From Myxococcota bacterium (lineage in GTDB: Bacteria > Myxococcota_A > UBA9160 > SMWR01), in the NCBI GenBank assembly GCA_039030075.1, contig JBCCEW010000001.1, forward strand, positions 186,001 through 250,000: a stretch of 64,000 bases of DNA, given 5' to 3'. Position numbers and translations under genes: made by a program. Shown here piece by piece: positions 1 through 64,000 of this stretch (position 1 is the first letter of the stretch; each line of letters starts with the position of its first letter). Below the pieces are notes generated by a model. That model ran no database searches. It was not told the DNA's origin and saw only the letters and a program-made list of their open reading frames with translations.

Positions 1-1
1 C

Positions 2-91
2 CTCACGGATCGAGCGCGTGCGGCGATCGCGGACGCTCTCGACCAGATGCGCGAGGAGCGCCGCGCGGGCGCTGATAGGATGGCGTCATGA
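2..91 (+). CDS. C-terminal fragment of an upstream gene (unidentified)
   Basis: From base 2 a reading frame runs to a TGA at 89-91 and encodes about 29 residues, beginning LTDRARAAIADALDQ and followed by an Arg/Glu-rich stretch. It looks like the amphipathic C-terminal helix of a protein that starts outside the window. The composition is protein-like, but the fragment is too short to assign a family. It could also be a chance frame in GC-rich DNA, because the other two frames hold no convincing alternative. Confidence 0.4.
   Translation, partial: LTDRARAAIADALDQMREERRAGADRMAS
76..81 (+). promoter_or_regulatory. -10-like hexamer TAGGAT upstream of the DUF3604 gene
   Basis: TAGGAT lies 72 bases before the ATG at 153. 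It is one of eight similar TA(T/G)(A/G)(C/A)T hexamers in front of genes in this window. No convincing -35 box is visible. It overlaps the 3' end of the upstream reading frame. Confidence 0.3.
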
Positions 92-152
92 CCCACCCGG
101 GACCCGTGCCGGCGAATCCGACTCCGCCTCGCATGAACCGACCAGGGGTCAC

Positions 153-2366
153 ATGAAACGGTTTCTGCTGCTGGGGTCGCTCGCGATTCTCGGGCTTCTG
201 GCCGTCCTCTACGCCGCGGGCCGGGGCTGGCTCGGCGAGACGCTCCATGCCGGGACGCCCCTCGCGCAGCCGCGGGTGCCGGGGCCAGCGTCGGAAACCG
301 AGGGCGCGAAGCGGGTCCTGTTCGGCGACTTCCATGTGCATACCGGGTTCTCGGCCGACGCCTACACGCTCAGCCTGCCGCTCACGGGGGGCAGCGGCAG
401 CCACACGGTGGCCGATGCCTGCGACTTCGCGCGCTTCTGCGCCGGGCTCGACTTCTGGTCGGTCAACGACCATGCCGAGGGCGCCTCGCCGCGCCGCTGG
501 CGGGAAACCGTGGAAACCGTGCGCCAATGCGACGCGGTCGGACGCGACGCGAGCGGCGCCTCGGATCTCGTGTCGTTCCTCGGCTGGGAGTGGTCCCACA
601 TGGGAACGACGCCCGAGAACCACTACGGGCATCGCAACGTCGTGTTGCGCGACCTCGAAGACGCCTCCATCCCGACACGGCCGATCGGCGCGGATTCCCC
701 GGCCCAGTACTTCCAGAGCGCTCCGGCCCTCGTGCGGGGCGTTTTGCCGCTGATCACCGGCGAACCCGCCTACCTGCGCTACGCGACGGCCCTCGAAGAG
801 ACCGAGGCCACGCCCCGCTGCGCCGACGGCGTTCCGGTGCGTGAGCTCCCGAGCGACTGCCGCGAACTCACCGCAACCCCGGCCGGCCTGTTCGCAAAGC
901 TGCGGGATTGGGGTCATGCCGCCCTCGTGATTCCCCATGGCATGACCTGGGGGATGTACACGCCGCCGGGTTCGAACTGGGAGAAGCAGCTGTCCCCCGA
1001 GCAGCACGATCCTGTGCTGCAGCGTCTGGTCGAGGTGTACTCGGGTCACGGCAACGTCGAGCCCTACCGGGACTGGCGCGGCGTGACCGTCGACGCGGAC
1101 GGCGTCCGGCGCTGTCCGCCGCCCCGCGACGACTACCTGCCCGCCTGCTGGCAAGCCGGAGAGATCATCCGCCGTCGCTGTGGCGACGCGGGCCTGGCGG
1201 AAGAGACCTGCGAGGCGCGCGCGGCCGACGCGCGCCGCCACTTCGTCGAGGGGGCGGCGGGGCTCGGCCATCTGGCGGTGCCGAGCGCGAGTGCCGAGGA
1301 GTGGGGCGACGCCGGGCAGTGTCGCGACTGTTTCTCGCCCGCGTTTTCCTACCGTCCGGGGTCGTCGGCCCAGGCGCTGCTCGGTCTTTCGCGCAGCGAG
1401 GGCGACGCGCCGCCCCAGCGCTTCCGGCTCGGCTTCATCGCTTCGAGCGACAACCACACGGCACGCCCCGGCACCGGATACAAGGAACTCTTGCGCACAC
1501 GCATGTCCGACGCGCGGATGGCGCGGGTGAAGCTACCGATCGGGGCGCCCGAGTTCGATCCGGCGCCCGAGGCGCGTCCGGCCGATCCCGGCGACGTCGC
1601 GCCGAGTGAGTGGATCGAACGCGAACGCGCCGGATCCTTCTACTTCACCGGCGGGCTCGTGGCAGTGCACGCGACGCGGCGCCACCGCGAGGCGATCTGG
1701 GAGGCGCTCGAGACGCGCGAGACCTACGCGACGAGTGGGCCGCGCATCCTGCTCTGGTTCGACGCCATCGACGCGAATGCGTCCGGGGGGCGCGCCCCGA
1801 TGGGCAGTCACCTCACGATGGACCGCGAACCGACGTTCGAGGTGCGCGCCGTCGGGTCCCACGAACAGGCACCGGGTTGTCGTGCGGGCACGGAAGAGCG
1901 CGTGGGCGCCGACCGCCTGGCGCGTCTCTGCGGCGGCGAGTGCTTCCATCCCACGGATACGCGGCGGCCGATCGTCCGGATCGAGGTGATCCGCGTACGA
2001 CCCCAGCGCACGGCCGACGAACCGCTGGCGGATCTGATCGAGGACCCGTGGCGCTCCTTCGCCTGCGATGGTGACCTGGAAGGCTGCGTCGTGCGCTTCT
2101 CGGACCCCGAGTTCGTCGCTGGCCAGCGCGACACCACGTACTACGTCCGCGCGATCGAGGTTGCGAGCCCGGCCGTGAACGGGGGGACCCTGCGCTGCGA
2201 ACCTGGCGACGCGGGCCCCTGCACACAGATGCAGCCCTGTGATCCGTGGGCGCCCGAGAGCGAAGACTGCCTGGCGCCGGTCGAAGAGCGTGCCTGGTCG
2301 TCCCCGATCTTCGTCGACTGGCGTGCGCCCGACGCAGCGCCGGCCGAGATCGCCCGCGCTCCCTGA
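153..2366 (+). CDS. DUF3604 domain protein, membrane-anchored
   Basis: 737 residues. The ATG at 153 is preferred over in-frame upstream codons because it opens with a typical N-terminal membrane anchor or signal (Lys-Arg, then a hydrophobic run at residues 4-22). Residues 58-67 (GDFHVHTGFS) carry a D-x-H-x-H pattern like that of PHP-type metal-dependent phosphoesterases, and a second His-containing segment (SSDNHTARPGTG) lies near residue 430. These are hallmarks of DUF3604. The family has no established reaction; a periplasmic metal-dependent hydrolase is inference. The protein is Cys-rich in its C-terminal third, which fits export. It converges with the spermidine-synthase-like gene, with only 10 bases between the stops. 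Confidence 0.85.
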   Translation: MKRFLLLGSLAILGLLAVLYAAGRGWLGETLHAGTPLAQPRVPGPASETEGAKRVLFGDFHVHTGFSADAYTLSLPLTGGSGSHTVADACDFARFCAGLDFWSVNDHAEGASPRRWRETVETVRQCDAVGRDASGASDLVSFLGWEWSHMGTTPENHYGHRNVVLRDLEDASIPTRPIGADSPAQYFQSAPALVRGVLPLITGEPAYLRYATALEETEATPRCADGVPVRELPSDCRELTATPAGLFAKLRDWGHAALVIPHGMTWGMYTPPGSNWEKQLSPEQHDPVLQRLVEVYSGHGNVEPYRDWRGVTVDADGVRRCPPPRDDYLPACWQAGEIIRRRCGDAGLAEETCEARAADARRHFVEGAAGLGHLAVPSASAEEWGDAGQCRDCFSPAFSYRPGSSAQALLGLSRSEGDAPPQRFRLGFIASSDNHTARPGTGYKELLRTRMSDARMARVKLPIGAPEFDPAPEARPADPGDVAPSEWIERERAGSFYFTGGLVAVHATRRHREAIWEALETRETYATSGPRILLWFDAIDANASGGRAPMGSHLTMDREPTFEVRAVGSHEQAPGCRAGTEERVGADRLARLCGGECFHPTDTRRPIVRIEVIRVRPQRTADEPLADLIEDPWRSFACDGDLEGCVVRFSDPEFVAGQRDTTYYVRAIEVASPAVNGGTLRCEPGDAGPCTQMQPCDPWAPESEDCLAPVEERAWSSPIFVDWRAPDAAPAEIARAP

Positions 2367-2381
2367 GCGGGCTCTCTCAGG
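2362..2381. terminator. Possible bidirectional hairpin between convergent genes
   Basis: CCTGAG at 2362-2367 and CTCAGG at 2376-2381 form a perfect 6-bp inverted repeat with an 8-base loop. Both convergent stop codons lie inside the arms. There is no T-run, so factor-independent termination is uncertain. Confidence 0.25.
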
Positions 2382-3093
2382 CGCGCGCGAAGAACAGCCA
2401 GTTCGTCTCGGCCGCCTCGTCGGGGTCGAGGAGCGGGTTGCGAAAGTCGATCGACTCGGTCCAGACCCGCTCGAACACGCCCTCCAGCCGTGCGACGAAG
2501 GGAGCGCACGGGGCATGGGACCACACGCCGAGGATCCCGCCGGGCTTCAGATGGGCTTTCGCGTGCCGCAGGCCGGCCTCGCTGTAGAAACGCTCGCTCT
2601 CGCGTCCGAGCGGCTCCTCGGGCGAGTGGTCGACGTCGACCAGCACGAGGTCCCACTGGCGCTCGGGCGGAGCCCAGAGCTCGCCGTAGACATCGTCGAC
2701 GCGCGTATGGAAACGGTCGTCGGCGAGCAACACGGGGGACAGCGGGACGCGTCCGTCGCGCACCCAATCCACGACCGGGGACAGGAACTCCACGACTTCG
2801 AGGTGGCGGACCGCGGGAGACTCGAGCACCGCGGCGGCGGTGTATCCGAGGCCGAGACCGCCGACCAACACGTCGAGGTCACGGCCACCATGGGTCTCGA
2901 TGGAGCGCGATGCGAGCGCGCGCTCGGAGGCCGTGTTGCACGTGCTCATCAGGTAGTGGTGATCGAGGGTCAGCTCGTGCACCACCATTCCCGGCCGGCT
3001 CAGCAGCTCCCGCTTCCGCAGGCAGACGATTCCCAGGGAAGACTCTTCGGATTCGAGATACTCGATGTTCGACATCGGTAGGAGGTAGGACAA
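2377..3093 (-). CDS. Spermidine-synthase-like methyltransferase-fold protein
   Basis: 238 residues with a Rossmann nucleotide-binding segment (DVLVGGLGLGYTAAAV, residues about 74-89), an acidic residue after strand 2 (EVVEFLSPVVDW) and the motif DLVLVDVDHSPEE near residue 149. This order is typical of spermidine synthase / SpeE-like proteins, which transfer aminopropyl groups from decarboxylated SAM. Many short homologues have unknown substrates, so polyamine synthesis is not established. The start is a TTG five bases after the upstream PhyH stop, with GAGG just before it; an in-frame ATG at 3075 is the alternative. The arrangement indicates one operon with the PhyH gene. Confidence 0.75.
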   Translation of the reverse strand: MSYLLPMSNIEYLESEESSLGIVCLRKRELLSRPGMVVHELTLDHHYLMSTCNTASERALASRSIETHGGRDLDVLVGGLGLGYTAAAVLESPAVRHLEVVEFLSPVVDWVRDGRVPLSPVLLADDRFHTRVDDVYGELWAPPERQWDLVLVDVDHSPEEPLGRESERFYSEAGLRHAKAHLKPGGILGVWSHAPCAPFVARLEGVFERVWTESIDFRNPLLDPDEAAETNWLFFARA

Positions 3094-3098
3094 ACGCC

Positions 3099-4304
3099 TC
3101 AGGCGCGCTCGGCCACCTTCTCGAGGTGCTCGACCTGGCCGTCGTCACGGCCGAGCAGGACGTCGTTGTAGCTCTGGTCGCCCCGATGGTTGTAGGCGTC
3201 GGGGCGCGCGTAGTTCACGAGCACGCACTTGCGGAAGGGGCCGTCGCCCGTGGGCGGCGGCGCCGCGTGCATGACGTCGCTGTAGTGGAGCGAGACATCT
3301 CCCGGGTCGGCGGCGAGGGAGATACCGCGGGGCGCGCGGGGGTCGGTGGCGTCGATGAAGCCGAGCGAGGCGACGTGACTGCCCGGCAGTACCCGCAGCT
3401 CGCCGGTCTCGGGTCGCCCCGGGTAGAGGTAGATCGAGAACACGAGCACCGGGCACATCGACGCATGCCCACCCATGCCGCAGTCGCGGTGCCAGGGCAG
3501 ATCCGACAGGCCCTCGGCCATCGACGGGTTCTTGATCAGCACGGAGACGCCGTCCTCGGTCTGTTCGGCGCGCGGGACCATCGGCAGGTGCGAGAGTGCC
3601 GCGAGCCCGGCGATGCGCGGGTCGGTGGGGAGTCCGCGGAAGGCCGGGACCTCGTCACAGCGGGTGACGCGGCAGAGCAGCGACTCGCCCTCGGCGTTCT
3701 TCCCCCACCACGAGCGCTGGTCCCCGGGCCGCGCCCCGCGTTCCTCGGAGAGGGCGGCTTCGCGCATGCCGGCGATCTCGTCGGCACGGAAGACGTCCTT
3801 CACGAGCAGGAAGCCTGCGGTGCGCAGGAAGTGGGCCATGGCGTCGCGATCGTCGCCGAGGCGGAAGTGCTGGTGCGGATCGAGCGGGCTGCCCGCGGCG
3901 TCGCGCAGGTCGACCGTGTCCGGGTCGAAGACGCGACGACCGTGGTACAGGGCACGCAGGCCGGGCTCCCACCGCACGAAGCGCATCCCGGAGCCGCGCC
4001 GCAGAGTGACGCGACCCGAGTAGAGCAGGCCGGACGCGGATTCCAGGTCGCGTACGAGATCGGCCCACAAGTGGGGTGCCAGCTCGACGACCACGCGCGC
4101 AGACGCCTCGCCGGGTTCGACGGCGACGCCACCGGGGATCGGCCGGTACGTATAGGCCGAGCCCGAGGGAAGCCGGAAGGCGAGGGCGCCGATTGCTTCC
4201 AGGTCGTCGGCAGCTGCCAGGGCGCCGCGCCCTTCGGCCAGCAGGCGGGGCAACTCGACCTGGTGGTAGTGATCGAAGTCCAGGGACGGGGTCTCCGGAG
4301 CCAT
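3099..4304 (-). CDS. PhyH-type Fe(II)/2-oxoglutarate dioxygenase with N-terminal SCP2-like region
   Basis: 401 residues; ATG preceded by GGGAGGA. The C-terminal half is a phytanoyl-CoA dioxygenase fold: WHRDCG near residue 271 supplies the H-x-D pair, DVMHAAPPP near 345 the distal His, and FRKCVLVNYARP the Arg expected to bind 2-oxoglutarate. About 170 residues precede it, against a usual family length near 260-300. Residues about 40-130 (strand pattern, then LLYSGRVTLRRGSGMRF) resemble an SCP2-type lipid-binding fold; that part is inference from pattern only. A lipid or sterol-like substrate would fit. It is the first gene of a two-gene minus-strand operon and is divergent from thrS. Confidence 0.85.
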   Translation of the reverse strand: MAPETPSLDFDHYHQVELPRLLAEGRGALAAADDLEAIGALAFRLPSGSAYTYRPIPGGVAVEPGEASARVVVELAPHLWADLVRDLESASGLLYSGRVTLRRGSGMRFVRWEPGLRALYHGRRVFDPDTVDLRDAAGSPLDPHQHFRLGDDRDAMAHFLRTAGFLLVKDVFRADEIAGMREAALSEERGARPGDQRSWWGKNAEGESLLCRVTRCDEVPAFRGLPTDPRIAGLAALSHLPMVPRAEQTEDGVSVLIKNPSMAEGLSDLPWHRDCGMGGHASMCPVLVFSIYLYPGRPETGELRVLPGSHVASLGFIDATDPRAPRGISLAADPGDVSLHYSDVMHAAPPPTGDGPFRKCVLVNYARPDAYNHRGDQSYNDVLLGRDDGQVEHLEKVAERA

Positions 4305-4398
4305 GGCGTCCTCCCGGGCCCAGTGTACTCGTTCGGCCCCGTGATCCGATCGACACCGGTCCTCGCGGCAGGGGGTGCCCTTCGCGGGCCCGGCCGCG

Positions 4399-4404
4399 TA
4401 GACT
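4399..4404 (+). promoter_or_regulatory. -10-like hexamer TAGACT upstream of thrS
   Basis: TAGACT lies 82 bases before the thrS ATG, in the divergent gap with the PhyH gene. It matches the recurrent hexamer seen before other genes here. No clear -35 box is seen. Confidence 0.35.
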
Positions 4405-4485
4405 GGCCACGTCCGGCTCGGTGGGCGGTAGCCATCGGGCGCAGGGCGAGGGCGGCTCGTGTCCGTCCCGCGAAGGAGAATCCCG

Positions 4486-6477
4486 ATGACCGAAGTCCGA
4501 CTCCCCGATGGGAGCCGGCGTCAGCTTGCCGCTGGCGCCAGCGCCGCCGATCTCGCCGCCGACATCGGCCCCGGCCTCGCCAAGGCCGCCGTCGCCGCCA
4601 AGGTGAATGGTCACATCGTCGACCTGGCCCTCCCGCTTCCGGACGACGCCGAAGTGGCGCTTCTCACGAAGAAGGACGACGAGGGCCTCGAGGTGCTGCG
4701 GCATTCGGCTGCGCACCTGATGGCCGACGCGATCCTGCGCATCTTCCCTCAGGCCGAACTCACGATCGGGCCCGTGGTGGAAGACGGCTTCTACTACGAC
4801 ATCCATCTGCCGGAAGGAAAGATCACGCCCGACGACTTCCCGGCCATCGAGGCCGAGATGGGACGCATCGCGAAGGAGGACCACCCCTTCCAGCGCTGCG
4901 TGGTCGCGGACCCGGACCGCGACGAGGTGTTTGCGCGCTACCGGGCGATCGACGGCGGGCACAACAAGTTCAAGGAGGAGATCGTCGGCGACATCCGCGC
5001 CCGCGGCGACGAACTCTCCTTCTACAAGCACGGCGACTTCGTGGATCTTTGCCGCGGACCGCACGTGCCGAGCACGGGCTGGCTGAAGCACGTGAAGCTC
5101 ACCAGCGTGGCCGGCTCCTACTGGCGCGCCGATGCGAGCCGCGAGCAGTTGGTGAGGGTCTACGGCACGGCCTTCTTCGACAAGAAGGCGTTGAAGGAGC
5201 ACCTTCGCCTCATCGAAGAGGCGAAGAAGCGCGATCACCGCGTGCTCGGCGAACAGCTCGACCTGTTCAGCTTCCACGAGGACGCCCCGGGCTTCCCGTT
5301 CTTCCACCCGAACGGCACGGTGCTCTTCAACCTGCTCACCGGCACGATGCGCGGGCTGTTGCGTCGCCGCGGGTACTTCGAGGTGAAGGCGCCGCTCGTG
5401 CTGTCCGAGCAGCTCTGGCACACCTCGGGCCACTACGACAACTACCTCGAGAACATGTTCTTCACGAAGCTGAAGCTGCGCGACGAGAACGCGCCCGACG
5501 GCGTGCAGGAAGACGTGGAAGAGGACCGCCCGATGGCGGTGAAGCCGATGAACTGCCCTGGCCATCTGCTCGTCTACGGCACGCGGCCGCGCAGCCACAA
5601 CGAGTTCCCCCTGCGCTTCTCCGAGATGGGCCTGGTGCACCGCCGCGAGCTCTCGGGTGTGCGGCACGGACTCTTCCGCGTGCAGGCCTTCACCCAGGAC
5701 GACGCCCACCACTTCTGCACGCCCGAGCAGATCGAGGGCGAGATCGCGATGCTGATCGCCTTCTTCAAGGAGGTCTACGCGATGTTCGACCTCGGCGACG
5801 TGCGCATCGAGCTGTCGACGCGCCCCGAGAAGAGCATCGGCAGCGACGAGATCTGGGAGAAGGCCGAGGGGGCGCTGCGCACGGCCCTCGAATCCGAGGG
5901 CATCGAGTACGACCTCAACGAGGGCGACGGTGCGTTCTACGGCCCGAAGATCGACTTCCACATTCGCGACACCCTGAAGCGCTCGTGGCAGTGCGGCACG
6001 ATCCAGCTCGACTTCTCGATGCCGGCGCGCTTCGGGCTGACCTACGTCGGCCCCGACGGCCAGAAGCACACGCCGGTGATGATTCACCGCGCGTGCTACG
6101 GCAGCGTCGAGCGTTTCCTCGGCATCTTGATCGAGCACTACGCCGCGCGCTTCCCGCTCTGGCTGGCGCCGGTGCAGGCCGTCGTCATCCCGGTCAGCGA
6201 CAAGTACCTCGACTACGCGAAGGAGGTGCACGAGAAGCTGCTCGATGCCGGGGTGCGCGCCGAGGCGAACCTCAAGGACGACCGGGTCGGCTACAAGATC
6301 CGCGAGGCGAGCCTGCGCAAGCTGCCCTACGCGCTGGTCGTGGGTGAGCGCGAGCAGGACTCGGGCACCGTCAACGCCCGCTCGCGCGAGGACGGCGAGC
6401 TGGGAGAAATGGCGGTGGCCGACTTCCTCGCGCGCTTCGCCGAGGAGAACGCTGCCGCCGCGGTGGTCGCCGACTGA
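4486..6477 (+). CDS. thrS: Threonyl-tRNA synthetase
   Basis: 663 residues, full length for ThrRS. It charges tRNA-Thr in the cytoplasm. Visible parts in order: N-terminal TGS domain (1-60); editing domain with HSAAH at 73-77 and a CRGPH segment near 189; class II catalytic core with MNCPGH near 356, whose Cys is a zinc ligand, and the His residues of VHRRELSG and QDDAHHFC; and a C-terminal anticodon-binding domain ending at PYALVVGEREQ. The ATG at 4486 is chosen over an upstream GTG because AAGGAG lies just before it. Unlike the common thrS-infC order, it is followed by a nitroreductase gene. Confidence 0.98.
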   Translation: MTEVRLPDGSRRQLAAGASAADLAADIGPGLAKAAVAAKVNGHIVDLALPLPDDAEVALLTKKDDEGLEVLRHSAAHLMADAILRIFPQAELTIGPVVEDGFYYDIHLPEGKITPDDFPAIEAEMGRIAKEDHPFQRCVVADPDRDEVFARYRAIDGGHNKFKEEIVGDIRARGDELSFYKHGDFVDLCRGPHVPSTGWLKHVKLTSVAGSYWRADASREQLVRVYGTAFFDKKALKEHLRLIEEAKKRDHRVLGEQLDLFSFHEDAPGFPFFHPNGTVLFNLLTGTMRGLLRRRGYFEVKAPLVLSEQLWHTSGHYDNYLENMFFTKLKLRDENAPDGVQEDVEEDRPMAVKPMNCPGHLLVYGTRPRSHNEFPLRFSEMGLVHRRELSGVRHGLFRVQAFTQDDAHHFCTPEQIEGEIAMLIAFFKEVYAMFDLGDVRIELSTRPEKSIGSDEIWEKAEGALRTALESEGIEYDLNEGDGAFYGPKIDFHIRDTLKRSWQCGTIQLDFSMPARFGLTYVGPDGQKHTPVMIHRACYGSVERFLGILIEHYAARFPLWLAPVQAVVIPVSDKYLDYAKEVHEKLLDAGVRAEANLKDDRVGYKIREASLRKLPYALVVGEREQDSGTVNARSREDGELGEMAVADFLARFAEENAAAAVVAD

Positions 6478-6572
6478 GCCCGCGCTTCCCCGCTTGACCG
6501 GCGCTCGCGGCGTATGTCAGAAACACTTGCGCGCCCCACTGCCCCCTGCGCTCGAGCCAACCAGGAGACACC

Positions 6573-7223
6573 ATGTCCGCCCCCTTCGATCTCGCCGAAA
6601 CCGATCGCCTGCTCTCGACCACCCGCGCGGTGCGCAAGCGCCTGGATCTCACGCGTCCCGTCGAGCGGGAGGTGATCCTCGACTGCATCCGCATCTCCCA
6701 GCAGGCGCCGACGGGCAGCAACAGCCAGACCTGGCGCTGGATGGTCGTGACCGACGCCGGGAAGCGGGCCGAGCTGGCGCGGATCTACGCCGAGACCGGC
6801 AAGGAGTACCTCGCCGCGGCGAAGGAGAACCTCGACTCGTCCGACGCGCAGACCCAGCGGGTCTACGACTCGGCGTTCTACCTGATGGACCACCTCCACG
6901 AGGTGCCCGTCCACGTGATTCCCTGCGTGACGGGACGCGTGCCCGAAGGTGCGCCCGCCGCGGCACACGCTTCGATGTACGGCTCGATCCTGCCGGCGGT
7001 CTGGAGCTTCCAGCTCGCGCTGCGCAGCCGGGGCCTCGGCTCGGCCTGGACGACCCTCCACCTCTTCCGCGAACAGGAAGCGGCGAAGCTGCTCGGCATT
7101 CCCGACGACGTGACCCAGGTGGCGCTGCTGCCCGTGGCCTACACGGTCGGCACCGACTTCAAGGTCGCGCAGCGTCCCGGGCCCGAGACCATCACGTCCT
7201 TCGACCAGTGGGAACTGGTCTGA
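6573..7223 (+). CDS. Nitroreductase-family flavoprotein
   Basis: 216 residues; ATG with CAGGAG upstream. The N-terminal TTRAVRKRLD and QQAPTGSNSQTWRW segments match the FMN-binding loops of the nitroreductase fold, and the C-terminal SAWTTLHLFREQEAAKLLGIPDD region is the second conserved block. Family members are homodimeric NAD(P)H oxidoreductases acting on nitroaromatics, quinones or enones. Here the gene heads a plus-strand run with acyl-CoA ligase, hydratase and dehydrogenase genes, so it may reduce a conjugated intermediate; that is inference. The gap to the next gene is 33 bases. Confidence 0.88.
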   Translation: MSAPFDLAETDRLLSTTRAVRKRLDLTRPVEREVILDCIRISQQAPTGSNSQTWRWMVVTDAGKRAELARIYAETGKEYLAAAKENLDSSDAQTQRVYDSAFYLMDHLHEVPVHVIPCVTGRVPEGAPAAAHASMYGSILPAVWSFQLALRSRGLGSAWTTLHLFREQEAAKLLGIPDDVTQVALLPVAYTVGTDFKVAQRPGPETITSFDQWELV

Positions 7224-7256
7224 GCCCAGCCCGTCCGCCGCGAGAGGAGCTTCGCC

Positions 7257-8822
7257 ATGGGAACCATCGCCGTTCACGCCGCCGCCGACCCGGACAAGAT
7301 CGCGATCATTCTGGGCAACGGAGAGTTCGTCGAGACCTTCGGCGAGCTCGAGGAGCGCTCACGCCGCTGGGCGGCGCTGTTCCGCAAGCGCGGTCTCGAG
7401 CGCGGCGGCTGCGTCGCCGTGCTCATGGAGAACACGGATCCGAGCCACATGGATCTCTTCTGGGCGTGCCACCGCGCCGGGCTCTACTTCACGCCCGTCA
7501 ACTGGCATCTCCAGGAAGACGAGATCCAGTACATCGTCGAGAACAGCGATGCCGACGTGCTGGTCGTGTCGCCCGCCTTCGCGGAGGTCGCCGCGAGCGT
7601 CGTGGCCCAGTGCCCGCGCGTGAAGCACAGGCTGGTCAGCTCGGGGACGGCCCCGGCAGGCTTCGAGACCGCCGAAGCCGCCCTGGCCGAGATCCCGAGC
7701 GACGTCCCGCTCGACGACGAACGCGAGGGCGCGATCATGGTCTACTCGTCGGGCACCACCGGGCGACCGAAGGGGGTACGCCGCCCGCTCGCCGACGTGC
7801 CGCCCGGCGATCCGATGGTCGCCCTGTTCGCGAAGGCGTTCCTCGGCTTCTTCGGGATCAACGAAGACGACCGCTACCTGTGTCCGGCGCCGCTCTATCA
7901 CACGGCGCCGCTCATGTTCACCACCCAGCACCTGCGGATCGGTGCGTCGGTGGTGATCATGCCGAAGTTCGACGCCGAGCTCGCCATCCAGATGATGCAG
8001 GACCAGTCGGTCACGTCGTCCCAGTGGGTCCCCACCCACTTCCGACGCCTGCTCCAGCTGCCCCGCGACGTGCGCGAGCGCTACGACCTCTCGAAGCTGC
8101 GCGTCGCAGTCCACGCGGCGGCTCCGTGCCCGATTCCGATCAAGGAGCAGATGATCGAGTGGTGGGGCGACGCGATCCTCGAGTACTACGCCGGTACCGA
8201 GGGCGGCGGCACGCTGATCCGGGCCCAGGAATGGCTGTCCCACAAGGGTTCCGTGGGGCGTCACTGGTCCGGCGGCAAGGTCTGGGTGCTCGACGAGGAC
8301 GGCACCGAGATCTCGAAGCCCAACACCGAGGGCGCGATCTACTTCGAGGCGCCGAACACGGGGCGCTTCGAGTACCACAAGGACGCCGAGAAGACGAAGA
8401 ACACCTACCACGGTGATCTCTTCACGATCGGCGACATCGGCTACCTGGACGACGAGGGCTACCTCTACCTCACCGACCGCCAGTCGAACATGATCATCTC
8501 GGGCGGGGTGAACATCTATCCCCAGGAGACCGAGGACCATCTCACGGTCCACCCGAAGGTCGACGACGTGGCGGTGATCGGGGTGCCGAACGAAGAGATG
8601 GGCGAAGAGGTGAAGGCCGTCGTCATCCCCGCGGAAGGAGAGACGCCCGGGCCCGAGCTCGAGGCCGAGCTGATCGCCTACTGCCGCGAGGGCATCGCCC
8701 ACTACAAGTGTCCGCGCACGATCGACTTCGTCGACACGTTGCCCCGCACCGAGACCGGCAAGATGGCGAAGCGGAAGCTGCGAGATCGCTATTGGGGCGA
8801 AGGCGGGGCCCGGCTGGTCTAG
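7257..8822 (+). CDS. AMP-dependent acyl-CoA synthetase (ANL superfamily)
   Basis: 521 residues. It should activate a carboxylic acid to its CoA thioester through an acyl-adenylate. Core motifs are all present: the phosphate-binding loop YSSGTTGRPKG near residue 162, YYAGTEGGG (A5), GDIGYLDDEGYLYLTDR (A7, with the hinge Asp-Arg) followed by GGVNIYPQE, and the C-terminal PRTETGKMAKRKLR whose Lys is catalytic. The GTEGGG version of A5 is like that of ligases acting on sterol side chains or cyclic acids rather than classical long-chain FadD. GAGAGGAG precedes the ATG. It begins the run ligase, hydratase, dehydrogenase pair, thioesterase. Confidence 0.93.
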   Translation: MGTIAVHAAADPDKIAIILGNGEFVETFGELEERSRRWAALFRKRGLERGGCVAVLMENTDPSHMDLFWACHRAGLYFTPVNWHLQEDEIQYIVENSDADVLVVSPAFAEVAASVVAQCPRVKHRLVSSGTAPAGFETAEAALAEIPSDVPLDDEREGAIMVYSSGTTGRPKGVRRPLADVPPGDPMVALFAKAFLGFFGINEDDRYLCPAPLYHTAPLMFTTQHLRIGASVVIMPKFDAELAIQMMQDQSVTSSQWVPTHFRRLLQLPRDVRERYDLSKLRVAVHAAAPCPIPIKEQMIEWWGDAILEYYAGTEGGGTLIRAQEWLSHKGSVGRHWSGGKVWVLDEDGTEISKPNTEGAIYFEAPNTGRFEYHKDAEKTKNTYHGDLFTIGDIGYLDDEGYLYLTDRQSNMIISGGVNIYPQETEDHLTVHPKVDDVAVIGVPNEEMGEEVKAVVIPAEGETPGPELEAELIAYCREGIAHYKCPRTIDFVDTLPRTETGKMAKRKLRDRYWGEGGARLV

Positions 8823-8850
8823 CCGCGCTCGCCCCGCGAAAGGAGCCAGC

Positions 8851-9600
8851 ATGGGACTCGTGCGCGAAGACGCGGGCGGCATCGCGACCCTCACGCTCAA
8901 CCGGCCCGAGAAGCTGAACGCCCTCGACATTCCGTCGATCGTGGCGCTTCGCGAGGAGATCGATCGCCTGGCGGTCGACGAGAACGTGGCGTGTGTCGTG
9001 CTCACCGGCGCCGGTCGTTCGTTCTGCGCGGGGCACGACCTCGAGTCGATCGCTGCGGGCGAGCGTGCGCCGAGCAAGCACTTCGAGTCCGAGACCGTCG
9101 AGGCGCTCGAACAGCTGCCGATGCCGACGATCGCGAAGATCCGCGGCCACTGCTTCACGGGCGGGCTGGAGCTCGCCCTGGGTTGCGACCTCCTCATCGC
9201 AGCCGAAGACGCGAAGCTCGGCGACACCCACGGCCAGTGGGGCCTCGTACCCGTCTGGGGCATGAGCGTTCGCCTGCCCGAGCGGGTCGGGCTGCCCACC
9301 GCCAAGGAGCTGATGTTCACCAGCCGACGCATCTCGGGGAGCGAGGCGGGGGAGATCGGTCTGGTCGACCGGGTCTGTCCCGCGGAGCAGCTCGACGCCA
9401 GCGTCGACGCGCTCGCCGCCGAGATCGCCGCCAACTCGCCCGACACCAATCGGATGGTGAAGCGCCTGCTGCGGACCCACGCCGATACGCCGCGCTCTCG
9501 CGCCCTCGACTACGAGCGCCAGGCCCCCTACGGCATGCCCCGGGACATGAAGGAGCGCATGGGCGGGCGGCCGTCGCGCAAGAAAGCCGACCCCGCCTAG
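8851..9600 (+). CDS. Enoyl-CoA hydratase/isomerase family protein
   Basis: 249 residues of crotonase fold with AAAGGAG before the ATG. GRSFCAGHDL provides one oxyanion-hole segment and HCFTGGLELALGCD the second. The Glu in GLELAL corresponds to the first catalytic Glu of enoyl-CoA hydratase, but the second Glu-bearing segment is replaced by THGQWGLVPVWG. It may therefore act on an unusual substrate or catalyse another crotonase reaction such as isomerisation or C-C hydrolysis. It sits 28 bases after the ligase gene and before the dehydrogenase pair. Confidence 0.9.
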   Translation: MGLVREDAGGIATLTLNRPEKLNALDIPSIVALREEIDRLAVDENVACVVLTGAGRSFCAGHDLESIAAGERAPSKHFESETVEALEQLPMPTIAKIRGHCFTGGLELALGCDLLIAAEDAKLGDTHGQWGLVPVWGMSVRLPERVGLPTAKELMFTSRRISGSEAGEIGLVDRVCPAEQLDASVDALAAEIAANSPDTNRMVKRLLRTHADTPRSRALDYERQAPYGMPRDMKERMGGRPSRKKADPA

Positions 9601-9610
9601 GGGGTTCTCG

Positions 9611-9627
9611 GGCCCGGTTGCCGGGCC
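9611..9627 (+). terminator. GC-rich hairpin after the hydratase gene
   Basis: GGCCCGG (9611-9617), loop TTG, CCGGGCC (9621-9627): a perfect 7-bp stem starting 11 bases after the hydratase stop. There is no T-run, so it may be a weak terminator or an mRNA-stabilising hairpin before the separately promoted dehydrogenase pair. Confidence 0.4.
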
Positions 9628-9688
9628 GGCCCCTTGCTCCGGGGAGCGACCGCGACCGTCGCGGACCGGCGGCCCGGGCCCGATGGAC

Positions 9689-9694
9689 TAGGAT
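9689..9694 (+). promoter_or_regulatory. -10-like hexamer TAGGAT upstream of the first dehydrogenase pair
   Basis: TAGGAT lies 47 bases before the ATG at 9741, after the hairpin at 9611-9627. It belongs to the recurrent hexamer class and suggests that the dehydrogenase pair has its own promoter. Confidence 0.35.
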
Positions 9695-9740
9695 GCATGG
9701 CCGCGCCCGGCTCGTCCCGGGCCGCCCAAGGGAGACCCCC

Positions 9741-10958
9741 ATGCCCGATTCCACGGACGCCCTCGAGACCTTCCGCGGCGAGGCCCGCGCCTGGCTCGAG
9801 GAGAACTTCCCCAAGTCGATCGCCCACCGCGGCTCCGAGCTGATCGGGATGGAGCACGTGGCGGAGGACGCCGACCTGGACCTCTGGTGCCAGCGCCTCG
9901 GCGCGAAGGGCTGGGCCACCCCGACCTGGCCCTCCGAGTACGGCGGTGGCGGGCTCTCCCAGCTCGAGGCCGAGGTCCTGCGCAAGGAGATGTCGGCGCT
10001 CGGCGCGTTCAACCCGCTCACCGTCAAGGCCGGTATGGGCATCACGATGGTGGGCCCGACGATCCTCGAGTACGGCACCGAAGAGCAGAAGCAGCGCCAC
10101 ATCCCGCCGATCTGCCGCGGCGAGGTCTTCTGGGCGCTGGGCTACTCCGAGCCGAACGCGGGCTCGGACCTCGCGTCGCTCCAGTGCAAGGCGGAGGACA
10201 AGGGCGACCACTGGCTCGTCAACGGCCAGAAGACCTGGACCTCGGGCGCGAACATCGCCCAGTGGATCGGTTGCCTGGTGCGCACCGACCCCGACGCGCC
10301 GAAGCGCGACGGCATCAGCTTCCTGATCCTCGACATGAACCAGCCCGGCATCGAGACGCGTCCGATCGAGCTGATCGCGGGGGCGTCGCCTTTCTGCGAG
10401 ACCTTCTTCAACGACGCGACGACGCCGAAGGGTGAGCTGCTCGGGCCGCTGAATGGGGGTTGGACCGTCGGCAAGCGCCTGCTCCAGCACGAGCGCGCCA
10501 GTCAGACCGGCGCTCGCGGTGCCGGTGGCGCGGCGGCCAAGAAGTCGATCCACGCACTCGCGAAGGAATACGTGGGCACCGACGCCGAGGGGCGCGTCGC
10601 CGATCCCGAGCTGCGCACCCGGATCACCGCCCACCTGATGAACGCCAAGGCCCAGAACCTGACTCTGTCGCGCATGATCGCCGAAGCCCGCGGCAACGCG
10701 AAGGTGTCGGCGACGGCGTCGATCATGAAGAACGCGGCGTCCGACGTCTCCCAGGAGCGGGCCGAGCTCGCGATCGAGATCCTGGGTCACTCCGGTCTGG
10801 GCTGGGAAGGCGATCCTTTCGAGGATCACGAGCTCGAGGCCGTGCGTCACTGGCTCTCGGGGAAGGCCATTTCGATCTACGGCGGCTCCTACGAGATCCA
10901 GAACAACATCATCGCGAAGAACATTCTCGGCCTGCCCGAGAGCACCCAACGCGGCTGA
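9741..10958 (+). CDS. Acyl-CoA dehydrogenase, long subunit of pair A
   Basis: 405 residues; start chosen at the ATG after GGGAGA rather than far-upstream in-frame codons. N-terminal helical domain with PTWPSEYGGGG, middle beta domain with GYSEPNAGSDLAS and a KTWTSGA loop, and C-terminal FAD domain with IYGGSYEIQNNIIAKNILGLP. The Glu of LLQHERAS aligns with the G-helix Glu of isovaleryl-CoA dehydrogenase, the likely base, whereas the position of the medium-chain-enzyme Glu is Gly in YGGS. This pattern, with a shorter partner next door, is that of heterotetrameric FadE proteins of sterol side-chain catabolism. It desaturates acyl-CoA and would pass electrons to ETF. Confidence 0.93.
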   Translation: MPDSTDALETFRGEARAWLEENFPKSIAHRGSELIGMEHVAEDADLDLWCQRLGAKGWATPTWPSEYGGGGLSQLEAEVLRKEMSALGAFNPLTVKAGMGITMVGPTILEYGTEEQKQRHIPPICRGEVFWALGYSEPNAGSDLASLQCKAEDKGDHWLVNGQKTWTSGANIAQWIGCLVRTDPDAPKRDGISFLILDMNQPGIETRPIELIAGASPFCETFFNDATTPKGELLGPLNGGWTVGKRLLQHERASQTGARGAGGAAAKKSIHALAKEYVGTDAEGRVADPELRTRITAHLMNAKAQNLTLSRMIAEARGNAKVSATASIMKNAASDVSQERAELAIEILGHSGLGWEGDPFEDHELEAVRHWLSGKAISIYGGSYEIQNNIIAKNILGLPESTQRG

Positions 10959-10991
10959 ACCGAGACCGTTCACCGAACGGCAACGAGCCGA

Positions 10992-11007
10992 CGGCCCCTT
11001 CGGGCCG
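10992..11007 (+). other. Intercistronic hairpin within dehydrogenase pair A
   Basis: CGGCCC (10992-10997), loop CTTC, GGGCCG (11002-11007) form a perfect stem in the 68-base gap between the two dehydrogenase genes. It may be an mRNA stability or partial-termination element; there is no T-run. Confidence 0.35.
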
Positions 11008-11026
11008 CGGCTACGGGGAATGACAG

Positions 11027-12175
11027 ATGGCGGCACTCACCGAAGAACAGAACCTGCTGAAGGAACAGGCGAAGACCTGGGCCGGCGAAGAAGCACCCGT
11101 CGCGAAGTTTCGCGAGATGCGCGACCGCAAGACCGAGGCCGGTTTCGACAAGGCGACGTGGGCGGGGATCGGCGAGCTCGGCTGGCCCGGCATCGTGGTG
11201 CCCGAGGCTTTCGGCGGCGTCGACATGGGTCACCTCACCTTCGGCGTGGTGCTCGAAGAGCTGGGCCGCCAGCTCACCGCCTCGCCGCTGCTCGCCTCGG
11301 GGCTCGTCGGCGCAAATGCGCTGCGCCTGGCGGGATCGGAAGCGCAGCAGTCCGCCTGGCTGCCGGGCATCGCCGATGCCACCGCGATCGTCACCCTCGC
11401 CGTCGACGAGAGGCCCCATCACGCTCCGTACGGCACGGCCCTCCAGGCCGAGAAGACGGGTGCCGGGTACCGCCTGAGTGGCGAGAAGAAGCACGTCCTA
11501 GAGGGGGGCAGCGCCGACGCCTTCGTCGTGGTCGCGCGGACCGGCGGCAAGCCGGGCGACGCCGAAGGGCTCTCCCTGTTCCTCGTCGAGGCGGGGCAGG
11601 GCGGCGTTTCGAGCCAGCGCCTGACCCTCGCCGACAGCCGTGGGTACGCGAACGTGAACTTCGACGGCGTGGAAGTCGGGGCCGATGCCCTACTCGGCAG
11701 CGAGGGCGGTGCGGCGCCGGTCCTCGATCAGATCCTCGATCGCGCCCGGGCCGGTCTCGCCGCCGAGATGCTCGGCGTGGCGGGCCAGTCCTTCGACATG
11801 ACGCTCGACTACCTGAAGAACCGGGTGCAGTTCGGCGAGGTGATCGGCGGTTTCCAGGCGCTGGGGCACCGGGCGGCCGAGTGCTTCACGAAGCTCGAAC
11901 TCACCCGCTCCTGCGTCGAAGCTGCGCTCCAGGCCATCGACGAGGCCGGCGACTCCCATTCCCAAGAGCTGGCCCTGCTGTGTTCGCTGTCGAAGGCGAA
12001 GGCCGGCGATTTCCTGCACCACATGTCGAACGAGATGATCCAGCTCCACGGGGGCATCGGGGTCACCGACGAGTTCGACGCAGGCCTCTATCTCAAGCGC
12101 GCCCGCGCAACCGAGGCGACCTTCGGGAACGCCTCCTTTCATCGCGATCGCTACGCGACATTGCTCGGCTACTGA
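11027..12175 (+). CDS. Acyl-CoA dehydrogenase, short subunit of pair A
   Basis: 382 residues of ACAD fold. It has the C-terminal MIQLHGGIGVTDEFDAGLYLKRA segment typical of the short partner in FadE heteromers, and lacks the H-E-R motif that supplies the G-helix Glu in the long partner (here ARAGLAAEMLG). The middle domain is divergent. By analogy with described heterotetrameric FadE pairs, the long subunit would carry the catalytic base and this one part of the FAD site. No strong ribosome site is visible immediately before the ATG. The hotdog gene follows 14 bases later. Confidence 0.9.
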   Translation: MAALTEEQNLLKEQAKTWAGEEAPVAKFREMRDRKTEAGFDKATWAGIGELGWPGIVVPEAFGGVDMGHLTFGVVLEELGRQLTASPLLASGLVGANALRLAGSEAQQSAWLPGIADATAIVTLAVDERPHHAPYGTALQAEKTGAGYRLSGEKKHVLEGGSADAFVVVARTGGKPGDAEGLSLFLVEAGQGGVSSQRLTLADSRGYANVNFDGVEVGADALLGSEGGAAPVLDQILDRARAGLAAEMLGVAGQSFDMTLDYLKNRVQFGEVIGGFQALGHRAAECFTKLELTRSCVEAALQAIDEAGDSHSQELALLCSLSKAKAGDFLHHMSNEMIQLHGGIGVTDEFDAGLYLKRARATEATFGNASFHRDRYATLLGY

Positions 12176-12189
12176 GCGGGGAGAGCGGG

Positions 12190-13134
12190 ATGGCCCACGC
12201 AGCGGGTGCGCTCCGCGTGCTGCACGAGAGTGTGGTACGCGAGGACGAAATCGACGATCTCGGACACATGAACGTCCGTCACTACGCGACGCGCGCGCTG
12301 GCGTCGACGGATCGCCTGCTCGGTGAGCTGGGCGTGGACGCGGCGTGCTTCGGCAGTGCGGGCCCGCTTGCCCACGACCTGCCGCGCATGTTCACCCGCT
12401 ACCACCGGGAACAGCACACGGGTGCGGCCCTCGAGGTGCACGGAGGTCTGATCCGCATCGACGACGCTTGCCTGCGGATCTACCACGAGCTCCGAAACCC
12501 GGCGCGGGAAGAGCTGGCCGCGACCTTCTGCCACGACGTCGAGTTCCGGCTGCCCGGCGAGCCGGAAGCGCTGGTGATCCCGCGAGCCGCGCGCAAGGAG
12601 CTCGAACGCTCCCTCGCGCTGCGGCCCGAACACGGCGGGCCGCGAAGCATCGACCTCGACGCGCCGCCGGTCGCGCCCAGCCTCGAAGACGCGCTCGCGA
12701 CGGGCCTCGCCTTTCGCAAGCCGCGGCGCATCGACGCCGCCGATTGCGACGCCGAGGGCCGATTGCCCGCCGAAGCGCGGCCCTTCTACATGTGGGGTGG
12801 AGAGCCGCTGGAGGTGCGCGGGAAGCCGCTCGGTCCCCCGGTCTTCGACCTGCCCGACGGCGGGAAGATGGGCCTCGCGTCGATGGAGGCGCGCTCGGTG
12901 ATGGTGCGGCAGCCCATGGCGGGGATGCGGATCCAGAGCTTCGTCGCCAACGTCGAGCTCGCGCGCAAGACGAACCTGCGCCGCTACTGGGTCTTCGACC
13001 TCGACACGCAGGAACTCCTGCTCGCCAACGAAGTCGTCGAGCTCGCACTGCACCTGGGGAAGCGCCGCGCGATCGAGTTCCCGCCCGAGATTCGCGCCGA
13101 TCTCGAAGCGCGCCTGCGCCCCGACCTGCGCTAG
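12190..13134 (+). CDS. Double-hotdog thioesterase-like protein
   Basis: 314 residues with two hotdog-type halves. The first contains EDEIDDLGHMNVRHYATRA (residues about 16-34), the 4HBT-like helix with Asp and Asn-Val-Arg; the second begins near residue 180 and contains FVANVELARKTNLRRYW. The family hydrolyses or handles acyl-CoA thioesters. GGAGAGCGGG precedes the ATG. Last gene of the plus-strand run, it converges with the next gene with a 4-base overlap of stop codons (13131-13134). The substrate is unknown. Confidence 0.8.
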   Translation: MAHAAGALRVLHESVVREDEIDDLGHMNVRHYATRALASTDRLLGELGVDAACFGSAGPLAHDLPRMFTRYHREQHTGAALEVHGGLIRIDDACLRIYHELRNPAREELAATFCHDVEFRLPGEPEALVIPRAARKELERSLALRPEHGGPRSIDLDAPPVAPSLEDALATGLAFRKPRRIDAADCDAEGRLPAEARPFYMWGGEPLEVRGKPLGPPVFDLPDGGKMGLASMEARSVMVRQPMAGMRIQSFVANVELARKTNLRRYWVFDLDTQELLLANEVVELALHLGKRRAIEFPPEIRADLEARLRPDLR

Positions 13135-13913
13135 CGCCCGCGGAAGTCCGGCGTACGGCGCTCGGCCATCGCGCGCGTGCCCTCGCGGAAGTCCTCGGTC
13201 TTCTGGAGCCGATCCTGCTCGGCCTTCTCCCGATCCGTGGCGACGCGGATCGCGGCGGCCAGGTCGCCGCGGAGGGTCTCGCGGATCGACGCGATCGCGA
13301 GGGGCGCCGAGAGCGCGATCTCGTGGGCGAGGGCGAGTGCCTCGGGGCGCACGTCGCTCTGGTCGACCAGGCGGTCGCAGAGACCGATGTCAAAGGCTTC
13401 GTCGCCCTTCACCCGTAGACCGGTGTAAAGGAGCTCGGCCGCCGCCTGGGGGCCGACCAGCCGGGGCAGGGTGACCGAGAGACCAAAACCGTGGTGGAAG
13501 CCCAGTCGCGCGAAGTTGGCGCTGAACCGCGCCTCGGCGCAGGCCACCCGGAAGTCCGGCATCAGCGCCAGGCCGAGCCCCCCGCCGACCGCGGCGCCCT
13601 GGATCGCCGCGACCACCGGGGTGCGCGTCGCGAACAGCCGGACGGCCTCGTCGTAGAGATGGCGACCCGTGTCGTCCTCGACGGGACCCGTGCGTCCCGA
13701 GAAGTCGGCGCCAGCGCAGAAGTGGCGCCCTTCGGATGCGAGCACGATCGCGCGGCAGCCGGCTTCGGCGTCGAGGGCCTCGAAGGCATCGGCGAGGGCT
13801 GCGATCAGGGGACGATCGAAGAAGTTGTTGGGCGGACGCCGGATCTCGGCGAGGGCGACGGCATCGTCGCCGAGGGAGACGTGGACGTCGCCGAAGCGGC
13901 CGAAGGGTTCCAT
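13131..13913 (-). CDS. Enoyl-CoA hydratase/isomerase family protein lacking both canonical Glu
   Basis: 260 residues of crotonase fold with GRHFCAGADF and AAVGGGLGLALMPD as oxyanion-hole segments. At the two positions that carry the catalytic Glu pair in enoyl-CoA hydratase, this protein has Gly (GGGLGLAL) and non-acidic residues (SANFARLGFHHGFG). It keeps the fold and CoA site but should not hydrate by the standard mechanism. Isomerase, hydrolase or decarboxylase activities are possible. It is transcribed with the two downstream dehydrogenase genes on the minus strand or just after them (gap 48 bases). Confidence 0.88.
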   Translation of the reverse strand: MEPFGRFGDVHVSLGDDAVALAEIRRPPNNFFDRPLIAALADAFEALDAEAGCRAIVLASEGRHFCAGADFSGRTGPVEDDTGRHLYDEAVRLFATRTPVVAAIQGAAVGGGLGLALMPDFRVACAEARFSANFARLGFHHGFGLSVTLPRLVGPQAAAELLYTGLRVKGDEAFDIGLCDRLVDQSDVRPEALALAHEIALSAPLAIASIRETLRGDLAAAIRVATDREKAEQDRLQKTEDFREGTRAMAERRTPDFRGR

Positions 13914-13961
13914 GTCGGTGCGACTCCTCGCGGGAACGAAGCGTTCCGGGGGGTAGGCGGT

Positions 13962-15209
13962 TCAGTCCGCGACGTTGCGCGGCACGTCGCGGAAGGGCTT
14001 CCCGGCATCGGTGGTCGGGTCGCGGGGCAGGCCCAGCTGGCGTTCCGCCAGGATGTTGCGCTGGATCTCGTCGGTTCCGCCGGCGATCGATTGGCCCGGT
14101 ACCGAGAGCAGGATCTCCGCGATGATGCCGGCCTCGGGTCCGTCTTCGCCGGCGAGTAGCGCGTCGCTCTCGGAGATCAGGGCGTGGGTGTCGGCGGCCT
14201 GGCGTGCGATGTGGCTACCGCAGAGCTTGCCGATCGACCCTTCCGGCCCGGGCGGTCGGCCCAGCACGCGCGCCTGCTTGGCGCGCTCGGCGGTCCAGCC
14301 GGCGGCCCGCTGGAGTGAGAGGAGCTTCGCGATCTCCTGGCGCACCACCGGGTCGTTGTCGCGCCCGGTTTCGCGGGCGCGCTTCACGATCAGGTCGACG
14401 CGGCCGTAGCGTTGGGGATACCAGACGTAGGGCGCCATCACGTGCGCGCGCTCCTCGCGGTACTCCTCGATCGCGCGGCCACTGCCTTCGAGGGGCGTGT
14501 CGTCGTGGATCCCCGCCAGCCGACGTTCGTGGGCGAGGGTCGCGAGGGCGACGCTCCAGCCCTGGTCGACCTGGCCGATCACCTGGTGGAGCGTGGCCCG
14601 CGCCTCGTTGATGAATACCTCGTTGAAGGACGCGTACCCGTTCATCTGCTGGAGCGGGCGCACCGTAACGCCGGGCTGCTCCATTTCGAAGGCGAAGTAG
14701 CTGATGCCGCGGTGCTTCGGCACGTCCCAGTTGGTGCGCGCCAACAGCATCCCGTACTGGGCGTGATGCGCGCTGGTGTTCCAGACCTTCTGGCCGCTGA
14801 TCACGAACTCGTCGCCGTCGCGATCCGCGCGGGTGGTGAGCCCGGCGAGATCCGAGCCGCTGCCGGGTTCGCTGAAGAGCTGGCACCAGGCGTGCTCGCC
14901 CGTGATGATCGGTCGCAGCAGTGCGCGCTTCAGTTCGTCGGAGCCGTGCTCGAGGATCGTGGGCGCGGCGAGTCCGCTGCCTCCGCCCGAGGCGATCCCC
15001 ACCGCCCCCGCCCGGCGGAACTCCTGGCGCACCACGCTCTCCATGGCGAGCGGCAGCCCGCGCCCGTACCAGGCTTCGGGCCAGGTCGGGCAGCCCCATC
15101 CCGAGTCGGCGAGACGCTCGCGCCAGTCGCGCAAGGAGAGCTCCGGGTCCCAGTGGGCTTCCAGCCAGGCGCGGACTTCCGCGCGTACGCTCGCTTCGGT
15201 GACGGTCAT
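13962..15209 (-). CDS. Acyl-CoA dehydrogenase, long subunit of pair B
   Basis: 415 residues. Start is the ATG whose bases overlap the stop of the upstream partner (ATGA, 15206-15209), so translation is probably coupled. Motifs: GCPTWPEAWYGRG, QLFSEPGSGSDLAGL, KVWNTSAHHAQ, LATLAHERRLAG with the presumed G-helix Glu, and C-terminal IAGGTDEIQRNILAERQLGLP. The family oxidises acyl-CoA at C2-C3 using FAD. Its architecture matches the long partners of pairs A and C. Confidence 0.93.
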   Translation of the reverse strand: MTVTEASVRAEVRAWLEAHWDPELSLRDWRERLADSGWGCPTWPEAWYGRGLPLAMESVVRQEFRRAGAVGIASGGGSGLAAPTILEHGSDELKRALLRPIITGEHAWCQLFSEPGSGSDLAGLTTRADRDGDEFVISGQKVWNTSAHHAQYGMLLARTNWDVPKHRGISYFAFEMEQPGVTVRPLQQMNGYASFNEVFINEARATLHQVIGQVDQGWSVALATLAHERRLAGIHDDTPLEGSGRAIEEYREERAHVMAPYVWYPQRYGRVDLIVKRARETGRDNDPVVRQEIAKLLSLQRAAGWTAERAKQARVLGRPPGPEGSIGKLCGSHIARQAADTHALISESDALLAGEDGPEAGIIAEILLSVPGQSIAGGTDEIQRNILAERQLGLPRDPTTDAGKPFRDVPRNVAD

Positions 15210-16360
15210 GCCGAGGCCTTGCTGGCTCCGAGCTCGAGGAGCCGGGCCATGCGTTCGCGGTGATGGGTGGCGTCGCCGAGCAGGATCGCGGCACTGCGCG
15301 CCCGCTTGAAGTAGAGGTGGCAGTCGTGCTCCCAGGTGAACCCGATGCCCCCGTGAATCTGGATGCTCTCGGTCGCCGCGGTCCGATAGGCGTCGGAGAC
15401 CAGCGCCTTTGTCAGCGCCGCGAGCAGCGGCAGGTCCTCGGCGCCCTCGGCCGCAGCCGCGGCCGCGTGGATCGCGGTCGACTTCGCCAGCTCCACGTCG
15501 ACGAGCATGTCGGCGCACTTGTGTTTGATCGCCTGGAACGAGCCGATCGGCCGCCCGAACTGGACGCGGGTCTTCGCGTACTCGACGGTGGTTTCGAGGA
15601 CGCGCTCGGCGCCGCCGACCATCTCGTGGGCGAGGGCGATACAGGCGAGATCGAGGGTGTGATCGAGGGCGCCGGCGGCGGTTCCCGGCGCGCCCAGCGC
15701 GGCGGCGCGGACGCCTGCGAAGTCGAGCTGGGCGAGTTTGCGGCTGGGATCGAGGCTCTCGAGGCGACGTCGCTCCAGGCCGTCCGCGTCGCCGGCGACC
15801 CAGAAGAGCGACAGGCCGTCGGTTCCGGTGCTGCCCGGGACGCGGGCCACGACGACCAGCCCATCGGCGGAGTGGCCGTCGACGACGAACCGCTTCGATC
15901 CGTCGAGGCGGAAGTCGGCACCGTCGGCCGTCGCCGTCATGGCCACGTCGTGGGGAGACCAGGCACTCGTCTGCTCCGCGAAGGCGAGCGCTGCTCGCTG
16001 GCTTCCGTTCGCGAGGTCCGGCAGCCGCTCCTTCTTCGCGGCGTCGGTCGCGCCATGCGCGATCGCGGTCGCCGCGAGCACGATGGAGCCGAAGTAGGGC
16101 GAGCAGAGCAGGGCGCGTCCCATCTCCTGGAGCACGATGCTCTGCTCGACGGCGGAGAACGCCTGACCGCCGTAGGCCTCGGGGAGGTGGAGCCCCCCGA
16201 CACCGAGGTCGTCGCAGAGGCGCCGCCAGACCGCGGGGTCGAAGCCCGCGTCGTCTTCCATCCAGCGGCGGACTTCGGTCGGCGGCGAATGATCGTCGAG
16301 GAAACGCCGCACGACCGAGCGGAACTCCTCCTGCTCGTCGCTGTAGGTGAGGCTCCGCAC
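15206..16360 (-). CDS. Acyl-CoA dehydrogenase, short subunit of pair B
   Basis: 384 residues of ACAD fold: N-terminal helical domain (YSDEQEEFRSVVRRFLDD), divergent middle domain, and C-terminal QIHGGIGFTWEHDCHLYFKRA. Like the other short partners it lacks the H-E-R motif (CIALAHEMVGG instead). It is first in the minus-strand operon and overlaps its partner by four bases, which supports a 1:1 complex. The codon at 16360 is taken as start because it gives the typical ACAD N-terminus. Confidence 0.9.
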   Translation of the reverse strand: MRSLTYSDEQEEFRSVVRRFLDDHSPPTEVRRWMEDDAGFDPAVWRRLCDDLGVGGLHLPEAYGGQAFSAVEQSIVLQEMGRALLCSPYFGSIVLAATAIAHGATDAAKKERLPDLANGSQRAALAFAEQTSAWSPHDVAMTATADGADFRLDGSKRFVVDGHSADGLVVVARVPGSTGTDGLSLFWVAGDADGLERRRLESLDPSRKLAQLDFAGVRAAALGAPGTAAGALDHTLDLACIALAHEMVGGAERVLETTVEYAKTRVQFGRPIGSFQAIKHKCADMLVDVELAKSTAIHAAAAAAEGAEDLPLLAALTKALVSDAYRTAATESIQIHGGIGFTWEHDCHLYFKRARSAAILLGDATHHRERMARLLELGASKASA

Positions 16361-16409
16361 CGCGCGATCGTATCACCTGGCGCGGGGTCCGCGGCGCGGA
16401 GGTCGCGGG

Positions 16410-16748
16410 CTAGTCGCCGAGCTCGGCCACCCAGGCGTAGAAGGCTTCGGGCGCGCTGGTCAGCGCGATCCCGAATCCCTGGCGCGCGACCGGCGCGGCG
16501 GCCCGGTGTCCTCCCACCACCCGCGCGACGCGACCGAGGATCTCGAAGGTCTCGTTCTCCGAGCGCACCAGCTCGACGCGCACGTCCTGGCCGGCGGGCG
16601 GGGCGGGGCTGCGGGTCTCGAGGAAGAGCCCGGTGGCGGACAGGTTGGACACGAACCCCCGCAGCGTTTCGCCGCCGCAGTGCACGCTGCCCGGAATCCG
16701 GATGCGCTCGCGCTCGAAGCGCCGCTCGTCGCCACCATCCGCGTCCAT
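16410..16748 (-). CDS. PilZ domain protein, probable cyclic-di-GMP receptor
   Basis: 112 residues from the ATG at 16748. The PilZ c-di-GMP motif is present: an RxxxR-type cluster in ERRFERERIRIPG (residues about 8-20), then NLSATGLFLE, the (D/N)xSxxG element. The rest is the beta-barrel and a C-terminal helix (EAFYAWVAELG). Single-domain PilZ proteins pass the c-di-GMP signal to motility, secretion or biofilm machinery. A GGDEF protein and a prepilin are encoded elsewhere in this window, but no direct link is shown. An in-frame start farther upstream would overlap the HxlR gene and adds no domain. Confidence 0.87.
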   Translation of the reverse strand: MDADGGDERRFERERIRIPGSVHCGGETLRGFVSNLSATGLFLETRSPAPPAGQDVRVELVRSENETFEILGRVARVVGGHRAAAPVARQGFGIALTSAPEAFYAWVAELGD

Positions 16749-16812
16749 GCCTTCGTATCGGCGCGGAGCCGGGCCGCCTGGATGCGCGATTTCGCCGAGC
16801 CGGGGAGGCGTT

Positions 16813-17265
16813 TCAGCGCGCCCCGGGGCCGCGCTGGGCTTTGAGGTCGCGCCGGCCGAGGCGGCGGCCGTCGGCGGCGCGCACCTCCATGCGGGGCACC
16901 CGACGTCCGCTCTTGCGATCGTGGAAGACCAGGGGCTCGTTGCCGCGGCCGAAGACCCAGTCATCGCTCCATTCGCGGAGCGACGTCAGCACCGGCAGCA
17001 GGGCCTCGCCCTTCTCGGTGAGGACGTACTCGTAGCGGGTGCCCTGGGTGCCCGCGTCGACCCGCTCGAGGATCTCGCTCTCGACCAGCCGGTTCAGGCG
17101 GTCGCTGAGCACGTTCTTCGCGATGCCGAGATCCGCCTGGAAGTCGGCGAAGCGTCGGATGCCGAAGAAGGCATCGCGGACGATCAGCAGGGTCCACCAA
17201 TCGCCCAGGACGTCCAGCGCCTGGGCGATTCCGCACTGCATGTGATCGAAGCGGGTGCGACTCAC
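16813..17265 (-). CDS. HxlR-family winged-helix transcription regulator
   Basis: 150 residues. MQCGIAQALDVLGDWWTLLIVRD and the following GIRRFADFQADLGIAKNVLSDRL are the HxlR hallmark, including the recognition helix region (about residues 35-62). HxlR proteins are dimeric repressors or activators, often sensing reactive or toxic compounds. The start is a GTG without an obvious ribosome site; TAGGCT lies only about 10 bases upstream, so a leaderless mRNA is possible. A strong dyad lies in the divergent gap to the molybdopterin oxidoreductase gene, its likely target. Confidence 0.92.
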   Translation of the reverse strand: MSRTRFDHMQCGIAQALDVLGDWWTLLIVRDAFFGIRRFADFQADLGIAKNVLSDRLNRLVESEILERVDAGTQGTRYEYVLTEKGEALLPVLTSLREWSDDWVFGRGNEPLVFHDRKSGRRVPRMEVRAADGRRLGRRDLKAQRGPGAR

Positions 17266-17292
17266 AGTCAGGACAGCCTACCGCAGATCGTC

Positions 17293-17322
17293 GGATTCTG
17301 GTTGCATGAAGCAACCAAATCC
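17293..17322. promoter_or_regulatory. Dyad operator candidate between the HxlR and molybdoenzyme genes
   Basis: TGGTTGC (17299-17305), five-base spacer ATGAA, GCAACCA (17311-17317) are perfect inverted arms. The symmetry extends outward to GGATT (17293-17297) and AATCC (17318-17322) with one unpaired base. It lies in the 97-base divergent gap, about 28-57 bases from the HxlR start and 41-70 from the oxidoreductase start. Dyads of this kind next to an HxlR gene are commonly its binding site. Confidence 0.65.
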
Positions 17323-17362
17323 TGGATGCTCTCGTGGCGCGCACCTTCACCAGGAGACTCCC

Positions 17363-19633
17363 ATGGCGACCACCGCGAAGAACACGGAATGGCACTCCAC
17401 CGCCTGCATTCTCTGTGAGTGCAACTGCGGGATCGAGATCCAGCTGGGTGGAGAGGACGGCCGTCGCTTCACGCGCATCCGCGGCGACAAGAAGCACGTC
17501 ATGTCGAAGGGCTACGCCTGCGAGAAGCCGTCGCGCCTCGACTACTACCAGAACGGTCGCGACCGACTGCTGACGCCCCAGCGCCGGCGCGCGGACGGAA
17601 CCTACGAGTCGATCGACTGGGACACGGCGATCCGCGAGGTGGCCGAGCGCTTCTCCGCGATCCGCGACGAGCACGGCGGGGAGTCGATCTTCTACTACGG
17701 CGGCGGCGGTCAGGGGAACCATCTGCCCGGCGGCTACTCGCGCACGATCCGTTCGGTGCTGGGCTCGCGCTATCGCTCGAACGCCCTGGCCCAGGAGAAG
17801 ACCGGCGAGTTCTGGGTGGCCGGCAAGATGAGCGGCTGCATCACGCGCGGCGACTTCGAGCACTGCGAGGTCGGGGTCTTCATCGGCAAGAATCCCTGGT
17901 TCAGTCACAGCATGCCCCAGGCCCGGCTCACCCTGCGCGAGATCGCGAAGGATCCGAAGCGCAGCATGATCGTGATCGATCCGCGGCGCACCGAGACGGC
18001 CGACCTGGCCGACTTCCACCTGGCGGTGAAGCCGGGCGCGGATGCCTGGCTGCTCTCGGCGATGATCGCCGTGATCGTGCAGGAAGACCTCGTCGACAAG
18101 GCCTGGGTCGAGGCCCACACCGAGGGCGGCGAAGAGATCCTGCCCCACTTCGCGAGTCTCGACATCGCGACCTACTGCGAGAGGTCGGGCGTTCCCGAGG
18201 ACCAGGTGCGCGCGGCCAGCCGCCGCATCGCGGCGGCGGAGAGCGTGGCGCTCTTCGAGGACCTCGGGGTCCAGATGAACCGCCACTCGACGCTGGTCAG
18301 CTACCTGCACCGGCTGATCGCCTTCACGACGGGGAACTTCGGGAAGAAGGGAGCGATGTACTCGCCCGCCTCGCTCCAGCCCCTCGGCTCCTCGGGGGGT
18401 GGCGGCCAGCGCACCAGTCCGGTGGCGGGGGCGCGCATCATCTCCGGGCTCGTTCCGTGCAACGTGATCCCCGAGGAGATCCTGACCGACCACGAAAAGC
18501 GCTACCGCGCCATGCTCGTGGAAGCGGCGAATCCGGTGCACTCGCTGGCCGACAGCCGGCGCATGCGCGAGGCCTTCGAGGCCCTCGACTTCGTCGTGGT
18601 GATCGACGTGGCGATGACCGAGACGGCGCGTACGGCCGACTACGTGTTGCCGGTGTCGTCCCAGTTCGAGAAGGCGGAGGCGACGTTCTTCAACTTCGAG
18701 TTCCCCCACAACTACTTCCATCTGCGCCGGCCGCTGCTCGAGCCGCCGGACGGGCTCTTCTCGGAAGCCGAGCTTCACGCCCGCCTGGTCGAGGCGATGG
18801 GCGAGATGCCCACCGAGGCCGTGGAGGCGCTGCGCACCGCTTGGGACGAAGGCCGCGTCCCGTTCCGGGAGAAGTTCTTCGAGTTGTTGAGCAGCCAGCC
18901 GAATTTCTTCGCCCTGGCCCCGGTGGTGCTGTTCCGCGCGATCGGTGACAAACTCCCGCATCGGCTCGCCGAAGGCGCGGTGCTCTATGCGCTCTGCCAC
19001 ATGGCGGCGCAGAAGAATCCGGACTCGATCCGGCGCGCGGGCTTCGAAGGCGAGGGCCTCGACCTCGGGGACGCGCTCTTCGACGGTGTGCTCGCCGGGG
19101 AGAGCGGCGTGATCTTCTCGGTCGACGACTGGGATACCAGCTGGGAGCGGGTGTCCCGGGCGGACCAGCGGATCCAGCTGTCGATTCCCGAACTGCGCGA
19201 AGAACTCGAAGGCCTCGAGGACAGTGCGCCGATCGCGGGAACGGCCGAGTTTCCGTTCCTGCTGTCGGCGGGAGAACGACGCTCCTTCACAGCGAACACG
19301 ATCGTGCGCAACCCGGAATGGCGGAAGAAGGACGCCGGGGGGGCGCTGCGCATCCACCCCGAAGACGCCCAGGAGCTGGGCCTCGCCGATGGGGGCCGCG
19401 CGCGGCTGTCGACGCGTCGCGGAGCCACCGAGGTGAGCGTCGAGCTCTCCGACCGGATGCAGCGCGGCCACGTGTCGATCCCGAACGGTCTGGGACTCGA
19501 CTACCCCGACGAGAGCGGCGCGCGGCAGCCGACCGGCGTCTCGCCGAACGAGCTGACGGCGGCCGAGGATCGGGACTGGCTCGCCGGGACCCCCTGGCAC
19601 AAGAGCACCCTGGCCCGGGTCGAAGCGCTGTGA
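17363..19633 (+). CDS. Molybdopterin-dependent oxidoreductase (DMSO reductase family)
   Basis: 756 residues; ATG with CAGGAG upstream. The N-terminus has the [4Fe-4S] motif C-x2-C-x3-C in ACILCECNCGIEI and a fourth Cys in KGYACEKPSR. The molybdopterin core follows (YYGGGGQGNHLPGGY, IGKNPWFSHSMPQ, IVIDPRRTETAD), and the C-terminal dinucleotide-binding barrel ends near ERRSFTANTIVRNPEWR and SIPNGLG. No Tat signal is seen, so it is probably cytoplasmic. Related enzymes include formate dehydrogenases, but the substrate cannot be told. There is no adjacent iron-sulfur or membrane subunit gene. It is divergent from an HxlR regulator and followed by a GST. Confidence 0.92.
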   Translation: MATTAKNTEWHSTACILCECNCGIEIQLGGEDGRRFTRIRGDKKHVMSKGYACEKPSRLDYYQNGRDRLLTPQRRRADGTYESIDWDTAIREVAERFSAIRDEHGGESIFYYGGGGQGNHLPGGYSRTIRSVLGSRYRSNALAQEKTGEFWVAGKMSGCITRGDFEHCEVGVFIGKNPWFSHSMPQARLTLREIAKDPKRSMIVIDPRRTETADLADFHLAVKPGADAWLLSAMIAVIVQEDLVDKAWVEAHTEGGEEILPHFASLDIATYCERSGVPEDQVRAASRRIAAAESVALFEDLGVQMNRHSTLVSYLHRLIAFTTGNFGKKGAMYSPASLQPLGSSGGGGQRTSPVAGARIISGLVPCNVIPEEILTDHEKRYRAMLVEAANPVHSLADSRRMREAFEALDFVVVIDVAMTETARTADYVLPVSSQFEKAEATFFNFEFPHNYFHLRRPLLEPPDGLFSEAELHARLVEAMGEMPTEAVEALRTAWDEGRVPFREKFFELLSSQPNFFALAPVVLFRAIGDKLPHRLAEGAVLYALCHMAAQKNPDSIRRAGFEGEGLDLGDALFDGVLAGESGVIFSVDDWDTSWERVSRADQRIQLSIPELREELEGLEDSAPIAGTAEFPFLLSAGERRSFTANTIVRNPEWRKKDAGGALRIHPEDAQELGLADGGRARLSTRRGATEVSVELSDRMQRGHVSIPNGLGLDYPDESGARQPTGVSPNELTAAEDRDWLAGTPWHKSTLARVEAL

Positions 19634-19655
19634 TGCCGCAGACGGGGGACGGCAG

Positions 19656-20504
19656 GTGGGCGACGCCGTGAGTGCGACGTCTCCGGAAGGGCCGGTCCTC
19701 CGGCTCTTCTCCTACCTGCCCAACCCGCGGCTGGCGAAAGCCACGATCGCCGCGCGCCTGTGCGGCCTGGATCTCGAGACCCGCGGTGCGAAGCCGCCGG
19801 AACTCGCGAACTGGCTGTGGGATTTCGAGGCGCGTCCACTCGCGCCGGGCGAGGCCGATGCCTCCGACACGGAGCGCCAGGCCCGGACCGGCTTCCAGGG
19901 GAAGCTCCACAAGACCGACGCGTTCCTCGACGCGCATCCTTTCGGCACGGTTCCCGCGGCGTTCAGCCCCGACGGTCGCGTGGGGATCTTCGAGTCGAAC
20001 AGCATCGCGCGCGCGGTCGCGCGCATCGGCCAGTCGCGCTGCAACCTCTACGGGCACGATGCCTACGAGGCGTCACGCATCGACAGCTTTCTCGATGTGA
20101 GCCTGGTCTTCGCCCGCGCGTCCCAGCGCTATCTGCTGGCGCTGGGCGGTGATCGGCTCGACGCTGTTCTCTACGAAGAAACGCGCGAAGCGTTGACGTC
20201 CTATCTGGCAGGGATGGACCAGGCGTTGGCCCCGGACCGCGCGACACTGGTGGGGGAGGCCTTGAGCCTCGCCGACATCGTGTACGCCGCCGAGATCACC
20301 CTGCTGTGCGGGGAGGGGCGGTCCCTCGCGACGCTCGCGTCCCTCGGCGTGCCTCCGCTGCTCGATGCCGCCGCGAAGGACTTTCCCCGCGCGTGGGCCT
20401 GCTTCGAGCGGTTGTGCGCGCACGCCGCATTCGCACCGGACCTGGGACCCTACCTCGACAAGGTCGCACGCAAGCGGGCCGAGGCCGAGGCCGCGCAGGC
20501 CTGA
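19656..20504 (+). CDS. Glutathione S-transferase-like protein
   Basis: 282 residues. The N-terminal thioredoxin-like domain has LRLFSYLPNPRLAKA, HPFGTVPAAF (cis-Pro) and ESNSIARAVAR, the Glu-Ser glutathione-binding motif; a helical GST-C domain follows (ALSLADIVYAAEITLL). The layout is like eukaryotic EF1B-gamma-type GSTs with a short linker. It could conjugate or reduce an electrophile related to the preceding molybdoenzyme; that is inference. The start is a GTG at 19656, with another in-frame GTG at 19668. It lies 22 bases after the oxidoreductase stop, suggesting one transcript. Confidence 0.85.
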   Translation: MGDAVSATSPEGPVLRLFSYLPNPRLAKATIAARLCGLDLETRGAKPPELANWLWDFEARPLAPGEADASDTERQARTGFQGKLHKTDAFLDAHPFGTVPAAFSPDGRVGIFESNSIARAVARIGQSRCNLYGHDAYEASRIDSFLDVSLVFARASQRYLLALGGDRLDAVLYEETREALTSYLAGMDQALAPDRATLVGEALSLADIVYAAEITLLCGEGRSLATLASLGVPPLLDAAAKDFPRAWACFERLCAHAAFAPDLGPYLDKVARKRAEAEAAQA

Positions 20505-20515
20505 CCGCTTGCGGG

Positions 20516-22048
20516 CTAGTCCCCCGCGCGGCGATGAGCGAGCAGGGAGAGTCCGGCGATCAGCTTGTCGCGCAGGTCGCGGGGGTCGATGACGTCGTCG
20601 TAGGTCAGCGCCTCGGCCATGCCCCACGGCCCGCCGCGCTGGCGCTCCTCCACCTGGGACTGGGTGTCCGAGTCGAGCTTCGCGGACGCACCGCCGCTCG
20701 CCGCGGGCATCGCGTCCATCGTCACGCCGGGGAAGGCGAAGGACAGGGTCTGCTTGTCGAAGGGGTTCTGGGCCATCGACGAGGCGCCGAACCCGAAGGA
20801 CTTGCGCAGCGTGACGTGGAGCTTCGGGACGCGCGCGCGCCGCTGAGCCTGGAACATCTTCCCCGCCCACTTCAGGATCCCGTCGCGCTCGGCCTGGGTG
20901 CCGGCCATGACGCCCGGGTTGTCGGCGAGGAAGACGAGGGGCAGGCCGAAGGCATCGGCGGTGTGGATGAAGTCGGTGGCCTTGATCGCCGCCGGCGTAT
21001 CGACGGCGCCGGCGCGCACGGCCGGGTTGTTCGCCAGGATGGCAACGGCGTGGCCGCCGAGGAAGGCGAGGGCGCACACCAGGGAGCGGCCGTAGCGCGG
21101 CTGGATCTCGAAGAGGCTGTCGGCGTCGACCACTTCTTCGAGCACGCGCGCCATCTTGTAGGGGCGTCGCTCGTTCGCGGGCATGAGATCGAAGATGCGC
21201 TCGAGTCGACGCGGCGCGGCGTCGGGGCCGTCGCGACGCGGCGGCGCCTCGGCGCAGTTCGCCGGGAAGTAGCCGAGGTAGCGGCGCGCCATGGCGATCG
21301 CTTCGTCGTCGTCGGCTGCGAGGTTGTGGGCGGTGCCGGCGACTTCGGTGCAGAGCTTCGCGCCGCCGAGCTCTTCCTTGGTGACGTCCTCGCCAGTGGC
21401 GGCTTTCACGAGCGGCGGTCCGCCCGTGAACATCGACGCGTGAGCGCTCATCACCGTGAAGTCGGAGAGCGGGGCGGCGAGGGCACCGTGGCCGGCCGAC
21501 GCGCCGAGCACGAGACACACCATCGGCACCTGGCCGGACAGGTCGGCGAGGGCGAGAAGATCGTTCGGGGTGCGTCCGCCTCCCTCGAGGTTGCTGGTCA
21601 ACCGGTGCCCGGCGCCGTCGAGCATCATCACCAGCGGGATGCGCTCCTGCTCGGCGAGCTCACACAGGCGGTAGCGCTTCGCCATCGAGCCCTTGCCGAT
21701 CGAGCCCCCCAGCACCGAGAAGTCTTCCGCGCCGGCCAGAGTCGGGCGACCATCGATGCGCCCGAAGCCCGCCACGAAGGCGTCGGCCGGGACGTCCTCG
21801 CCGCCCACCAGGGAGCCGATTTCGGTAAAGCTGCCTGGATCGAACAGGGCGGCGATGCGCTGGCGTGCGTCGCGCTTGCCGCGGCCGTGCATGAGGCGCG
21901 CGACGCGTTCCTCGCCGCCCATGTCCCGTGCGCGCGACTGACGGCGATCGAGCTCATCGAGCAGCGGTTTCCAGTCCGCCTCGCCGCTGCTTGCACGCTG
22001 GTCCCGGCGCTGGCCGCCCCTAGATTCGCTGTCTCGCGTGTCGCTCAC
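20516..22048 (-). CDS. Acyl-CoA carboxylase carboxyltransferase (beta) subunit
   Basis: 510 residues of crotonase-type carboxyltransferase. SVLGGSIGKGSMAKRYRL, LDGAGHRL and ASAGHGALAAPLSDF are the N-half motifs, and GHAVAILANNPAVRAGAVD and FLADNPGVMAGTQAE the C-half motifs. It would carboxylate an acyl-CoA (propionyl-, acetyl- or methylcrotonyl-type) using carboxybiotin. No biotin carboxylase or carrier gene is adjacent, so the partner must be elsewhere. The start is GTG at 22048 with GGAGG at 22054-22058; longer readings would run into the divergent dehydrogenase promoter. Confidence 0.9.
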   Translation of the reverse strand: MSDTRDSESRGGQRRDQRASSGEADWKPLLDELDRRQSRARDMGGEERVARLMHGRGKRDARQRIAALFDPGSFTEIGSLVGGEDVPADAFVAGFGRIDGRPTLAGAEDFSVLGGSIGKGSMAKRYRLCELAEQERIPLVMMLDGAGHRLTSNLEGGGRTPNDLLALADLSGQVPMVCLVLGASAGHGALAAPLSDFTVMSAHASMFTGGPPLVKAATGEDVTKEELGGAKLCTEVAGTAHNLAADDDEAIAMARRYLGYFPANCAEAPPRRDGPDAAPRRLERIFDLMPANERRPYKMARVLEEVVDADSLFEIQPRYGRSLVCALAFLGGHAVAILANNPAVRAGAVDTPAAIKATDFIHTADAFGLPLVFLADNPGVMAGTQAERDGILKWAGKMFQAQRRARVPKLHVTLRKSFGFGASSMAQNPFDKQTLSFAFPGVTMDAMPAASGGASAKLDSDTQSQVEERQRGGPWGMAEALTYDDVIDPRDLRDKLIAGLSLLAHRRAGD

Positions 22049-22056
22049 GACATCCT

Positions 22057-22080
22057 CCGCTGTCGATGGTATATCAGCGG
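22057..22080. promoter_or_regulatory. Inverted repeat in the carboxyltransferase/dehydrogenase divergent gap
   Basis: CCGCTG (22057-22062) and CAGCGG (22075-22080) flank an AT-richer 12-base centre containing GGTATAT. The element overlaps the ribosome site of the carboxyltransferase and lies about 40-65 bases before the dehydrogenase ATG. A regulator site is plausible, but no regulator gene is adjacent. Confidence 0.3.
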
Positions 22081-22121
22081 TCCCCACGAGCGCCGCGCCG
22101 AGGCGCCGAACGAGGACCCCC

Positions 22122-23195
22122 ATGGACTTTGGCCTCTCCGAGGAGCAGCGACTCCTCCAGGACACCCTGCGCAACTTCGCCGGCCAAGAGTGCCCGCTGC
22201 CGCGCCTTCGCGAACTCTTCGAGGCGGGGCAGGGCCACGATCCCGAGCTCTGGAAGGGCCTCGTCGAGATCGGCGTCGGGGGTCTCGCGCTGCCCGAGGC
22301 CCACGGTGGCAGCGGTCTCGAAGTGTTGGACCTGGCGCTCGTGGCCGAAGTGCTCGGGGAGGCCGCGCTGCCCGTCCCCTTTCTCGGTCACGCCCTTGCT
22401 GGTCTGGCGATCGCCTGGGGAGGCAGCGAGGCACAGCAGGCCGAGTGGCTGCCGAAGCTCGCGACCGGTGACGTCACGGCCACCGTGGCGCTCCTCGAGG
22501 GCTCCTCTGCGTGGCAGCCCGAGGAGTGGGCGTTGGCACCGGGCGCGTCGCTGCGCGGCGAGAAGCGCTACGTCCCCGACGCGGCGCGGGCCGATCTGCT
22601 CGTCGTGGGTACCCAGGGCGGTGGGTTCGCCCTCGTCGAGACCGGTGACCCGGGCGTGTCGTGGACCGCGGAAGAGGGCCTCGACCGCACGCGCGGGATC
22701 GCTCACCTGCACCTCGACGGCGCGAAGGCCGAGGCCCTGCCGGGCGCCGGCGCGGCCGCGCGCGTGCGCGACGCCGCTCTCGCGATCCTCGCGGCCGATG
22801 CGTTCGGCGCGGCCTGGCGGCTCCTGCGCATGACGATCGAGTACGCCGGAACCCGCGAGCAGTTCGGGACGCCCCTCGCCCAGTTTCAGGGCGTGAAGCA
22901 CCAGATCGCGAACGCGGCCACCTCCCTCGAGCCCGCGCGCGGGCTGTGGTGGTACGCCGCGCACGCGGTCGACCAGCTCCCGGACCGGGCGCCCCACGCT
23001 TCCGCCCACGCGAAGGCCCACCTCACCGATCGCGCGATCGGTGCCGCCCGCGACGCCGTCGAGCTGCACGGGGGCATCGGGTACACCTGGGAGTCCGATG
23101 TCCAGATCTGGTTCAAGCGCGTGCTCTTCGACCGCACCTTCCTCGGCGGTCCCGAGGTGCACCGCGAGCGCGCTGCCCAGATTTCCGGTTGGTAG
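22122..23195 (+). CDS. Acyl-CoA dehydrogenase, short subunit of pair C
   Basis: 357 residues, the shortest ACAD here. N-terminal GLSEEQRLLQDTLRNFAGQE, degenerate middle domain, and C-terminal VELHGGIGYTWESDVQIWFKR. The region that would carry the H-E-R Glu reads LAILAADAFG, so it is probably the non-catalytic partner of the next gene. The ATG at 22122 gives the standard N-terminus; GAGGACC precedes it. It is divergent from the carboxyltransferase. Confidence 0.9.
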   Translation: MDFGLSEEQRLLQDTLRNFAGQECPLPRLRELFEAGQGHDPELWKGLVEIGVGGLALPEAHGGSGLEVLDLALVAEVLGEAALPVPFLGHALAGLAIAWGGSEAQQAEWLPKLATGDVTATVALLEGSSAWQPEEWALAPGASLRGEKRYVPDAARADLLVVGTQGGGFALVETGDPGVSWTAEEGLDRTRGIAHLHLDGAKAEALPGAGAAARVRDAALAILAADAFGAAWRLLRMTIEYAGTREQFGTPLAQFQGVKHQIANAATSLEPARGLWWYAAHAVDQLPDRAPHASAHAKAHLTDRAIGAARDAVELHGGIGYTWESDVQIWFKRVLFDRTFLGGPEVHRERAAQISGW

Positions 23196-23250
23196 GCGCA
23201 GAAGCTGGTAAGCGCGCTGCCCGCTAGCCGCGCGCCACAGGAGACCCCCG

Positions 23251-24459
23251 ATGGACCTACGATACGGAGAGAAGTACGAAGCCTTCCGCGCCGAGGTGCG
23301 CGCCTTCCTCGAAGGTTGGCCCCTGCAGGGCGACGAGGCGAAGTTGCCCGAGCAGGAGCAGCAGGCGCTCTTCCGCCGCCGCGGGATCGAGCGGGGCTTC
23401 GTCTACCGACACGTCCCGGTGGAGTACGGCGGCTCCGGGGGCGAGCCCGACGTGATCCTCGACCAGATCCTGCAAGAGGAATACGCGGGCAGTGGCGCGC
23501 CGGGCAACCTGCTGACCCAGGGCGCCGCCATGCTCGCGCCGACCCTGCTCGAGATGGGTACCGAGGCCCAGAAGCAGCGCTTCGTCCCGAAGGCCCTCAC
23601 CGGTGAGGAGATCTGGTGCCAGGGCTACAGCGAGCCGGGCGCGGGCAGCGACCTCGCATCGCTCTCGTCGCGCGCCGAGCTCGTCGGCGACGAGTGGGTG
23701 ATCCACGGCCACAAGATCTGGACGTCCGGTGCGGAGAAGTCGGACTGGATGTTCGGGCTGTTCCGCACCGAGCCCGATGCTGCGAAGCACGCGGGTATCT
23801 CCTACCTGCTGATCGACATGAAATCGCCGGGCATCGACGTGCGGCCTCTGCGCGAAATGACCGGCGGGGCCCTCTTCAACGAGGTGTTCTTCGACGGTGT
23901 GCGCACGCCCGCCGAGAACGTCGTCGGGCAGCGCGGTCAGGGCTGGCAGGTCTCGCGCGCCACGCTCAAGCACGAGCGCAACATGATCGGCAATCCGAAC
24001 CAGACGCGGCACATGTTCGAAGAGCTGGTGGCGCTGGCGCGGAAGGGCGACGGGAACGCCGGCCCGGGGCTCTCGGACCCCCATGTGCGCCAGCGACTGG
24101 CCGAGCTCGAGGGGTACCTGCTGAGTCAGGAGTACACGGCGAAGCGGATCCTGAGCGCAACGGCGCGGGGCGAGCTCGAAGATGTGATGCTGCCGATGAT
24201 GATGATGAAGCTCCACGGCACGAACCTGCGTCGCGGGCTCTCGGACGCGGGCTTCGATTGGATCGGTGCCGACGGGCTGCGTGAGCTCCTCGACGAGGAA
24301 CAGGTCCCCTACGCCGCGGGAACGCCCGGCGCCTGGACCGCGCGGATGATGAGCGCCATTGCGATCGCAATCGCTGGCGGCGCGTCGAACATCCAGCGCA
24401 ACATCATCGGTGAGCGCGGGTTGGGCCTGCCGCGCGACCTGCGGGCGCCGAAGGGCTAG
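23251..24459 (+). CDS. Acyl-CoA dehydrogenase, long subunit of pair C
   Basis: 402 residues with CAGGAGACCCCC before the ATG. Motifs: VPVEYGGSGGE, QGYSEPGAGSDLASL, KIWTSGAEKSDW, SRATLKHERNMIGN (presumed G-helix Glu) and IAGGASNIQRNIIGERGLGLP. In the last motif the Glu-Ile-Gln of its relatives is Asn-Ile-Gln. It lies 55 bases after its partner. The family reaction is FAD-dependent alpha,beta-desaturation of an acyl-CoA; the substrate is unknown. Confidence 0.93.
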   Translation: MDLRYGEKYEAFRAEVRAFLEGWPLQGDEAKLPEQEQQALFRRRGIERGFVYRHVPVEYGGSGGEPDVILDQILQEEYAGSGAPGNLLTQGAAMLAPTLLEMGTEAQKQRFVPKALTGEEIWCQGYSEPGAGSDLASLSSRAELVGDEWVIHGHKIWTSGAEKSDWMFGLFRTEPDAAKHAGISYLLIDMKSPGIDVRPLREMTGGALFNEVFFDGVRTPAENVVGQRGQGWQVSRATLKHERNMIGNPNQTRHMFEELVALARKGDGNAGPGLSDPHVRQRLAELEGYLLSQEYTAKRILSATARGELEDVMLPMMMMKLHGTNLRRGLSDAGFDWIGADGLRELLDEEQVPYAAGTPGAWTARMMSAIAIAIAGGASNIQRNIIGERGLGLPRDLRAPKG

Positions 24460-24477
24460 CCGCCCAGCCGCTACGGA

Positions 24478-25314
24478 TCAGATCGTGGCCGGCGTCAGCT
24501 TGGCGCCGGGAACGTCGAGCCGGGTGCGCAGCACGCAGCCGCGCAGCTCGGGCTGTTCGGTGTGGTCCGCGGTGGTGACGATGAGGTCGCGTCCGTCCTC
24601 GCCGGCGAAACACAGCGATGTGACGATCCGCGCCGGCACCTCGAGGCTCCACTCGACCTGACCGTCGGCGCGGTAGCGATCCACGCGCCCGCCGCCCGCG
24701 CTGGCCACCCAGATGCGCCCGCGTTCGTCGACGGCCATCCCGTCGGGCTGGCCGCCCTGCATGCGGAAGCTGCGCCGCTCGATCGCGTCGTCGCCCCGGG
24801 TGAGGTCGTGGGCGAGCACCACGCCGGAGCGCGTGTCCGAGTGGTAGAGGGTCGAGCGGCCGTCGGGCGAGAACGCGATGCCGTTGCCGTGCATGACGCC
24901 TCCGTAGAGCGCGGTGGCCTTGCCCTCGGCCTCGATGCGGAAGCACTCGCCGGGAATCGGCTGCGCATCGCGGTCGAAGACCGGGAAGCGCAGCGCTCCG
25001 GCGTAGACGCGCCCTTCGCCGTCGGTGCAGAGGTCGTTCCAGCCCGGCAACCCTTCGATCGAGAAGAGCGTGCGCGTCTGCCCGTCCTTCACGTGGACGA
25101 TGTCGCGCCCCGAGAGCACGACTCCTCCGTCCGCGTGGAGCGCGATGCCTCCCACCCCGCGTCGCTTCGGGACGACCGTCGTCACCTCGCGCGTCTGGGG
25201 GTCGACGCGATACACGCCGCCCCCGAAGACGTCACTGAACAGAATGGTGCCGTCGACGTCCTCGGTCGGCCCTTCGACCAGCCCGTAGCCGCTGGCGAGT
25301 ACCTCGAACGACAC
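24478..25314 (-). CDS. SMP-30/gluconolactonase-family protein
   Basis: 278 residues forming a six-bladed propeller. Conserved metal-site residues are visible: Glu in LVEGPTEDVDG (residues about 12-22), Asn in GWNDLCTDGEGRVYAG, Asn in MHGNGIAFSPDGR and Asp in QPDGMAVDERGRIWVAS. Family members are Ca- or Zn-dependent lactonases. A GTG start is preceded by CAGGAG. Since it converges with an acyl-CoA dehydrogenase gene, a lactone intermediate of catabolism is possible. There is no signal peptide. Confidence 0.9.
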   Translation of the reverse strand: MSFEVLASGYGLVEGPTEDVDGTILFSDVFGGGVYRVDPQTREVTTVVPKRRGVGGIALHADGGVVLSGRDIVHVKDGQTRTLFSIEGLPGWNDLCTDGEGRVYAGALRFPVFDRDAQPIPGECFRIEAEGKATALYGGVMHGNGIAFSPDGRSTLYHSDTRSGVVLAHDLTRGDDAIERRSFRMQGGQPDGMAVDERGRIWVASAGGGRVDRYRADGQVEWSLEVPARIVTSLCFAGEDGRDLIVTTADHTEQPELRGCVLRTRLDVPGAKLTPATI

Positions 25315-25341
25315 GCGTGAACTCCTGTTTCGAACGGTCGG

Positions 25342-26526
25342 CTAGCGGACGACCGTGATCTCGGTGCGCCGGTTCGCCTGGCGTCCCGCGGCCGTCTTGT
25401 TGGACTCGGCGGGGCTGCCCTCGCCCCAACCCTTCGCGTCGAGGCGATCGGACGCGATGCCCGCCGAGACCAGGTAGTCGCGCGCCGCCGTGGCGCGTCG
25501 GCGGGAGAGCGCCGTGTTGTACGCGTCACTTCCCTGGGCATCGGTATGGCCGTCGATACGCACACGGAGCCGGGGGTTCGCCTCGAGCACGGCCGCCACT
25601 TCGTCGAGGGCGCGCTGGCCCTTCGCGTCGATGGCTGCGCCGTTGGTCGGGAAGAGCAGGCCTTTCACGACCCAGCAGCCGCGGGCGTCGACGGCCGCCG
25701 CACGCGGCGTGCCCGGGCAGAGGTCGTTGCCGTCGAGGACTCCGTCGCCGTCCTGGTCGCGGGGCGCTGCCGCGACGTCGGGCAGGCTGGGTGCGGCGCC
25801 GAGGAAGACTTCGCGCTGGAACTGGTGGAGAGCCGCGACCGTGTTGACGCGGTCGGCCTGGCGGAAGCTGCCGCAGCCGCTGCTGGCCGCGAGGTCGCGC
25901 AGCAGTGCCGCTCCGGTCTGACCGGCACCGGTTTGCACCGTGTGGAAGCAGACCGGGCCGTCGTAGGCCTCGCGCAGCGCGTCGGCCGCCGCGAGGACCT
26001 CGCTCGGGTCGACCTCGCGCCCGACTTCGTCGGTGACGACGCCATCGCTGTAGACGACCACCGCGGCGGTTCCCGACTTCTCGGTGAGCGCCGCACCGGC
26101 TTCGCTGACCGCCTTGTGCAGGGGCGTTCCCTCGGAGAGGTGGGTCAGGGACTCGGCGTGGGTCACCACGCGGTTCCGATCGAAGCGCGCGAGTGCGTCG
26201 GTCTCGCGCTTGAAGCCGCCGAAGGCGATCGCACCCGCGTCGTAGCTGCCCTCGGGCATCGACTTCGCAAACGAGGTCACGAGCACCTTCTCATTGTGGA
26301 AGAGCGTGCTCCCCGGGACCGAGGCGGAGGCGTCGACCAGGACGACCAGGTGGTCGACGACCACGGCCTCGCCCGTGGCGGGCTCGAGGACGGGTGCGGC
26401 AATGGGCTGGGCGGGCGTCACGGGCGTGGCGCAGGCGAGGGCGAAGGCGGCACAGAGCGCCGTGCCGGTGAGCGGTCGAGCCAGAGCGAAAGACCGCGAG
26501 AGAATCCGACGAGTCGAACGGGTCAT
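25342..26526 (-). CDS. Lipoprotein with vWA, thrombospondin-3-like and OmpA domains
   Basis: 394 residues. Twin-basic N-terminus, hydrophobic run and lipobox (ALAC, Cys32) predict a lipoprotein. A von Willebrand A domain follows with a complete MIDAS: DASAS at 65-69, a Thr in SEGTPLHKAV and Asp in VVYSDGVVTD. A calcium loop (DQDGDGVLDGNDLCPGTP) leads to an OmpA C-terminal domain (FPTNGAAIDAKGQ, IDGHTDAQGSDAYN, SRRRATAARDYL, NRRTEI), which binds peptidoglycan. The order would tether a metal-dependent adhesion domain to the cell wall from the outer membrane. Divergent from the epoxide hydrolase gene. Confidence 0.92.
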   Translation of the reverse strand: MTRSTRRILSRSFALARPLTGTALCAAFALACATPVTPAQPIAAPVLEPATGEAVVVDHLVVLVDASASVPGSTLFHNEKVLVTSFAKSMPEGSYDAGAIAFGGFKRETDALARFDRNRVVTHAESLTHLSEGTPLHKAVSEAGAALTEKSGTAAVVVYSDGVVTDEVGREVDPSEVLAAADALREAYDGPVCFHTVQTGAGQTGAALLRDLAASSGCGSFRQADRVNTVAALHQFQREVFLGAAPSLPDVAAAPRDQDGDGVLDGNDLCPGTPRAAAVDARGCWVVKGLLFPTNGAAIDAKGQRALDEVAAVLEANPRLRVRIDGHTDAQGSDAYNTALSRRRATAARDYLVSAGIASDRLDAKGWGEGSPAESNKTAAGRQANRRTEITVVR

Positions 26527-26625
26527 GCGTGAGTCCCCCTAGGTGGATAGGCTCCGGGCGCCAGCGTAGCGCCTCGCCTCGGCACGGTCGCGTGCGCGGT
26601 CCCATCCGATTCGAGGAGAACACCC

Positions 26626-27771
26626 GTGTCCGATTCCATCACCCCCTATCGCATCCACGTCCCGGACGACGTCCTCGAGGATCTCGCGCGCCGGATCTCG
26701 GCCACGCGGTTCCCCGACCAGATTCCCGACACGGGCTGGGATTACGGAACCGAGCTGGGCTACCTGCGCGAGCTGATCACCAGCTGGCGCGACGACTTCG
26801 ACTGGCGGGCGGCCGAGGCGCGGCTGAACGCCTTCGATCACTTCGAAACGAACATCGACGGGCAGCGCATTCACTTCCTGCACGCGCGCTCGCCCCACCC
26901 GAACGCGTTCCCCCTGCTGATCTCCCACGGTTGGCCGGGCACCGTGGTCGAGTTCCTGAAGGTGATCGAGCCGCTCACCCATCCCGAGCGACACGGGGGC
27001 AACCCCGAGGACGCGTTTCACGTCGTGTGTCCGTCGCTCCCGGGGTACGGATTCTCGGAACCGACTCGCTCGCGTCAGTGGGACGTCCGACGCATGGCCG
27101 AGGCCTTCGTCGTGTTGATGGAGCGTCTCGGCTACGCGCGCTACGGCGCCCAGGGCGGCGATTGGGGCGCCCTCATCACCACCGAGATCGGCCTGCTCGA
27201 CCCGGATCACGTCGCCGGGATCCACGTCAACATGCCGATGGCGATTCCCCAGCCCGACGTGGACGAGCTGACCGACGCCGAGAAGGCCGACCTCGCCGAC
27301 ATGGCCCAGTTCGATGCGGACGAAACCGGTTACCAGCGCATCCAGGGAACGAAGCCCCAGACCCTCGGCTTCGGGCTGATGGACTCACCGGCGGGTCTGG
27401 CCGCCTGGATCGTCGAGAAATTCCGCACGTGGACCGACTGCCACGGCGACGTAGAGAGCGTGCTCACCCGCGACGAGCTGCTCACGAACATCATGGTCTA
27501 CTGGGTGACGGGCACGATCACCAGCTCGACACGGCTCTACTACGAGGTCTTCAAGGGCGGGCGCATCGGCTACCTCGGCAACCGGGTCGAAGTGCCGACC
27601 GGCGTGGCGCGCTTCCCGAAGGAGATCTTCCGCTTCCCGCGGCGCTGGGTCGAGAAGCACTACAACGTGACCCACTGGACCACGATGCCCGAGGGCGGCC
27701 ACTTCGCGGCGATGGAACAGCCCGAGCGCTTCGTCGAGGATCTGCGGAAGTTCTTCGCGACGGTTCGCTAG
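26626..27771 (+). CDS. Epoxide hydrolase (alpha/beta hydrolase with EHN domain)
   Basis: 381 residues. The N-terminal epoxide-hydrolase domain (ITPYRIHVPDDVLEDLARRI) is that of microsomal or juvenile-hormone-type enzymes. The oxyanion motif HGWPGT is near residue 105, the nucleophile elbow GAQGGDWGALI near 175 with Asp as nucleophile, and the catalytic His in EGGHFAAMEQPE near 361. It hydrates epoxides to diols. The start is a GTG with GAGGAGAA upstream. Neighbouring P450s and oxygenases in the window could make epoxides, though they are not adjacent. Confidence 0.92.
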   Translation: MSDSITPYRIHVPDDVLEDLARRISATRFPDQIPDTGWDYGTELGYLRELITSWRDDFDWRAAEARLNAFDHFETNIDGQRIHFLHARSPHPNAFPLLISHGWPGTVVEFLKVIEPLTHPERHGGNPEDAFHVVCPSLPGYGFSEPTRSRQWDVRRMAEAFVVLMERLGYARYGAQGGDWGALITTEIGLLDPDHVAGIHVNMPMAIPQPDVDELTDAEKADLADMAQFDADETGYQRIQGTKPQTLGFGLMDSPAGLAAWIVEKFRTWTDCHGDVESVLTRDELLTNIMVYWVTGTITSSTRLYYEVFKGGRIGYLGNRVEVPTGVARFPKEIFRFPRRWVEKHYNVTHWTTMPEGGHFAAMEQPERFVEDLRKFFATVR

Positions 27772-27805
27772 GGCGAGTCCGGGCGCTCGGAACCGGGGCG
27801 GGCGC

Positions 27806-28480
27806 TCAGGCCTGGCCCGGTGCGAGGTCTCCGGTGGCGCCGCCGCAGGCGATCAGCGCGTTGCGCATGTGCTGGGCGCGTTCGCGGCGCCGCTGCTGGG
27901 TCGCCTCGGTCTCGCAGAGGCGCTCGAGCACCTCGTGGCCCCAGGCGATGTGACGGCGCGTCTTGCGCACGATGTCTTCCAGGATGTCGATCGTCGGCGC
28001 GTCCGAGATCGGGTCGGTCTCGCGCATGTGACGCTCGTAGAGCTCCACCAGATGGGGCTTGAGGACGTCGAAGACGCCGGCCAGCTTCTCGATCGTCTGG
28101 TCGGGACGCTCGGGCGCCGAGACTTCCTGGATGAAGGACGCGAAGCCGTCGTTGCCGGCTTCGGACTGGCTCAGCGCCTTGCGTCCGCAGCGCAGCTCGG
28201 GCAGCCGCTTGCCGAACTCGTCGGCCGCCTTCGCCGTCTCCCAGATCACCTTCCCCAGGCCGGTCTTGACCGGCACTTCGGGAATGGTGGCCACCCAGCC
28301 GCCCATGATCATCATCATCCACTCTTCCGCGTAGCGGAAGTTGCGGACGCGCCGCGCGGTCGCCTCGACGTCGTAGCGGCCGTGGAGCTCGCGCAGGTCG
28401 GCCGGGATGTCGAAGGCAGAGTAGGGCGCGAAGGTGGTGCGCTCGTCCTGATTGCTGCCGGGGTAGAGACGCTCGCTCAC
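27806..28480 (-). CDS. Ferritin-like companion protein with partly degenerate metal ligands
   Basis: 224 residues. The GTG start overlaps the stop of the upstream diiron gene (GTGA, 28477-28480), so translation is coupled. Segments RRVRNFRYAEEWMMM, KVIWETAKAADEFGKRLPELR and ILEDIVRKTRRHIAWGHEVL have the spacing of four-helix ferritin-like proteins, but the expected E-x-x-H pairs are incomplete: WETAKAADEF where Asp/Glu-His is common, and an isolated His in RRHIAWG. It may be a structural or regulatory subunit of its partner. I do not recognise a named family with certainty. Confidence 0.7.
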   Translation of the reverse strand: MSERLYPGSNQDERTTFAPYSAFDIPADLRELHGRYDVEATARRVRNFRYAEEWMMMIMGGWVATIPEVPVKTGLGKVIWETAKAADEFGKRLPELRCGRKALSQSEAGNDGFASFIQEVSAPERPDQTIEKLAGVFDVLKPHLVELYERHMRETDPISDAPTIDILEDIVRKTRRHIAWGHEVLERLCETEATQQRRRERAQHMRNALIACGGATGDLAPGQA

Positions 28481-29424
28481 GCTGCGGCTCCCGCGCCCTT
28501 CGCCTTGTGGCGTTCGTGCAGGATGCGTGCGGCTTCGCGCAGGGTCTGCTTCGTCGGGCCACCGCTCGAGAGCTGCTTCAGGTCGTCGAGCTCTTCTTCG
28601 GTGAAGCCGGCTTCGCGCCGCACTTCCATCGCGATCGGGATCGCCGCATCGTCGTTGTCCGAACGCGCGCCGCCGAAGCTGAACTGTTTGTCGACCTGGC
28701 GTCGGAAGTCCTGGGCGCGCTTGTAGCGATCGGGGTCGTCCTTCGTGAACTCCTTCACCCAGTCGCTGCCGAACCGCACGTGGGTCAGCTCGTCGGCGAG
28801 AACGTAGTCGACCGCCTGGTACATCTTGTCGTCGCCGATCTCGGCGGCGTACTTCATGACGTCGCGGAAGACGTCGCAGGCGAGACCCTCGAGGCCCCGG
28901 TTCACGCCGGCCACGCGCAGCGCCGGGTCGTCGGAGCAGGCGCACTCGAACAGGAACGTGCTCTCGGGATACATCCCCGGCTCGCCGCCGACATGGTCGA
29001 GCAGCTTCTCGTAGATCTGGACGTGACGGGCTTCGTCCCAGCACTGGCGCGCCATGTTCATCTTGAATTCCCAGGGCGCGTCCGGGAAGTCCCAGAGCGA
29101 ACGCCCCGCGCCTTCGAGGGCCTGGACCTCGCCCACGAAGATGCCGTGCATGCGCTGGCGCATGCGCGAGTCGGTTCCGTCTTCGCCGGGCCGGATCGGC
29201 TCCTGGAGGGTCACGAGGCTGAAGGCCGGGCCGTAGGTCTCGAAGAGTTCCTCGGCGGCGGTGCCGCGGACGGCTTCTTCGATCATCGGCGCCAGCTTCT
29301 CGAAGGCCGAGACGACGGCGTCGACGTCGTCGGGCAGATTCGCCAGAGCCGTGGAGGCCGCGGTGTCCTGTCGGATGAAGCGGCTGTCGCGGGCGAGTTC
29401 GGTGTGCTCGATGAAACGGCGCAT
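28477..29424 (-). CDS. Ferritin-like diiron protein (DUF455-like)
   Basis: 315 residues from the ATG at 29424, which has GGAGG a few bases upstream; longer readings lack support. The full diiron ligand set of a four-helix ferritin-like fold is visible: Glu near 99-104 (FVGEVQALEG), E-A-R-H at 131-134, Glu179 (GLEGLACDVF) and E-L-T-H at 212-215 (ADELTHVRFG). Such centres bind O2 for oxygenation, desaturation or N-oxidation. DUF455 members have no settled reaction. It is coupled to a degenerate paralogue-like partner and divergent from a [2Fe-2S] ferredoxin that could supply electrons. Confidence 0.82.
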   Translation of the reverse strand: MRRFIEHTELARDSRFIRQDTAASTALANLPDDVDAVVSAFEKLAPMIEEAVRGTAAEELFETYGPAFSLVTLQEPIRPGEDGTDSRMRQRMHGIFVGEVQALEGAGRSLWDFPDAPWEFKMNMARQCWDEARHVQIYEKLLDHVGGEPGMYPESTFLFECACSDDPALRVAGVNRGLEGLACDVFRDVMKYAAEIGDDKMYQAVDYVLADELTHVRFGSDWVKEFTKDDPDRYKRAQDFRRQVDKQFSFGGARSDNDDAAIPIAMEVRREAGFTEEELDDLKQLSSGGPTKQTLREAARILHERHKAKGAGAAA

Positions 29425-29598
29425 GGAACCTCCGGGGCGCACACCCACTGGGCCCGAGACGAAAGGGTGGGGCAGGCCGCAACTCGCGGCCGCGCCGGGC
29501 GCCGGTGAGGTGTCGTCAGTGTACGTGTCAGGATAGGGGCTCGCAGGGGCCGGGTCCAAGCGCGAATCCGAGGCGGCGGACGCGCGCTTGGGGCTGCC

Positions 29599-29604
29599 TA
29601 TACT
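29599..29604 (+). promoter_or_regulatory. -10-like hexamer TATACT upstream of the ferredoxin gene
   Basis: TATACT lies 44 bases before the TTG start at 29648. It is one of the best matches to the recurrent hexamer. No TTGACA-like box is found at standard spacing. Confidence 0.4.
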
Positions 29605-29647
29605 GCCCGGCCCTTCCCCGTGGCGACCCGCGCCCCCTGGAGAGCCC

Positions 29648-30025
29648 TTGTCCGATCCCCGCCGCCGGATGCTCGATGCCAAGTCCCGCGAACTCGGCGT
29701 GGACACGATCCAGCGCCACATCTTCCTTTGCGCGGATCAGACCGAGCCGAAGTGCTGCAAGCGCGACGACAGCCTCGCCGCCTGGGACTACCTCAAGCGG
29801 CGCCTGAATGAGCTTTCGCTCACCGGGTCCGGCGGCGTGTTTCGCACCAAGGCGAACTGTCTGCGCCTCTGCATGCATGGCCCCATTGCCGTCGTGTACC
29901 CGGAAGCGGTCTGGTACCACTCGTGCACGCCCCTGGTTCTCGAGCGCATCATTCAAGAACACCTTATCGGCGGCGTGCCCGTCGCGGACTACGTGTTCCA
30001 CGAGGGAGCGGGGGCGCCGAGCTAG
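29648..30025 (+). CDS. Thioredoxin-like [2Fe-2S] ferredoxin
   Basis: 125 residues. C28-x7-C36 (with Cys37 next to it) in [12 protein letters not shown] and C71-x3-C75 in [10 protein letters not shown] are the four-ligand pattern of thioredoxin-fold [2Fe-2S] ferredoxins; [10 protein letters not shown] and [10 protein letters not shown] are the following conserved strand and helix. It carries single electrons in the cytoplasm. The start is TTG with TGGAGA upstream; an ATG at 29669 is the alternative. Its position opposite a diiron pair suggests it as their electron donor. The PPOX gene follows 45 bases later. Confidence 0.88.
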
Positions 30026-30070
30026 GTCGGCGCACTCGTCCGCATCCTCTCAACACCGAAGGAGCCCCAC

Positions 30071-30535
30071 ATGCCGAAGCGACGCGACAAGATTCGAATG
30101 ACCGACGACGAGCTCTGGAAGTTCGTCGAAGCGCAGCAGAGCCTCCAGGTGGCGACGATCGGTAAGGATGGGATGCCTCACCTGACGACCCTGTGGTTCG
30201 CCGTCCTGGACGGCGACATCGTCTTCGAGACGTTCACGAAGTCCCAGAAGATCGTGAATCTGCAGCGCGACCCGCGGATTTCCGTCCTGGTCGAAGACGG
30301 CACCACCTACAATCAGCTGCGTGGAGCGACCTTCAGCGGTACCGCCGAGCTCTACACCGAGCCCGAACGCATCCACCCGGTGGCCGAAGCCGTGATCCGC
30401 AAGAATCAGCCCGAGGTCCCGGAAGACCAGATCCCGCAGGCCGCGAAGATGATGGCGGTGAAGCGCACTGCGGTGGTGGTGAAGCCGACGAAGATCGTCA
30501 GCTGGGACCACAACAAGCTCGGCGGAGCCTACTGA
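30071..30535 (+). CDS. PPOX-class flavin/F420-type oxidoreductase
   Basis: 154 residues of the split-barrel FMN-binding fold: LQVATIGKDGMPHLTTLWF is the family start, and FTKSQKIVNLQRDPRISVLVED contains the phosphate-binding Lys and Arg region. Many such proteins use F420 or FMN and reduce or oxidise small aromatic or heterocyclic compounds; the cofactor here is not decidable by eye. CGAAGGAG precedes the ATG. It lies between the ferredoxin and kinase genes in a plus-strand run. Confidence 0.88.
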   Translation: MPKRRDKIRMTDDELWKFVEAQQSLQVATIGKDGMPHLTTLWFAVLDGDIVFETFTKSQKIVNLQRDPRISVLVEDGTTYNQLRGATFSGTAELYTEPERIHPVAEAVIRKNQPEVPEDQIPQAAKMMAVKRTAVVVKPTKIVSWDHNKLGGAY

Positions 30536-30552
30536 GCCAAGGAGCCCGGCGG

Positions 30553-31929
30553 ATGTCATCCGAACCGTTCTCGCGCGACGACTTCCTGAACGACGGCGAA
30601 TGGGGAGCCCCCTTCCGCGAGATCGAAGGCCTCGTCGGCGGAGAGCTCGTGCACGCCGAGCGTCAGGAGCGCTGGCGGCCCGCCTGGTTCTTCGACATCG
30701 AACGCGACGGCGAGCGCCTGCCGCTCTACTACCGCGGCGACCGGGGGCTCGAGCCCGATGGCGTGGACACCCTGCGGCGCGAGATGCAGGTGCTCCAGCT
30801 GCTGGAGGCGCACGGCATTCCCGTGCCCCACATCTACGGCTTCTGCGAGAGTCTGCCCGGGATCGTGATGGAGCGCGCCCCGGGTCGGGCGAACCTGGCC
30901 ACGGCCGATAGCGAAGACGAGCGGCGCGCGGTGCTGCGGCACTACCTGGACCTGCTCGCCGAGATCCACCGGCTGCCGACCTCGAAGTTCGAAGCGCTCG
31001 GTTGCCCGATGCCCCAGACCGCGGCCGAGCGCAGCCTCGGCGACATTCCGCGCTGGGAGCGCATGTACCAGCGGGGGAAGAATCAGCCCGAGCCGACCAT
31101 CGAGCTGATCCTCGGTTGGCTGCGCGAGAACGTGCCGACCCACCGGGAGCGGGTGGCTCCGGTCGTCGGCGACGCGGGCCAGTTCCTGTTCGACCAGGGA
31201 CGCGTCACGGCGGTGATCGACATCGAGTTCGCGGCGCTGTCCGACCCGCTCGCCGATGTCGGTGCCCTGCTGAGTCGCGATCTGAGCGAGCCGCTCGGCG
31301 ACCTCTCGGCGGGCATCCAGTACTACCGGGAGATCACCGGCGAGGACTTCGAGCGCGACGACCTGCTCTATCAGGCGGTGCGTTTCATGGTCGTGACTCC
31401 GCTCTCCACCTGTTACCTCTGCGCGAAGCCGCCGCCGGGCCTCAACCTCGTGCAGTACGAGAGTTGGAACAGCGTCTACGGCCGCATTCCGCTCCAGCTG
31501 ATCGCCGAGATCGAGGGCGTCGAGATCGAGTCGCCCGACCTCGGGCACCCGCGCGACCACCGCTACGGCGTGGTCTCCGACGCCCTGGTCGAGATGCTGC
31601 GTGCCTCGGCGAAGGACGGCGATCCCTACGCCTGGGACACGGCGGCACGGCTCGCCGAGTACGTGCGGGCCGTCGACCAGCACGGCGCGCGCTTCGAAGC
31701 GGAAGATCTCGACGAGACCGCAGCGCTCCTGGGACGTCGTCCTTCGGACTGGCGAGACGCCGACGCCGCCCTCGAACAGCTCGCGATGCAGGCGACCCGC
31801 GACACCCGTCCCGGGCTGTTGCGGTTGCTGGTGCGACGCACCCTGCGACGCGAGGCGCTGCTCGGCGCCGCGATGCGCGAGCTCGTCGGCGCCGAGGCCC
31901 AGCGGATCGAGCTGCCGCCGCTCGGCTGA
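30553..31929 (+). CDS. APH-type phosphotransferase family protein
   Basis: 458 residues. The N-lobe contains FDIERDGERLPLYYRGDRG and the C-lobe the Brenner-like loop VVGDAGQFLF near residue 206, followed by the metal-binding VTAVIDIEFAALSDPLADVG. The catalytic Asp is kept, but the usual His before Gly-Asp is Val and the loop Asn is replaced, as in a subgroup of ACAD10/11-related phosphotransferases. About 110 extra C-terminal residues form a helical tail. A CoA-ester or hydroxy-acid substrate is conceivable. The ATG lies 17 bases after the PPOX stop. Confidence 0.85.
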   Translation: MSSEPFSRDDFLNDGEWGAPFREIEGLVGGELVHAERQERWRPAWFFDIERDGERLPLYYRGDRGLEPDGVDTLRREMQVLQLLEAHGIPVPHIYGFCESLPGIVMERAPGRANLATADSEDERRAVLRHYLDLLAEIHRLPTSKFEALGCPMPQTAAERSLGDIPRWERMYQRGKNQPEPTIELILGWLRENVPTHRERVAPVVGDAGQFLFDQGRVTAVIDIEFAALSDPLADVGALLSRDLSEPLGDLSAGIQYYREITGEDFERDDLLYQAVRFMVVTPLSTCYLCAKPPPGLNLVQYESWNSVYGRIPLQLIAEIEGVEIESPDLGHPRDHRYGVVSDALVEMLRASAKDGDPYAWDTAARLAEYVRAVDQHGARFEAEDLDETAALLGRRPSDWRDADAALEQLAMQATRDTRPGLLRLLVRRTLRREALLGAAMRELVGAEAQRIELPPLG

Positions 31930-31935
31930 AGTCGC

Positions 31936-33216
31936 TCAGCGCCAGGCGCGCGGCGGCTTCGGCGGCGGAACGAAGCGTCCCGGCGGACGCACGGTCTGCT
32001 GGCAGAGTTCGGTGTACTCGCCGACCAGCGCGTCGGTGATCCGGTCGCGGTCGAAGTGCCGCGCGAACGCCCGACCGGCCCGGCCCAACCGTGCGCGGCG
32101 CTCGGGATAGAAGGCGAGGGCGCGGAGTGCGCGGCCCAGATCGCGCGCATCGCCCGGCGCCGCGAGCAGGGCGGTGTCGCCCTCGCGTACGCTTTCCGGG
32201 AGACCGCCGCTGCGACTCACGACAACGGGCAGGCCGCTCGCCTGGGCTTCGACCACGGCCAGGCCCTGGGTCTCTTCGGCGCCGTCGTCGCCGCGCAGAC
32301 TGGGCTGGCAGTAGAGCTGGGCCTTCGCCATCCAGCCACGCACGGCGTCGTGGGCGAGGGCACCGGCGAAGTGGACGCGCTCGGCGATGCCGAGCTGGCG
32401 CGCGCGCTGCTCGAGCTCGGCGCGCTGGGGTCCGTCACCGACGATGACGTAGCGCCACTCCGGTGCGCGAGCGGCGAGGCTCGCGAAGGCGTGGAGCGCG
32501 ACGCCGAAACCCTTCACGGGCACGAGCCGCCCAACGCTGAGCAACACCCGTTCGTCGCGAATCGCCGCGGGTGCTGCTGGGCGAAAGTCGTTCACGCGCA
32601 CGCCGACGGGCAGCAGCCGGATGCGATCCTCGGGCGCCCCCAGTGCGAGCAGGCGTTCACGCGAGAACTCGGAGTTCACGAACAGGCGCGCCGCGCGGTG
32701 CCACAGCGCGTCGTAGCGATGTACGCCCCCCTGCTGGGGGACGACGTTCAGATCGTGACCGTGGAAGCTGACCACGAGCGGCGCGTTCAGAAGACCGAGA
32801 TGCTGGAGCTTCACGGCGTCGACACCGGTGGGTCCGTGATGGCAGTGCACGAGGTCGTAGGGCCGGCGGTCGAGCAGGGGCAGGCCACGGTAGAACAGGG
32901 ACAGGGAGAGTCCGCGGCGCCCGAAGCGGCGCGGGTCACAGGAGCGGAGCAGCGGGACGGCATCCCAGCCGTGCTGCCAGGTATGACGCGCGACCCCGGC
33001 GACGCGCGCGGCCCGCTTCTCGGGGACCGGCGGCGGCAGGATGCGGCGGCCCAGCAGGGCGTCGGGTTCGCCCTCTGCCGATGGCGTGAGGCGCGGCTCT
33101 CCCCGCTCCGGGAAGACCTCCACCTCGTGGCCGCGGGCGACCAGGTCGGTGACGTGGTGGTGGACGAAGGTCTCGGAGAGGCTCGGAAATTCGCTCGTCA
33201 GGATGGCGATCCGCAT
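31936..33216 (-). CDS. Glycosyltransferase family 4-type protein
   Basis: 426 residues of GT-B fold. N-terminal MRIAILTSEFPSLSETFV, a mid His-rich acceptor segment (VSFHGHDLN), and C-terminal donor domain with LSVGRLVPVKGF, VGDGPQRAELE and the E-x7-E element in EETQGLAVVEAQASGLP. It transfers a sugar from a nucleotide donor to a glycan, lipid or metabolite. ATG at 33216 gives the standard start; an in-frame GTG lies 21 bases upstream. No other polysaccharide genes are next to it, so the acceptor is unknown. Confidence 0.92.
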   Translation of the reverse strand: MRIAILTSEFPSLSETFVHHHVTDLVARGHEVEVFPERGEPRLTPSAEGEPDALLGRRILPPPVPEKRAARVAGVARHTWQHGWDAVPLLRSCDPRRFGRRGLSLSLFYRGLPLLDRRPYDLVHCHHGPTGVDAVKLQHLGLLNAPLVVSFHGHDLNVVPQQGGVHRYDALWHRAARLFVNSEFSRERLLALGAPEDRIRLLPVGVRVNDFRPAAPAAIRDERVLLSVGRLVPVKGFGVALHAFASLAARAPEWRYVIVGDGPQRAELEQRARQLGIAERVHFAGALAHDAVRGWMAKAQLYCQPSLRGDDGAEETQGLAVVEAQASGLPVVVSRSGGLPESVREGDTALLAAPGDARDLGRALRALAFYPERRARLGRAGRAFARHFDRDRITDALVGEYTELCQQTVRPPGRFVPPPKPPRAWR

Positions 33217-33368
33217 GGCTGCGCTCCCGGGCCACAACGGCCCGAGCTGCTTATCGGTTGCCGCTTCCTGAAGCTGCAGCGTTTTCGCGCCAGGCCAAAA
33301 AAAAGCAGCTGGGCTCTACGGTTCGCGCCGGTCCCTGCCGATACCCCGATTGAAGGGGGAGCGCAGGG

Positions 33369-35495
33369 ATGCAGTCACAGCAGGCACCGCACGAGAGGGC
33401 GCAGGAGCATGCGGGGCGGGCCATCCAGGCCCAGGCCCGAGGAGACTGGCCGGAGGCGGCCCGGTCCTGGCGTGCTGCCCTCGCATCCGAGAGCGGTCCG
33501 GCGGCCTGGTGGAGCGAGCTGGCCCGCTGCGAACGCGCGGCCGGCGACCTGCCCGCGGCCCACGATGCCTACCGCGAACGCGTGCGCCGGATCCCGGGCG
33601 ATGGTCGCGCCTGGACGGATCTCGGTGCCGTGCTCCTCGAGCAGGGACAGCCGCGCCTGGCCGAGCACGCCTTGGACCGCGCGATCGGCTGCGCACCGAA
33701 CCCGGACGCCCTGGCCCTGCGCGCGTGCGCCCGCGAAGCCCGCGGCGACTGGGAGACGGCCGAGCTCGATTGGTGCGACCTCTTGTTCCTGGCGCCGGAA
33801 CACCCGGACGCCCGGATTCGGCTGGGGGCCTCGCTCGGCGAGCGCGGTCGACTTGCCGAGGCGAACTGGCACCTGCGTCGCGCCGTCCGCGAGTTCCCGA
33901 CCTCCGCCGAGGCGTGGGCCGCGTTGGGGCGTGTCCTCCTCGCTCGGGGGCGACGCCCGGAAGCGCGGCGCGCGCTGCGACGCGCGCTGCGCCTGGATCC
34001 CGCACGGGCCGAGGCCCACTGCGACGCCGGTCAGGTGGCCTGGGATCTGCGTCGGCTCGCCGAAGCCGAGGACCACTTCCGCACGTGCATCGCCCAACAG
34101 CCCGACGCCGCACTGGGGCATGCCCGTCTTGCCGTCTTCCTCGCGAGCGAACGGCGCGCGATGGGCGAAGCCCGCCACCACGTCGCACAGGCCCTCGAAC
34201 ATGCAGCCGACGACGTGGCCGTTCGCCACCGGGTCGGGGATGCGTGGTACGCCTGGGGAGATGGCTCCCAGGCGCGGGCCCATTGGCGCTTCGCAGCCCG
34301 TCGCGGCTACGCGCCCGCCCAATGCGTGCTCGGTTGTCTGCCGGCGGTGAACCGCCGGGACCGCGCGCGTACGCGGGGATGGTTGGAACGCGCCGCGAGC
34401 CAGGACGAACCCGAGGCCTGCTTCCGGTTGGCGCTGCTCCGCGAGCGCGAGGGCGACCTCGACGCGGCGGAGGAGCGCCGCGTGTCGGGTCTCTATCAGC
34501 GGGCGGCGGCGCGCGGTCATGCGGCCGCCCAGTGTCGGTTGGCTCTGCGTACGGCCGAGGGGATCGGCGTCGAAGTCGACGCGTCCCGTGCGGCCGCCTG
34601 GTTCGAGCGCGCCGCGCAACAGGGGCACATCGAATCCCAACGGCACCTGGGCACGCTCTACGACCACGGCGCAGGGGTTCCCCAGGACCCGGGCCGCGCA
34701 CTCCACTGGTTTCGCAAGGCGGCCGAGGCGGGGGATGCCACGGCCCAGTGCCACCTGGGCATCCTCTACGAGACGGGCGATGCGGGCGAGCGGGACCTGT
34801 CCCGCGCGCTCTACTGGCTGCGACGCTCGGCGAAGCAGGAGCATGCGGCGGCCGAGTTCACGTTGGGATGGCTCTACGAGCGCGGCGAGGGCGTGGAAGC
34901 CGACATCGCCGAGGCGGTCGTCTGGTACGAGCGTGCCGCCGAGCGGGGCCTGCGTTCGGCCCAGTTCCACCTGGCGATGCTCTTGCTCTCCGGAGACGCG
35001 GGCGAGTGCGACCCGTCGACGGCGATCCACTGGCTCGAGGAGTCGGCGAGCCGGGGCGTGGTCGAGGCGGCCTACAACCTGGGGCTGCTGCACCGGATCG
35101 GTCACGGCACCGAGAAGGACGCTCGCCTGGCCTTCTGGTGGTTCAGTCGCGCCGCCCACGCCGGACACAAGTCGGCCCAGGTCCAGCTGGGCGAGCTCTA
35201 CGTCGGCGGCGAGGGCGTGGGCTGCGATGGCGAGCGCGCCGTCGACTGGTTCCGCCGCGCCGCCGAGCTCGGCAGCGTGTCGGCCCAGCGCCGCCTGGGA
35301 CGCTGTTACGCGTCGGGGATCGGTGTCGCTCCCGATCTGACGACGGCCTACATGTGGGCCACGGTGGCCTGCGACGCTGGCGACGCCGAGGCCGACGCCC
35401 TGCGCAGCGATCTCGCCGAGCGGCTGTCGACACGAGAGCGTTGGCAGGCGCGCGCCGCGGCCGCGCTCTGGCAGAAAGAGCGCGTCGCGAGCTAG
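33369..35495 (+). CDS. Large TPR plus Sel1-repeat protein
   Basis: 708 residues without a signal peptide. Residues 1-320 hold TPR-like helical hairpins (ARCERAAGDLPAAHDAYRER, LGAVLLEQGQPRLAEHALDRA). From about 340 to 660 there are roughly nine Sel1-type repeats of the form A-x-x-G-(H/D/L)-x-x-A-Q-x-x-L-G-x-L-Y-x-x-G-x-G-V. Such solenoids scaffold protein complexes. The ATG at 33369 follows GGGAGCGCAGGG. Before it lies an A-tract (33298-33305), unusual in this GC-rich DNA. No operon partner is clear; the MMPL gene begins 119 bases later. Confidence 0.9.
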   Translation: MQSQQAPHERAQEHAGRAIQAQARGDWPEAARSWRAALASESGPAAWWSELARCERAAGDLPAAHDAYRERVRRIPGDGRAWTDLGAVLLEQGQPRLAEHALDRAIGCAPNPDALALRACAREARGDWETAELDWCDLLFLAPEHPDARIRLGASLGERGRLAEANWHLRRAVREFPTSAEAWAALGRVLLARGRRPEARRALRRALRLDPARAEAHCDAGQVAWDLRRLAEAEDHFRTCIAQQPDAALGHARLAVFLASERRAMGEARHHVAQALEHAADDVAVRHRVGDAWYAWGDGSQARAHWRFAARRGYAPAQCVLGCLPAVNRRDRARTRGWLERAASQDEPEACFRLALLREREGDLDAAEERRVSGLYQRAAARGHAAAQCRLALRTAEGIGVEVDASRAAAWFERAAQQGHIESQRHLGTLYDHGAGVPQDPGRALHWFRKAAEAGDATAQCHLGILYETGDAGERDLSRALYWLRRSAKQEHAAAEFTLGWLYERGEGVEADIAEAVVWYERAAERGLRSAQFHLAMLLLSGDAGECDPSTAIHWLEESASRGVVEAAYNLGLLHRIGHGTEKDARLAFWWFSRAAHAGHKSAQVQLGELYVGGEGVGCDGERAVDWFRRAAELGSVSAQRRLGRCYASGIGVAPDLTTAYMWATVACDAGDAEADALRSDLAERLSTRERWQARAAAALWQKERVAS

Positions 35496-35614
35496 CGCCG
35501 CCGCCGATTCTTCGCAGATCCGTCGCCCCGGAGTGAAGCGCTTCACGGCGGTGTCGCGCCGAGCTGCCGATCCTCTCCACGTCTCATCGAGACGGGTGAT
35601 CGAGAGGAGTGGTG

Positions 35615-38035
35615 ATGCGAGGGATGCACCGACGAATCGAGGGATCGCGCTGGGCGCAGTTCGTCGCGGCCCGGCCCGGCTGGGTCCTGGCGGCCGCTCT
35701 CCTGCTGGCGTTGGTCTCGATCACCCAGCTCGGGGAGCTTCGCTTCGATGCGCGGACCGAGGGATTCCTGCCCGAGAACGACCCGGTTCGCGTCGAGTTC
35801 AACGCGTTTCGCGACTACTTCGGTCGCAGCGAGCCCGTCGTCCTCGCGGTGCGCCTGCCCGAGAACCTGGGGGATCGCGCCTTCCTCGAGCGGCTTCGGG
35901 CGCTGCACCGAGACCTCGAGAACGAGGTTCCCTATCTCTCGACGATCACGAGCCTCGTCAACGTGCGTCACCTCGAGGCGCACGGCGACACCCTTCACGT
36001 CGGCGAACTCCTCGAGGAGATGCCGCGCACGGTGGAGGAACTCGCCGCTTTCGAGACCACGGTTCGCGCGAGTGAGCTCTACACCAACCTGGTGATCTCC
36101 CCGGACGAAGCCTGGACGCTCGTGGCGTTCGAGACGGAGTACGAGATCGGCGAAGCCGTGGATCCACTGAGCTTCGAACCGACGGGTGCCGACCGCCGGG
36201 AGATGGGGCCGGGTGAAGACGCCGACGTGATCGCCGCCGTGCACGAGATCGTCTCGCGCCACCGCGCGGACGGCTTCGAGATCCGCGCCGGTGGCGGGAT
36301 CCTGATCCAGAACCGCGTGACGACCTCGTTACGCGTCGACTTCGTGCGGCTGCTCTTCCTCGCCATGACCGTGATCACGGTGCTCTTGATCCTGCTCTTC
36401 CGCAGCCTGCTGGCGGCTTTGCTGGCGGTGGCGGTGGTCGCGCTCTCGCTGGTCGGAACGCTGGGCTGCATGGCGGTCTTCGGCGCACCCGTGGGCGTCG
36501 GCAGTCAGATCTTGCCGACCTTCCTCCTGGCCGTCGGGGTCGGCTACGCCGTCCATGTCCTCACGGTGTTCCGGCAGAAGCGGGCTTCCGGGCGCGACCG
36601 TCGGCTCGCCGTGATCGCGGCGCTCGATCACAGCGGCAAGCCGATCGTGCTGACTGCTGCGACGACGGTCGCCGGCCTGGTCTCGTTCGCGCCGGCGGGT
36701 CTGATTCCAGTTGCCCAGATTGGCGTGTTCGCCCCGCTGGGTGTCGCGTTCGCGGCGCTCTACGCCCTCTCGCTCCTGCCGGCCCTGTTGGTGCTGTGCC
36801 CGCTGCGGGTTCCGGAGGCGAGGTCGCGTCCGTCGGGCGCCACGGCGCGCCGGTTGGTGGCCGTGGGGGACTGGGCGTTGCGCCATCGCCTGAGCGTCTT
36901 CGCGGCGCTCGGGATCGTCTGGGCCGCGGCGATCCTCGGCGCGCTCCAACTGCGCACGAGTCACGATCCCCTGGCATGGGTTCGCAACGATCCTGAGCTC
37001 GTCGAGACGACCGACATCGTCGATCGCCACATGGGTGGGGCGGGCGTGCTCGAGCTGCTCATCGAGGCCCACCCCGGGAAGAGCCTGCGCGATCCCGAAC
37101 TCCTCGCGGCCATGGACCGGCTCGAGTCGAGGATCCTGGACCTCGAGGTCGGACCCCTGCGCGCTGCGAAGGTGCTCGGCTTGCACCGCATCGTGAAGGA
37201 ACTCCACCAAGAGCTCCACGGCGGAGATCCGGCGTGGTACCGGGTTCCGGACGATTCCGTGCTGCTCGCCCAGGAGCTGCTGCTCTTCGAGAACGGGGGG
37301 AGCGAGGATCTCGAGAAGTGGGTCGATTCGACCTATCGGGTCGGACGCATGACGACGCGGATCCCCTGGGCCGATGCCTACCACATCGTTCCCTACGCCG
37401 AAGAGCTACAGCGGCTTGCCCGTCTCGAGCTGGGTGAGCACGCCGACATCAAGCTCGGAGGGCTGCAGACTCTGGTGACCCGCGCGTTCGTGTCCGTGAA
37501 CGAGATCCTGATCGAGAGCTACTTGATCGCGTTCGTGCTCGTGTCGCTGATGATGGTCGTGCTCGTCGGCGATCTCCGCGTCGGACTCGTCGCAATGATC
37601 CCGAACCTGACTCCGATCGTCGTGGCGCTCGGCTTCATGGGCTGGGCCGGGATCCCGCTCGGGACGCTCACGATGCTCGTCGGCAGCATCGTCCTCGGAC
37701 TCGCCGTCGACGACACGATCCACATGGCCCACGGCTTCGTTCGCCACCAGCGAGCCTTTGGAGACCCCCAGGCCGCGATCCGTGCGACGCTTCGGACCAC
37801 CGGCGTGGCGCTGCTGTTCACGAGCCTCGCACTCGTCTGTGGTTTCCTCGTCTACGGCTTCGGGTCTCTGACCACGATGCTGCACTTCGGCGTCATCGCG
37901 GCGCTCTCGATCAGCGTGGCCCTCGCCGCGGATCTCCTCGTCCTCCCCGGTCTCCTGGCGTGGCTCTACGAAGACCGTTCGGGCCCGGCGGCGGAAGCGA
38001 TTCCGATCGAAGGGTGGGCCGTCGACGCGCGCTGA
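35615..38035 (+). CDS. MMPL/RND-type exporter
   Basis: 806 residues. One membrane segment near residues 20-40 is followed by a periplasmic domain to about 235, then five close segments (from FVRLLFLAMTVITVLLILLF). A second half repeats this: a segment at HRLSVFAALGIVWAAAI, a periplasmic domain, and five segments beginning ESYLIAFVLVSLMMV. GLAVDDTIHMAHGF in the last bundle carries the Asp pair typical of proton-relay segments. About 12 membrane spans match MMPL or HpnN-like lipid exporters. Three start codons stand in line (GTG GTG ATG); the ATG with GAGAGGAG is favoured. The cargo is probably lipid-like, by family. Confidence 0.93.
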   Translation: MRGMHRRIEGSRWAQFVAARPGWVLAAALLLALVSITQLGELRFDARTEGFLPENDPVRVEFNAFRDYFGRSEPVVLAVRLPENLGDRAFLERLRALHRDLENEVPYLSTITSLVNVRHLEAHGDTLHVGELLEEMPRTVEELAAFETTVRASELYTNLVISPDEAWTLVAFETEYEIGEAVDPLSFEPTGADRREMGPGEDADVIAAVHEIVSRHRADGFEIRAGGGILIQNRVTTSLRVDFVRLLFLAMTVITVLLILLFRSLLAALLAVAVVALSLVGTLGCMAVFGAPVGVGSQILPTFLLAVGVGYAVHVLTVFRQKRASGRDRRLAVIAALDHSGKPIVLTAATTVAGLVSFAPAGLIPVAQIGVFAPLGVAFAALYALSLLPALLVLCPLRVPEARSRPSGATARRLVAVGDWALRHRLSVFAALGIVWAAAILGALQLRTSHDPLAWVRNDPELVETTDIVDRHMGGAGVLELLIEAHPGKSLRDPELLAAMDRLESRILDLEVGPLRAAKVLGLHRIVKELHQELHGGDPAWYRVPDDSVLLAQELLLFENGGSEDLEKWVDSTYRVGRMTTRIPWADAYHIVPYAEELQRLARLELGEHADIKLGGLQTLVTRAFVSVNEILIESYLIAFVLVSLMMVVLVGDLRVGLVAMIPNLTPIVVALGFMGWAGIPLGTLTMLVGSIVLGLAVDDTIHMAHGFVRHQRAFGDPQAAIRATLRTTGVALLFTSLALVCGFLVYGFGSLTTMLHFGVIAALSISVALAADLLVLPGLLAWLYEDRSGPAAEAIPIEGWAVDAR

Positions 38036-38084
38036 CGCAGGGCTGCTGTCGGTGGGCTCGGGGTCGCGAGGGCCGGGACGGGCG

Positions 38085-38090
38085 TATACT
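38085..38090 (+). promoter_or_regulatory. -10-like hexamer TATACT upstream of the RidA-like gene
   Basis: TATACT lies 47 bases before the ATG at 38137 and is followed by GC, as at the ferredoxin promoter. Part of the recurrent hexamer set. Confidence 0.4.
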
Positions 38091-38136
38091 GCGTCGCTCG
38101 AACCCGAGCGCGCCCGATCCACCCAGGAGCCACGTC

Positions 38137-38550
38137 ATGTCCGTCGAAACCCTGAACCCCGAAGGTCTCGCGAAGCCTGCAGGCTTCGCCCAGGTGTCGG
38201 TATCGCGCGGTTCGCGCTTCATCCAGATCGCGGGCCAGGTCGGCCAGGACGCTTCCGGGACGATCGTGGCCGAGGGCGACCTCACCCAGCAGACCGCCCA
38301 GGCCCTCGTGAACGTGAACATCGCCCTCGAAGCGGCCGACGCCGGTTGGGACGATGTCACCAGCTTCACGATCTACGTCGTGGGTTGGGAAGAGTCGAAG
38401 TTCGGGGATCTCGCGAAGGGCTTCGGTCTCGCGGCAGAGAAGCTCGGTGTGGACCGCCTCGAGCTCAAGCCGAGCACGCTGGTCGGCGTCCAGGCGCTGG
38501 CGAGCCCCGTATACCTGGTGGAGATCGCCGCCCTGGCGGTCGCGGACTGA
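38137..38550 (+). CDS. RidA/YjgF-family protein lacking the deaminase Arg
   Basis: 137 residues of the trimeric chorismate-mutase-like RidA fold, with IAGQVGQDASG, TAQALVNVNIALEAAD and the C-terminal SPVYLVEIAALAV. In imine deaminases of this family, an Arg in an Ala-Arg-Thr segment before the last strand anchors the substrate; here the segment reads Lys-Pro-Ser-Thr (Ser113). It therefore belongs to a RidA branch probably without 2-aminoacrylate deaminase activity. CAGGAG precedes the ATG. A terminator follows directly. Confidence 0.88.
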   Translation: MSVETLNPEGLAKPAGFAQVSVSRGSRFIQIAGQVGQDASGTIVAEGDLTQQTAQALVNVNIALEAADAGWDDVTSFTIYVVGWEESKFGDLAKGFGLAAEKLGVDRLELKPSTLVGVQALASPVYLVEIAALAVAD

Positions 38551-38561
38551 CGCGCCGATCG

Positions 38562-38582
38562 GCGGCTACGCCGCGGGTTTTT
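38562..38582 (+). terminator. Rho-independent terminator after the RidA-like gene
   Basis: GCGGC (38562-38566), loop TAC, GCCGC (38570-38574), then GGG and TTTTT (38578-38582), beginning 12 bases after the stop. It overlaps the last codons of the convergent NrtS-like gene, so the same bases serve as coding sequence on the other strand. Confidence 0.6.
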
Positions 38583-38811
38583 CGGACGCGCGCAACGCAC
38601 CGACGCTCGAGAGCGTCGAGACCAGATAGGGCACCAGCGGTGTCAGGCCCATCTTCCACAGGCGGTTCGCGGTCCATTCGCCGCGGAGCAGCGCGTCGCC
38701 ATGGTTGATGGCGATGAGGATCGCGCCCACCACCACCGCGTAGCCGAGCGCCCGCCGCACCACCGGCCAGGAAAGGGCCAGTGCGAGCCAGGAGCGAGCG
38801 TCGTTCGCCAT
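38566..38811 (-). CDS. NrtS-like small membrane protein
   Basis: 81 residues with two membrane segments (about 21-39 and 56-72). The second half of the first segment reads VGAILIAINHGDALL, and the second contains GLTPLVPYLVSTLSSV. These two segments match the NrtS family of small proteins linked to nitrate/nitrite transport in cyanobacteria. That role is by family only; no nitrate gene is near. It starts 17 bases after the cysS stop and is probably the last gene of the methyltransferase-cysS operon. Confidence 0.72.
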   Translation of the reverse strand: MANDARSWLALALSWPVVRRALGYAVVVGAILIAINHGDALLRGEWTANRLWKMGLTPLVPYLVSTLSSVGALRASEKPAA

Positions 38812-38828
38812 GCGTGCGGGGCCTTGCG

Positions 38829-40250
38829 CTAGGTGCGCCGCCAGCGGGTTCCCTCGGGAGAATCCAGCAGTTCGATCCCGCGCTCGGCGAGGGTGTCGCG
38901 GAGCGCGTCGGCGCGCGCCCAGTCCTTGGCGGCGCGGGCGGCGTCGCGTTCGGCCACCAAGGCGTCGATCTCGGCGTCGTCGGCACCTGCGGCGGGCGCG
39001 TCCGAGAGCACCCCGAAGATCTGGTCGAACTCGCGCATCAGGGCGACGGCGCGTTCGGCGTCGGCCCGGCCGGGCTGGGCCCGGTTCACGACGGTCATGA
39101 ACTCGTGGACGACCGCCAGCGCCACCGAAGTGTTGAGGTCGTCTTCGAGGGCTTCGCGGAACGCCGCGCGCGCTGTCTCGATCGCAGCGGCAACCGCCGG
39201 ATCGTCGGGGCCCTCGGGACGCTCGGCCATCTCATAGGAGACGAAGTTGTCGAGCTTCGCACGCGTCTTCGCGGCTTCGTCGATCAGGGACAGATCGAAG
39301 GGGAGGGGAGAGCGGTAGTGCTGGCGCAGCAGGTAGAGCCGCAGATCCTCGCCGCTGTATCCCTTCTCGACGAGCTCCGGGATGGTGTAGAGCGTGCCGG
39401 CGCGCTTGCTCATCTTCTGACCGCCGATCTCGAGCCAGCCGCAGTGGATCCAGGTCTCCACGAACCGCTCGCCGGTCACCGACTCGCTCTGCGCGATCTC
39501 GCACTCGTGGTGCGGGAACTTGTTGTCCGGCCCGCCGGTGTGGATGTCGAGGCGATCGCCGAGATACTTGCGGGCCATGGCCGAGCACTCGATGTGCCAG
39601 CCGGGGAAGCCGCGACCGAACGGCGAGTCCCACTGCATCAGGTGCTTCGGGTCGTGCTTCCAGAGCGCGAAGTCCGCCGAGTGGCGCTTGTCGCTGCGGT
39701 CTTCGACGCGCCCCGACGCCCCCGTCGAGAGCTCCTCGATGGTATTGCCCGAGAGTTCGCCGTATCGCGGAAACGAGGCGACATCGAAATAGACGTTCCC
39801 CTCGACCGCGTAGGCGTGCCCGTCTTCGAGCAGCTTCTCGATCATCGCGATCATCTCGGGGACGTGTTCGGTGGCGCGCGGGTAGGTGTGGGCCGGCAGG
39901 ATCTTCAGGACCGCCAGGTCCTCCTTGAAGTTCGCCTCCTCTTCCCGCGCGATCTCCCAGGGGTCGAGCGAACGCCGCGCGGCCTCCTTCTGGAGCTTGT
40001 CCTCGCCCTGGGCATCGGCGACGTCGTCCTCGGTGAGGTGCCCGACGTCGGTGATGTTCATGATCTGGTGCACCCGGTAGCCCAGGTACTCGAAGCTGCG
40101 ACGCAACAGGTCGGCCAGGACGAAGGCCCGGAAGTTTCCCAGGTGCTGGCGCTTGTAGACCGTCGGGCCGCAGTGGTACATGCGCACCTCCCCCTCGTGG
40201 AGGGGGGCGAAGGCCTTCAGCTGGCCGGTGCGGCTGTCGTGGAGCTTCAA
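38829..40250 (-). CDS. cysS: Cysteinyl-tRNA synthetase
   Basis: 473 residues, full length. It charges tRNA-Cys in the cytoplasm. The class I signatures are visible: CGPTVYKRQHLGN near residue 29 (HIGH-like, first zinc Cys), the zinc-site segment GWHIECSAMA and GGPDNKFPHHECEIAQSE, and KMSKRAGT (KMSKS-like). A C-terminal DALR-type helical domain ends at LLDSPEGTRWR. The start is TTG at 40250, 12 bases after the methyltransferase stop, so the two are co-transcribed. Confidence 0.98.
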   Translation of the reverse strand: MKLHDSRTGQLKAFAPLHEGEVRMYHCGPTVYKRQHLGNFRAFVLADLLRRSFEYLGYRVHQIMNITDVGHLTEDDVADAQGEDKLQKEAARRSLDPWEIAREEEANFKEDLAVLKILPAHTYPRATEHVPEMIAMIEKLLEDGHAYAVEGNVYFDVASFPRYGELSGNTIEELSTGASGRVEDRSDKRHSADFALWKHDPKHLMQWDSPFGRGFPGWHIECSAMARKYLGDRLDIHTGGPDNKFPHHECEIAQSESVTGERFVETWIHCGWLEIGGQKMSKRAGTLYTIPELVEKGYSGEDLRLYLLRQHYRSPLPFDLSLIDEAAKTRAKLDNFVSYEMAERPEGPDDPAVAAAIETARAAFREALEDDLNTSVALAVVHEFMTVVNRAQPGRADAERAVALMREFDQIFGVLSDAPAAGADDAEIDALVAERDAARAAKDWARADALRDTLAERGIELLDSPEGTRWRRT

Positions 40251-40262
40251 CGCGATCTCGCT

Positions 40263-41087
40263 CTAGGGCAGTGCCGCGATGTAGGCGACCCAGGCGGGGT
40301 CGTCCGGGGCGCGCTTCGCCCGGTAGTAGACGCCGGTGCCTTCATTGGTCTTGCGATCGGTGCGCTCCCAGTAGGCATCGGTCCGGGAGAACCCGGCTTC
40401 GTGCAGAACGTCGCGCAGCTCGGGGATGCTCCAGAGTCGCCAATCGTATTTGAAAGCCCGGTCGATGCTGCTGCCGTCGGGGAATTCGAAGTGGATGTAG
40501 TTGACGGCCCGGTTCTGGATCGGGTCGAACACGTCCTGGTCCCAGACGTAGTCGAAGTCGTCGTGCTCGCGCGTCTCGGTCAGCGTGCGCTGGGCCTCGG
40601 AGCCCCCGTAGAGATCGATCAGGAACAGCCCCTGGGGCCCGAGGGACTCGAGGGCGCGGCGGAAGTAGGCGAGCAGGTCGCTGCGCTCGTGGAAGATGAA
40701 GTAGGAGAAGTTGAAGCCGACCGTGACGTCGACGGCGGCATGCTTCGCCTCGCGGACGTCGCCCTGGATCAACTCGACCCGCGCCGCCTGCTCCGGGGCC
40801 AGCTTCGCCAGGTTGCGGGTGCGCGCCGAAGCGAGGGGGTCGGGATCGAGATCGATGCCGAAGGCCCGGTGCTCGTCGGAGACCTTCACCCACTCGCAGC
40901 AGAAGGCGGCGGTTCCGCAGAAGTCCTCACGAAGCGAGAGGGGCTCGCGGCCGTACTCCTGGCGATAGATGCGTCGGGCCAGGGCGACGTCGCCTTCCGG
41001 GTCCTGCACCGCCTCTTCGTAGAGCGCGAAGACGTCGGCGTCGCGCGCCTGGTTCTTCCCGTCCTTCTTCCGCTTCTGCTTCCCCAT
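40263..41087 (-). CDS. Class I SAM-dependent methyltransferase
   Basis: 274 residues. A Lys-rich N-terminal tail (residues 1-13, KQKRKKDGK) precedes the fold. LREDFCGTAAFCCEWVK replaces the usual Gly-rich motif I, AFGIDLDPDPLA is motif II, VELIQGDVREAK motif III, and VTVGFNFSYFIFHERSDLL the post-motif. The substrate is unknown; relatives act on small molecules or protein. The ATG at 41087 is preceded by GAGGGGGAA and, about 37 bases upstream, by CATACT. It is first in the operon with cysS. Confidence 0.88.
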   Translation of the reverse strand: MGKQKRKKDGKNQARDADVFALYEEAVQDPEGDVALARRIYRQEYGREPLSLREDFCGTAAFCCEWVKVSDEHRAFGIDLDPDPLASARTRNLAKLAPEQAARVELIQGDVREAKHAAVDVTVGFNFSYFIFHERSDLLAYFRRALESLGPQGLFLIDLYGGSEAQRTLTETREHDDFDYVWDQDVFDPIQNRAVNYIHFEFPDGSSIDRAFKYDWRLWSIPELRDVLHEAGFSRTDAYWERTDRKTNEGTGVYYRAKRAPDDPAWVAYIAALP

Positions 41088-41123
41088 CGGTGTTCCCCCT
41101 CGGCGCGTGGTCGCGCCGGCTGC

Positions 41124-41129
41124 AGTATG
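41124..41129 (-). promoter_or_regulatory. -10-like hexamer CATACT for the methyltransferase-cysS operon
   Basis: On the minus strand CATACT, followed by GC, lies about 37 bases before the ATG at 41087. It resembles the TATACT hexamers before the ferredoxin and RidA-like genes. Confidence 0.35.
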
Positions 41130-41182
41130 GACCAGCCCCGGCGGTTCACGCCCGTTGGCCCTCGCGGAAATCGACGATCGTC

Positions 41183-41188
41183 TAGACT
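41183..41188 (+). promoter_or_regulatory. -10-like hexamer TAGACT upstream of the lipoprotein gene
   Basis: TAGACT lies 27 bases before the ATG at 41215 and just after the palindrome GACGATCGTC (41173-41182). It is identical to the hexamer before thrS. Confidence 0.35.
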
Positions 41189-41214
41189 CGCGCTCCGCAA
41201 CGAGCCCCCACCCG

Positions 41215-41961
41215 ATGCACCTTTCTCCCACGTCGTCTCGCGGGCACCGCCCGCGCCGAGCCCTCGCGACCTCTGCCGCGATGGCCAGTGCCTGGCTCCT
41301 CCTTGCGTGTGGGAGCGGTCACTACGAGCACTACCGGCAGACGCATCCGGGTTGGCGGCCCGCGCTTCCGGAGGCGTCCGGAGGCCTACCCGAGGTATTA
41401 GCGGGCCTCGAGGCGCCCGATGGCGTGCCCGGGATCCGCGTCGACATCGGGCCCGTCGAAGTGCTGCGCTTCGATGGGGAGCGCTGGCAGCCGATCGCAT
41501 TCGCGGTAGGCGCGACGCCGCCCGACGGCGATCTCGCCGTGGTCGCGCGTCGCACCTGTCGGGCCGACATCGGATTCGGTGGTCGCTTCGAGGCGCGGAT
41601 CGCGAGCTACCTGTTGCCGGCCGGTGCCCTCGACGCCTACGACCATCGGGCGTTCGATGCGGGCTGCGAAGTCTCCGAGGCGTTCCGCGCGGCGCGCCCC
41701 GAGACGGCGGCGATGGAACGGGCCCTCGCCGACTACGTCACCGCACGCCATGGCAGACAGCCCCTGTCGCTCATCGGCCTGTACCGGCGTGGACTCGCCT
41801 ACGTCGAGGCGGGCCGAATCGCCGAGGCGCGGGGCGTGTTGTCGATGGGCGAGCGGTCCTTCCATCAGGCCATCCGCGGACCGGGCGTCGACGGCAGCGA
41901 GATCAAGCGTCTGCGGGAGCGGCTGCGGCGGGCCCTCGGGCGCACGTCGGACACCCCCTGA
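41215..41961 (+). CDS. Predicted lipoprotein of unknown function
   Basis: 248 residues. An Arg-rich N-terminus, a hydrophobic run and LLLAC near residue 32 predict lipid attachment; mature GSGHYEHYRQTHPGW follows. I do not recognise a domain. The middle is beta-rich (RVDIGPVEVLRFDGERWQ, a Cys pair in RRTCRAD and DAGCEVSEA), and the C-terminal 60 residues look like a TPR-like helical hairpin (GLYRRGLAYVEAGRIAEARGVL). It is divergent from the methyltransferase operon and followed by the GGDEF gene 72 bases later. Confidence 0.72.
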   Translation: MHLSPTSSRGHRPRRALATSAAMASAWLLLACGSGHYEHYRQTHPGWRPALPEASGGLPEVLAGLEAPDGVPGIRVDIGPVEVLRFDGERWQPIAFAVGATPPDGDLAVVARRTCRADIGFGGRFEARIASYLLPAGALDAYDHRAFDAGCEVSEAFRAARPETAAMERALADYVTARHGRQPLSLIGLYRRGLAYVEAGRIAEARGVLSMGERSFHQAIRGPGVDGSEIKRLRERLRRALGRTSDTP

Positions 41962-42033
41962 AAAAACGAAGCGCAAAGCCACCCAACCGACACTCACCCT
42001 GCAGGCCCCCGGCCCTCACGAGGGAGAATCCCG

Positions 42034-42702
42034 ATGCGCTCCACCCCCTGGCGATGGCTTCCGCACACCCCCGCTCCGACCGATGCGCACCCCACGGTGC
42101 AGCTGATCCCGGTCGAGGATCCGCAGGAAGCGCTGCGGCGTGAGAACGCGGCGCTCCGCGAGAGCGTCGAGGCGCTGCGCGCCGAGAACGAGGCCCTGCG
42201 CGCCCTCTCGTTGACCGATGCCCTGACGGGGCTGCCGAACCACCGCGCGTTCCGGGCGGCGCTTCGGCAGGAACGCCAGCGGGCCCTGCGCACCGGCCTC
42301 GACCTCGCCCTGGTCGTCTTCGACCTCGACGACTTCAAACTCCTCAACGACCGCCACGGACACGCCGTCGGTGACGCCGTGCTGGCGCGCGTGGCCGGTC
42401 TGATGCGGAGCGCGCTGCGCGAGACCGACCTGCTCACCCGCTACGGCGGTGAAGAGTTCGCCCTGCTGGCGCCCGGAACCGACCGCGCCGGGGCCTTGGC
42501 GCTCGCCGAGAAGGTGCGCCTCACCGTCGCCGAGGCGGCGTTCTCGGTGCTCGGTCTCGAGGGGCCGATCACCGTGCGAACCACCGTGTCCGCGGGCGTC
42601 GCCCACTTCCGGGCCGACGAACGCGCGTTCTTCGACGCGGCCGACCGGGCGCTCTACCGCGCGAAGGCCGCCGGCAAGGACTGCGTCTTCGTCGCAGAGT
42701 AG
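42034..42702 (+). CDS. Diguanylate cyclase (GGDEF protein)
   Basis: 222 residues. A short N-terminus and a coiled coil (about 30-58, repeated RRENAAL and RAENEAL) lead into one GGDEF domain: LTDALTGLPNHRAF, DLDDFKLLND, and the active-site GGEEF at 138-142. An R-x-x-D inhibitory site (R129-D132) stands five residues before it, so product inhibition is expected. It makes c-di-GMP from GTP. No sensor or membrane segment is present; the coiled coil probably dimerises it. CGAGGGAGAA precedes the ATG. Confidence 0.95.
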   Translation: MRSTPWRWLPHTPAPTDAHPTVQLIPVEDPQEALRRENAALRESVEALRAENEALRALSLTDALTGLPNHRAFRAALRQERQRALRTGLDLALVVFDLDDFKLLNDRHGHAVGDAVLARVAGLMRSALRETDLLTRYGGEEFALLAPGTDRAGALALAEKVRLTVAEAAFSVLGLEGPITVRTTVSAGVAHFRADERAFFDAADRALYRAKAAGKDCVFVAE

Positions 42703-42708
42703 GGCGGG

Positions 42709-43458
42709 CTACTCCTGCCAGCCTTCCGTTGCCCCGCGGACCATCGCGAAGGGTCCGACGGGCCAGTTGAAGCAATCGGTCATCAGCTGGTTCACCTCTT
42801 CCGGTGAGGCGATTCCCTGGTCCACCACGCGCTGGGCCTCCTGGATCATCGCGAAGTAGATGCGGTTGGCGACGAAGCCCCAATGGGTGGGATCGTCCTT
42901 CACCACGATCGGGTTCTTGCCGCAGGCCGCTGCCATCGCGCGCACGGTTTCGACCGTGGCGTCGCTGGTCTTCGGCGTGGTGACGATCTCGGCCATGCGC
43001 ATCACCGGCGGCGGGGACGCCCAATGCCAACCGATCACCTGCTCGGGCCGCTCGGTCACGGCGGCGAGGGCCGTGATCGCGAAGCCCGAGGTGTTCGACG
43101 CGAGGATCGTGGACGCTGGAGCCCGCGCGTCGAGGTCGCGCAGGACGTGGAGCTTCAGGTCGAGGCGCTCGGGGACGCACTCGAGCACGACGTTACAGGC
43201 GACGGTGGCGTCGAGATCCGACGTGAACTCGAGCCGCGCCAGGGCGGCGTCCGCGTCTTCGCGGCTCAGCTTGCCGCGCGCCACCGCCCGCTCGAAGCCG
43301 TAGCGCCCCGAGGTGGTGGCTTCCCGCGCCTTCGCCAGCGCATCGCCGTCGATGTCGGTGCAGAGGGTGCGGATGCCGTGGGTGGCGGCGGTCTGGGCGA
43401 TGCCGCTGCCCATCACGCCGGCGCCGATCACGCCCAGGCTCGTCGTCGCGTCACTCAT
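42709..43458 (-). CDS. 3-hydroxyacyl-CoA dehydrogenase family protein
   Basis: 249 residues. N-terminal NAD site GVIGAGVMGSGIAQ, SNTSGFAITAL, the catalytic-His segment GWHWASPPPVMRMAEIV and KDDPTHWGFVANRI, followed by a C-terminal helical domain. It would oxidise a 3-hydroxyacyl-CoA or reduce the ketone with NAD. In typical members the His segment is His-Phe-Phe-Asn-Pro; the Trp-Ala-Ser version suggests an atypical substrate. The ATG overlaps the end of the upstream nucleotidyltransferase-like gene by eight bases. Confidence 0.93.
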   Translation of the reverse strand: MSDATTSLGVIGAGVMGSGIAQTAATHGIRTLCTDIDGDALAKAREATTSGRYGFERAVARGKLSREDADAALARLEFTSDLDATVACNVVLECVPERLDLKLHVLRDLDARAPASTILASNTSGFAITALAAVTERPEQVIGWHWASPPPVMRMAEIVTTPKTSDATVETVRAMAAACGKNPIVVKDDPTHWGFVANRIYFAMIQEAQRVVDQGIASPEEVNQLMTDCFNWPVGPFAMVRGATEGWQE

Positions 43459-44647
43459 CGGGGTTCCTTCCGTTGGTTCGCTCGGTGTCGCGCTCGTCCA
43501 ACAACAGGCGGCGCAGGGTTTCGGGATCGTTCTTCGTCGGGTCGGCGGCCACCACCGCTCGCAGGCGACGCATGGCATCGCCGACCTCGGGGCCCGGTCC
43601 GCAGCCGAGCAGGTCCATCACCGCCCGGCCGTCGAGTGCCAGGATCGGCGCTTCCTCGGGTTCGTTCGCCACCCGGTCGAGGACGTCGCGGATCGCTCGG
43701 AAGTCGGGTCGGTCCGCTCGGCCCTCCGCTGCCAGCTCTGCCTCGCGCAGCGCGAGGAGTCCGGGCACCAGCTCTCCCGAGCGTCGCCAGAGTCGTCGCC
43801 AGCGGCCTTCCGCATCGGGCGGGGCGAGGGCGTCGATTGGGTGGAGCTGCAGCAAGCGCTCGATCGCGACGACCCGCTCGCGTGCCACCCGCAGCCGGCG
43901 CAGGATCCGGACCACCCGGGTTCCCCGCAGCCAAGCGGCGAGTCGCAGGGTCGGGTCGGGGGGCAGGGCGGCCACCACCGCCGCCGCATCGTCGCGGACG
44001 CCGGGCGCCAACGCGCCTTCGATGCCCGCGCGTCGCAGCAGGGAAAGGCCCGCGGCGACGTGCTCGCCCTGGAGCAGGGCGCCGAGTTCCGCACGGAGCG
44101 GGGCGGCCGGGGCTTTCGACAGCGCACCGACGGCGTCGGGGAGGGCGGCTTCGAGGTCCGGCGCGAGGGCCCAACCCTCGGTGGCCACGAGGCGCACCGC
44201 GCGCAGGGCGCGCAGAGGATCGCGGGTGAGGCTCACCGCCGGGTCTTCCGGGCTGGCGAGGCACCCGGCCGTCGCGTCCGCGACGCCCTGCCACGGGTCT
44301 TCGAGCTGGCCGCGTGCATCGAGGGCGATCGCATGGCAGCGGAAATCCTGCTCGGCCAGCTGGGCAGCGAGGGAGCGCTCGGGGGGTGTGGGTCGCAGGT
44401 CCACCGGCCCGACCGGCGTCGTCAGGCGCCAATGGCGGGCGCCGACCCCCGCGACCGCCGTGGGGAACAGGGGGAGGAGCGCCTCCGAAGAGGCCGTCGT
44501 GAGCACGGCGTACCCGGGGCTCGGCTGGTTCCGCCAGAGGGCGAGGGCGCCGCGTCCCACCACGTGCGCCCGGGCGCCGTGGGCCTCGAGGGTCTCCAGG
44601 ATCGCCGCTAACGCAGGCGGCAGGGAGACCGGCCGGGGGGCGCTCAT
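43451..44647 (-). CDS. tRNA-nucleotidyltransferase-like protein without catalytic motifs
   Basis: 398 residues in the order of the CCA-adding/poly(A) polymerase family: head domain, a DFRCHAIALDARGQLEDPWQG segment matching the ribose/ATP-binding part, and TRDPLRALRAVRLVA in the neck. The active site is gone: where the family has Gly-Gly-x-Val-Arg-Asp and a D-x-D, this protein has VGRGALALW (30-38) and PGYAVLTT, with Gly45 and Ala47 at the Asp positions. It is probably not a nucleotidyltransferase; an RNA-binding or regulatory role is open. It is divergent from another protein that lost its catalytic residues. Confidence 0.82.
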   Translation of the reverse strand: MSAPRPVSLPPALAAILETLEAHGARAHVVGRGALALWRNQPSPGYAVLTTASSEALLPLFPTAVAGVGARHWRLTTPVGPVDLRPTPPERSLAAQLAEQDFRCHAIALDARGQLEDPWQGVADATAGCLASPEDPAVSLTRDPLRALRAVRLVATEGWALAPDLEAALPDAVGALSKAPAAPLRAELGALLQGEHVAAGLSLLRRAGIEGALAPGVRDDAAAVVAALPPDPTLRLAAWLRGTRVVRILRRLRVARERVVAIERLLQLHPIDALAPPDAEGRWRRLWRRSGELVPGLLALREAELAAEGRADRPDFRAIRDVLDRVANEPEEAPILALDGRAVMDLLGCGPGPEVGDAMRRLRAVVAADPTKNDPETLRRLLLDERDTERTNGRNPDE

Positions 44648-44707
44648 GCGCGGCAGTGTACAAGTCGATGAATAGGGTGCCCGCGCGCCCGCGGGTGGGG
44701 AGGATCC

Positions 44708-45397
44708 GTGACCCAGAGCCCTCGCGATCCGTCGCGTTCGAACACCGCATCGACTGCCCGCCTGGGTGCGAGCCATGGCCTCACCCTGGCCCACGCCGCG
44801 CTGCCGGCTTCGGGCCGGGGACCGGGCGTCCTCGTCCTGTCGGACGGTGCGATCGAACGTCGGGACGGGGATCTGCTGGCGGATGCGTGTCGCCGCCTGA
44901 CCCGGCACGGCTTCGTCGCGCTGGCGCCACGCCTGCCCGAGGTCGATGCCGACGCGCTCCATGACACCGAGCGCCGCGTCGTCGACGCGGGCATCGAGCA
45001 ACTCTTCAACGAAGACGCGACCGAGGGAAGCCGGGTCGGCGTCATCGGATTCGGACGGGGCGGGTGGCTGGCGCTCGAAGCCGCGGCCCGCGGAGCCCGT
45101 GTGGGGCTCGTGGTCCAGGCCGGGGGCGGATCCTCGGGAGAGTCGGAAACCCTTCCCCTGGCCACCCTCGAGGCGCCCGTGTTCTCGGTGTTCGGTGAGA
45201 AGGATCCCCTGGTCGAGGCGGGGCGGGCTTCGGAATGGCTGCGGCGGATGCGCGACGAGGGGATCGCCAGCGAGCTGCGGGTTCAACCCGGGGCCGAGGC
45301 GGTGTTCTTCGATCCGGTGCTCGCCGATCGCTTCGACGCGGTGGCCGCCCAGGGCTTCTGGGACGCCGCGCTCGCCCGGCTGCGCGCCGAGCTCTAG
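44708..45397 (+). CDS. Dienelactone-hydrolase-like protein without catalytic Cys and His
   Basis: 229 residues of alpha/beta hydrolase fold. The nucleophile elbow reads GFGRGGWLAL, with Gly116 where dienelactone hydrolase has Cys. FGEKDPL keeps the acidic residue (Asp166), but the terminal His segment (usually Gly-x-His-Gly-Phe) is GAEAVFF, with Ala198 at the His position. Two of three triad residues are absent, so hydrolysis by the family mechanism is unlikely. GTG start with GGAGG four bases upstream. It begins 60 bases from the divergent nucleotidyltransferase-like gene. Confidence 0.8.
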   Translation: MTQSPRDPSRSNTASTARLGASHGLTLAHAALPASGRGPGVLVLSDGAIERRDGDLLADACRRLTRHGFVALAPRLPEVDADALHDTERRVVDAGIEQLFNEDATEGSRVGVIGFGRGGWLALEAAARGARVGLVVQAGGGSSGESETLPLATLEAPVFSVFGEKDPLVEAGRASEWLRRMRDEGIASELRVQPGAEAVFFDPVLADRFDAVAAQGFWDAALARLRAEL

Positions 45398-45406
45398 AGG
45401 CGACGC

Positions 45407-45422
45407 CCCGGCGATCGCCGGG
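45407..45422. terminator. Palindromic hairpin after the hydrolase-like gene
   Basis: CCCGGCGATCGCCGGG is a perfect 16-base palindrome starting ten bases after the stop. As a hairpin it gives a 6-bp stem with loop GATC. There is no T-run. Termination or a protein-binding site is possible. Confidence 0.35.
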
Positions 45423-45511
45423 ATGGCGGGTGGGGCTACGCTCCGTGATTCGCTCCTCTCGAGGCGGGCGCCCTTCCGAGCGGAGACGCTGACTGGCGCC
45501 AGGATGGCCCG

Positions 45512-46525
45512 ATGTCCGCGCACCCGAATTCCCCGTCCAGACGTTCCGGTCACAGAGGTTCCGGCGACACCGGTTCCGGCGACCATGCGTCCCGCGCGGA
45601 TCGAGACTCCCGTCGGGAAGAACGGTCCCTGCAGGAGATCGTGCCGAGCGGACGGCGGCTGGCGGAAGAACCCGACTGGGAGCGCTGGCTTCCCGGACCG
45701 GCCCGGGAGTTGCTGGCCGAGATGGACGGGCGCGTCGCGCGCATTCCGACGCGGTTGAACGAGTACGGCATCGATCGTTTCGGCTTCGATCCCAGCGTGG
45801 CGCGGTACGCGATGGCGTTGATGGCCTGGGTGTACCGGCACTACCTGCGCGTCGAGACCCGCGGCGTGGAGAAGGTGCCGCAGGGGCGGGTGCTCCTGAT
45901 CGCGAACCACGCCGGCAACACCTTCGCGTGGGACGGCGCGATGCTCGCGACCTCCCTGTTCCTCGAAGGGGAGCCGCCGCGGGTGGTGCGTGGCATGGGC
46001 GAGTACTTCCTGCCGACGATTCCCTTCTTCAACGTGATGATGCACCGCATGGGGAGCGTGGTCGGTCGCCCCGAGAACTGCGTCCAGCTCCTGGAAGAAG
46101 AAGAGGCGATCATGGCCTTCCCGGAGGGTGAGCGCGGCTTCGTGAAGACCTTCGACCAGCGCTACCAGCTGCAGCGCTTCGGGCTCGGATTCGTGCGACT
46201 CGCCCTCGAGACCGGCACCCCGATCGTGCCGGTCGGCATCGTGGGCGCCGAAGAGCAGTCGCCGGGGCTCGCGAACCCGCGCTGGATCGGACGCCTGTTC
46301 GGTTCGCCCGCCTTTCCCATCACACCGACGTTCCCCTGGCTCGGCGCGCTCGGAATGCTGCCGTTTCCGGTGAAGTTCCATCTGCACTTCGGTGCTCCGA
46401 TCTTCTTCGAGGGCGACGCCAACGAAGACGACGCGGCGATCGAGGAGCGCGTCGAGATGGTGAAGGCCGAGATCCGCCGGCTCATCTCGGACGGGCGCGC
46501 CGCGCGCAGCAACTGGTTCTTCTAG
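45512..46525 (+). CDS. PlsC-type lysophospholipid acyltransferase
   Basis: 337 residues. A Ser/Gly/Arg/Asp-rich tail of about 40 residues precedes the fold. The acyltransferase block has LIANHAGNTFAWDGAM (motif I variant, with His and a displaced Asp), MGEYFLPTIPFFN, FPEGERGFVKTF (motif III) and GTPIVPVGIVG (motif IV). It would esterify a lysophospholipid or another alcohol with an acyl-CoA or acyl-ACP at the membrane. The unusual motif I is common in a PlsC branch with longer N-termini. The gap to the serine hydrolase gene is 45 bases. Confidence 0.9.
   Translation: MSAHPNSPSRRSGHRGSGDTGSGDHASRADRDSRREERSLQEIVPSGRRLAEEPDWERWLPGPARELLAEMDGRVARIPTRLNEYGIDRFGFDPSVARYAMALMAWVYRHYLRVETRGVEKVPQGRVLLIANHAGNTFAWDGAMLATSLFLEGEPPRVVRGMGEYFLPTIPFFNVMMHRMGSVVGRPENCVQLLEEEEAIMAFPEGERGFVKTFDQRYQLQRFGLGFVRLALETGTPIVPVGIVGAEEQSPGLANPRWIGRLFGSPAFPITPTFPWLGALGMLPFPVKFHLHFGAPIFFEGDANEDDAAIEERVEMVKAEIRRLISDGRAARSNWFF
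45542..45586 (+). repeat. 15-bp tandem repeat inside the acyltransferase N-terminus
   Basis: Three imperfect 15-base units (GTTCCGGYSACA core) start at 45542, 45557 and 45572. They encode a five-residue repeat of the type (R/G)-S-G-(H/D)-x in the disordered tail. Slippage in this repeat could change tail length between strains. Confidence 0.6.
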
Positions 46526-46543
46526 CGGGCCTGGCCGGTGGCC

Positions 46544-46549
46544 TATGCT
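46544..46549 (+). promoter_or_regulatory. -10-like hexamer TATGCT upstream of the serine hydrolase gene
   Basis: TATGCT, followed by GC, lies 22 bases before the ATG at 46571. It closely resembles the TATACTGC elements before the ferredoxin and RidA-like genes. Confidence 0.3.
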
Positions 46550-46570
46550 GCCCGGCCGAGGAGGACCCCG

Positions 46571-47707
46571 ATGGAGATCCACGGCCACTGCGCCCCCGAA
46601 TTCGAACCCGTCCGCGACGCCTTTCGCGCCAATTTCGAGCAGGGGCGCGAGGTGGGGGCCAGCGTCGCCGTCACCCGGGCGGGTCGTCCCGTCGTGGATC
46701 TCTGGGCGGGCGACGCCGCCAAGGGAGGGGCGCCCTGGCAGGAGGACACGATCGTCAACGTCTACTCGACGACGAAGACGATGGCCGCGATCAGTCTGCT
46801 GGTGCTGGCGGATCGCGGGGAGCTCGATCTCGATGCGCCGGTCGCGCGCTACTGGCCCGAGTTCGCCCAGAACGGCAAGGACGACGTGCGCGTCTCCCAC
46901 GTGATGAGCCACAGCGCGGGGCTCTCGGGATTCGATCCGCCCCTCGCTGCGCCCGAGGAACTCTACGACCACGCCGCCATCGCCGACGGGCTCGCGCGAC
47001 AGGCGCCCTGGTGGACGCCCGGGGACGGCTCGGGATACCACGCGGTGACCCAGGGCTACCTCCAGGCCGAGCTCGTCCGCCGCATCACCGGCGACACCCT
47101 GGGCGCGTTCTTCCGCCAGCACGTCGCGGAACCGCTCGGCGCCGATTTCCACATCGGGTTGCCGCCCGAACACGACGCGCGGGTAGGCGAGCTGGTGCCG
47201 CCCGAGGTCGCGCTCAATCAACGCGAGGGCGCGAAGGACTCGATCGCGATCCGCACCCTGCGCAGCTGCCCGGTGAACGGCAGCGAGCCCCGCACGACGG
47301 GCTGGCGTCGCGCCGAGATCCCGGCCGCAGGCGGTATCGGCAATGCGCGCGCCGTCGCGCGGATCCACTCGGCGCTCGCCTGTGGCGGCGCGGTCGACGG
47401 GGTGCAGCTGCTCTCGAAGCGAACCCTCGACCGGGTCTTCGAGGTACAGAGCGAGGGCACCGACCGGGTGCTCGGGGTGCCGATCCGGTTCGGTATGGGG
47501 TTCGGGCTCTTCGGCGGGGCCTTTGCGCTCACCTCCGGCGAGCGCGCCTGCTTCTGGGGCGGTTGGGGTGGCTCCCTCGCCGTGATCGACCAGGACGCCG
47601 AGCTCTCGGTCGCTTACGTCATGAACCGGATGGAAGCCGAGCTGCTCGGGGATCCGCGCGGGGGGAGCCTGGTTCTGGCCGCCTACAAGGCGATCGGGCA
47701 GGGGTGA
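46571..47707 (+). CDS. Serine hydrolase of the beta-lactamase class C family
   Basis: 378 residues. The nucleophile motif S-x-x-K is in VYSTTKTMAA near residue 66, the Tyr of the Y-x-N-type element in GYHAVTQGY, and the third element in WGGWGGSLAVI. No signal peptide is seen, so a cytoplasmic esterase (EstB-like) is likelier than an antibiotic-hydrolysing enzyme. Substrates of such esterases are short acyl esters. The ATG at 46571 follows GAGGACCCC. Confidence 0.9.
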   Translation: MEIHGHCAPEFEPVRDAFRANFEQGREVGASVAVTRAGRPVVDLWAGDAAKGGAPWQEDTIVNVYSTTKTMAAISLLVLADRGELDLDAPVARYWPEFAQNGKDDVRVSHVMSHSAGLSGFDPPLAAPEELYDHAAIADGLARQAPWWTPGDGSGYHAVTQGYLQAELVRRITGDTLGAFFRQHVAEPLGADFHIGLPPEHDARVGELVPPEVALNQREGAKDSIAIRTLRSCPVNGSEPRTTGWRRAEIPAAGGIGNARAVARIHSALACGGAVDGVQLLSKRTLDRVFEVQSEGTDRVLGVPIRFGMGFGLFGGAFALTSGERACFWGGWGGSLAVIDQDAELSVAYVMNRMEAELLGDPRGGSLVLAAYKAIGQG

Positions 47708-47755
47708 GATTCGTCCTCAAGTGGACCGGGCGCCCAGCCGAATGCGTTCTTGCCC

Positions 47756-48307
47756 ATGAATGCACTCCACCGAGCCCTCCCCCGAAGCAACCGCGGCCGG
47801 CGTGGTTTCACGCTCGTCGAACTCATGATCGTGGTCGCGATCATCGGGGTTCTCGCCGCGATCGCCATCCCGAACTTCCTGCGCCACCAGATGAAGACGA
47901 AGACGAGCGAGGCGAAGGCGAATCTCGCCGCGATCCGCGCCGCCGAGATCGCCTATCTCGCCGAGTACAACCGCTTCGTCTCGGCGGACGTCGCGCCTGT
48001 CGTCGCCGCCGGAAACAGCACGAACTCCTTCACGCCCAACGCCGGCTACGCGGCGATGGGGTGGGCGCCCGAGGGCAACGTGTTCTTCACCTACGGCGTC
48101 AACACCGATGCCGCGGGGACGATCTTCCACGCGACGGCCCACGGCAATCTCGACGCCGACGCCACGGCCCAGATGTGGCACTACCGCACCGGGAACATCG
48201 ACTCGAAGACCCACCTAGGGCAGGGGCCGACGACCTGTGCGGGAACGGCGGGGTCCGTCGACTCGGTCGAGCCCTGCGACAACGTCTCGGGCCGGAGCGT
48301 CTTCTAG
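47756..48307 (+). CDS. Type IV prepilin-like protein
   Basis: 183 residues. After a 17-18 residue basic leader, RRG/FTLVELMIVVAIIGVLAA carries the prepilin peptidase cleavage site and Glu5 of the mature protein. The C-terminal half has GNSTNSFTPNAGYAAMGW and a Cys pair (TTCAGTAG, EPCDN) that could form a disulfide, as in pilins. It is processed by PilD and assembled into a pilus or pseudopilus. No pilus assembly genes are next to it. Its 3' end overlaps the convergent PEP-CTERM gene by 93 bases. Confidence 0.94.
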   Translation: MNALHRALPRSNRGRRGFTLVELMIVVAIIGVLAAIAIPNFLRHQMKTKTSEAKANLAAIRAAEIAYLAEYNRFVSADVAPVVAAGNSTNSFTPNAGYAAMGWAPEGNVFFTYGVNTDAAGTIFHATAHGNLDADATAQMWHYRTGNIDSKTHLGQGPTTCAGTAGSVDSVEPCDNVSGRSVF

Positions 48308-48592
48308 GTCGCCCAGCACACGGCGCTGCCAGCCGGGTTGCGCGCTTCGCGCACGCAGCGACGGCTGTTGCTTGCGACGCCTGCGCCACAAGCCGAGACC
48401 GAGCATCCCGCCGGCGATCAGCAGGGCCGAGCTCGGTTCGGGAACGTCCTGACGCACGCGCGTCGCGATGTCTCCGGGCAACACCGGGCGCACCGCGAGC
48501 ATGGCCTCCGGGGCTGCGCTCGCGGGGCTGCTCAGCACGATCGCGGTTGCGACGAGGGGTCCCAGGCGTTGGATCCGCATGGTCCGGTCCAT
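48215..48592 (-). CDS. Small PEP-CTERM protein
   Basis: 125 residues. A signal peptide (to about residue 27, SSPASAAPEA) is followed by only about 22 residues and then a PEP-CTERM sorting signal: VPEPSS at 50-55, a hydrophobic span and RRRRK at 70-74. Exosortase systems cut at such signals. Two things are odd: almost no mature domain, and about 50 residues after the Arg cluster, where these signals normally end the protein. That tail is antisense to the prepilin 3' end. A frameshift, a truncated gene or a real small surface peptide are all possible. Start ATG at 48592, or 48580. Confidence 0.6.
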   Translation of the reverse strand: MDRTMRIQRLGPLVATAIVLSSPASAAPEAMLAVRPVLPGDIATRVRQDVPEPSSALLIAGGMLGLGLWRRRRKQQPSLRARSAQPGWQRRVLGDLEDAPARDVVAGLDRVDGPRRSRTGRRPLP

Positions 48593-48721
48593 CGGTATTT
48601 CCGCGTAGCGGCTTGATCCACAAACCCGCAGGCGTGCCGGGACGTCCGCGAGATCGTTGGGTTTTCCCCAGCCCCGAAGCAGGGCGCCGACGCCGCCTGG
48701 GAGAAGCGCTATGCCTGGGCC

Positions 48722-49171
48722 ATGCAACCGCGTGTCTCTCTCCTCGTCGTGGGCGTCCTGATCTTCCTGGCCAGCAGCCTCACGGCGTCGGCCGAAACCC
48801 AAGGCGACGACCTGCTGGGCCGCTACTGGTTCCCCGACAAGACGGGTCAGGTGGAGCTGCTCCGCGAGGGGGATCGCTACGTCGGGCGCGTGGTCGCCTA
48901 CGACGAGCCCGAACAGCTCGACGAGAACAACCCGGACCCAGCGCTCCAGGGCCGTCGCTTCGTCGGGATCGATATGTTCTGGGACTTCCGCTTCGATCCG
49001 GGCGAGGGCCAATGGGTCGACGGGCGGATCTACGACGGCAACAGCGGCAGCACCTACGCGTGCTACCTCTGGTTCGAGGACGGTGACACCAGTGTGCTGT
49101 GGGCGCGCGGGTACATCGGGATCTCACTCCTCGGCCGCACCGAACGCTTCGAGCGGGTCACGACGCCGTAG
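48722..49171 (+). CDS. Exported DUF2147-like protein
   Basis: 149 residues. A clear signal peptide ends at LTASAE (about residue 25). The mature part fits DUF2147: LLGRYWFPDKTGQVELLREGDRYVGRVV, then NPDPALQGRRFVGIDMFWDF, then GRIYDGNSGSTYACYLWFEDGDT and VRGYIG-like ARGYIGISLLGRTERFERV. The family is a periplasmic beta-barrel of unknown function. It lies 15 bases before the P450 gene, so co-transcription is likely. Confidence 0.88.
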   Translation: MQPRVSLLVVGVLIFLASSLTASAETQGDDLLGRYWFPDKTGQVELLREGDRYVGRVVAYDEPEQLDENNPDPALQGRRFVGIDMFWDFRFDPGEGQWVDGRIYDGNSGSTYACYLWFEDGDTSVLWARGYIGISLLGRTERFERVTTP

Positions 49172-49186
49172 CGAGGAGGCGCGCGG

Positions 49187-50512
49187 ATGTCGTCCTTCAC
49201 CTGGGTCGAACCGACACCTCCGTGCGTAGACTCCTGGGTTCCGCGCTGGGGCTGCGGGCCTGCGCTGCTGCGTGACCCTGCCGCGTTCTTCCGTCGGAGC
49301 CGCGCGCGTCTCGGGGACACCTTTGCACTGGAGCCCTTCGGCTACCCGCTCCTGTGTGTGTTCTCGCCCGAAGGCATCCGGGGCCTGTGGGCGCTCCCCG
49401 AGAAGGTGGCGAGCAAAGGCGCGGCCGACTTCGCTCTCTTGCGGCACAAGGTGCCCGACGAGCTCTTCGCCGGGCGCCGCACCTTCCCCCACGGCCTGTT
49501 CGCGCGCGACGACGTGGATGCCTATCGGCGCAACCTCGAAGGGGCGGTCGGCTTGCAGCTCGAGGAGCTGCGCGGGGGAGGGGACTTCGAGGCGTTCGCG
49601 TGGGCACGTCGCTTGGGGCACCGCGTCGGGCTGGCGTCCTGGGCAGGCGCGGAGGCGGCCTCTCCCCGCTATCTCGACCGACTCGTGCCCCTGCTGGACC
49701 GCCTCGACAGCTCGGAATCCTTCGTGCACCCCGAGCGGGCCTTCTGGACGATCGCGACCGGGAAGCGCGCCGAGCGACGCGCCCTCGGTGAGCTCGACGC
49801 GATCCTGGGAGAACTCGCCGCGCGCGCCGATGCGAATCCCGACGGACCCGACGATCTCTTCGCGCGCATCCGTGCGGCCTGGTCGGACGTCGAGGGCCCC
49901 GAGCGCCTCCAGGGCATCGCGCGTGACGTGGTGCTGGTGCACATGGGCTCCCAGTCGAACCTGTTTGCAGCGCTCGCCTGGACGCTGGTCCACCTGCTCG
50001 AGCGTCCGGCCCTGCTCGAACGGGTGCGCGAGGGGGACGACGCCCTCCTCGAGCGCTGCGCCCACGAGTCGATCCGGCTACGACAGCGATCGATGATCCT
50101 GCGTCAGGTCCTGCGACCGGCCGAGCTCTTCGACGGTCGACACACCTATCAGCTGAAGCTCGGCGCGTTCGTGGCCACGGTGCTGTCGGTGACCAACGAC
50201 AGCGTGTTGTCTGGCCTGGAGCACTTCGACCCCGACCACTACGCAGGTCGGCGCTTCACCCGGGCCGACGAACTCGAGGCGACAGAGAGCGTCACCACCT
50301 TCGGCTTCGGCGCACACAGCTGCCCGGCCCAGGGCTTTGCGATCCTCGCGATCCGCCACGCGGTGGGCGAACTGCTGCGGCGATTCGAGCTGGAGCCGCG
50401 CTTCAGCGAGCCGAAGCCCCTGCGGCGCCAGCTCGGCGGGGTCGCGCGCGCCGATCGTCCGTGTCGGGTCGCCTACCGGCTTCGCTCGGACGCCGCGTCC
50501 CGGACGAGGTGA
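49187..50512 (+). CDS. Cytochrome P450 resembling the CYP7/CYP8 clan
   Basis: 441 residues, no membrane anchor. The heme-ligand loop is FGFGAHSCPA with Cys379, and ExxR is Glu294-Arg297 (ESIRLRQRS). The I-helix reads HMGSQSNLFAALAW (252-265): the usual acid-alcohol pair is absent and Asn258 occupies that zone, as in vertebrate CYP7/CYP8 enzymes (sterol hydroxylases, prostacyclin synthase). This suggests a sterol-like or peroxide-type substrate; that is inference. GAGGAGG precedes the ATG. Its 3' end overlaps the convergent PhyH gene by 40 bases. Confidence 0.87.
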   Translation: MSSFTWVEPTPPCVDSWVPRWGCGPALLRDPAAFFRRSRARLGDTFALEPFGYPLLCVFSPEGIRGLWALPEKVASKGAADFALLRHKVPDELFAGRRTFPHGLFARDDVDAYRRNLEGAVGLQLEELRGGGDFEAFAWARRLGHRVGLASWAGAEAASPRYLDRLVPLLDRLDSSESFVHPERAFWTIATGKRAERRALGELDAILGELAARADANPDGPDDLFARIRAAWSDVEGPERLQGIARDVVLVHMGSQSNLFAALAWTLVHLLERPALLERVREGDDALLERCAHESIRLRQRSMILRQVLRPAELFDGRHTYQLKLGAFVATVLSVTNDSVLSGLEHFDPDHYAGRRFTRADELEATESVTTFGFGAHSCPAQGFAILAIRHAVGELLRRFELEPRFSEPKPLRRQLGGVARADRPCRVAYRLRSDAASRTR

Positions 50513-51264
50513 ATCGGGTCGCGTCCGTCCACGTTGCCGAGGGCGAAGAGCAGGCTGTACCCGAGCATGCGCTGGATACGCTCGGAGAACTGGGCGGCGA
50601 CCGCCGGAGGCGTGGCGACGGTGAGGTTCTCGAACTGCCGCAGCCAGGGCTGGGTGTAGATCACCGAGACACCCAGGCGCGGCGGTCCTTCGCGGTGGGC
50701 GCCGCCGCCGTGGAGCACGCCGCCGAGGTAGACCAGAAGCGAGCCGGCGGGCATCTCGACCGAGACGATGTCCTCGGATTCGGGCTGGCGATCGGGGCCC
50801 CAGCGGTGACTTCCGGGGACGAGGCGGGTCCCGCCGTTCTGGGAGGTGAAGTCCTCGAGTGCCCACATGCCGCTGATGCCTTGGGGGGCTCGCGGGCGGG
50901 GCGGTGCGCCGGCGTCGTCGTCGCAGTGGAGGTCCTGGGCGGCTTCGCCCGACTGGATGTGGACCGCCTGCAGGCTCGATAGCAGGAACCCGGGCGTCAG
51001 GGTCGCTTCCGCGAAGCCGAGCAGCGCCGGGTGTTCGACGAGCGCAGCCATCTCGGGGCATTTCGTGAGCAACGCGTAGACGCGCTGGGTGCGCAGGCCT
51101 TCGAAGGGACGCCGCCCGGTCGGATGCACGTCGAGAAGCGGCGCGAGGACCGCGCGAAACGACGCCACCCGCTCGGGTGCGAGCAGGTCGGGCAGGACGC
51201 AGTAGCCGTCTTCGCGCAGCGCCGCGAGCGCGCGCGGATCCGGGGCCGACGCGCCGTCGCTCAT
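50473..51264 (-). CDS. PhyH-type Fe(II)/2-oxoglutarate dioxygenase
   Basis: 263 residues. LHCDDDAG near residue 113 holds the H-x-D ligands, LGGVLHGGGAHREGPPRLG near 190-208 the distal His and the Arg for 2-oxoglutarate, and GGTRLVPGSHRWG the conserved strand before them. It hydroxylates or otherwise oxidises a small molecule or CoA ester. The ATG overlaps the stop of the upstream P450 gene (ATGA, 51261-51264), so the two enzymes are probably made together and may act on one substrate. Confidence 0.9.
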   Translation of the reverse strand: MSDGASAPDPRALAALREDGYCVLPDLLAPERVASFRAVLAPLLDVHPTGRRPFEGLRTQRVYALLTKCPEMAALVEHPALLGFAEATLTPGFLLSSLQAVHIQSGEAAQDLHCDDDAGAPPRPRAPQGISGMWALEDFTSQNGGTRLVPGSHRWGPDRQPESEDIVSVEMPAGSLLVYLGGVLHGGGAHREGPPRLGVSVIYTQPWLRQFENLTVATPPAVAAQFSERIQRMLGYSLLFALGNVDGRDPIHLVRDAASERSR

Positions 51265-52484
51265 CGCGATGTGGCAGCGCCCCGCACCCAACACTCGGAG
51301 AAGCCGCGGAAGCTCGGGTTCACGGCGTAGCTTTGGCCGCGATCCCCCGGCTCGAGGTGCGGGTAGCGATCGAGGAGCGCGGCCAGGGCCTCGGCCGCTT
51401 CCAGTCGGGCCAGATGGGCGCCCAGACAGAAGTGGCGACCGCCCCCGAACGCGTGGTGATGGACGTCCTCGCGTTCGATGTCGAAGCGATCCGGGTCCGG
51501 GTACACGGCGGGGTCGCGGTTGGCGGCCGCGAGCGACACCGAGAGCGACTCGCCCTGGCCGATCTCGACCCCGTCGATGACCAGATCTTCGTGGGCGATG
51601 CGGCCCGAGTTGGTGACCGGCGTGTCGTAGCGGAGCACCTCCTCGACGGCGTTCTTCATCAGGTCGGGGCGCGCCCGGAGCTTCTCGAGCTGGTCCGGGT
51701 GGCGCAGCAGGGCCATCACCGCGTTGCCGATCAGGTCGGTCGTGGTGAGGTTGCCGGCGAGGAGCAGCAGATTGCACTGCAGCACGATCTCGTGATCGGT
51801 GAGTCGGTCGCCGTCGACCTCGGCCTCGACCAACGCGGTCACCAGGTCGTCGCCGGGCGTTCGTCGGCGAGACTCGATCTCCTCGAGGAAGAAGGCGCCC
51901 AGGGCCTCGCGGGCACGTTCTGCGATCGCGACGTCTCCCGGTTCCGCGGCCGGGTTGAAGGACACGGCGATCATGGCGTCGCCCCACGACTTGAAATCTG
52001 CGTGGCGATCCGGATCGACCCCGAGCAACTCGGCGATGACGATCGTCGGGATCGGACCCGACACCGACGAGACCAGCTCGAATTCGCCCTCGGCGGGGAG
52101 CGCGGCGATCGTACGCTCGGCCACCTCCCGTGCCCGGTCGCGCCAGCGCTCCACCGCGCGCGGTGTGAACGGATGTCGCACGAGCTCTCGGAGCCGTCGG
52201 TGCCCGGGTTCGTCCATCAAGAGCATCGAGGGTTCCTCGTCGCCCTGTCCGAGGAACTCGCGGGTGAAGCTGCCGGGCCGCCCTTTGCGGGGATCGCTCC
52301 AATAGTGGGGGTTGCGGAGGATCGCGGCGACGTCGTCGTGACGCGTGAAGACATAGCGCTGCAGCTGCGTGTCGAAGTGGATCGGCTCTCGGCGCCGGAG
52401 CTCGGCGAGGACGGGGTAGGGGTCCTCGCGGAACTGCTTGTCGAGAACCGAGAGCTGGAGGCCGGTGGGGACGGGCGATTCCAT
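51261..52484 (-). CDS. Cytochrome P450 (soluble bacterial type)
   Basis: 407 residues. Heme-ligand loop AFGGGRHFCLGAHLAR with Cys353; ExxR in VEEVLRYDTPV; I-helix LLLLAGNLTTTDLIGN. The I-helix keeps the Thr, but Leu stands where an acid (Glu/Asp) usually precedes it, which occurs in a subgroup of CYP107/109-like enzymes. It needs an external ferredoxin/reductase; none is adjacent. First gene of a two-gene operon with the PhyH dioxygenase, divergent from TauD. GGGAGGATCC precedes the ATG. Confidence 0.95.
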   Translation of the reverse strand: MESPVPTGLQLSVLDKQFREDPYPVLAELRRREPIHFDTQLQRYVFTRHDDVAAILRNPHYWSDPRKGRPGSFTREFLGQGDEEPSMLLMDEPGHRRLRELVRHPFTPRAVERWRDRAREVAERTIAALPAEGEFELVSSVSGPIPTIVIAELLGVDPDRHADFKSWGDAMIAVSFNPAAEPGDVAIAERAREALGAFFLEEIESRRRTPGDDLVTALVEAEVDGDRLTDHEIVLQCNLLLLAGNLTTTDLIGNAVMALLRHPDQLEKLRARPDLMKNAVEEVLRYDTPVTNSGRIAHEDLVIDGVEIGQGESLSVSLAAANRDPAVYPDPDRFDIEREDVHHHAFGGGRHFCLGAHLARLEAAEALAALLDRYPHLEPGDRGQSYAVNPSFRGFSECWVRGAATSR

Positions 52485-52600
52485 GGATCCTCCCTTCGAG
52501 ACGCAGAGGAGACGCTAGCCCAGTCGCTTCTGCCCAGGCTGGCGTCCTCGCCGTCGGCAGTTCATGCTAGAGGACCGTCCCTGGCACGAGGAGGCTCCCG

Positions 52601-53446
52601 ATGACGGCCCTGTCCATTCAGCCGCTTCCCGCGGTCGGTGCCGAGGTGCGTGGCGCTCAGTTGGCGCAGGGCCTCGACGAAGCGGCTTTCGGCCGAGTGC
52701 GCGACGCCTTCGCCGAGCACGGGCTGCTCTTCTTCCGCGACCAGACGCTGGCGGAGACGGATCACATCGCGTTCGCCGAGCGCTTCGGCAAGATCAACGT
52801 CAATCGCTTCTTCGCCGCCCATCCCGACCACCCCCAGATCGCGCTCGTCGCCAAGGAACCCGAGCAGAAGCAGAACATCGGTGGCGGTTGGCACACGGAC
52901 CATTCCTACGACGAGGAGCCGGCGCTGGGCTCGATGCTGGTGGCGCGTGAACTGCCGCCCGAGGGTGGCGATACCTGGTTCGCCGGGATGTACGCCGCCT
53001 ACGACGCGCTCTCCGACGAGCTGAAGGAAACCGTCGAAGGGCTGCGCGCCGTCCACTCGGCACATCACATCTTCGGGACACGGGCCGACGTCTACCGAGG
53101 CGACGCCCGCGATCGGATCGGCAACGCGTCGGCCGCCGACGATCTGCACGACGTCACCCATCCCGTGGTGATCCGTCATCCGCTATCGGGCCGACGGGCG
53201 CTCTACGTGAACCCGGGCTTCACGATCGGAATCGCAGGCTGGGAGCCCGAGCCCGCCAAAGAGCTGCTCGGCAAGCTCTACCGGGTCGCCACCGACGCGC
53301 GCCATGTCACCCGCTTCCGGTGGGAGCCCGGGTCGGTGGCCTTCTGGGACAACCGGGCGACCTGGCACTGGGCCCAGAATGACTACCACGGACACCGTCG
53401 GGTGATGCACCGGATCACCATCGAGGGGTGCGCGCTCGGGGCGTGA
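52601..53446 (+). CDS. TauD/TfdA-family 2-oxoglutarate dioxygenase
   Basis: 281 residues. GGGWHTDHSY near residue 92 supplies the H-x-D ligands, WDNRATWHWAQNDY near 252 the distal His, and HGHRRVMHRITIEG the 2-oxoglutarate Arg. TauD-family enzymes hydroxylate or desulfonate small acids; the substrate here is unknown. GAGGAGGCTCCCG precedes the ATG. It is divergent from the P450-PhyH operon, with a 116-base gap. Confidence 0.94.
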   Translation: MTALSIQPLPAVGAEVRGAQLAQGLDEAAFGRVRDAFAEHGLLFFRDQTLAETDHIAFAERFGKINVNRFFAAHPDHPQIALVAKEPEQKQNIGGGWHTDHSYDEEPALGSMLVARELPPEGGDTWFAGMYAAYDALSDELKETVEGLRAVHSAHHIFGTRADVYRGDARDRIGNASAADDLHDVTHPVVIRHPLSGRRALYVNPGFTIGIAGWEPEPAKELLGKLYRVATDARHVTRFRWEPGSVAFWDNRATWHWAQNDYHGHRRVMHRITIEGCALGA

Positions 53447-53470
53447 GCCGCTCCGCGCGGGCGCCTGGGC

Positions 53471-53926
53471 TCAGCCGCTGCGGCGGCGGTAGCGGAAGTC
53501 GCAGTGCGACGCGCCCCGCATGCAGGTCTGGGTGCGCTCCAGCTCGGCGCCCATGCGCAGCGCCATCGGGAAGTCGTGGTTGCAGATGAGAAGCGGCCCG
53601 AGATCACGTGCGTCGAGCTCTTCCATCAGCGCCGCGTATCCGCAGCGCGTGACGTTCATCTCGAAGCGATCCTCGCTGACGGTGAGCACCTCGTAGTCGA
53701 GGACGTCGCCGGCCGCGTAGGCCTCGGTCCCGGCGGTCATCACACGGAGATCGGCCTGTGGCGGTGTCGTCGCGGTTGCCTCGTCGAGGTCGTTCTGCAG
53801 GCGCGCTTCGAGGACCGCCTTGACGGCGTCTCCGCCGAACTCGGCCTCGAACGCGCGGATCACGGGTACGAGGGCCTCCATCTGGATCCGCAGCCGTTCG
53901 AAGAGGGTGAGGTCTTCCGCCGCCAT
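53471..53926 (-). CDS. L-2-amino-thiazoline-4-carboxylic acid hydrolase-like protein
   Basis: 151 residues. FERLRIQMEALVPVIRAFEAEFG starts a helical N-terminus; LRVMTAGTEAYAAGDV, FEMNVTRCGYAALMEEL and the C-terminal MRGASHCDFRYRRR match proteins annotated as ATC hydrolase, which open thiazoline rings in cysteine formation. The conserved Cys residues (CGYA, HCDFR) are present. Function by family is tentative, because the family is broad. The ATG at 53926 follows GAGGAGCC. Confidence 0.75.
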   Translation of the reverse strand: MAAEDLTLFERLRIQMEALVPVIRAFEAEFGGDAVKAVLEARLQNDLDEATATTPPQADLRVMTAGTEAYAAGDVLDYEVLTVSEDRFEMNVTRCGYAALMEELDARDLGPLLICNHDFPMALRMGAELERTQTCMRGASHCDFRYRRRSG

Positions 53927-54052
53927 GGATGAGGCTCCTCGGATTCTGGTGGCGAGGGTGGCATCCCCGCGCGATTCGCCCAGTATCGCAGTTTCCCTGT
54001 CACGCCGGGCGCCGATCGCAGGCGGTCGTTGCCCGCCCCACGGAGGTCCCTG

Positions 54053-54433
54053 ATGTCGAAGCCCTTGGCCCAGGTGTTGCTCGAACGCTACTGGGATGAA
54101 GCGAGCAACCAGGCGCAGTACGAGCTGGTCCGAGAGCTCTGCGCCGATCCGATCGTGCGCCACGACCCCGGCAAGGCACCCACCCGCCTCAGCCATGACG
54201 AGCAGATCGAACGGCTCCGCTTCGGCGTGGAGCAGATGGGCGTCGTGATCGACCGGGTGCTGGTGCATGCCGACGACACCTTGGCCACGTCGGTCTGGAA
54301 TCTCGTGATGACGAAGGCGGGCGACAAGCGCCTCAGCGGGATCGAGGTGTTTCGCGTCGCCGACGGCCGGCTCGCCGAGTGCTGGAACGCCCCCTACGGC
54401 GACGGTCACTGGGACGAGCCGCTCGATGCCTGA
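54053..54433 (+). CDS. SnoaL-like (NTF2 fold) protein
   Basis: 126 residues. LAQVLLERYWDEASNQAQYELVRELCADPIVRHDPGK is the N-terminal helix-and-strand block of SnoaL-like cone folds, and LSGIEVFRVADGRLAECWNAPYGD the C-terminal strand block. Members act as cyclases, isomerases or ligand-binding proteins; no catalytic assignment is possible. GGAGG precedes the ATG. It overlaps the thioesterase gene by eight bases. Confidence 0.85.
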   Translation: MSKPLAQVLLERYWDEASNQAQYELVRELCADPIVRHDPGKAPTRLSHDEQIERLRFGVEQMGVVIDRVLVHADDTLATSVWNLVMTKAGDKRLSGIEVFRVADGRLAECWNAPYGDGHWDEPLDA

Positions 54434-54920
54434 AGGCTCGGCTGGGCCTCCGTCGGGAGGGCTCGTCTGGGAGCTGCCGTCGCCCTTCGCGATCTCCCGC
54501 ATCGTCGAGGCCGCCGAGGTGGATCGGCTCGGCCACGTGAACAACGCGGTCTACCTCGCCTGGTGCGAGTCCGTCGCCTGGGAGCACGCCGATCACGTCG
54601 GCACGGGTTGGGACGCGTGGCAACGCCTCGATCGCGCGATGGCGGTGCACGCAGTCCGGCTCCAGTACCTCGCGCCTGCGTTTGCGGCTGACGAGGTGCG
54701 CGCCGCCAACTGGATCGTGCGGAACGACGGACGTCTGCGCGCGACGCGTCGCTTCCAGATCCAGCGCACGAGTGACGGGCGTCAGCTGCTCCAAGGCGAG
54801 ATCGACTACGTGTGCATCGAGATCAGCAGCGGGAAGCCGCGCCGGATGCCGTCCGAGTTCTTGTCGGCCTACGCCGTGCTGCCGGATGTCGCCGCCGCCT
54901 GGGAAGCGCGGCCTACCTGA
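54426..54920 (+). CDS. 4HBT-type acyl-CoA thioesterase
   Basis: 164 residues of single hotdog fold. VDRLGHVNNAVYLAWCES near residue 37 is the 4-hydroxybenzoyl-CoA-thioesterase signature with Asp and Asn, and VRLQYLAPAFAADEVRA and GEIDYVCIEISSGKPRRMP complete the fold. It would cleave an acyl-CoA. The ATG lies inside the end of the SnoaL-like gene (8-base overlap), so translation is coupled and the two probably serve one pathway. Confidence 0.9.
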   Translation: MPEGSAGPPSGGLVWELPSPFAISRIVEAAEVDRLGHVNNAVYLAWCESVAWEHADHVGTGWDAWQRLDRAMAVHAVRLQYLAPAFAADEVRAANWIVRNDGRLRATRRFQIQRTSDGRQLLQGEIDYVCIEISSGKPRRMPSEFLSAYAVLPDVAAAWEARPT

Positions 54921-54923
54921 CCC

Positions 54924-55367
54924 TCAGCGCGGATCGAGTACCACCACGGGGATCACGCGCGGGGCCGCGTTCTTTTCGTAGTCGGTGTAGGGCGGATAGA
55001 TCTCGACCATCTGTTTCCAGAGTCGGGAGCGCTCGTCGCCCTCTGCGACCCGGGCCCGTGCCGACACGGCCTTCGGGCCGACCATCAGCTCACAGTCGGG
55101 CTGGGCTTCGAGGTTCAGGAACCACACCGGGTGGTTCGGCATGCCGCCCTTCGACGCGATGATCACGTAGCTGCCATCGGCCTCCCCGTAGATGAGCGGG
55201 AGGGGGCGGGGCTCACCGGACTTCCGACCGATCGTCGTGAGCAGCAGCGTCGGCAACAGACCGGGCCCGCCGAGGTGCGTCGAGTCCCACATGTGGGCCT
55301 TCTCGGGGTCGGTCTGGTAGAGCTGGATGTGCTCGGCGATCCAGGGCACCTGTCGCATATCGGTCAT
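54924..55367 (-). CDS. Deazaflavin-dependent nitroreductase-like (DDN) protein
   Basis: 147 residues. LLTTIGRKSGEPRPLPLIY is the hallmark phosphate-binding segment of DDN-type split-barrel proteins, followed by YVIIASKGGMPNHPVWFLNLEAQPD and a C-terminal IYPPYTDYEKNAAPRVIPVVVL. Characterised members use F420H2. This implies F420 in the organism, but no F420 biosynthesis gene is in the window. It converges with the thioesterase gene, three bases apart. Confidence 0.92.
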   Translation of the reverse strand: MTDMRQVPWIAEHIQLYQTDPEKAHMWDSTHLGGPGLLPTLLLTTIGRKSGEPRPLPLIYGEADGSYVIIASKGGMPNHPVWFLNLEAQPDCELMVGPKAVSARARVAEGDERSRLWKQMVEIYPPYTDYEKNAAPRVIPVVVLDPR

Positions 55368-55463
55368 GGGGTCCTCCGCGTGTGAAGAACGGGAAGCCTA
55401 GACCCAACCCCGGCTGCGCGCGAGTTCCCGGCGCGCGCTCGCCCTGTGTACTCTGTGGGCACC

Positions 55464-57047
55464 ATGGAAGTGCCCCTCCTCGTCAACGATTTCCTGCACC
55501 GCGCCGCCCGGCTCTACGGCGAGAAGCTCGCCGTCGTCGACGGCGCCCACCGCTTCACCTACGCCGAGCTCCAGGCACGTGCGAACCGTCTGTCGAACTG
55601 GTTGCTCTCCCTCGGCGTCGGGCAGGGCGATCGCGTCTGCATCCTGAGCCCGAACTCCCACTTCTTTCTCGAGAGCTTCTACGGGACCAGCCAGATCGGC
55701 GCGATCCTGGTTCCCTTGAACTACCGCCTGGTGGCCGCCGATCACCAGTACATCATCGACCACGCGGGCGTGAAGGCGATCCTCGTCGACGGGGAGTACA
55801 CGGGCATCGTCGACGAGATTCGTGGCGCACTGCCGAAGGTCGAACACTGGATCGTCGCCCAGCACGGAGGAGCGACGCCCGACGGCTGGATCGACTGGGA
55901 GGCCGGGATCGCGCCCATGTCGGATGCGCCGCCGCCCGCCCCGCCGACGCCGCTCGCTGAGAACGACGTCGTCTCGATCAACTACACCTCGGGGACCACC
56001 GCGCGGCCGAAGGGCGTGATGCTCACGCATCGCAACTGCTACCTGAACGCCTACAACATGATCGCGCACCTCGGCATCCACCACGGCGACGTCGAGCTGT
56101 GGACCCTGCCGATGTTCCACTGCAATGGTTGGGGCGGCGTCTACGCCTTGACGGGAATGGCAGGCACTCACGTGGTGTTGCGCGCCGTCGAGGGCGAGGC
56201 CATCTATCGCTTGATCGAGGACGAGGGCGTGACCTTCGCCTGCATGGCCCCGGCCGTACTGCGCACCATCCTCGACTACCCGGACAAGGCGAAGCACACG
56301 ATCGCGACGAAGCCGCGTTTCGTCGTGGCCGGAGCTCCGCCGCCCGCCGCGTTCATCGAGCGGCTGGAGCGCGAGCTGGGCTGGGACTTCATCCAGATCT
56401 ATGGCCTCACGGAGACGGCTCCTCTCCTGACCGTTTCCCAGCCCGACGCCCAGTGGGAAGAGGGCGACTACGCGCGCCGCGCCCGCGCGGGCGTCGCGGG
56501 GATCGGCGTCGAACTCCAGGTACTGGACGACGATGGGAAGCCCGTCCCGAAGGACGGCGAGACCGTCGGGGAGGTCTGCGCCCGTTCGAACGTCGTCTTC
56601 AAGGGCTACTGGGAGCAGCCGGACCAGACCGACGCGTGCCTCTACGACGGCTTCTTCCACACCGGTGACCTCGGCGTCTGGGACGCCACGGCGAGCGTCC
56701 ACATCGTCGACCGCAAGAAGGACGTCATCATCTCGGGTGGCGAGAACATCAGCTCGCCCGAGATCGAGGATGCGCTCTACCAGCACCCCGCGGTCCTCGA
56801 GTGCGCCGTCATCGGCGTGCCCCACGAGAAGTGGGGCGAGACGCCGAAGGCCCTGGTGGTCCTCCGCGAGGGCGAGGCCCTGGACGAAGCCGGGCTGATC
56901 GCCTTCTGTCGCGAGCATCTCGCCCACTTCAAGTGCCCGACCTCGATCGAGTTCGTGCCCGAGCTGCCTCGCACGGCCACGGGGAAGCTCCAGAAGTTCA
57001 AGCTGCGCGAGAAGTACTGGGAGGGCGCGCGCCGCGTGAGCGGCTAG
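55464..57047 (+). CDS. AMP-dependent acyl-CoA synthetase
   Basis: 527 residues from the ATG at 55464 (an in-frame GTG lies 18 bases upstream). Motifs: INYTSGTTARPKGVMLTHRN (phosphate loop), IYGLTETAPLLTV (A5), GDLGVWDATASVHIVDRKKDV (A7-A8) and the C-terminal PRTATGKLQKFKLR with catalytic Lys. This pattern is that of medium/short-chain or aromatic acyl-CoA ligases. It activates an acid as CoA ester. It is divergent from the DDN gene with a 96-base gap. Together with the nearby thioesterase and oxygenases it may belong to one catabolic or modifying pathway. Confidence 0.94.
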   Translation: MEVPLLVNDFLHRAARLYGEKLAVVDGAHRFTYAELQARANRLSNWLLSLGVGQGDRVCILSPNSHFFLESFYGTSQIGAILVPLNYRLVAADHQYIIDHAGVKAILVDGEYTGIVDEIRGALPKVEHWIVAQHGGATPDGWIDWEAGIAPMSDAPPPAPPTPLAENDVVSINYTSGTTARPKGVMLTHRNCYLNAYNMIAHLGIHHGDVELWTLPMFHCNGWGGVYALTGMAGTHVVLRAVEGEAIYRLIEDEGVTFACMAPAVLRTILDYPDKAKHTIATKPRFVVAGAPPPAAFIERLERELGWDFIQIYGLTETAPLLTVSQPDAQWEEGDYARRARAGVAGIGVELQVLDDDGKPVPKDGETVGEVCARSNVVFKGYWEQPDQTDACLYDGFFHTGDLGVWDATASVHIVDRKKDVIISGGENISSPEIEDALYQHPAVLECAVIGVPHEKWGETPKALVVLREGEALDEAGLIAFCREHLAHFKCPTSIEFVPELPRTATGKLQKFKLREKYWEGARRVSG

Positions 57048-57168
57048 CCGGGCCGCCCTGCGTCGCGCTCGGCTGCGCGGGTCGCTACCGTCCGGCCGCC
57101 GCGGACCCAAGCGTCCGCCCATTCCCGGTGAGCCGAGTGTCGGCTCCCCTCGCGGAGCCGCCCTGGCC

Positions 57169-58839
57169 ATGATTTCGGTATCGAACCTCGCGAAGAGCTA
57201 CGGCGATCGCACGCTCTTCGAAGGCGTGACGCTCCAGTTCCAGCGCGGCGCGCGCTACGGGATCGTGGGCGCGAACGGCTGTGGGAAGTCGACGCTGCTG
57301 AAGATCCTGACCGGCGAAGAGAGCGCCAGCGACGGCGAGCTCTCCGTGCCGAAGCGGGCCGTGTTGGGCGTGCTCGGGCAGGACCATTTCCAGTACGAGC
57401 AGGAGCGCATTCTCGACGTCGTGATGATGGGCGACCGGGCGCTCTGGGACGCGATGGCCGAGAAGGAGCAGATCCTCGCCAACGCCGAGACCCACTTCGA
57501 CGGCGACCGCTACGCCGAACTCGAGGAGCGCATCGTCCAGGCCGACGGCTACAGCCTCGAGGCGCGCTCGGCGGAGATCCTGGAGGGGCTCGGGATCGCC
57601 CAGGCCGTCCATGATCAGCCTCTGTCTTCCCTCTCGGGTGGCTTCAAGTTGCGCGTCCTGCTGGCCCAGGTGCTGGCAGCCCAGCCCGACGCGCTGCTGC
57701 TCGACGAGCCGACGAACCACCTGGACATCCTCTCGATTCGCTGGCTCGAAGAGTTCCTGCAGGACTACAAGGGCGCGGCCCTCCTGATCTCGCACGACCA
57801 CCGCTTCCTCGACACGGTGGCTACCCACATCGTCGATGTCGACTACGACACCATCAAGGCGTATCCGGGGAACTACGCGCGCTTCGTCGTGGCGAAGCGC
57901 GAGGAGCGCGAGCGCCGCGAGAAGGAGATCGCCAAGCGGGAAGCCGAGATCGCCGAGCACAGGGCGTTCGTCGAGCGCTTCCGGGCGAAGGCCACGAAGG
58001 CTCGCCAGGCCCAGAGCAAGCTGAAGACGATCGAGCGCATCGACATCGAGCGCCTGCCCGAGAGCTCGCGGCGCTATCCGCGCTTCCGCTTCGAGCCCCA
58101 GCGGCCGAGCGGCCGACAGGCGCTCGCCGTGGAGGGAATCGCGAAGGCCTACGGGGACAACCAGGTGCTCCTGGGCGTCGACCTCACCATCCAGCGCGGC
58201 GAGCGGGTCGCGATCATCGGTCCCAACGGCATCGGCAAGTCGACGCTCCTGCAGGTGATCATGGGCGAGACCCCCGCCGATGCGGGCGAGGTCGAGTGGG
58301 GCTACGAGACCTACCCGGGCTACGTCGCCCAGGACCACAAGGCCCAGATCGGCGCCGGCCGCCAGACCATCGAAGAGTGGCTGACCGGCTACAGCCGCGG
58401 CGAGAGCGTCGGCTTCGTGAAGGGAAACCTCGCGGCTGTCCTCTTCACCGGGGACGAGACCGACAAGCGCCTCGAAGCGCTGTCCGGAGGCGAGGCGGCG
58501 CGGCTGATCTTCGCGCGCCAGTCGATCGAGAAGCCGAATGTGCTGGTGCTCGACGAGCCCACCAACCACCTCGACCTCGAGGCGATCGAGGCGTTGGTCG
58601 ACGCGCTCCGCGCCTACGAGGGCACGCTGATCTTCGTCTCCCACGATCGCTGGTTCGTCAACGAGTTGGCCACGCGCATCATCGAGCTGTCGCCCGACGG
58701 CATGCAGGACTTTCCCGGCACCTACGACGAGTACCTGGCGCGTTCGGGTGAGGACCACCTGAATGCGGACGAGGTGCTGCGCCGCGCGAAGGAATCGAAG
58801 CGCGCGGCCCGTGGCGCCAAGAAGAAGGGCCGGCGCTAG
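57169..58839 (+). CDS. ABC-F family ATPase (Uup/YbiT type)
   Basis: 556 residues, two ABC domains and no membrane spans. Walker A motifs GANGCGKST (residues about 36-44) and GPNGIGKST (near 353); signatures LSGGFKLRVLLAQ and LSGGEAARLIF; Walker B LLLDEPTNHLD and LVLDEPTNHLD. Between them lies a charged linker (REERERREKEIAKREAEIAEH), and the C-terminus is Lys/Arg-rich. ABC-F proteins act on ribosomes, for example in rescue of stalled translation or antibiotic resistance. The Val-Ala-Gly linker and short tail are closest to YbiT-like members. No obvious partner. Confidence 0.96.
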   Translation: MISVSNLAKSYGDRTLFEGVTLQFQRGARYGIVGANGCGKSTLLKILTGEESASDGELSVPKRAVLGVLGQDHFQYEQERILDVVMMGDRALWDAMAEKEQILANAETHFDGDRYAELEERIVQADGYSLEARSAEILEGLGIAQAVHDQPLSSLSGGFKLRVLLAQVLAAQPDALLLDEPTNHLDILSIRWLEEFLQDYKGAALLISHDHRFLDTVATHIVDVDYDTIKAYPGNYARFVVAKREERERREKEIAKREAEIAEHRAFVERFRAKATKARQAQSKLKTIERIDIERLPESSRRYPRFRFEPQRPSGRQALAVEGIAKAYGDNQVLLGVDLTIQRGERVAIIGPNGIGKSTLLQVIMGETPADAGEVEWGYETYPGYVAQDHKAQIGAGRQTIEEWLTGYSRGESVGFVKGNLAAVLFTGDETDKRLEALSGGEAARLIFARQSIEKPNVLVLDEPTNHLDLEAIEALVDALRAYEGTLIFVSHDRWFVNELATRIIELSPDGMQDFPGTYDEYLARSGEDHLNADEVLRRAKESKRAARGAKKKGRR

Positions 58840-58851
58840 CCGTCCCAGACG

Positions 58852-59799
58852 TCAGCGGATCGCCACCGGGTTGATCACCGCCTGGACCGAGCCGACGAAG
58901 CGAGGCTGCCCGAGTACGAAGAGGAACTCGGTGGCCTGATCCTTCGCGAGCTCAGCGGTGTTCATGTTCTCGAGCAGGTACACCCCATGCTTCGCGAGTA
59001 GGTCCTGGTGCACGGGAAAGATGATGGTGTCGCTCTCGCCGGGGACGACTTCGACGCCCCAGGTATCGGCGCCCACGGCCACCACGCCGAGCTTCGCCAG
59101 GTACTCGGCTCCCCCGACGCCGAGCCCGGGCTCGCCCTGCAGGAAGGTGTCGGGATCGCTCTCGGCGAGCGCCTGCCAACCCGTATGGAGCAACACCACA
59201 TCGCCCTCGGAGATCTTCGTGTCTCCCTGAGCCGCCAGGGCCGCGACGATCTCGGCTTCGTTGATGGCCGTGCCGGCGGGCAGATAGGGGACGTCCTTCC
59301 ACCCCGCGAGGTCGACGAGAATCCCGCGCGTGACGATCGGCGGGACCTCGTGGGTGCTGAACCGCGTGAGCCCATCGAGCCGGACGAACTCGGAGGCGTG
59401 CACGCCGTTGTAGTAGCGGTGGTTGATCCCGAGGTGGCCCAGCCCATCGAGTTGAGAGCCGATGCCGACCCAGGTCATCAGCAGGTCGTCGTTGAAGGTG
59501 GCCTGGTTCTCGCCGAGGGTCCCGCCCGAGGGATCCCCTCCGGTGGTCATGATCTGATACTTCCGCGTGCCGTAGGCAGGTGTGCGCGGACCGGTGGGAA
59601 CGCCGAGCGCGTAGGTCTTTCCTTCCTTGACGAGCTTCATCGCCGCGATGACGTGCGCCGGCTTCAGGACGTTGACGGCGCCGAGCGTGTCTTCCGCCCC
59701 GTACTTCGACGGGTACCAGTCCTCTTCGGCGAATGCGGCCGGTGTCAAGAAGACGACGAGGGCGAGGAAAGCGAGCCAACGGGTGCAAGGTGCGATCAT
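58852..59799 (-). CDS. Secreted cyclase-family (kynurenine-formamidase-like) protein
   Basis: 315 residues. A signal peptide ends near AAFAEEDW (residue about 24). The fold has GADTWGVE, STHEVPPIVTRGILVDLAG and SQLDGLGHLGINHRYYNG. In metal-dependent cyclases the H-x-G-T-H-x-D motif holds the metal; here the corresponding segment is SQLDGLGHLG, with Gln-Leu-Asp-Gly-Leu-Gly-His, a variant seen in the longer cyclase branch. An amidase, lactonase or dehydratase role is possible. It is exported to the periplasm and converges with the ABC-F gene. Confidence 0.9.
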   Translation of the reverse strand: MIAPCTRWLAFLALVVFLTPAAFAEEDWYPSKYGAEDTLGAVNVLKPAHVIAAMKLVKEGKTYALGVPTGPRTPAYGTRKYQIMTTGGDPSGGTLGENQATFNDDLLMTWVGIGSQLDGLGHLGINHRYYNGVHASEFVRLDGLTRFSTHEVPPIVTRGILVDLAGWKDVPYLPAGTAINEAEIVAALAAQGDTKISEGDVVLLHTGWQALAESDPDTFLQGEPGLGVGGAEYLAKLGVVAVGADTWGVEVVPGESDTIIFPVHQDLLAKHGVYLLENMNTAELAKDQATEFLFVLGQPRFVGSVQAVINPVAIR

Positions 59800-59921
59800 G
59801 GGAAGTTCCTTCCATGGCAGGGCGCGCCCAGTCTAGGCGGGATGGTCCTTCGCAGGGGAGTTTCGCGGTACGTTTCACCGGCTCCGAGACGTCGCGCCGA
59901 AGGACCGGAGGAGAGGTCGTT

Positions 59922-60725
59922 TTGGGGTCCGAAGACCACGTTCCGCTCTTTGCACGCTACGGGTTCACGCGGACTGCCGACTCCGCAGCGCCCCTCGTCG
60001 TCGAACCGTACGACGCGGTGTGCGTCCATGGTGCACTCCGCGCCACCGTCGTGGCCTCGGCGATCGATCTCGTCGGTGGCTTCGTGACCCGCGCATTGGC
60101 GGGTTCGGAAGCGACGTTCACCACCGACCTGTCGTTGCGAATTCCCGCTCCGTCGGCGCCGGACCGGCTCGTGGCCCACGCGGAAGTCTTGCGCCCGGGG
60201 CGTCGTCTCGTCACCACCGCGGTTCGGCTCGCAACCGGAGCGGTCGACTTCGCACAGGGCGTGGTGACCTTCATGCGGGTTCCGCGGGACCCGGGCACGG
60301 CCGCCCCCACCGACCTCGCGACGCCGGCCGAGATTCCGTTCCACCCGCTCGCTCGCCCGCTCGACGCCGAGGTCGGGATCGAACCGGTGTCGGGCACGCC
60401 CGGCACCGTTCGCCTGCCACTCGCGCCGCGCCTGCTGAACCCGGAAGGCGTCCTACAAGGCGCACTCGTGGCCCTGCTCTGCGAGTCGGCGGCGTTGGCG
60501 CGGGCGCAGGCGTCGGGTCTCGCGCATCGGGTCGTGACGGAGCTCGACCTTCGCTATCTGGCGGCCGCCTCGCTGGGTCCCGTAACGGCCACCGCCGATT
60601 GGATCGGCGAGCCTGACCAAGGCGCGTTGGCGCTTACGTTGCGCGACGAGGGCCGGGATCGTCGCGTCGCGACGGCGTTCGCGCGGCTCGCCCGTGCGCC
60701 TGGGCGCGGTACCGTGACGGCATGA
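59922..60725 (+). CDS. Hotdog-fold thioesterase-like protein (two hotdog domains)
   Basis: 267 residues from a TTG preceded by GGAGGAGAGG; earlier in-frame codons would overlap the divergent cyclase promoter. The first half (GALRATVVASAIDLVGGFVTR, then TTDLSLRIPAP) and the second (GVLQGALVALLCESAAL, then TELDLRYLAAA) each look like a PaaI-type hotdog with its long helix. It may hydrolyse an acyl-CoA. Its stop overlaps the SDR start (ATGA). First gene of a coupled four-gene operon. Confidence 0.78.
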   Translation: MGSEDHVPLFARYGFTRTADSAAPLVVEPYDAVCVHGALRATVVASAIDLVGGFVTRALAGSEATFTTDLSLRIPAPSAPDRLVAHAEVLRPGRRLVTTAVRLATGAVDFAQGVVTFMRVPRDPGTAAPTDLATPAEIPFHPLARPLDAEVGIEPVSGTPGTVRLPLAPRLLNPEGVLQGALVALLCESAALARAQASGLAHRVVTELDLRYLAAASLGPVTATADWIGEPDQGALALTLRDEGRDRRVATAFARLARAPGRGTVTA

Positions 60726-61507
60726 ACACACCCCCGCTGCCGTCGGATCTTGCCGGCAAGAGCGTCATTCTCACCGGCGGGTCGCGCGGCATCGGTCGCG
60801 GTCTGGCGCTCGTGCTGGGACGCGCCGGCGTTCGGCTGATGATCACCGGGCGCAAGGCCGAGCGACTTGATGCCGTGTCGAGCGAACTGGACGGTCTCGG
60901 TGTCGAGCATCGAACCCGGGTGTCGGACGTCGCAGATCGGGAAGCGAATCTGGCGTTGGCCGCGGCGACTCTCGAGGCGTTCGGTCAGATCGACGGGCTG
61001 GTCGCGAACGCCCAGTCCTTGCGTCCTGTGACGAAGCTCGCCGACGTCCAACCCAAGGACTTCGATCGCGTGGTCGACACGGGTCCGCGCGGCACCCTGT
61101 GGCTGATGCAGGCAGTCCTCCCTGCGATGCGCGAGCGTGGCCGCGGCCGCATCGTCACTTTCGGGTCCGCGATGGGCCTGACGGGAGCGCCGGGTTACGG
61201 GCCCTACTCGGCCGCGAAGGAGGCGGTGCGTTCGCTCACACGGACGGCTGCGCGGGAGTGGGGCGAGTTCGGGATCACGGTGAACTGTGTGTGTCCCGCC
61301 TCCGTGGCCCATCGGATGCCGGTCAGCGACGACGGCGGCGATCGCGCGGCCGCCTTCGCGACGATGTACGCGGAGCACCCGCTCCGGCGCGACGGGGATC
61401 CCGAGCTCGACATCGCGCCGACCGTGGCGTTCCTGCTGAGCGATGCGAGCCAATACGTCACCGGCCAGACCCTGATGGTGGACGGTGGCGGGGTGATGCG
61501 CGCGTGA
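60722..61507 (+). CDS. SDR-family oxidoreductase
   Basis: 261 residues. NAD(P) site TGGSRGIGRGLALVLG near residue 19, ANAQS in place of Asn-Ala-Gly, and the catalytic GSAMGLTGAPGYGPYSAAKEA with Ser, Tyr and Lys. The fourth tetrad residue, usually Asn in a Val-Asn-x-x-Gly segment, is Gly here (DTGPRGTL). It would oxidise or reduce an alcohol/ketone, perhaps with altered kinetics. Its ATG overlaps the hotdog stop, and its TGA overlaps the GTG of the next gene. Confidence 0.93.
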   Translation: MNTPPLPSDLAGKSVILTGGSRGIGRGLALVLGRAGVRLMITGRKAERLDAVSSELDGLGVEHRTRVSDVADREANLALAAATLEAFGQIDGLVANAQSLRPVTKLADVQPKDFDRVVDTGPRGTLWLMQAVLPAMRERGRGRIVTFGSAMGLTGAPGYGPYSAAKEAVRSLTRTAAREWGEFGITVNCVCPASVAHRMPVSDDGGDRAAAFATMYAEHPLRRDGDPELDIAPTVAFLLSDASQYVTGQTLMVDGGGVMRA

Positions 61508-62706
61508 GCGCGGGCGGAGACGCACCCAGCGGGGGCGCTTCCGAGGCTCCCGCCGTCGCCGCATGGCGCCGTTTCTGTCGTCGCCTCGAGGCGCTCGGAG
61601 AGGAGCTGGCCTCGGACCCCTTCCCGGGACACGCGGGCGATCTGACCGAAGGCGTCGCCCACCTGGCGGATCAGGTGTCGTGTTGGCTCGGCTGGGCCCT
61701 CGCGCACGCGGATACCACGGCGCCGTTCTTTCACCGCTCGAACGACCTGTTCACCCAATGGGGCGGTCCGAACCAGGACAACGTCTATCACCATGCGCGC
61801 ATCGACCCGAGGCGTCGCTATCGGATTCGCGGCCAGATGCGCAGCTGCGAACGCTTCGCGCTGACCCTGCGCGTCGGGTTCATGCACATGCCCGAGTGGG
61901 GAACGCGCAAGGCGCTGTCGTCGCCGGACCTGGGGATCGGTCCCGGCGATCCGTTCGAGATCTGCTTCGGCGGCGACGGCAGCGAACCCGGCTGGGTCGA
62001 GATCCCCGAGGACGTCACGACGCTCTCACTGCGCGAGTTCTACGTCGACTGGCAGCCCGAGGAGCCGGCGGTGTTCACGATCGAATGTCTCGACCCCCCG
62101 GAGTCACCGCCGACCCGCGACGACGCGCTCCTGGCCGAGCAGCTCGAGCACGCCTGGGCACAGGTCGAGCACTCGATGCGCGGCTGGAACGACTACCTGC
62201 GCGAACATCGCGCTGCCGCGACGGACAACACCTTCACGATGCACGGGGCGGTGGCGAAGGGCCTCGCCGCCGCGCGCTACGCCTTCCTGTTCTGGGATCT
62301 GGCTCCCGACGAGGCGCTCGTGATCGACACGGACGTTCCCGACGCGCCGTACTGGGGCCTGCAGCTCGCGAGCCTCGGGTGGTACGAGCCCATCGACCCG
62401 GTGCATCGCATCACCTCGCTCAATCACCAGCAGATCGCGGTCGACCCGGATGGCCGGGCGCGCATCGTGCTGGCCCACCGGGACCCGGGCGTCGCGAACT
62501 GGCTCGACACCGGCGCGCATCGCGACGGGCTGCTGACGTATCGCTGGTTCTGGCCCCGTTCGGATCCGGCGCCCCAGGTGCGGGTGGTTGCCTTCGATGC
62601 GCTCGCAGCGTTGCTTCCCGACGACGCCGCGCGCGTCAGCCCCGAAGAGCGCCGAACCACTCTCCGCGACCGCCAGGCTCACCTCGCCTGGCGCTTCCGG
62701 ACCTAG
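61504..62706 (+). CDS. DUF1214 domain protein
   Basis: 400 residues. GTG start overlapping the SDR stop (GTGA). The C-terminal third has RYAFLFWDLAPDEALVIDTDVPDAPYW-type strands, SLGWYEPIDPVHRITSLNHQQ, RARIVLAHRDPGVANWLDT and GLLTYRWFWPRSDP, the DUF1214 pattern; before it comes a beta-rich DUF1254-like region (WGGPNQDNVYHHARIDPRRRYRI). The family function is unknown. No signal peptide. It is often found near SDRs and sulfotransferases, as here. Confidence 0.88.
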   Translation: MSAGGDAPSGGASEAPAVAAWRRFCRRLEALGEELASDPFPGHAGDLTEGVAHLADQVSCWLGWALAHADTTAPFFHRSNDLFTQWGGPNQDNVYHHARIDPRRRYRIRGQMRSCERFALTLRVGFMHMPEWGTRKALSSPDLGIGPGDPFEICFGGDGSEPGWVEIPEDVTTLSLREFYVDWQPEEPAVFTIECLDPPESPPTRDDALLAEQLEHAWAQVEHSMRGWNDYLREHRAAATDNTFTMHGAVAKGLAAARYAFLFWDLAPDEALVIDTDVPDAPYWGLQLASLGWYEPIDPVHRITSLNHQQIAVDPDGRARIVLAHRDPGVANWLDTGAHRDGLLTYRWFWPRSDPAPQVRVVAFDALAALLPDDAARVSPEERRTTLRDRQAHLAWRFRT

Positions 62707-62715
62707 CAGGCGCCC

Positions 62716-64000
62716 GTGTCCTGGAAGGCGCCGGCGCGTCCGGACTGGGTGGAGGGGGTGAACCGCGGCGGGGGAGGGCCGGCCTGGGATGCCGCCGATC
62801 TGCCGCTGTCCGCGGACGAGTGGCTTCGTACGGCCGCGGCCCAGCGGGGCGTCGACATCGGAACGGCGCGTCGGCTGGACGCGGCCTTCGGTGCGCCGGG
62901 GTTCGAGGCCGAGTTCGCGCTGGCCCAGCTCCGGCGGCTGGGCGAGGCGCTCGAGCACGAAGCGCGGCTCCACCGCGTGGGGCGCTGGCTCACGCGTCGG
63001 TTCCTGCTCCGTCTCATCGAAGTGCGCTTCCAGTTGATGGCCGCGCTGGCCCAGGATCCAGGCATCGCCGATGAAGAGGTGCGCGCACCGGTCTTCGTGG
63101 CGGGGGCCCCGCGCACGGGGACGACGATCCTGCACCGGCTGCTGGCGGCGGACGCGCGGCACCGCGTGCCGCTCGGTTGGGAGCTGCTGCGCCCGCTGCC
63201 GACGCCGCGCAGCGCCCTGGTCTCGACGGAAGAGGCGACGGAAGACGCGCGGATCGGTCTGGCCGAAGTCGAGCTCTCCGGACCGCAGAGCGTCGTGCAG
63301 GACCTCCGCTCGATCCACACCTACGCGGCAAGCCGTCCCAAAGAGTGTCTGTCGGCGATGTCGTTCGCGTTCCAGTCGGAGGAGTTCACCGCGCGCTATG
63401 CGATCCCGAGCTACGAGGCGTGGCTCGAGGCCTCCGACATGGCGCCCGCCTATCGGATGCACCGCCTGGTGCTCCAGGTGCTCCAGCGTCGGCAGGACCG
63501 GGTACGCTGGGTCCTGAAGTCGCCGGTCCACCTGCACGCGCTTCCCGTGCTCTTCGGCGCGTACCCGGACGCCAAGGTCGCCATCACCCACCGGAACGTC
63601 CCGACGCTCCTCGCCTCGCTCACGAGTCTGATCGCCACGCTCCGCTACGCCCACAGCGACTCCGTCGACGTGGCGGCAATCGGCACCCACCACGTCGATC
63701 GCTACGCGGCCACCTTCGAGCGGCTCGTGGACGCGACCGAGGCGGGCGCGCTGCCGGAGGGGCAGATCCATCACAGCCACCACCGGGCGTTCATCGACGA
63801 CCCGATCGCCGTAGCGCGGGAGCTCTACGGCCAGTTCGAGATCTCGCTGCCGGCCGATGTCGAGGCGGCCATGCGCGCCGTCGTCGAGACCAAGACCGAT
63901 GACCACGCCGGGGCCCACCGCTACGACCGCGATCTCGTCGGGATCGCGCCCGATCGCCTCGCCGCGCGCTTCGTCCGCTACCACGAGGCGTTCGGCCTCG
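62716..64000 (+). CDS. Sulfotransferase family protein (3' end beyond the window)
   Basis: At least 428 residues, open to base 64000 with no stop. GTG start nine bases after the DUF1214 stop. FVAGAPRTGTTILHRLLAAD near residue 127 is the PAPS 5'-phosphosulfate loop, and AITHRNVPTLLASLTSLIAT near 290 the 3'-phosphate segment; WVLKSPVHLHALPVLFGAYPD lies between. The N-terminal 120 residues are helical. It would transfer sulfate from PAPS to a hydroxyl. Membership in the coupled operon suggests that the acceptor is made or modified by the SDR/DUF1214 proteins. Confidence 0.9.
   Translation, partial: MSWKAPARPDWVEGVNRGGGGPAWDAADLPLSADEWLRTAAAQRGVDIGTARRLDAAFGAPGFEAEFALAQLRRLGEALEHEARLHRVGRWLTRRFLLRLIEVRFQLMAALAQDPGIADEEVRAPVFVAGAPRTGTTILHRLLAADARHRVPLGWELLRPLPTPRSALVSTEEATEDARIGLAEVELSGPQSVVQDLRSIHTYAASRPKECLSAMSFAFQSEEFTARYAIPSYEAWLEASDMAPAYRMHRLVLQVLQRRQDRVRWVLKSPVHLHALPVLFGAYPDAKVAITHRNVPTLLASLTSLIATLRYAHSDSVDVAAIGTHHVDRYAATFERLVDATEAGALPEGQIHHSHHRAFIDDPIAVARELYGQFEISLPADVEAAMRAVVETKTDDHAGAHRYDRDLVGIAPDRLAARFVRYHEAFGL

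Follow-up and report, generated by a model that had tools for sequence, protein, structure and literature searches.

A candidate HxlR operator in the promoter of a divergent molybdoenzyme gene of a Myxococcota bacterium

The locus and its features

The window analysed here is a 64-kb stretch of contig JBCCEW010000001.1 from a Myxococcota bacterium. At its intergenic region 17266-17362 two genes diverge. The gene on the minus strand (16813..17265) starts with a GTG at 17265 and encodes an HxlR-family winged-helix regulator of 150 aa (P0001; Pfam PF01638). The gene on the plus strand (17363..19633) starts with an ATG at 17363, is preceded by the ribosome-binding site AGGAG (17352..17356, plus strand, read directly from the sequence), and encodes a formate-dehydrogenase-like molybdopterin oxidoreductase of 756 aa with one 4Fe-4S domain (P0002; PF00384, PF01568, PF04879). 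Its local neighbour on the same strand (19656..20504) encodes a weak glutathione S-transferase (GST) homologue of 282 aa (PF13409).

Between the two start codons lies the dyad noted in the preliminary description, with TGGTTGC at 17299-17305, ATGAA at 17306-17310 and GCAACCA at 17311-17317. Based on conservation, controls and recognition-helix co-variation, this element (17299..17317) is a candidate HxlR operator. A -35-like hexamer of the predicted molybdoenzyme promoter, TTGCAT (17302..17307, plus strand), lies inside its left arm, and a -10-like hexamer, GATGCT (17325..17330, plus strand), follows 17 bp further on. A second inverted repeat, with perfect 11-bp arms and a 10-nt loop (AATCGCCCAGG/CCTGGGCGATT), lies at 17199-17230 inside the HxlR coding sequence and is probably a coding chance.

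The dyad in the window and the genome

Counting all perfect inverted repeats with arms of at least 7 bp and loops of 3-8 nt, the whole 64-kb window contains 83, or 0.126 expected per 97 bp; 17 of these have at least three A/T per arm (0.026 expected per 97 bp). The dyad is the sole such repeat starting within 17266-17362. It is thus unusual for its place, by itself not overwhelming, and conservation decides. As short perfect repeats are not rare, a chance repeat, or an RNA hairpin acting as terminator or attenuator, has to be weighed. Such an origin is extremely improbable: the predicted start points of the two transcripts are each downstream of the dyad, there is no T-run behind it, and the GTT-N9-AAC layout is retained in orthologues, whose arms are not always perfect.

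A proposed outward extension of the dyad, GGATT (17293-17297) with AATCC (17318-17322), did not hold up. It pairs only by skipping C17298, is thus one base out of register, and is not what relatives conserve. In the operator register the next four positions add a single pair (T17297/A17319), and relatives conserve a different extension, AAT-n-TGGTTGC / GCAACCA-n-ATT.

A search for the dyad elsewhere in the genome, also suggested beforehand, gave no further exact copy in the 5.76-Mb genome. With up to two mismatches there were 22 sites versus 19 for a reversed control pattern, close to the control level and so no sign of a wider regulon. Two sites in the genome have a single mismatch, one (L002) within a long open frame and the other (L003) shortly before a minus-strand gene that may encode a secreted protein. 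The exact 19-mer was also rejected as an unbiased regulon marker across the phylum, being found in 8 of 377 genomes versus 5 for the reversed control; in the seven genomes that carry it outside the window, no HxlR homologue lay within the fetched flanks.

Conservation at divergent gene pairs

The HxlR protein was searched against 377 genomes of the phylum, giving 62 matches with E values of 1e-25 or lower, spread over 51 genomes. Leaving aside the window's own match and two in G343 and G375, 59 regions were fetched, together with that of a weaker own-genome paralogue (L135); these 60 regions and the window make up the first set of 61 loci. Of the 61 loci, 37 have a molybdoenzyme homologue. The two genes are adjacent and divergent at 14 loci, and at 12 they share a strand, with the HxlR gene immediately after the molybdoenzyme gene (tandem). 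The scan with a 14-base consensus took in 28 loci, i.e. the 14 divergent pairs, three near-divergent pairs with an extra gene in between, and 11 others; tandem loci were judged by eye and the remaining, more distant loci were viewed as printed upstream sequence only.

Absence of the dyad upstream of orthologous divergent pairs had been named as an outcome that would speak against an operator. The dyad was present in all 14 divergent pairs of the first set, where the HxlR upstream region matched 10-14 of the 14 consensus bases (shuffled sequence, about 8 of 14 on average; per-locus shuffle p 0.005-0.09). The three near-divergent pairs matched 10-12 bases each, and among the 11 other scanned loci six scored at least 10 and five scored 8-9.

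The second set came from a scan of named genomes in which seven aligned molybdoenzymes served as the query; the best 80 of 542 confirmed candidate loci were kept. By record title these 80 belong to Myxococcota, other Deltaproteobacteria, Acidobacteria, Actinobacteria, Chloroflexi, Gammaproteobacteria, Rubrivivax and others. An HxlR gene stands beside the enzyme gene in 32 of the 80 (20 divergent, 5 tandem, 7 otherwise); in the other 48 no HxlR was found in the fetched flanks, thus the enzyme often manages without a linked HxlR. The dyad, at 10 or more of 14 matches, was present in 17 of the 20 divergent pairs among these best 80; with the four pairs already present in the first set taken out, the independent figure is 13 of 16. 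In a fixed 110-nt upstream window, at least 10 matches were reached at 15/20 divergent, 0/5 tandem and 0/7 otherwise arranged loci of the best 80 and at 8/47 without a neighbouring HxlR, one locus of the last kind having been skipped for too little upstream sequence. Control windows inside the same genes gave 2/20, 0/5, 1/7 and 3/47, respectively. The scoring consensus is the window's own sequence and the sites are best matches, making the 14-base conservation partly circular, and the loci are related by descent, so that counts are not independent.

The eight high-scoring loci without an adjacent HxlR would also suit a site for another, unlinked regulator of both genes. Three or perhaps four of them are convincing: good operator-like sites lie at the molybdoenzymes of L186, L195, L210 and perhaps L184 (Haliea, Halieaceae and Halioglobus records among the best 80), suggesting regulation in trans. 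An unlinked regulator does not predict the match, described below, between the type of site and the recognition helix found in the linked HxlR, and this explanation is very unlikely. In a further arrangement (L166, L190 and L193) the HxlR gene lies upstream of the molybdoenzyme gene on the same strand, and a CCGTTGC-type dyad stands just before the enzyme gene.

Recognition helices and types of site

The recognition helix of the HxlR in the window is GIAKNVLSDRL. In the first set, the corresponding place is occupied by KN in every divergent or near-divergent locus (17/17; RN in L099), versus Arg and then Gly, Ala or Ser in all 12 tandem loci. Upstream of the molybdoenzyme, the tandem loci carry another dyad resembling GTTCTAnnnTAGAAC, whose GTT-N9-AAC spacing is unchanged as judged by eye. 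Second-set helices were examined after those of the first set. Among the best 80 of the 542 loci, KN or RN was found at 17/17 divergent loci bearing the motif, R followed by A or P at 5/5 tandem loci, and PR or PK at the three divergent loci without the motif (L169, L175 and L217), of which L217 carries TGGTATC-N5-GATACCC instead. The correlation of helix and site is free of the circularity of consensus scoring.

In the first-set tandem loci with the GTTCTAnnnTAGAAC-type dyad upstream of the enzyme (L103, L105-L107, L110-L114, L118, L120 and L128), the HxlR gene lies directly downstream of the molybdoenzyme gene and nearly overlaps it. At two other loci, an HxlR paralogue in the same genome as the window (L098; C29:68244-68666) and L100, the HxlR is 54% identical, has the helix AKTLL and is preceded by a dyad of GGTAGC type, not GGTTGC; L100 has a GST homologue downstream as well.

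Promoter layout on both strands

Twenty-seven distinct divergent operators were profiled, with L149, L163, L194 and L198 dropped as first-set duplicates of identical sequence and L169, L175 and L217 left out for absence of the motif. The left arm reads TTG/T-C followed mostly by A-T, i.e. a -35-like hexamer (TTGCnT). A -10-like NAnnnT follows at spacer 17 in 18 of the 27 operators and at spacer 18 in two; elsewhere in the 12-23 range it occurs in 0-2 of 27. The operator sites had been chosen without use of the spacer position, and the preference for spacer 17 is likewise free of the consensus-scoring circularity. With the -35 inside the operator arm and the -10 placed 17 bp on, the molybdoenzyme promoter is most likely closed by HxlR covering the -35.

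On the minus strand, a TAGGCT upstream of the HxlR start and the lack of a ribosome site had been taken as signs of a leaderless mRNA, and orthologue comparison favours this. The -10-like TAGGCT (17275..17280) lies 9 nt before the GTG, and no Shine-Dalgarno-like motif was found before that codon. In 10 of the 17 divergent or near-divergent loci a TAnnnT box precedes the start by 6-9 nt, and a Shine-Dalgarno-like motif is absent before HxlR in 17/17. Seven other loci were scanned; the box is at 6-9 nt in none of them, and five have a Shine-Dalgarno-like motif. The box was picked after sequence inspection, making its count descriptive, and it is missing at that distance in 7 of the 17, so the layout is not universal. 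The HxlR mRNA of the window is probably leaderless. By eye, the molybdoenzyme start codon in L083, L085, L090 and L092 is only 6-7 nt past the predicted -10, and the molybdoenzyme mRNAs of these loci may be leaderless too.

The regulator and its known relatives

The winged-helix domain of P0001 scores 71.3 bits against PF01638 (cut-off 20.8). Its nearest solved relatives are PA1607, YodB and HxlR. The closest, PA1607 of Pseudomonas aeruginosa (2f2e), aligns over residues 2-145 and has the recognition helix AKNILAARL, compared with GIAKNVLSDRL here. The Bacillus subtilis proteins HxlR, YodB and HypR (YybR) are of the same Pfam family (HxlR/DUF24, MarR-like), have a Cys near position 11 and, as predicted here, use palindromic DNA. 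The HxlR-DNA crystal described in PMC7835342 contained CAGTATCCTCGAGGATACTG, that is GTATCC-N4-GGATAC, which resembles GGTTGC-N5-GCAACC in layout; half-site and spacing differ, being GTA-N10-TAC there and GTT-N9-AAC here. In contrast to Bacillus HxlR/DUF24 proteins, P0001 has a longer C-terminal part, common to PA1607, no Lys13 and another target gene.

The single cysteine of P0001, Cys11, is conserved in 17/17 divergent or near-divergent loci of the first set and in all 32 HxlRs found among the best 80 of 542 loci, thus a thiol signal is possible, and electrophile sensing is a possible reading of this conservation. According to the same paper, formaldehyde sensing by B. subtilis HxlR requires a Cys11-Lys13 crosslink (PMC7835342). 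P0001 reads Cys11-Gly12-Ile13, with no Lys two residues after the Cys, and by that account a formaldehyde crosslink of the B. subtilis type is ruled out here.

B. subtilis HxlR is described as a formaldehyde-responsive activator of hxlAB (PMC7835342), and the HxlR of the window could likewise bind the dyad and activate the molybdoenzyme gene. Activation is unlikely, as the -35 hexamer itself lies inside the operator arm at a fixed 17-bp spacing, which favours occlusion, and the Lys13 needed for the formaldehyde crosslink is replaced by Ile13.

The molybdoenzyme and the GST neighbour

P0002 belongs to the broad formate-dehydrogenase-like group, judging by its profile scores. It has domain layout and distant sequence similarity in common with the cytosolic formate dehydrogenase H / acetylene hydratase type, yet falls far below the equivalog cut-offs: against TIGR01591 (formate dehydrogenase alpha) it reaches 226.4 bits where 666.25 are needed, and it is likewise far below the listed specific NCBIfam cut-offs. 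The selenocysteine of formate dehydrogenase H (1aa6) aligns to the Lys of AQEKTG, in a local alignment whose exact register is uncertain. Near residues 141-148 of P0002 an invariant AL[AS]QEKTG appears to stand at the place of that selenocysteine, and QEKTG is found in 79 of the best 80 of 542 named loci. The subfamily may be one without a thiol, selenol or hydroxyl metal ligand.

The GST homologue scores 25.2 bits against PF13409, barely above the cut-off of 25. A related GST is linked to the molybdoenzyme in 3 of the 61 first-set loci and in none of the best 80 of 542 named loci. On this linkage the GST was rejected as a module part, and the earlier suggestion of a three-gene detoxification module is not supported; only the HxlR-molybdoenzyme pair is conserved.

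Interpretation

The dyad is very probably the operator of the divergent HxlR, placed inside the molybdoenzyme promoter where bound HxlR would block RNA polymerase. This is the best explanation on comparative grounds: position and spacing are conserved, the site overlaps the promoter, and it co-varies with the HxlR helix. Physical binding, repression rather than activation, and autoregulation are inferred. In the proposed mechanism an HxlR dimer would sit on the dyad, whose left arm holds the -35 hexamer TTGCAT; with the -35 covered, RNA polymerase would be blocked at the molybdoenzyme promoter. Read on the opposite strand, the operator directly precedes the -10 of the predicted leaderless HxlR promoter, so that bound HxlR would also restrain expression of its own gene. 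Release of HxlR, and with it induction of the molybdoenzyme, would come from a signal that may act on the conserved Cys11.

Recurrence of this arrangement across several bacterial phyla points to a genuine control switch of ordinary type. The regulation is of an already-known kind, to which the HxlR-molybdoenzyme pair adds a new example; in titles and abstract starts of the open-licence literature no description of this pair was found. A wider proposal is tentative and on balance doubtful: a thiol-switched HxlR-molybdoenzyme module of several phyla, with at least two matched helix/operator types and an enzyme subfamily of non-Cys/Sec/Ser ligand, hence of new activity.

A DNA-recognition code of HxlR proteins could be approached from the matched types of helix and operator. 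For a molybdoenzyme subfamily found in uncultured Myxococcota, the locus provides a testable operator and promoter, and among the best 80 of the 542 loci the HxlR-linked molybdoenzyme also occurs in named strains, e.g. Sulfidibacter corallicola M133 and Nonomuraea guangzhouensis. The inducer of HxlR, once found, could reveal the substrate of the molybdoenzyme.
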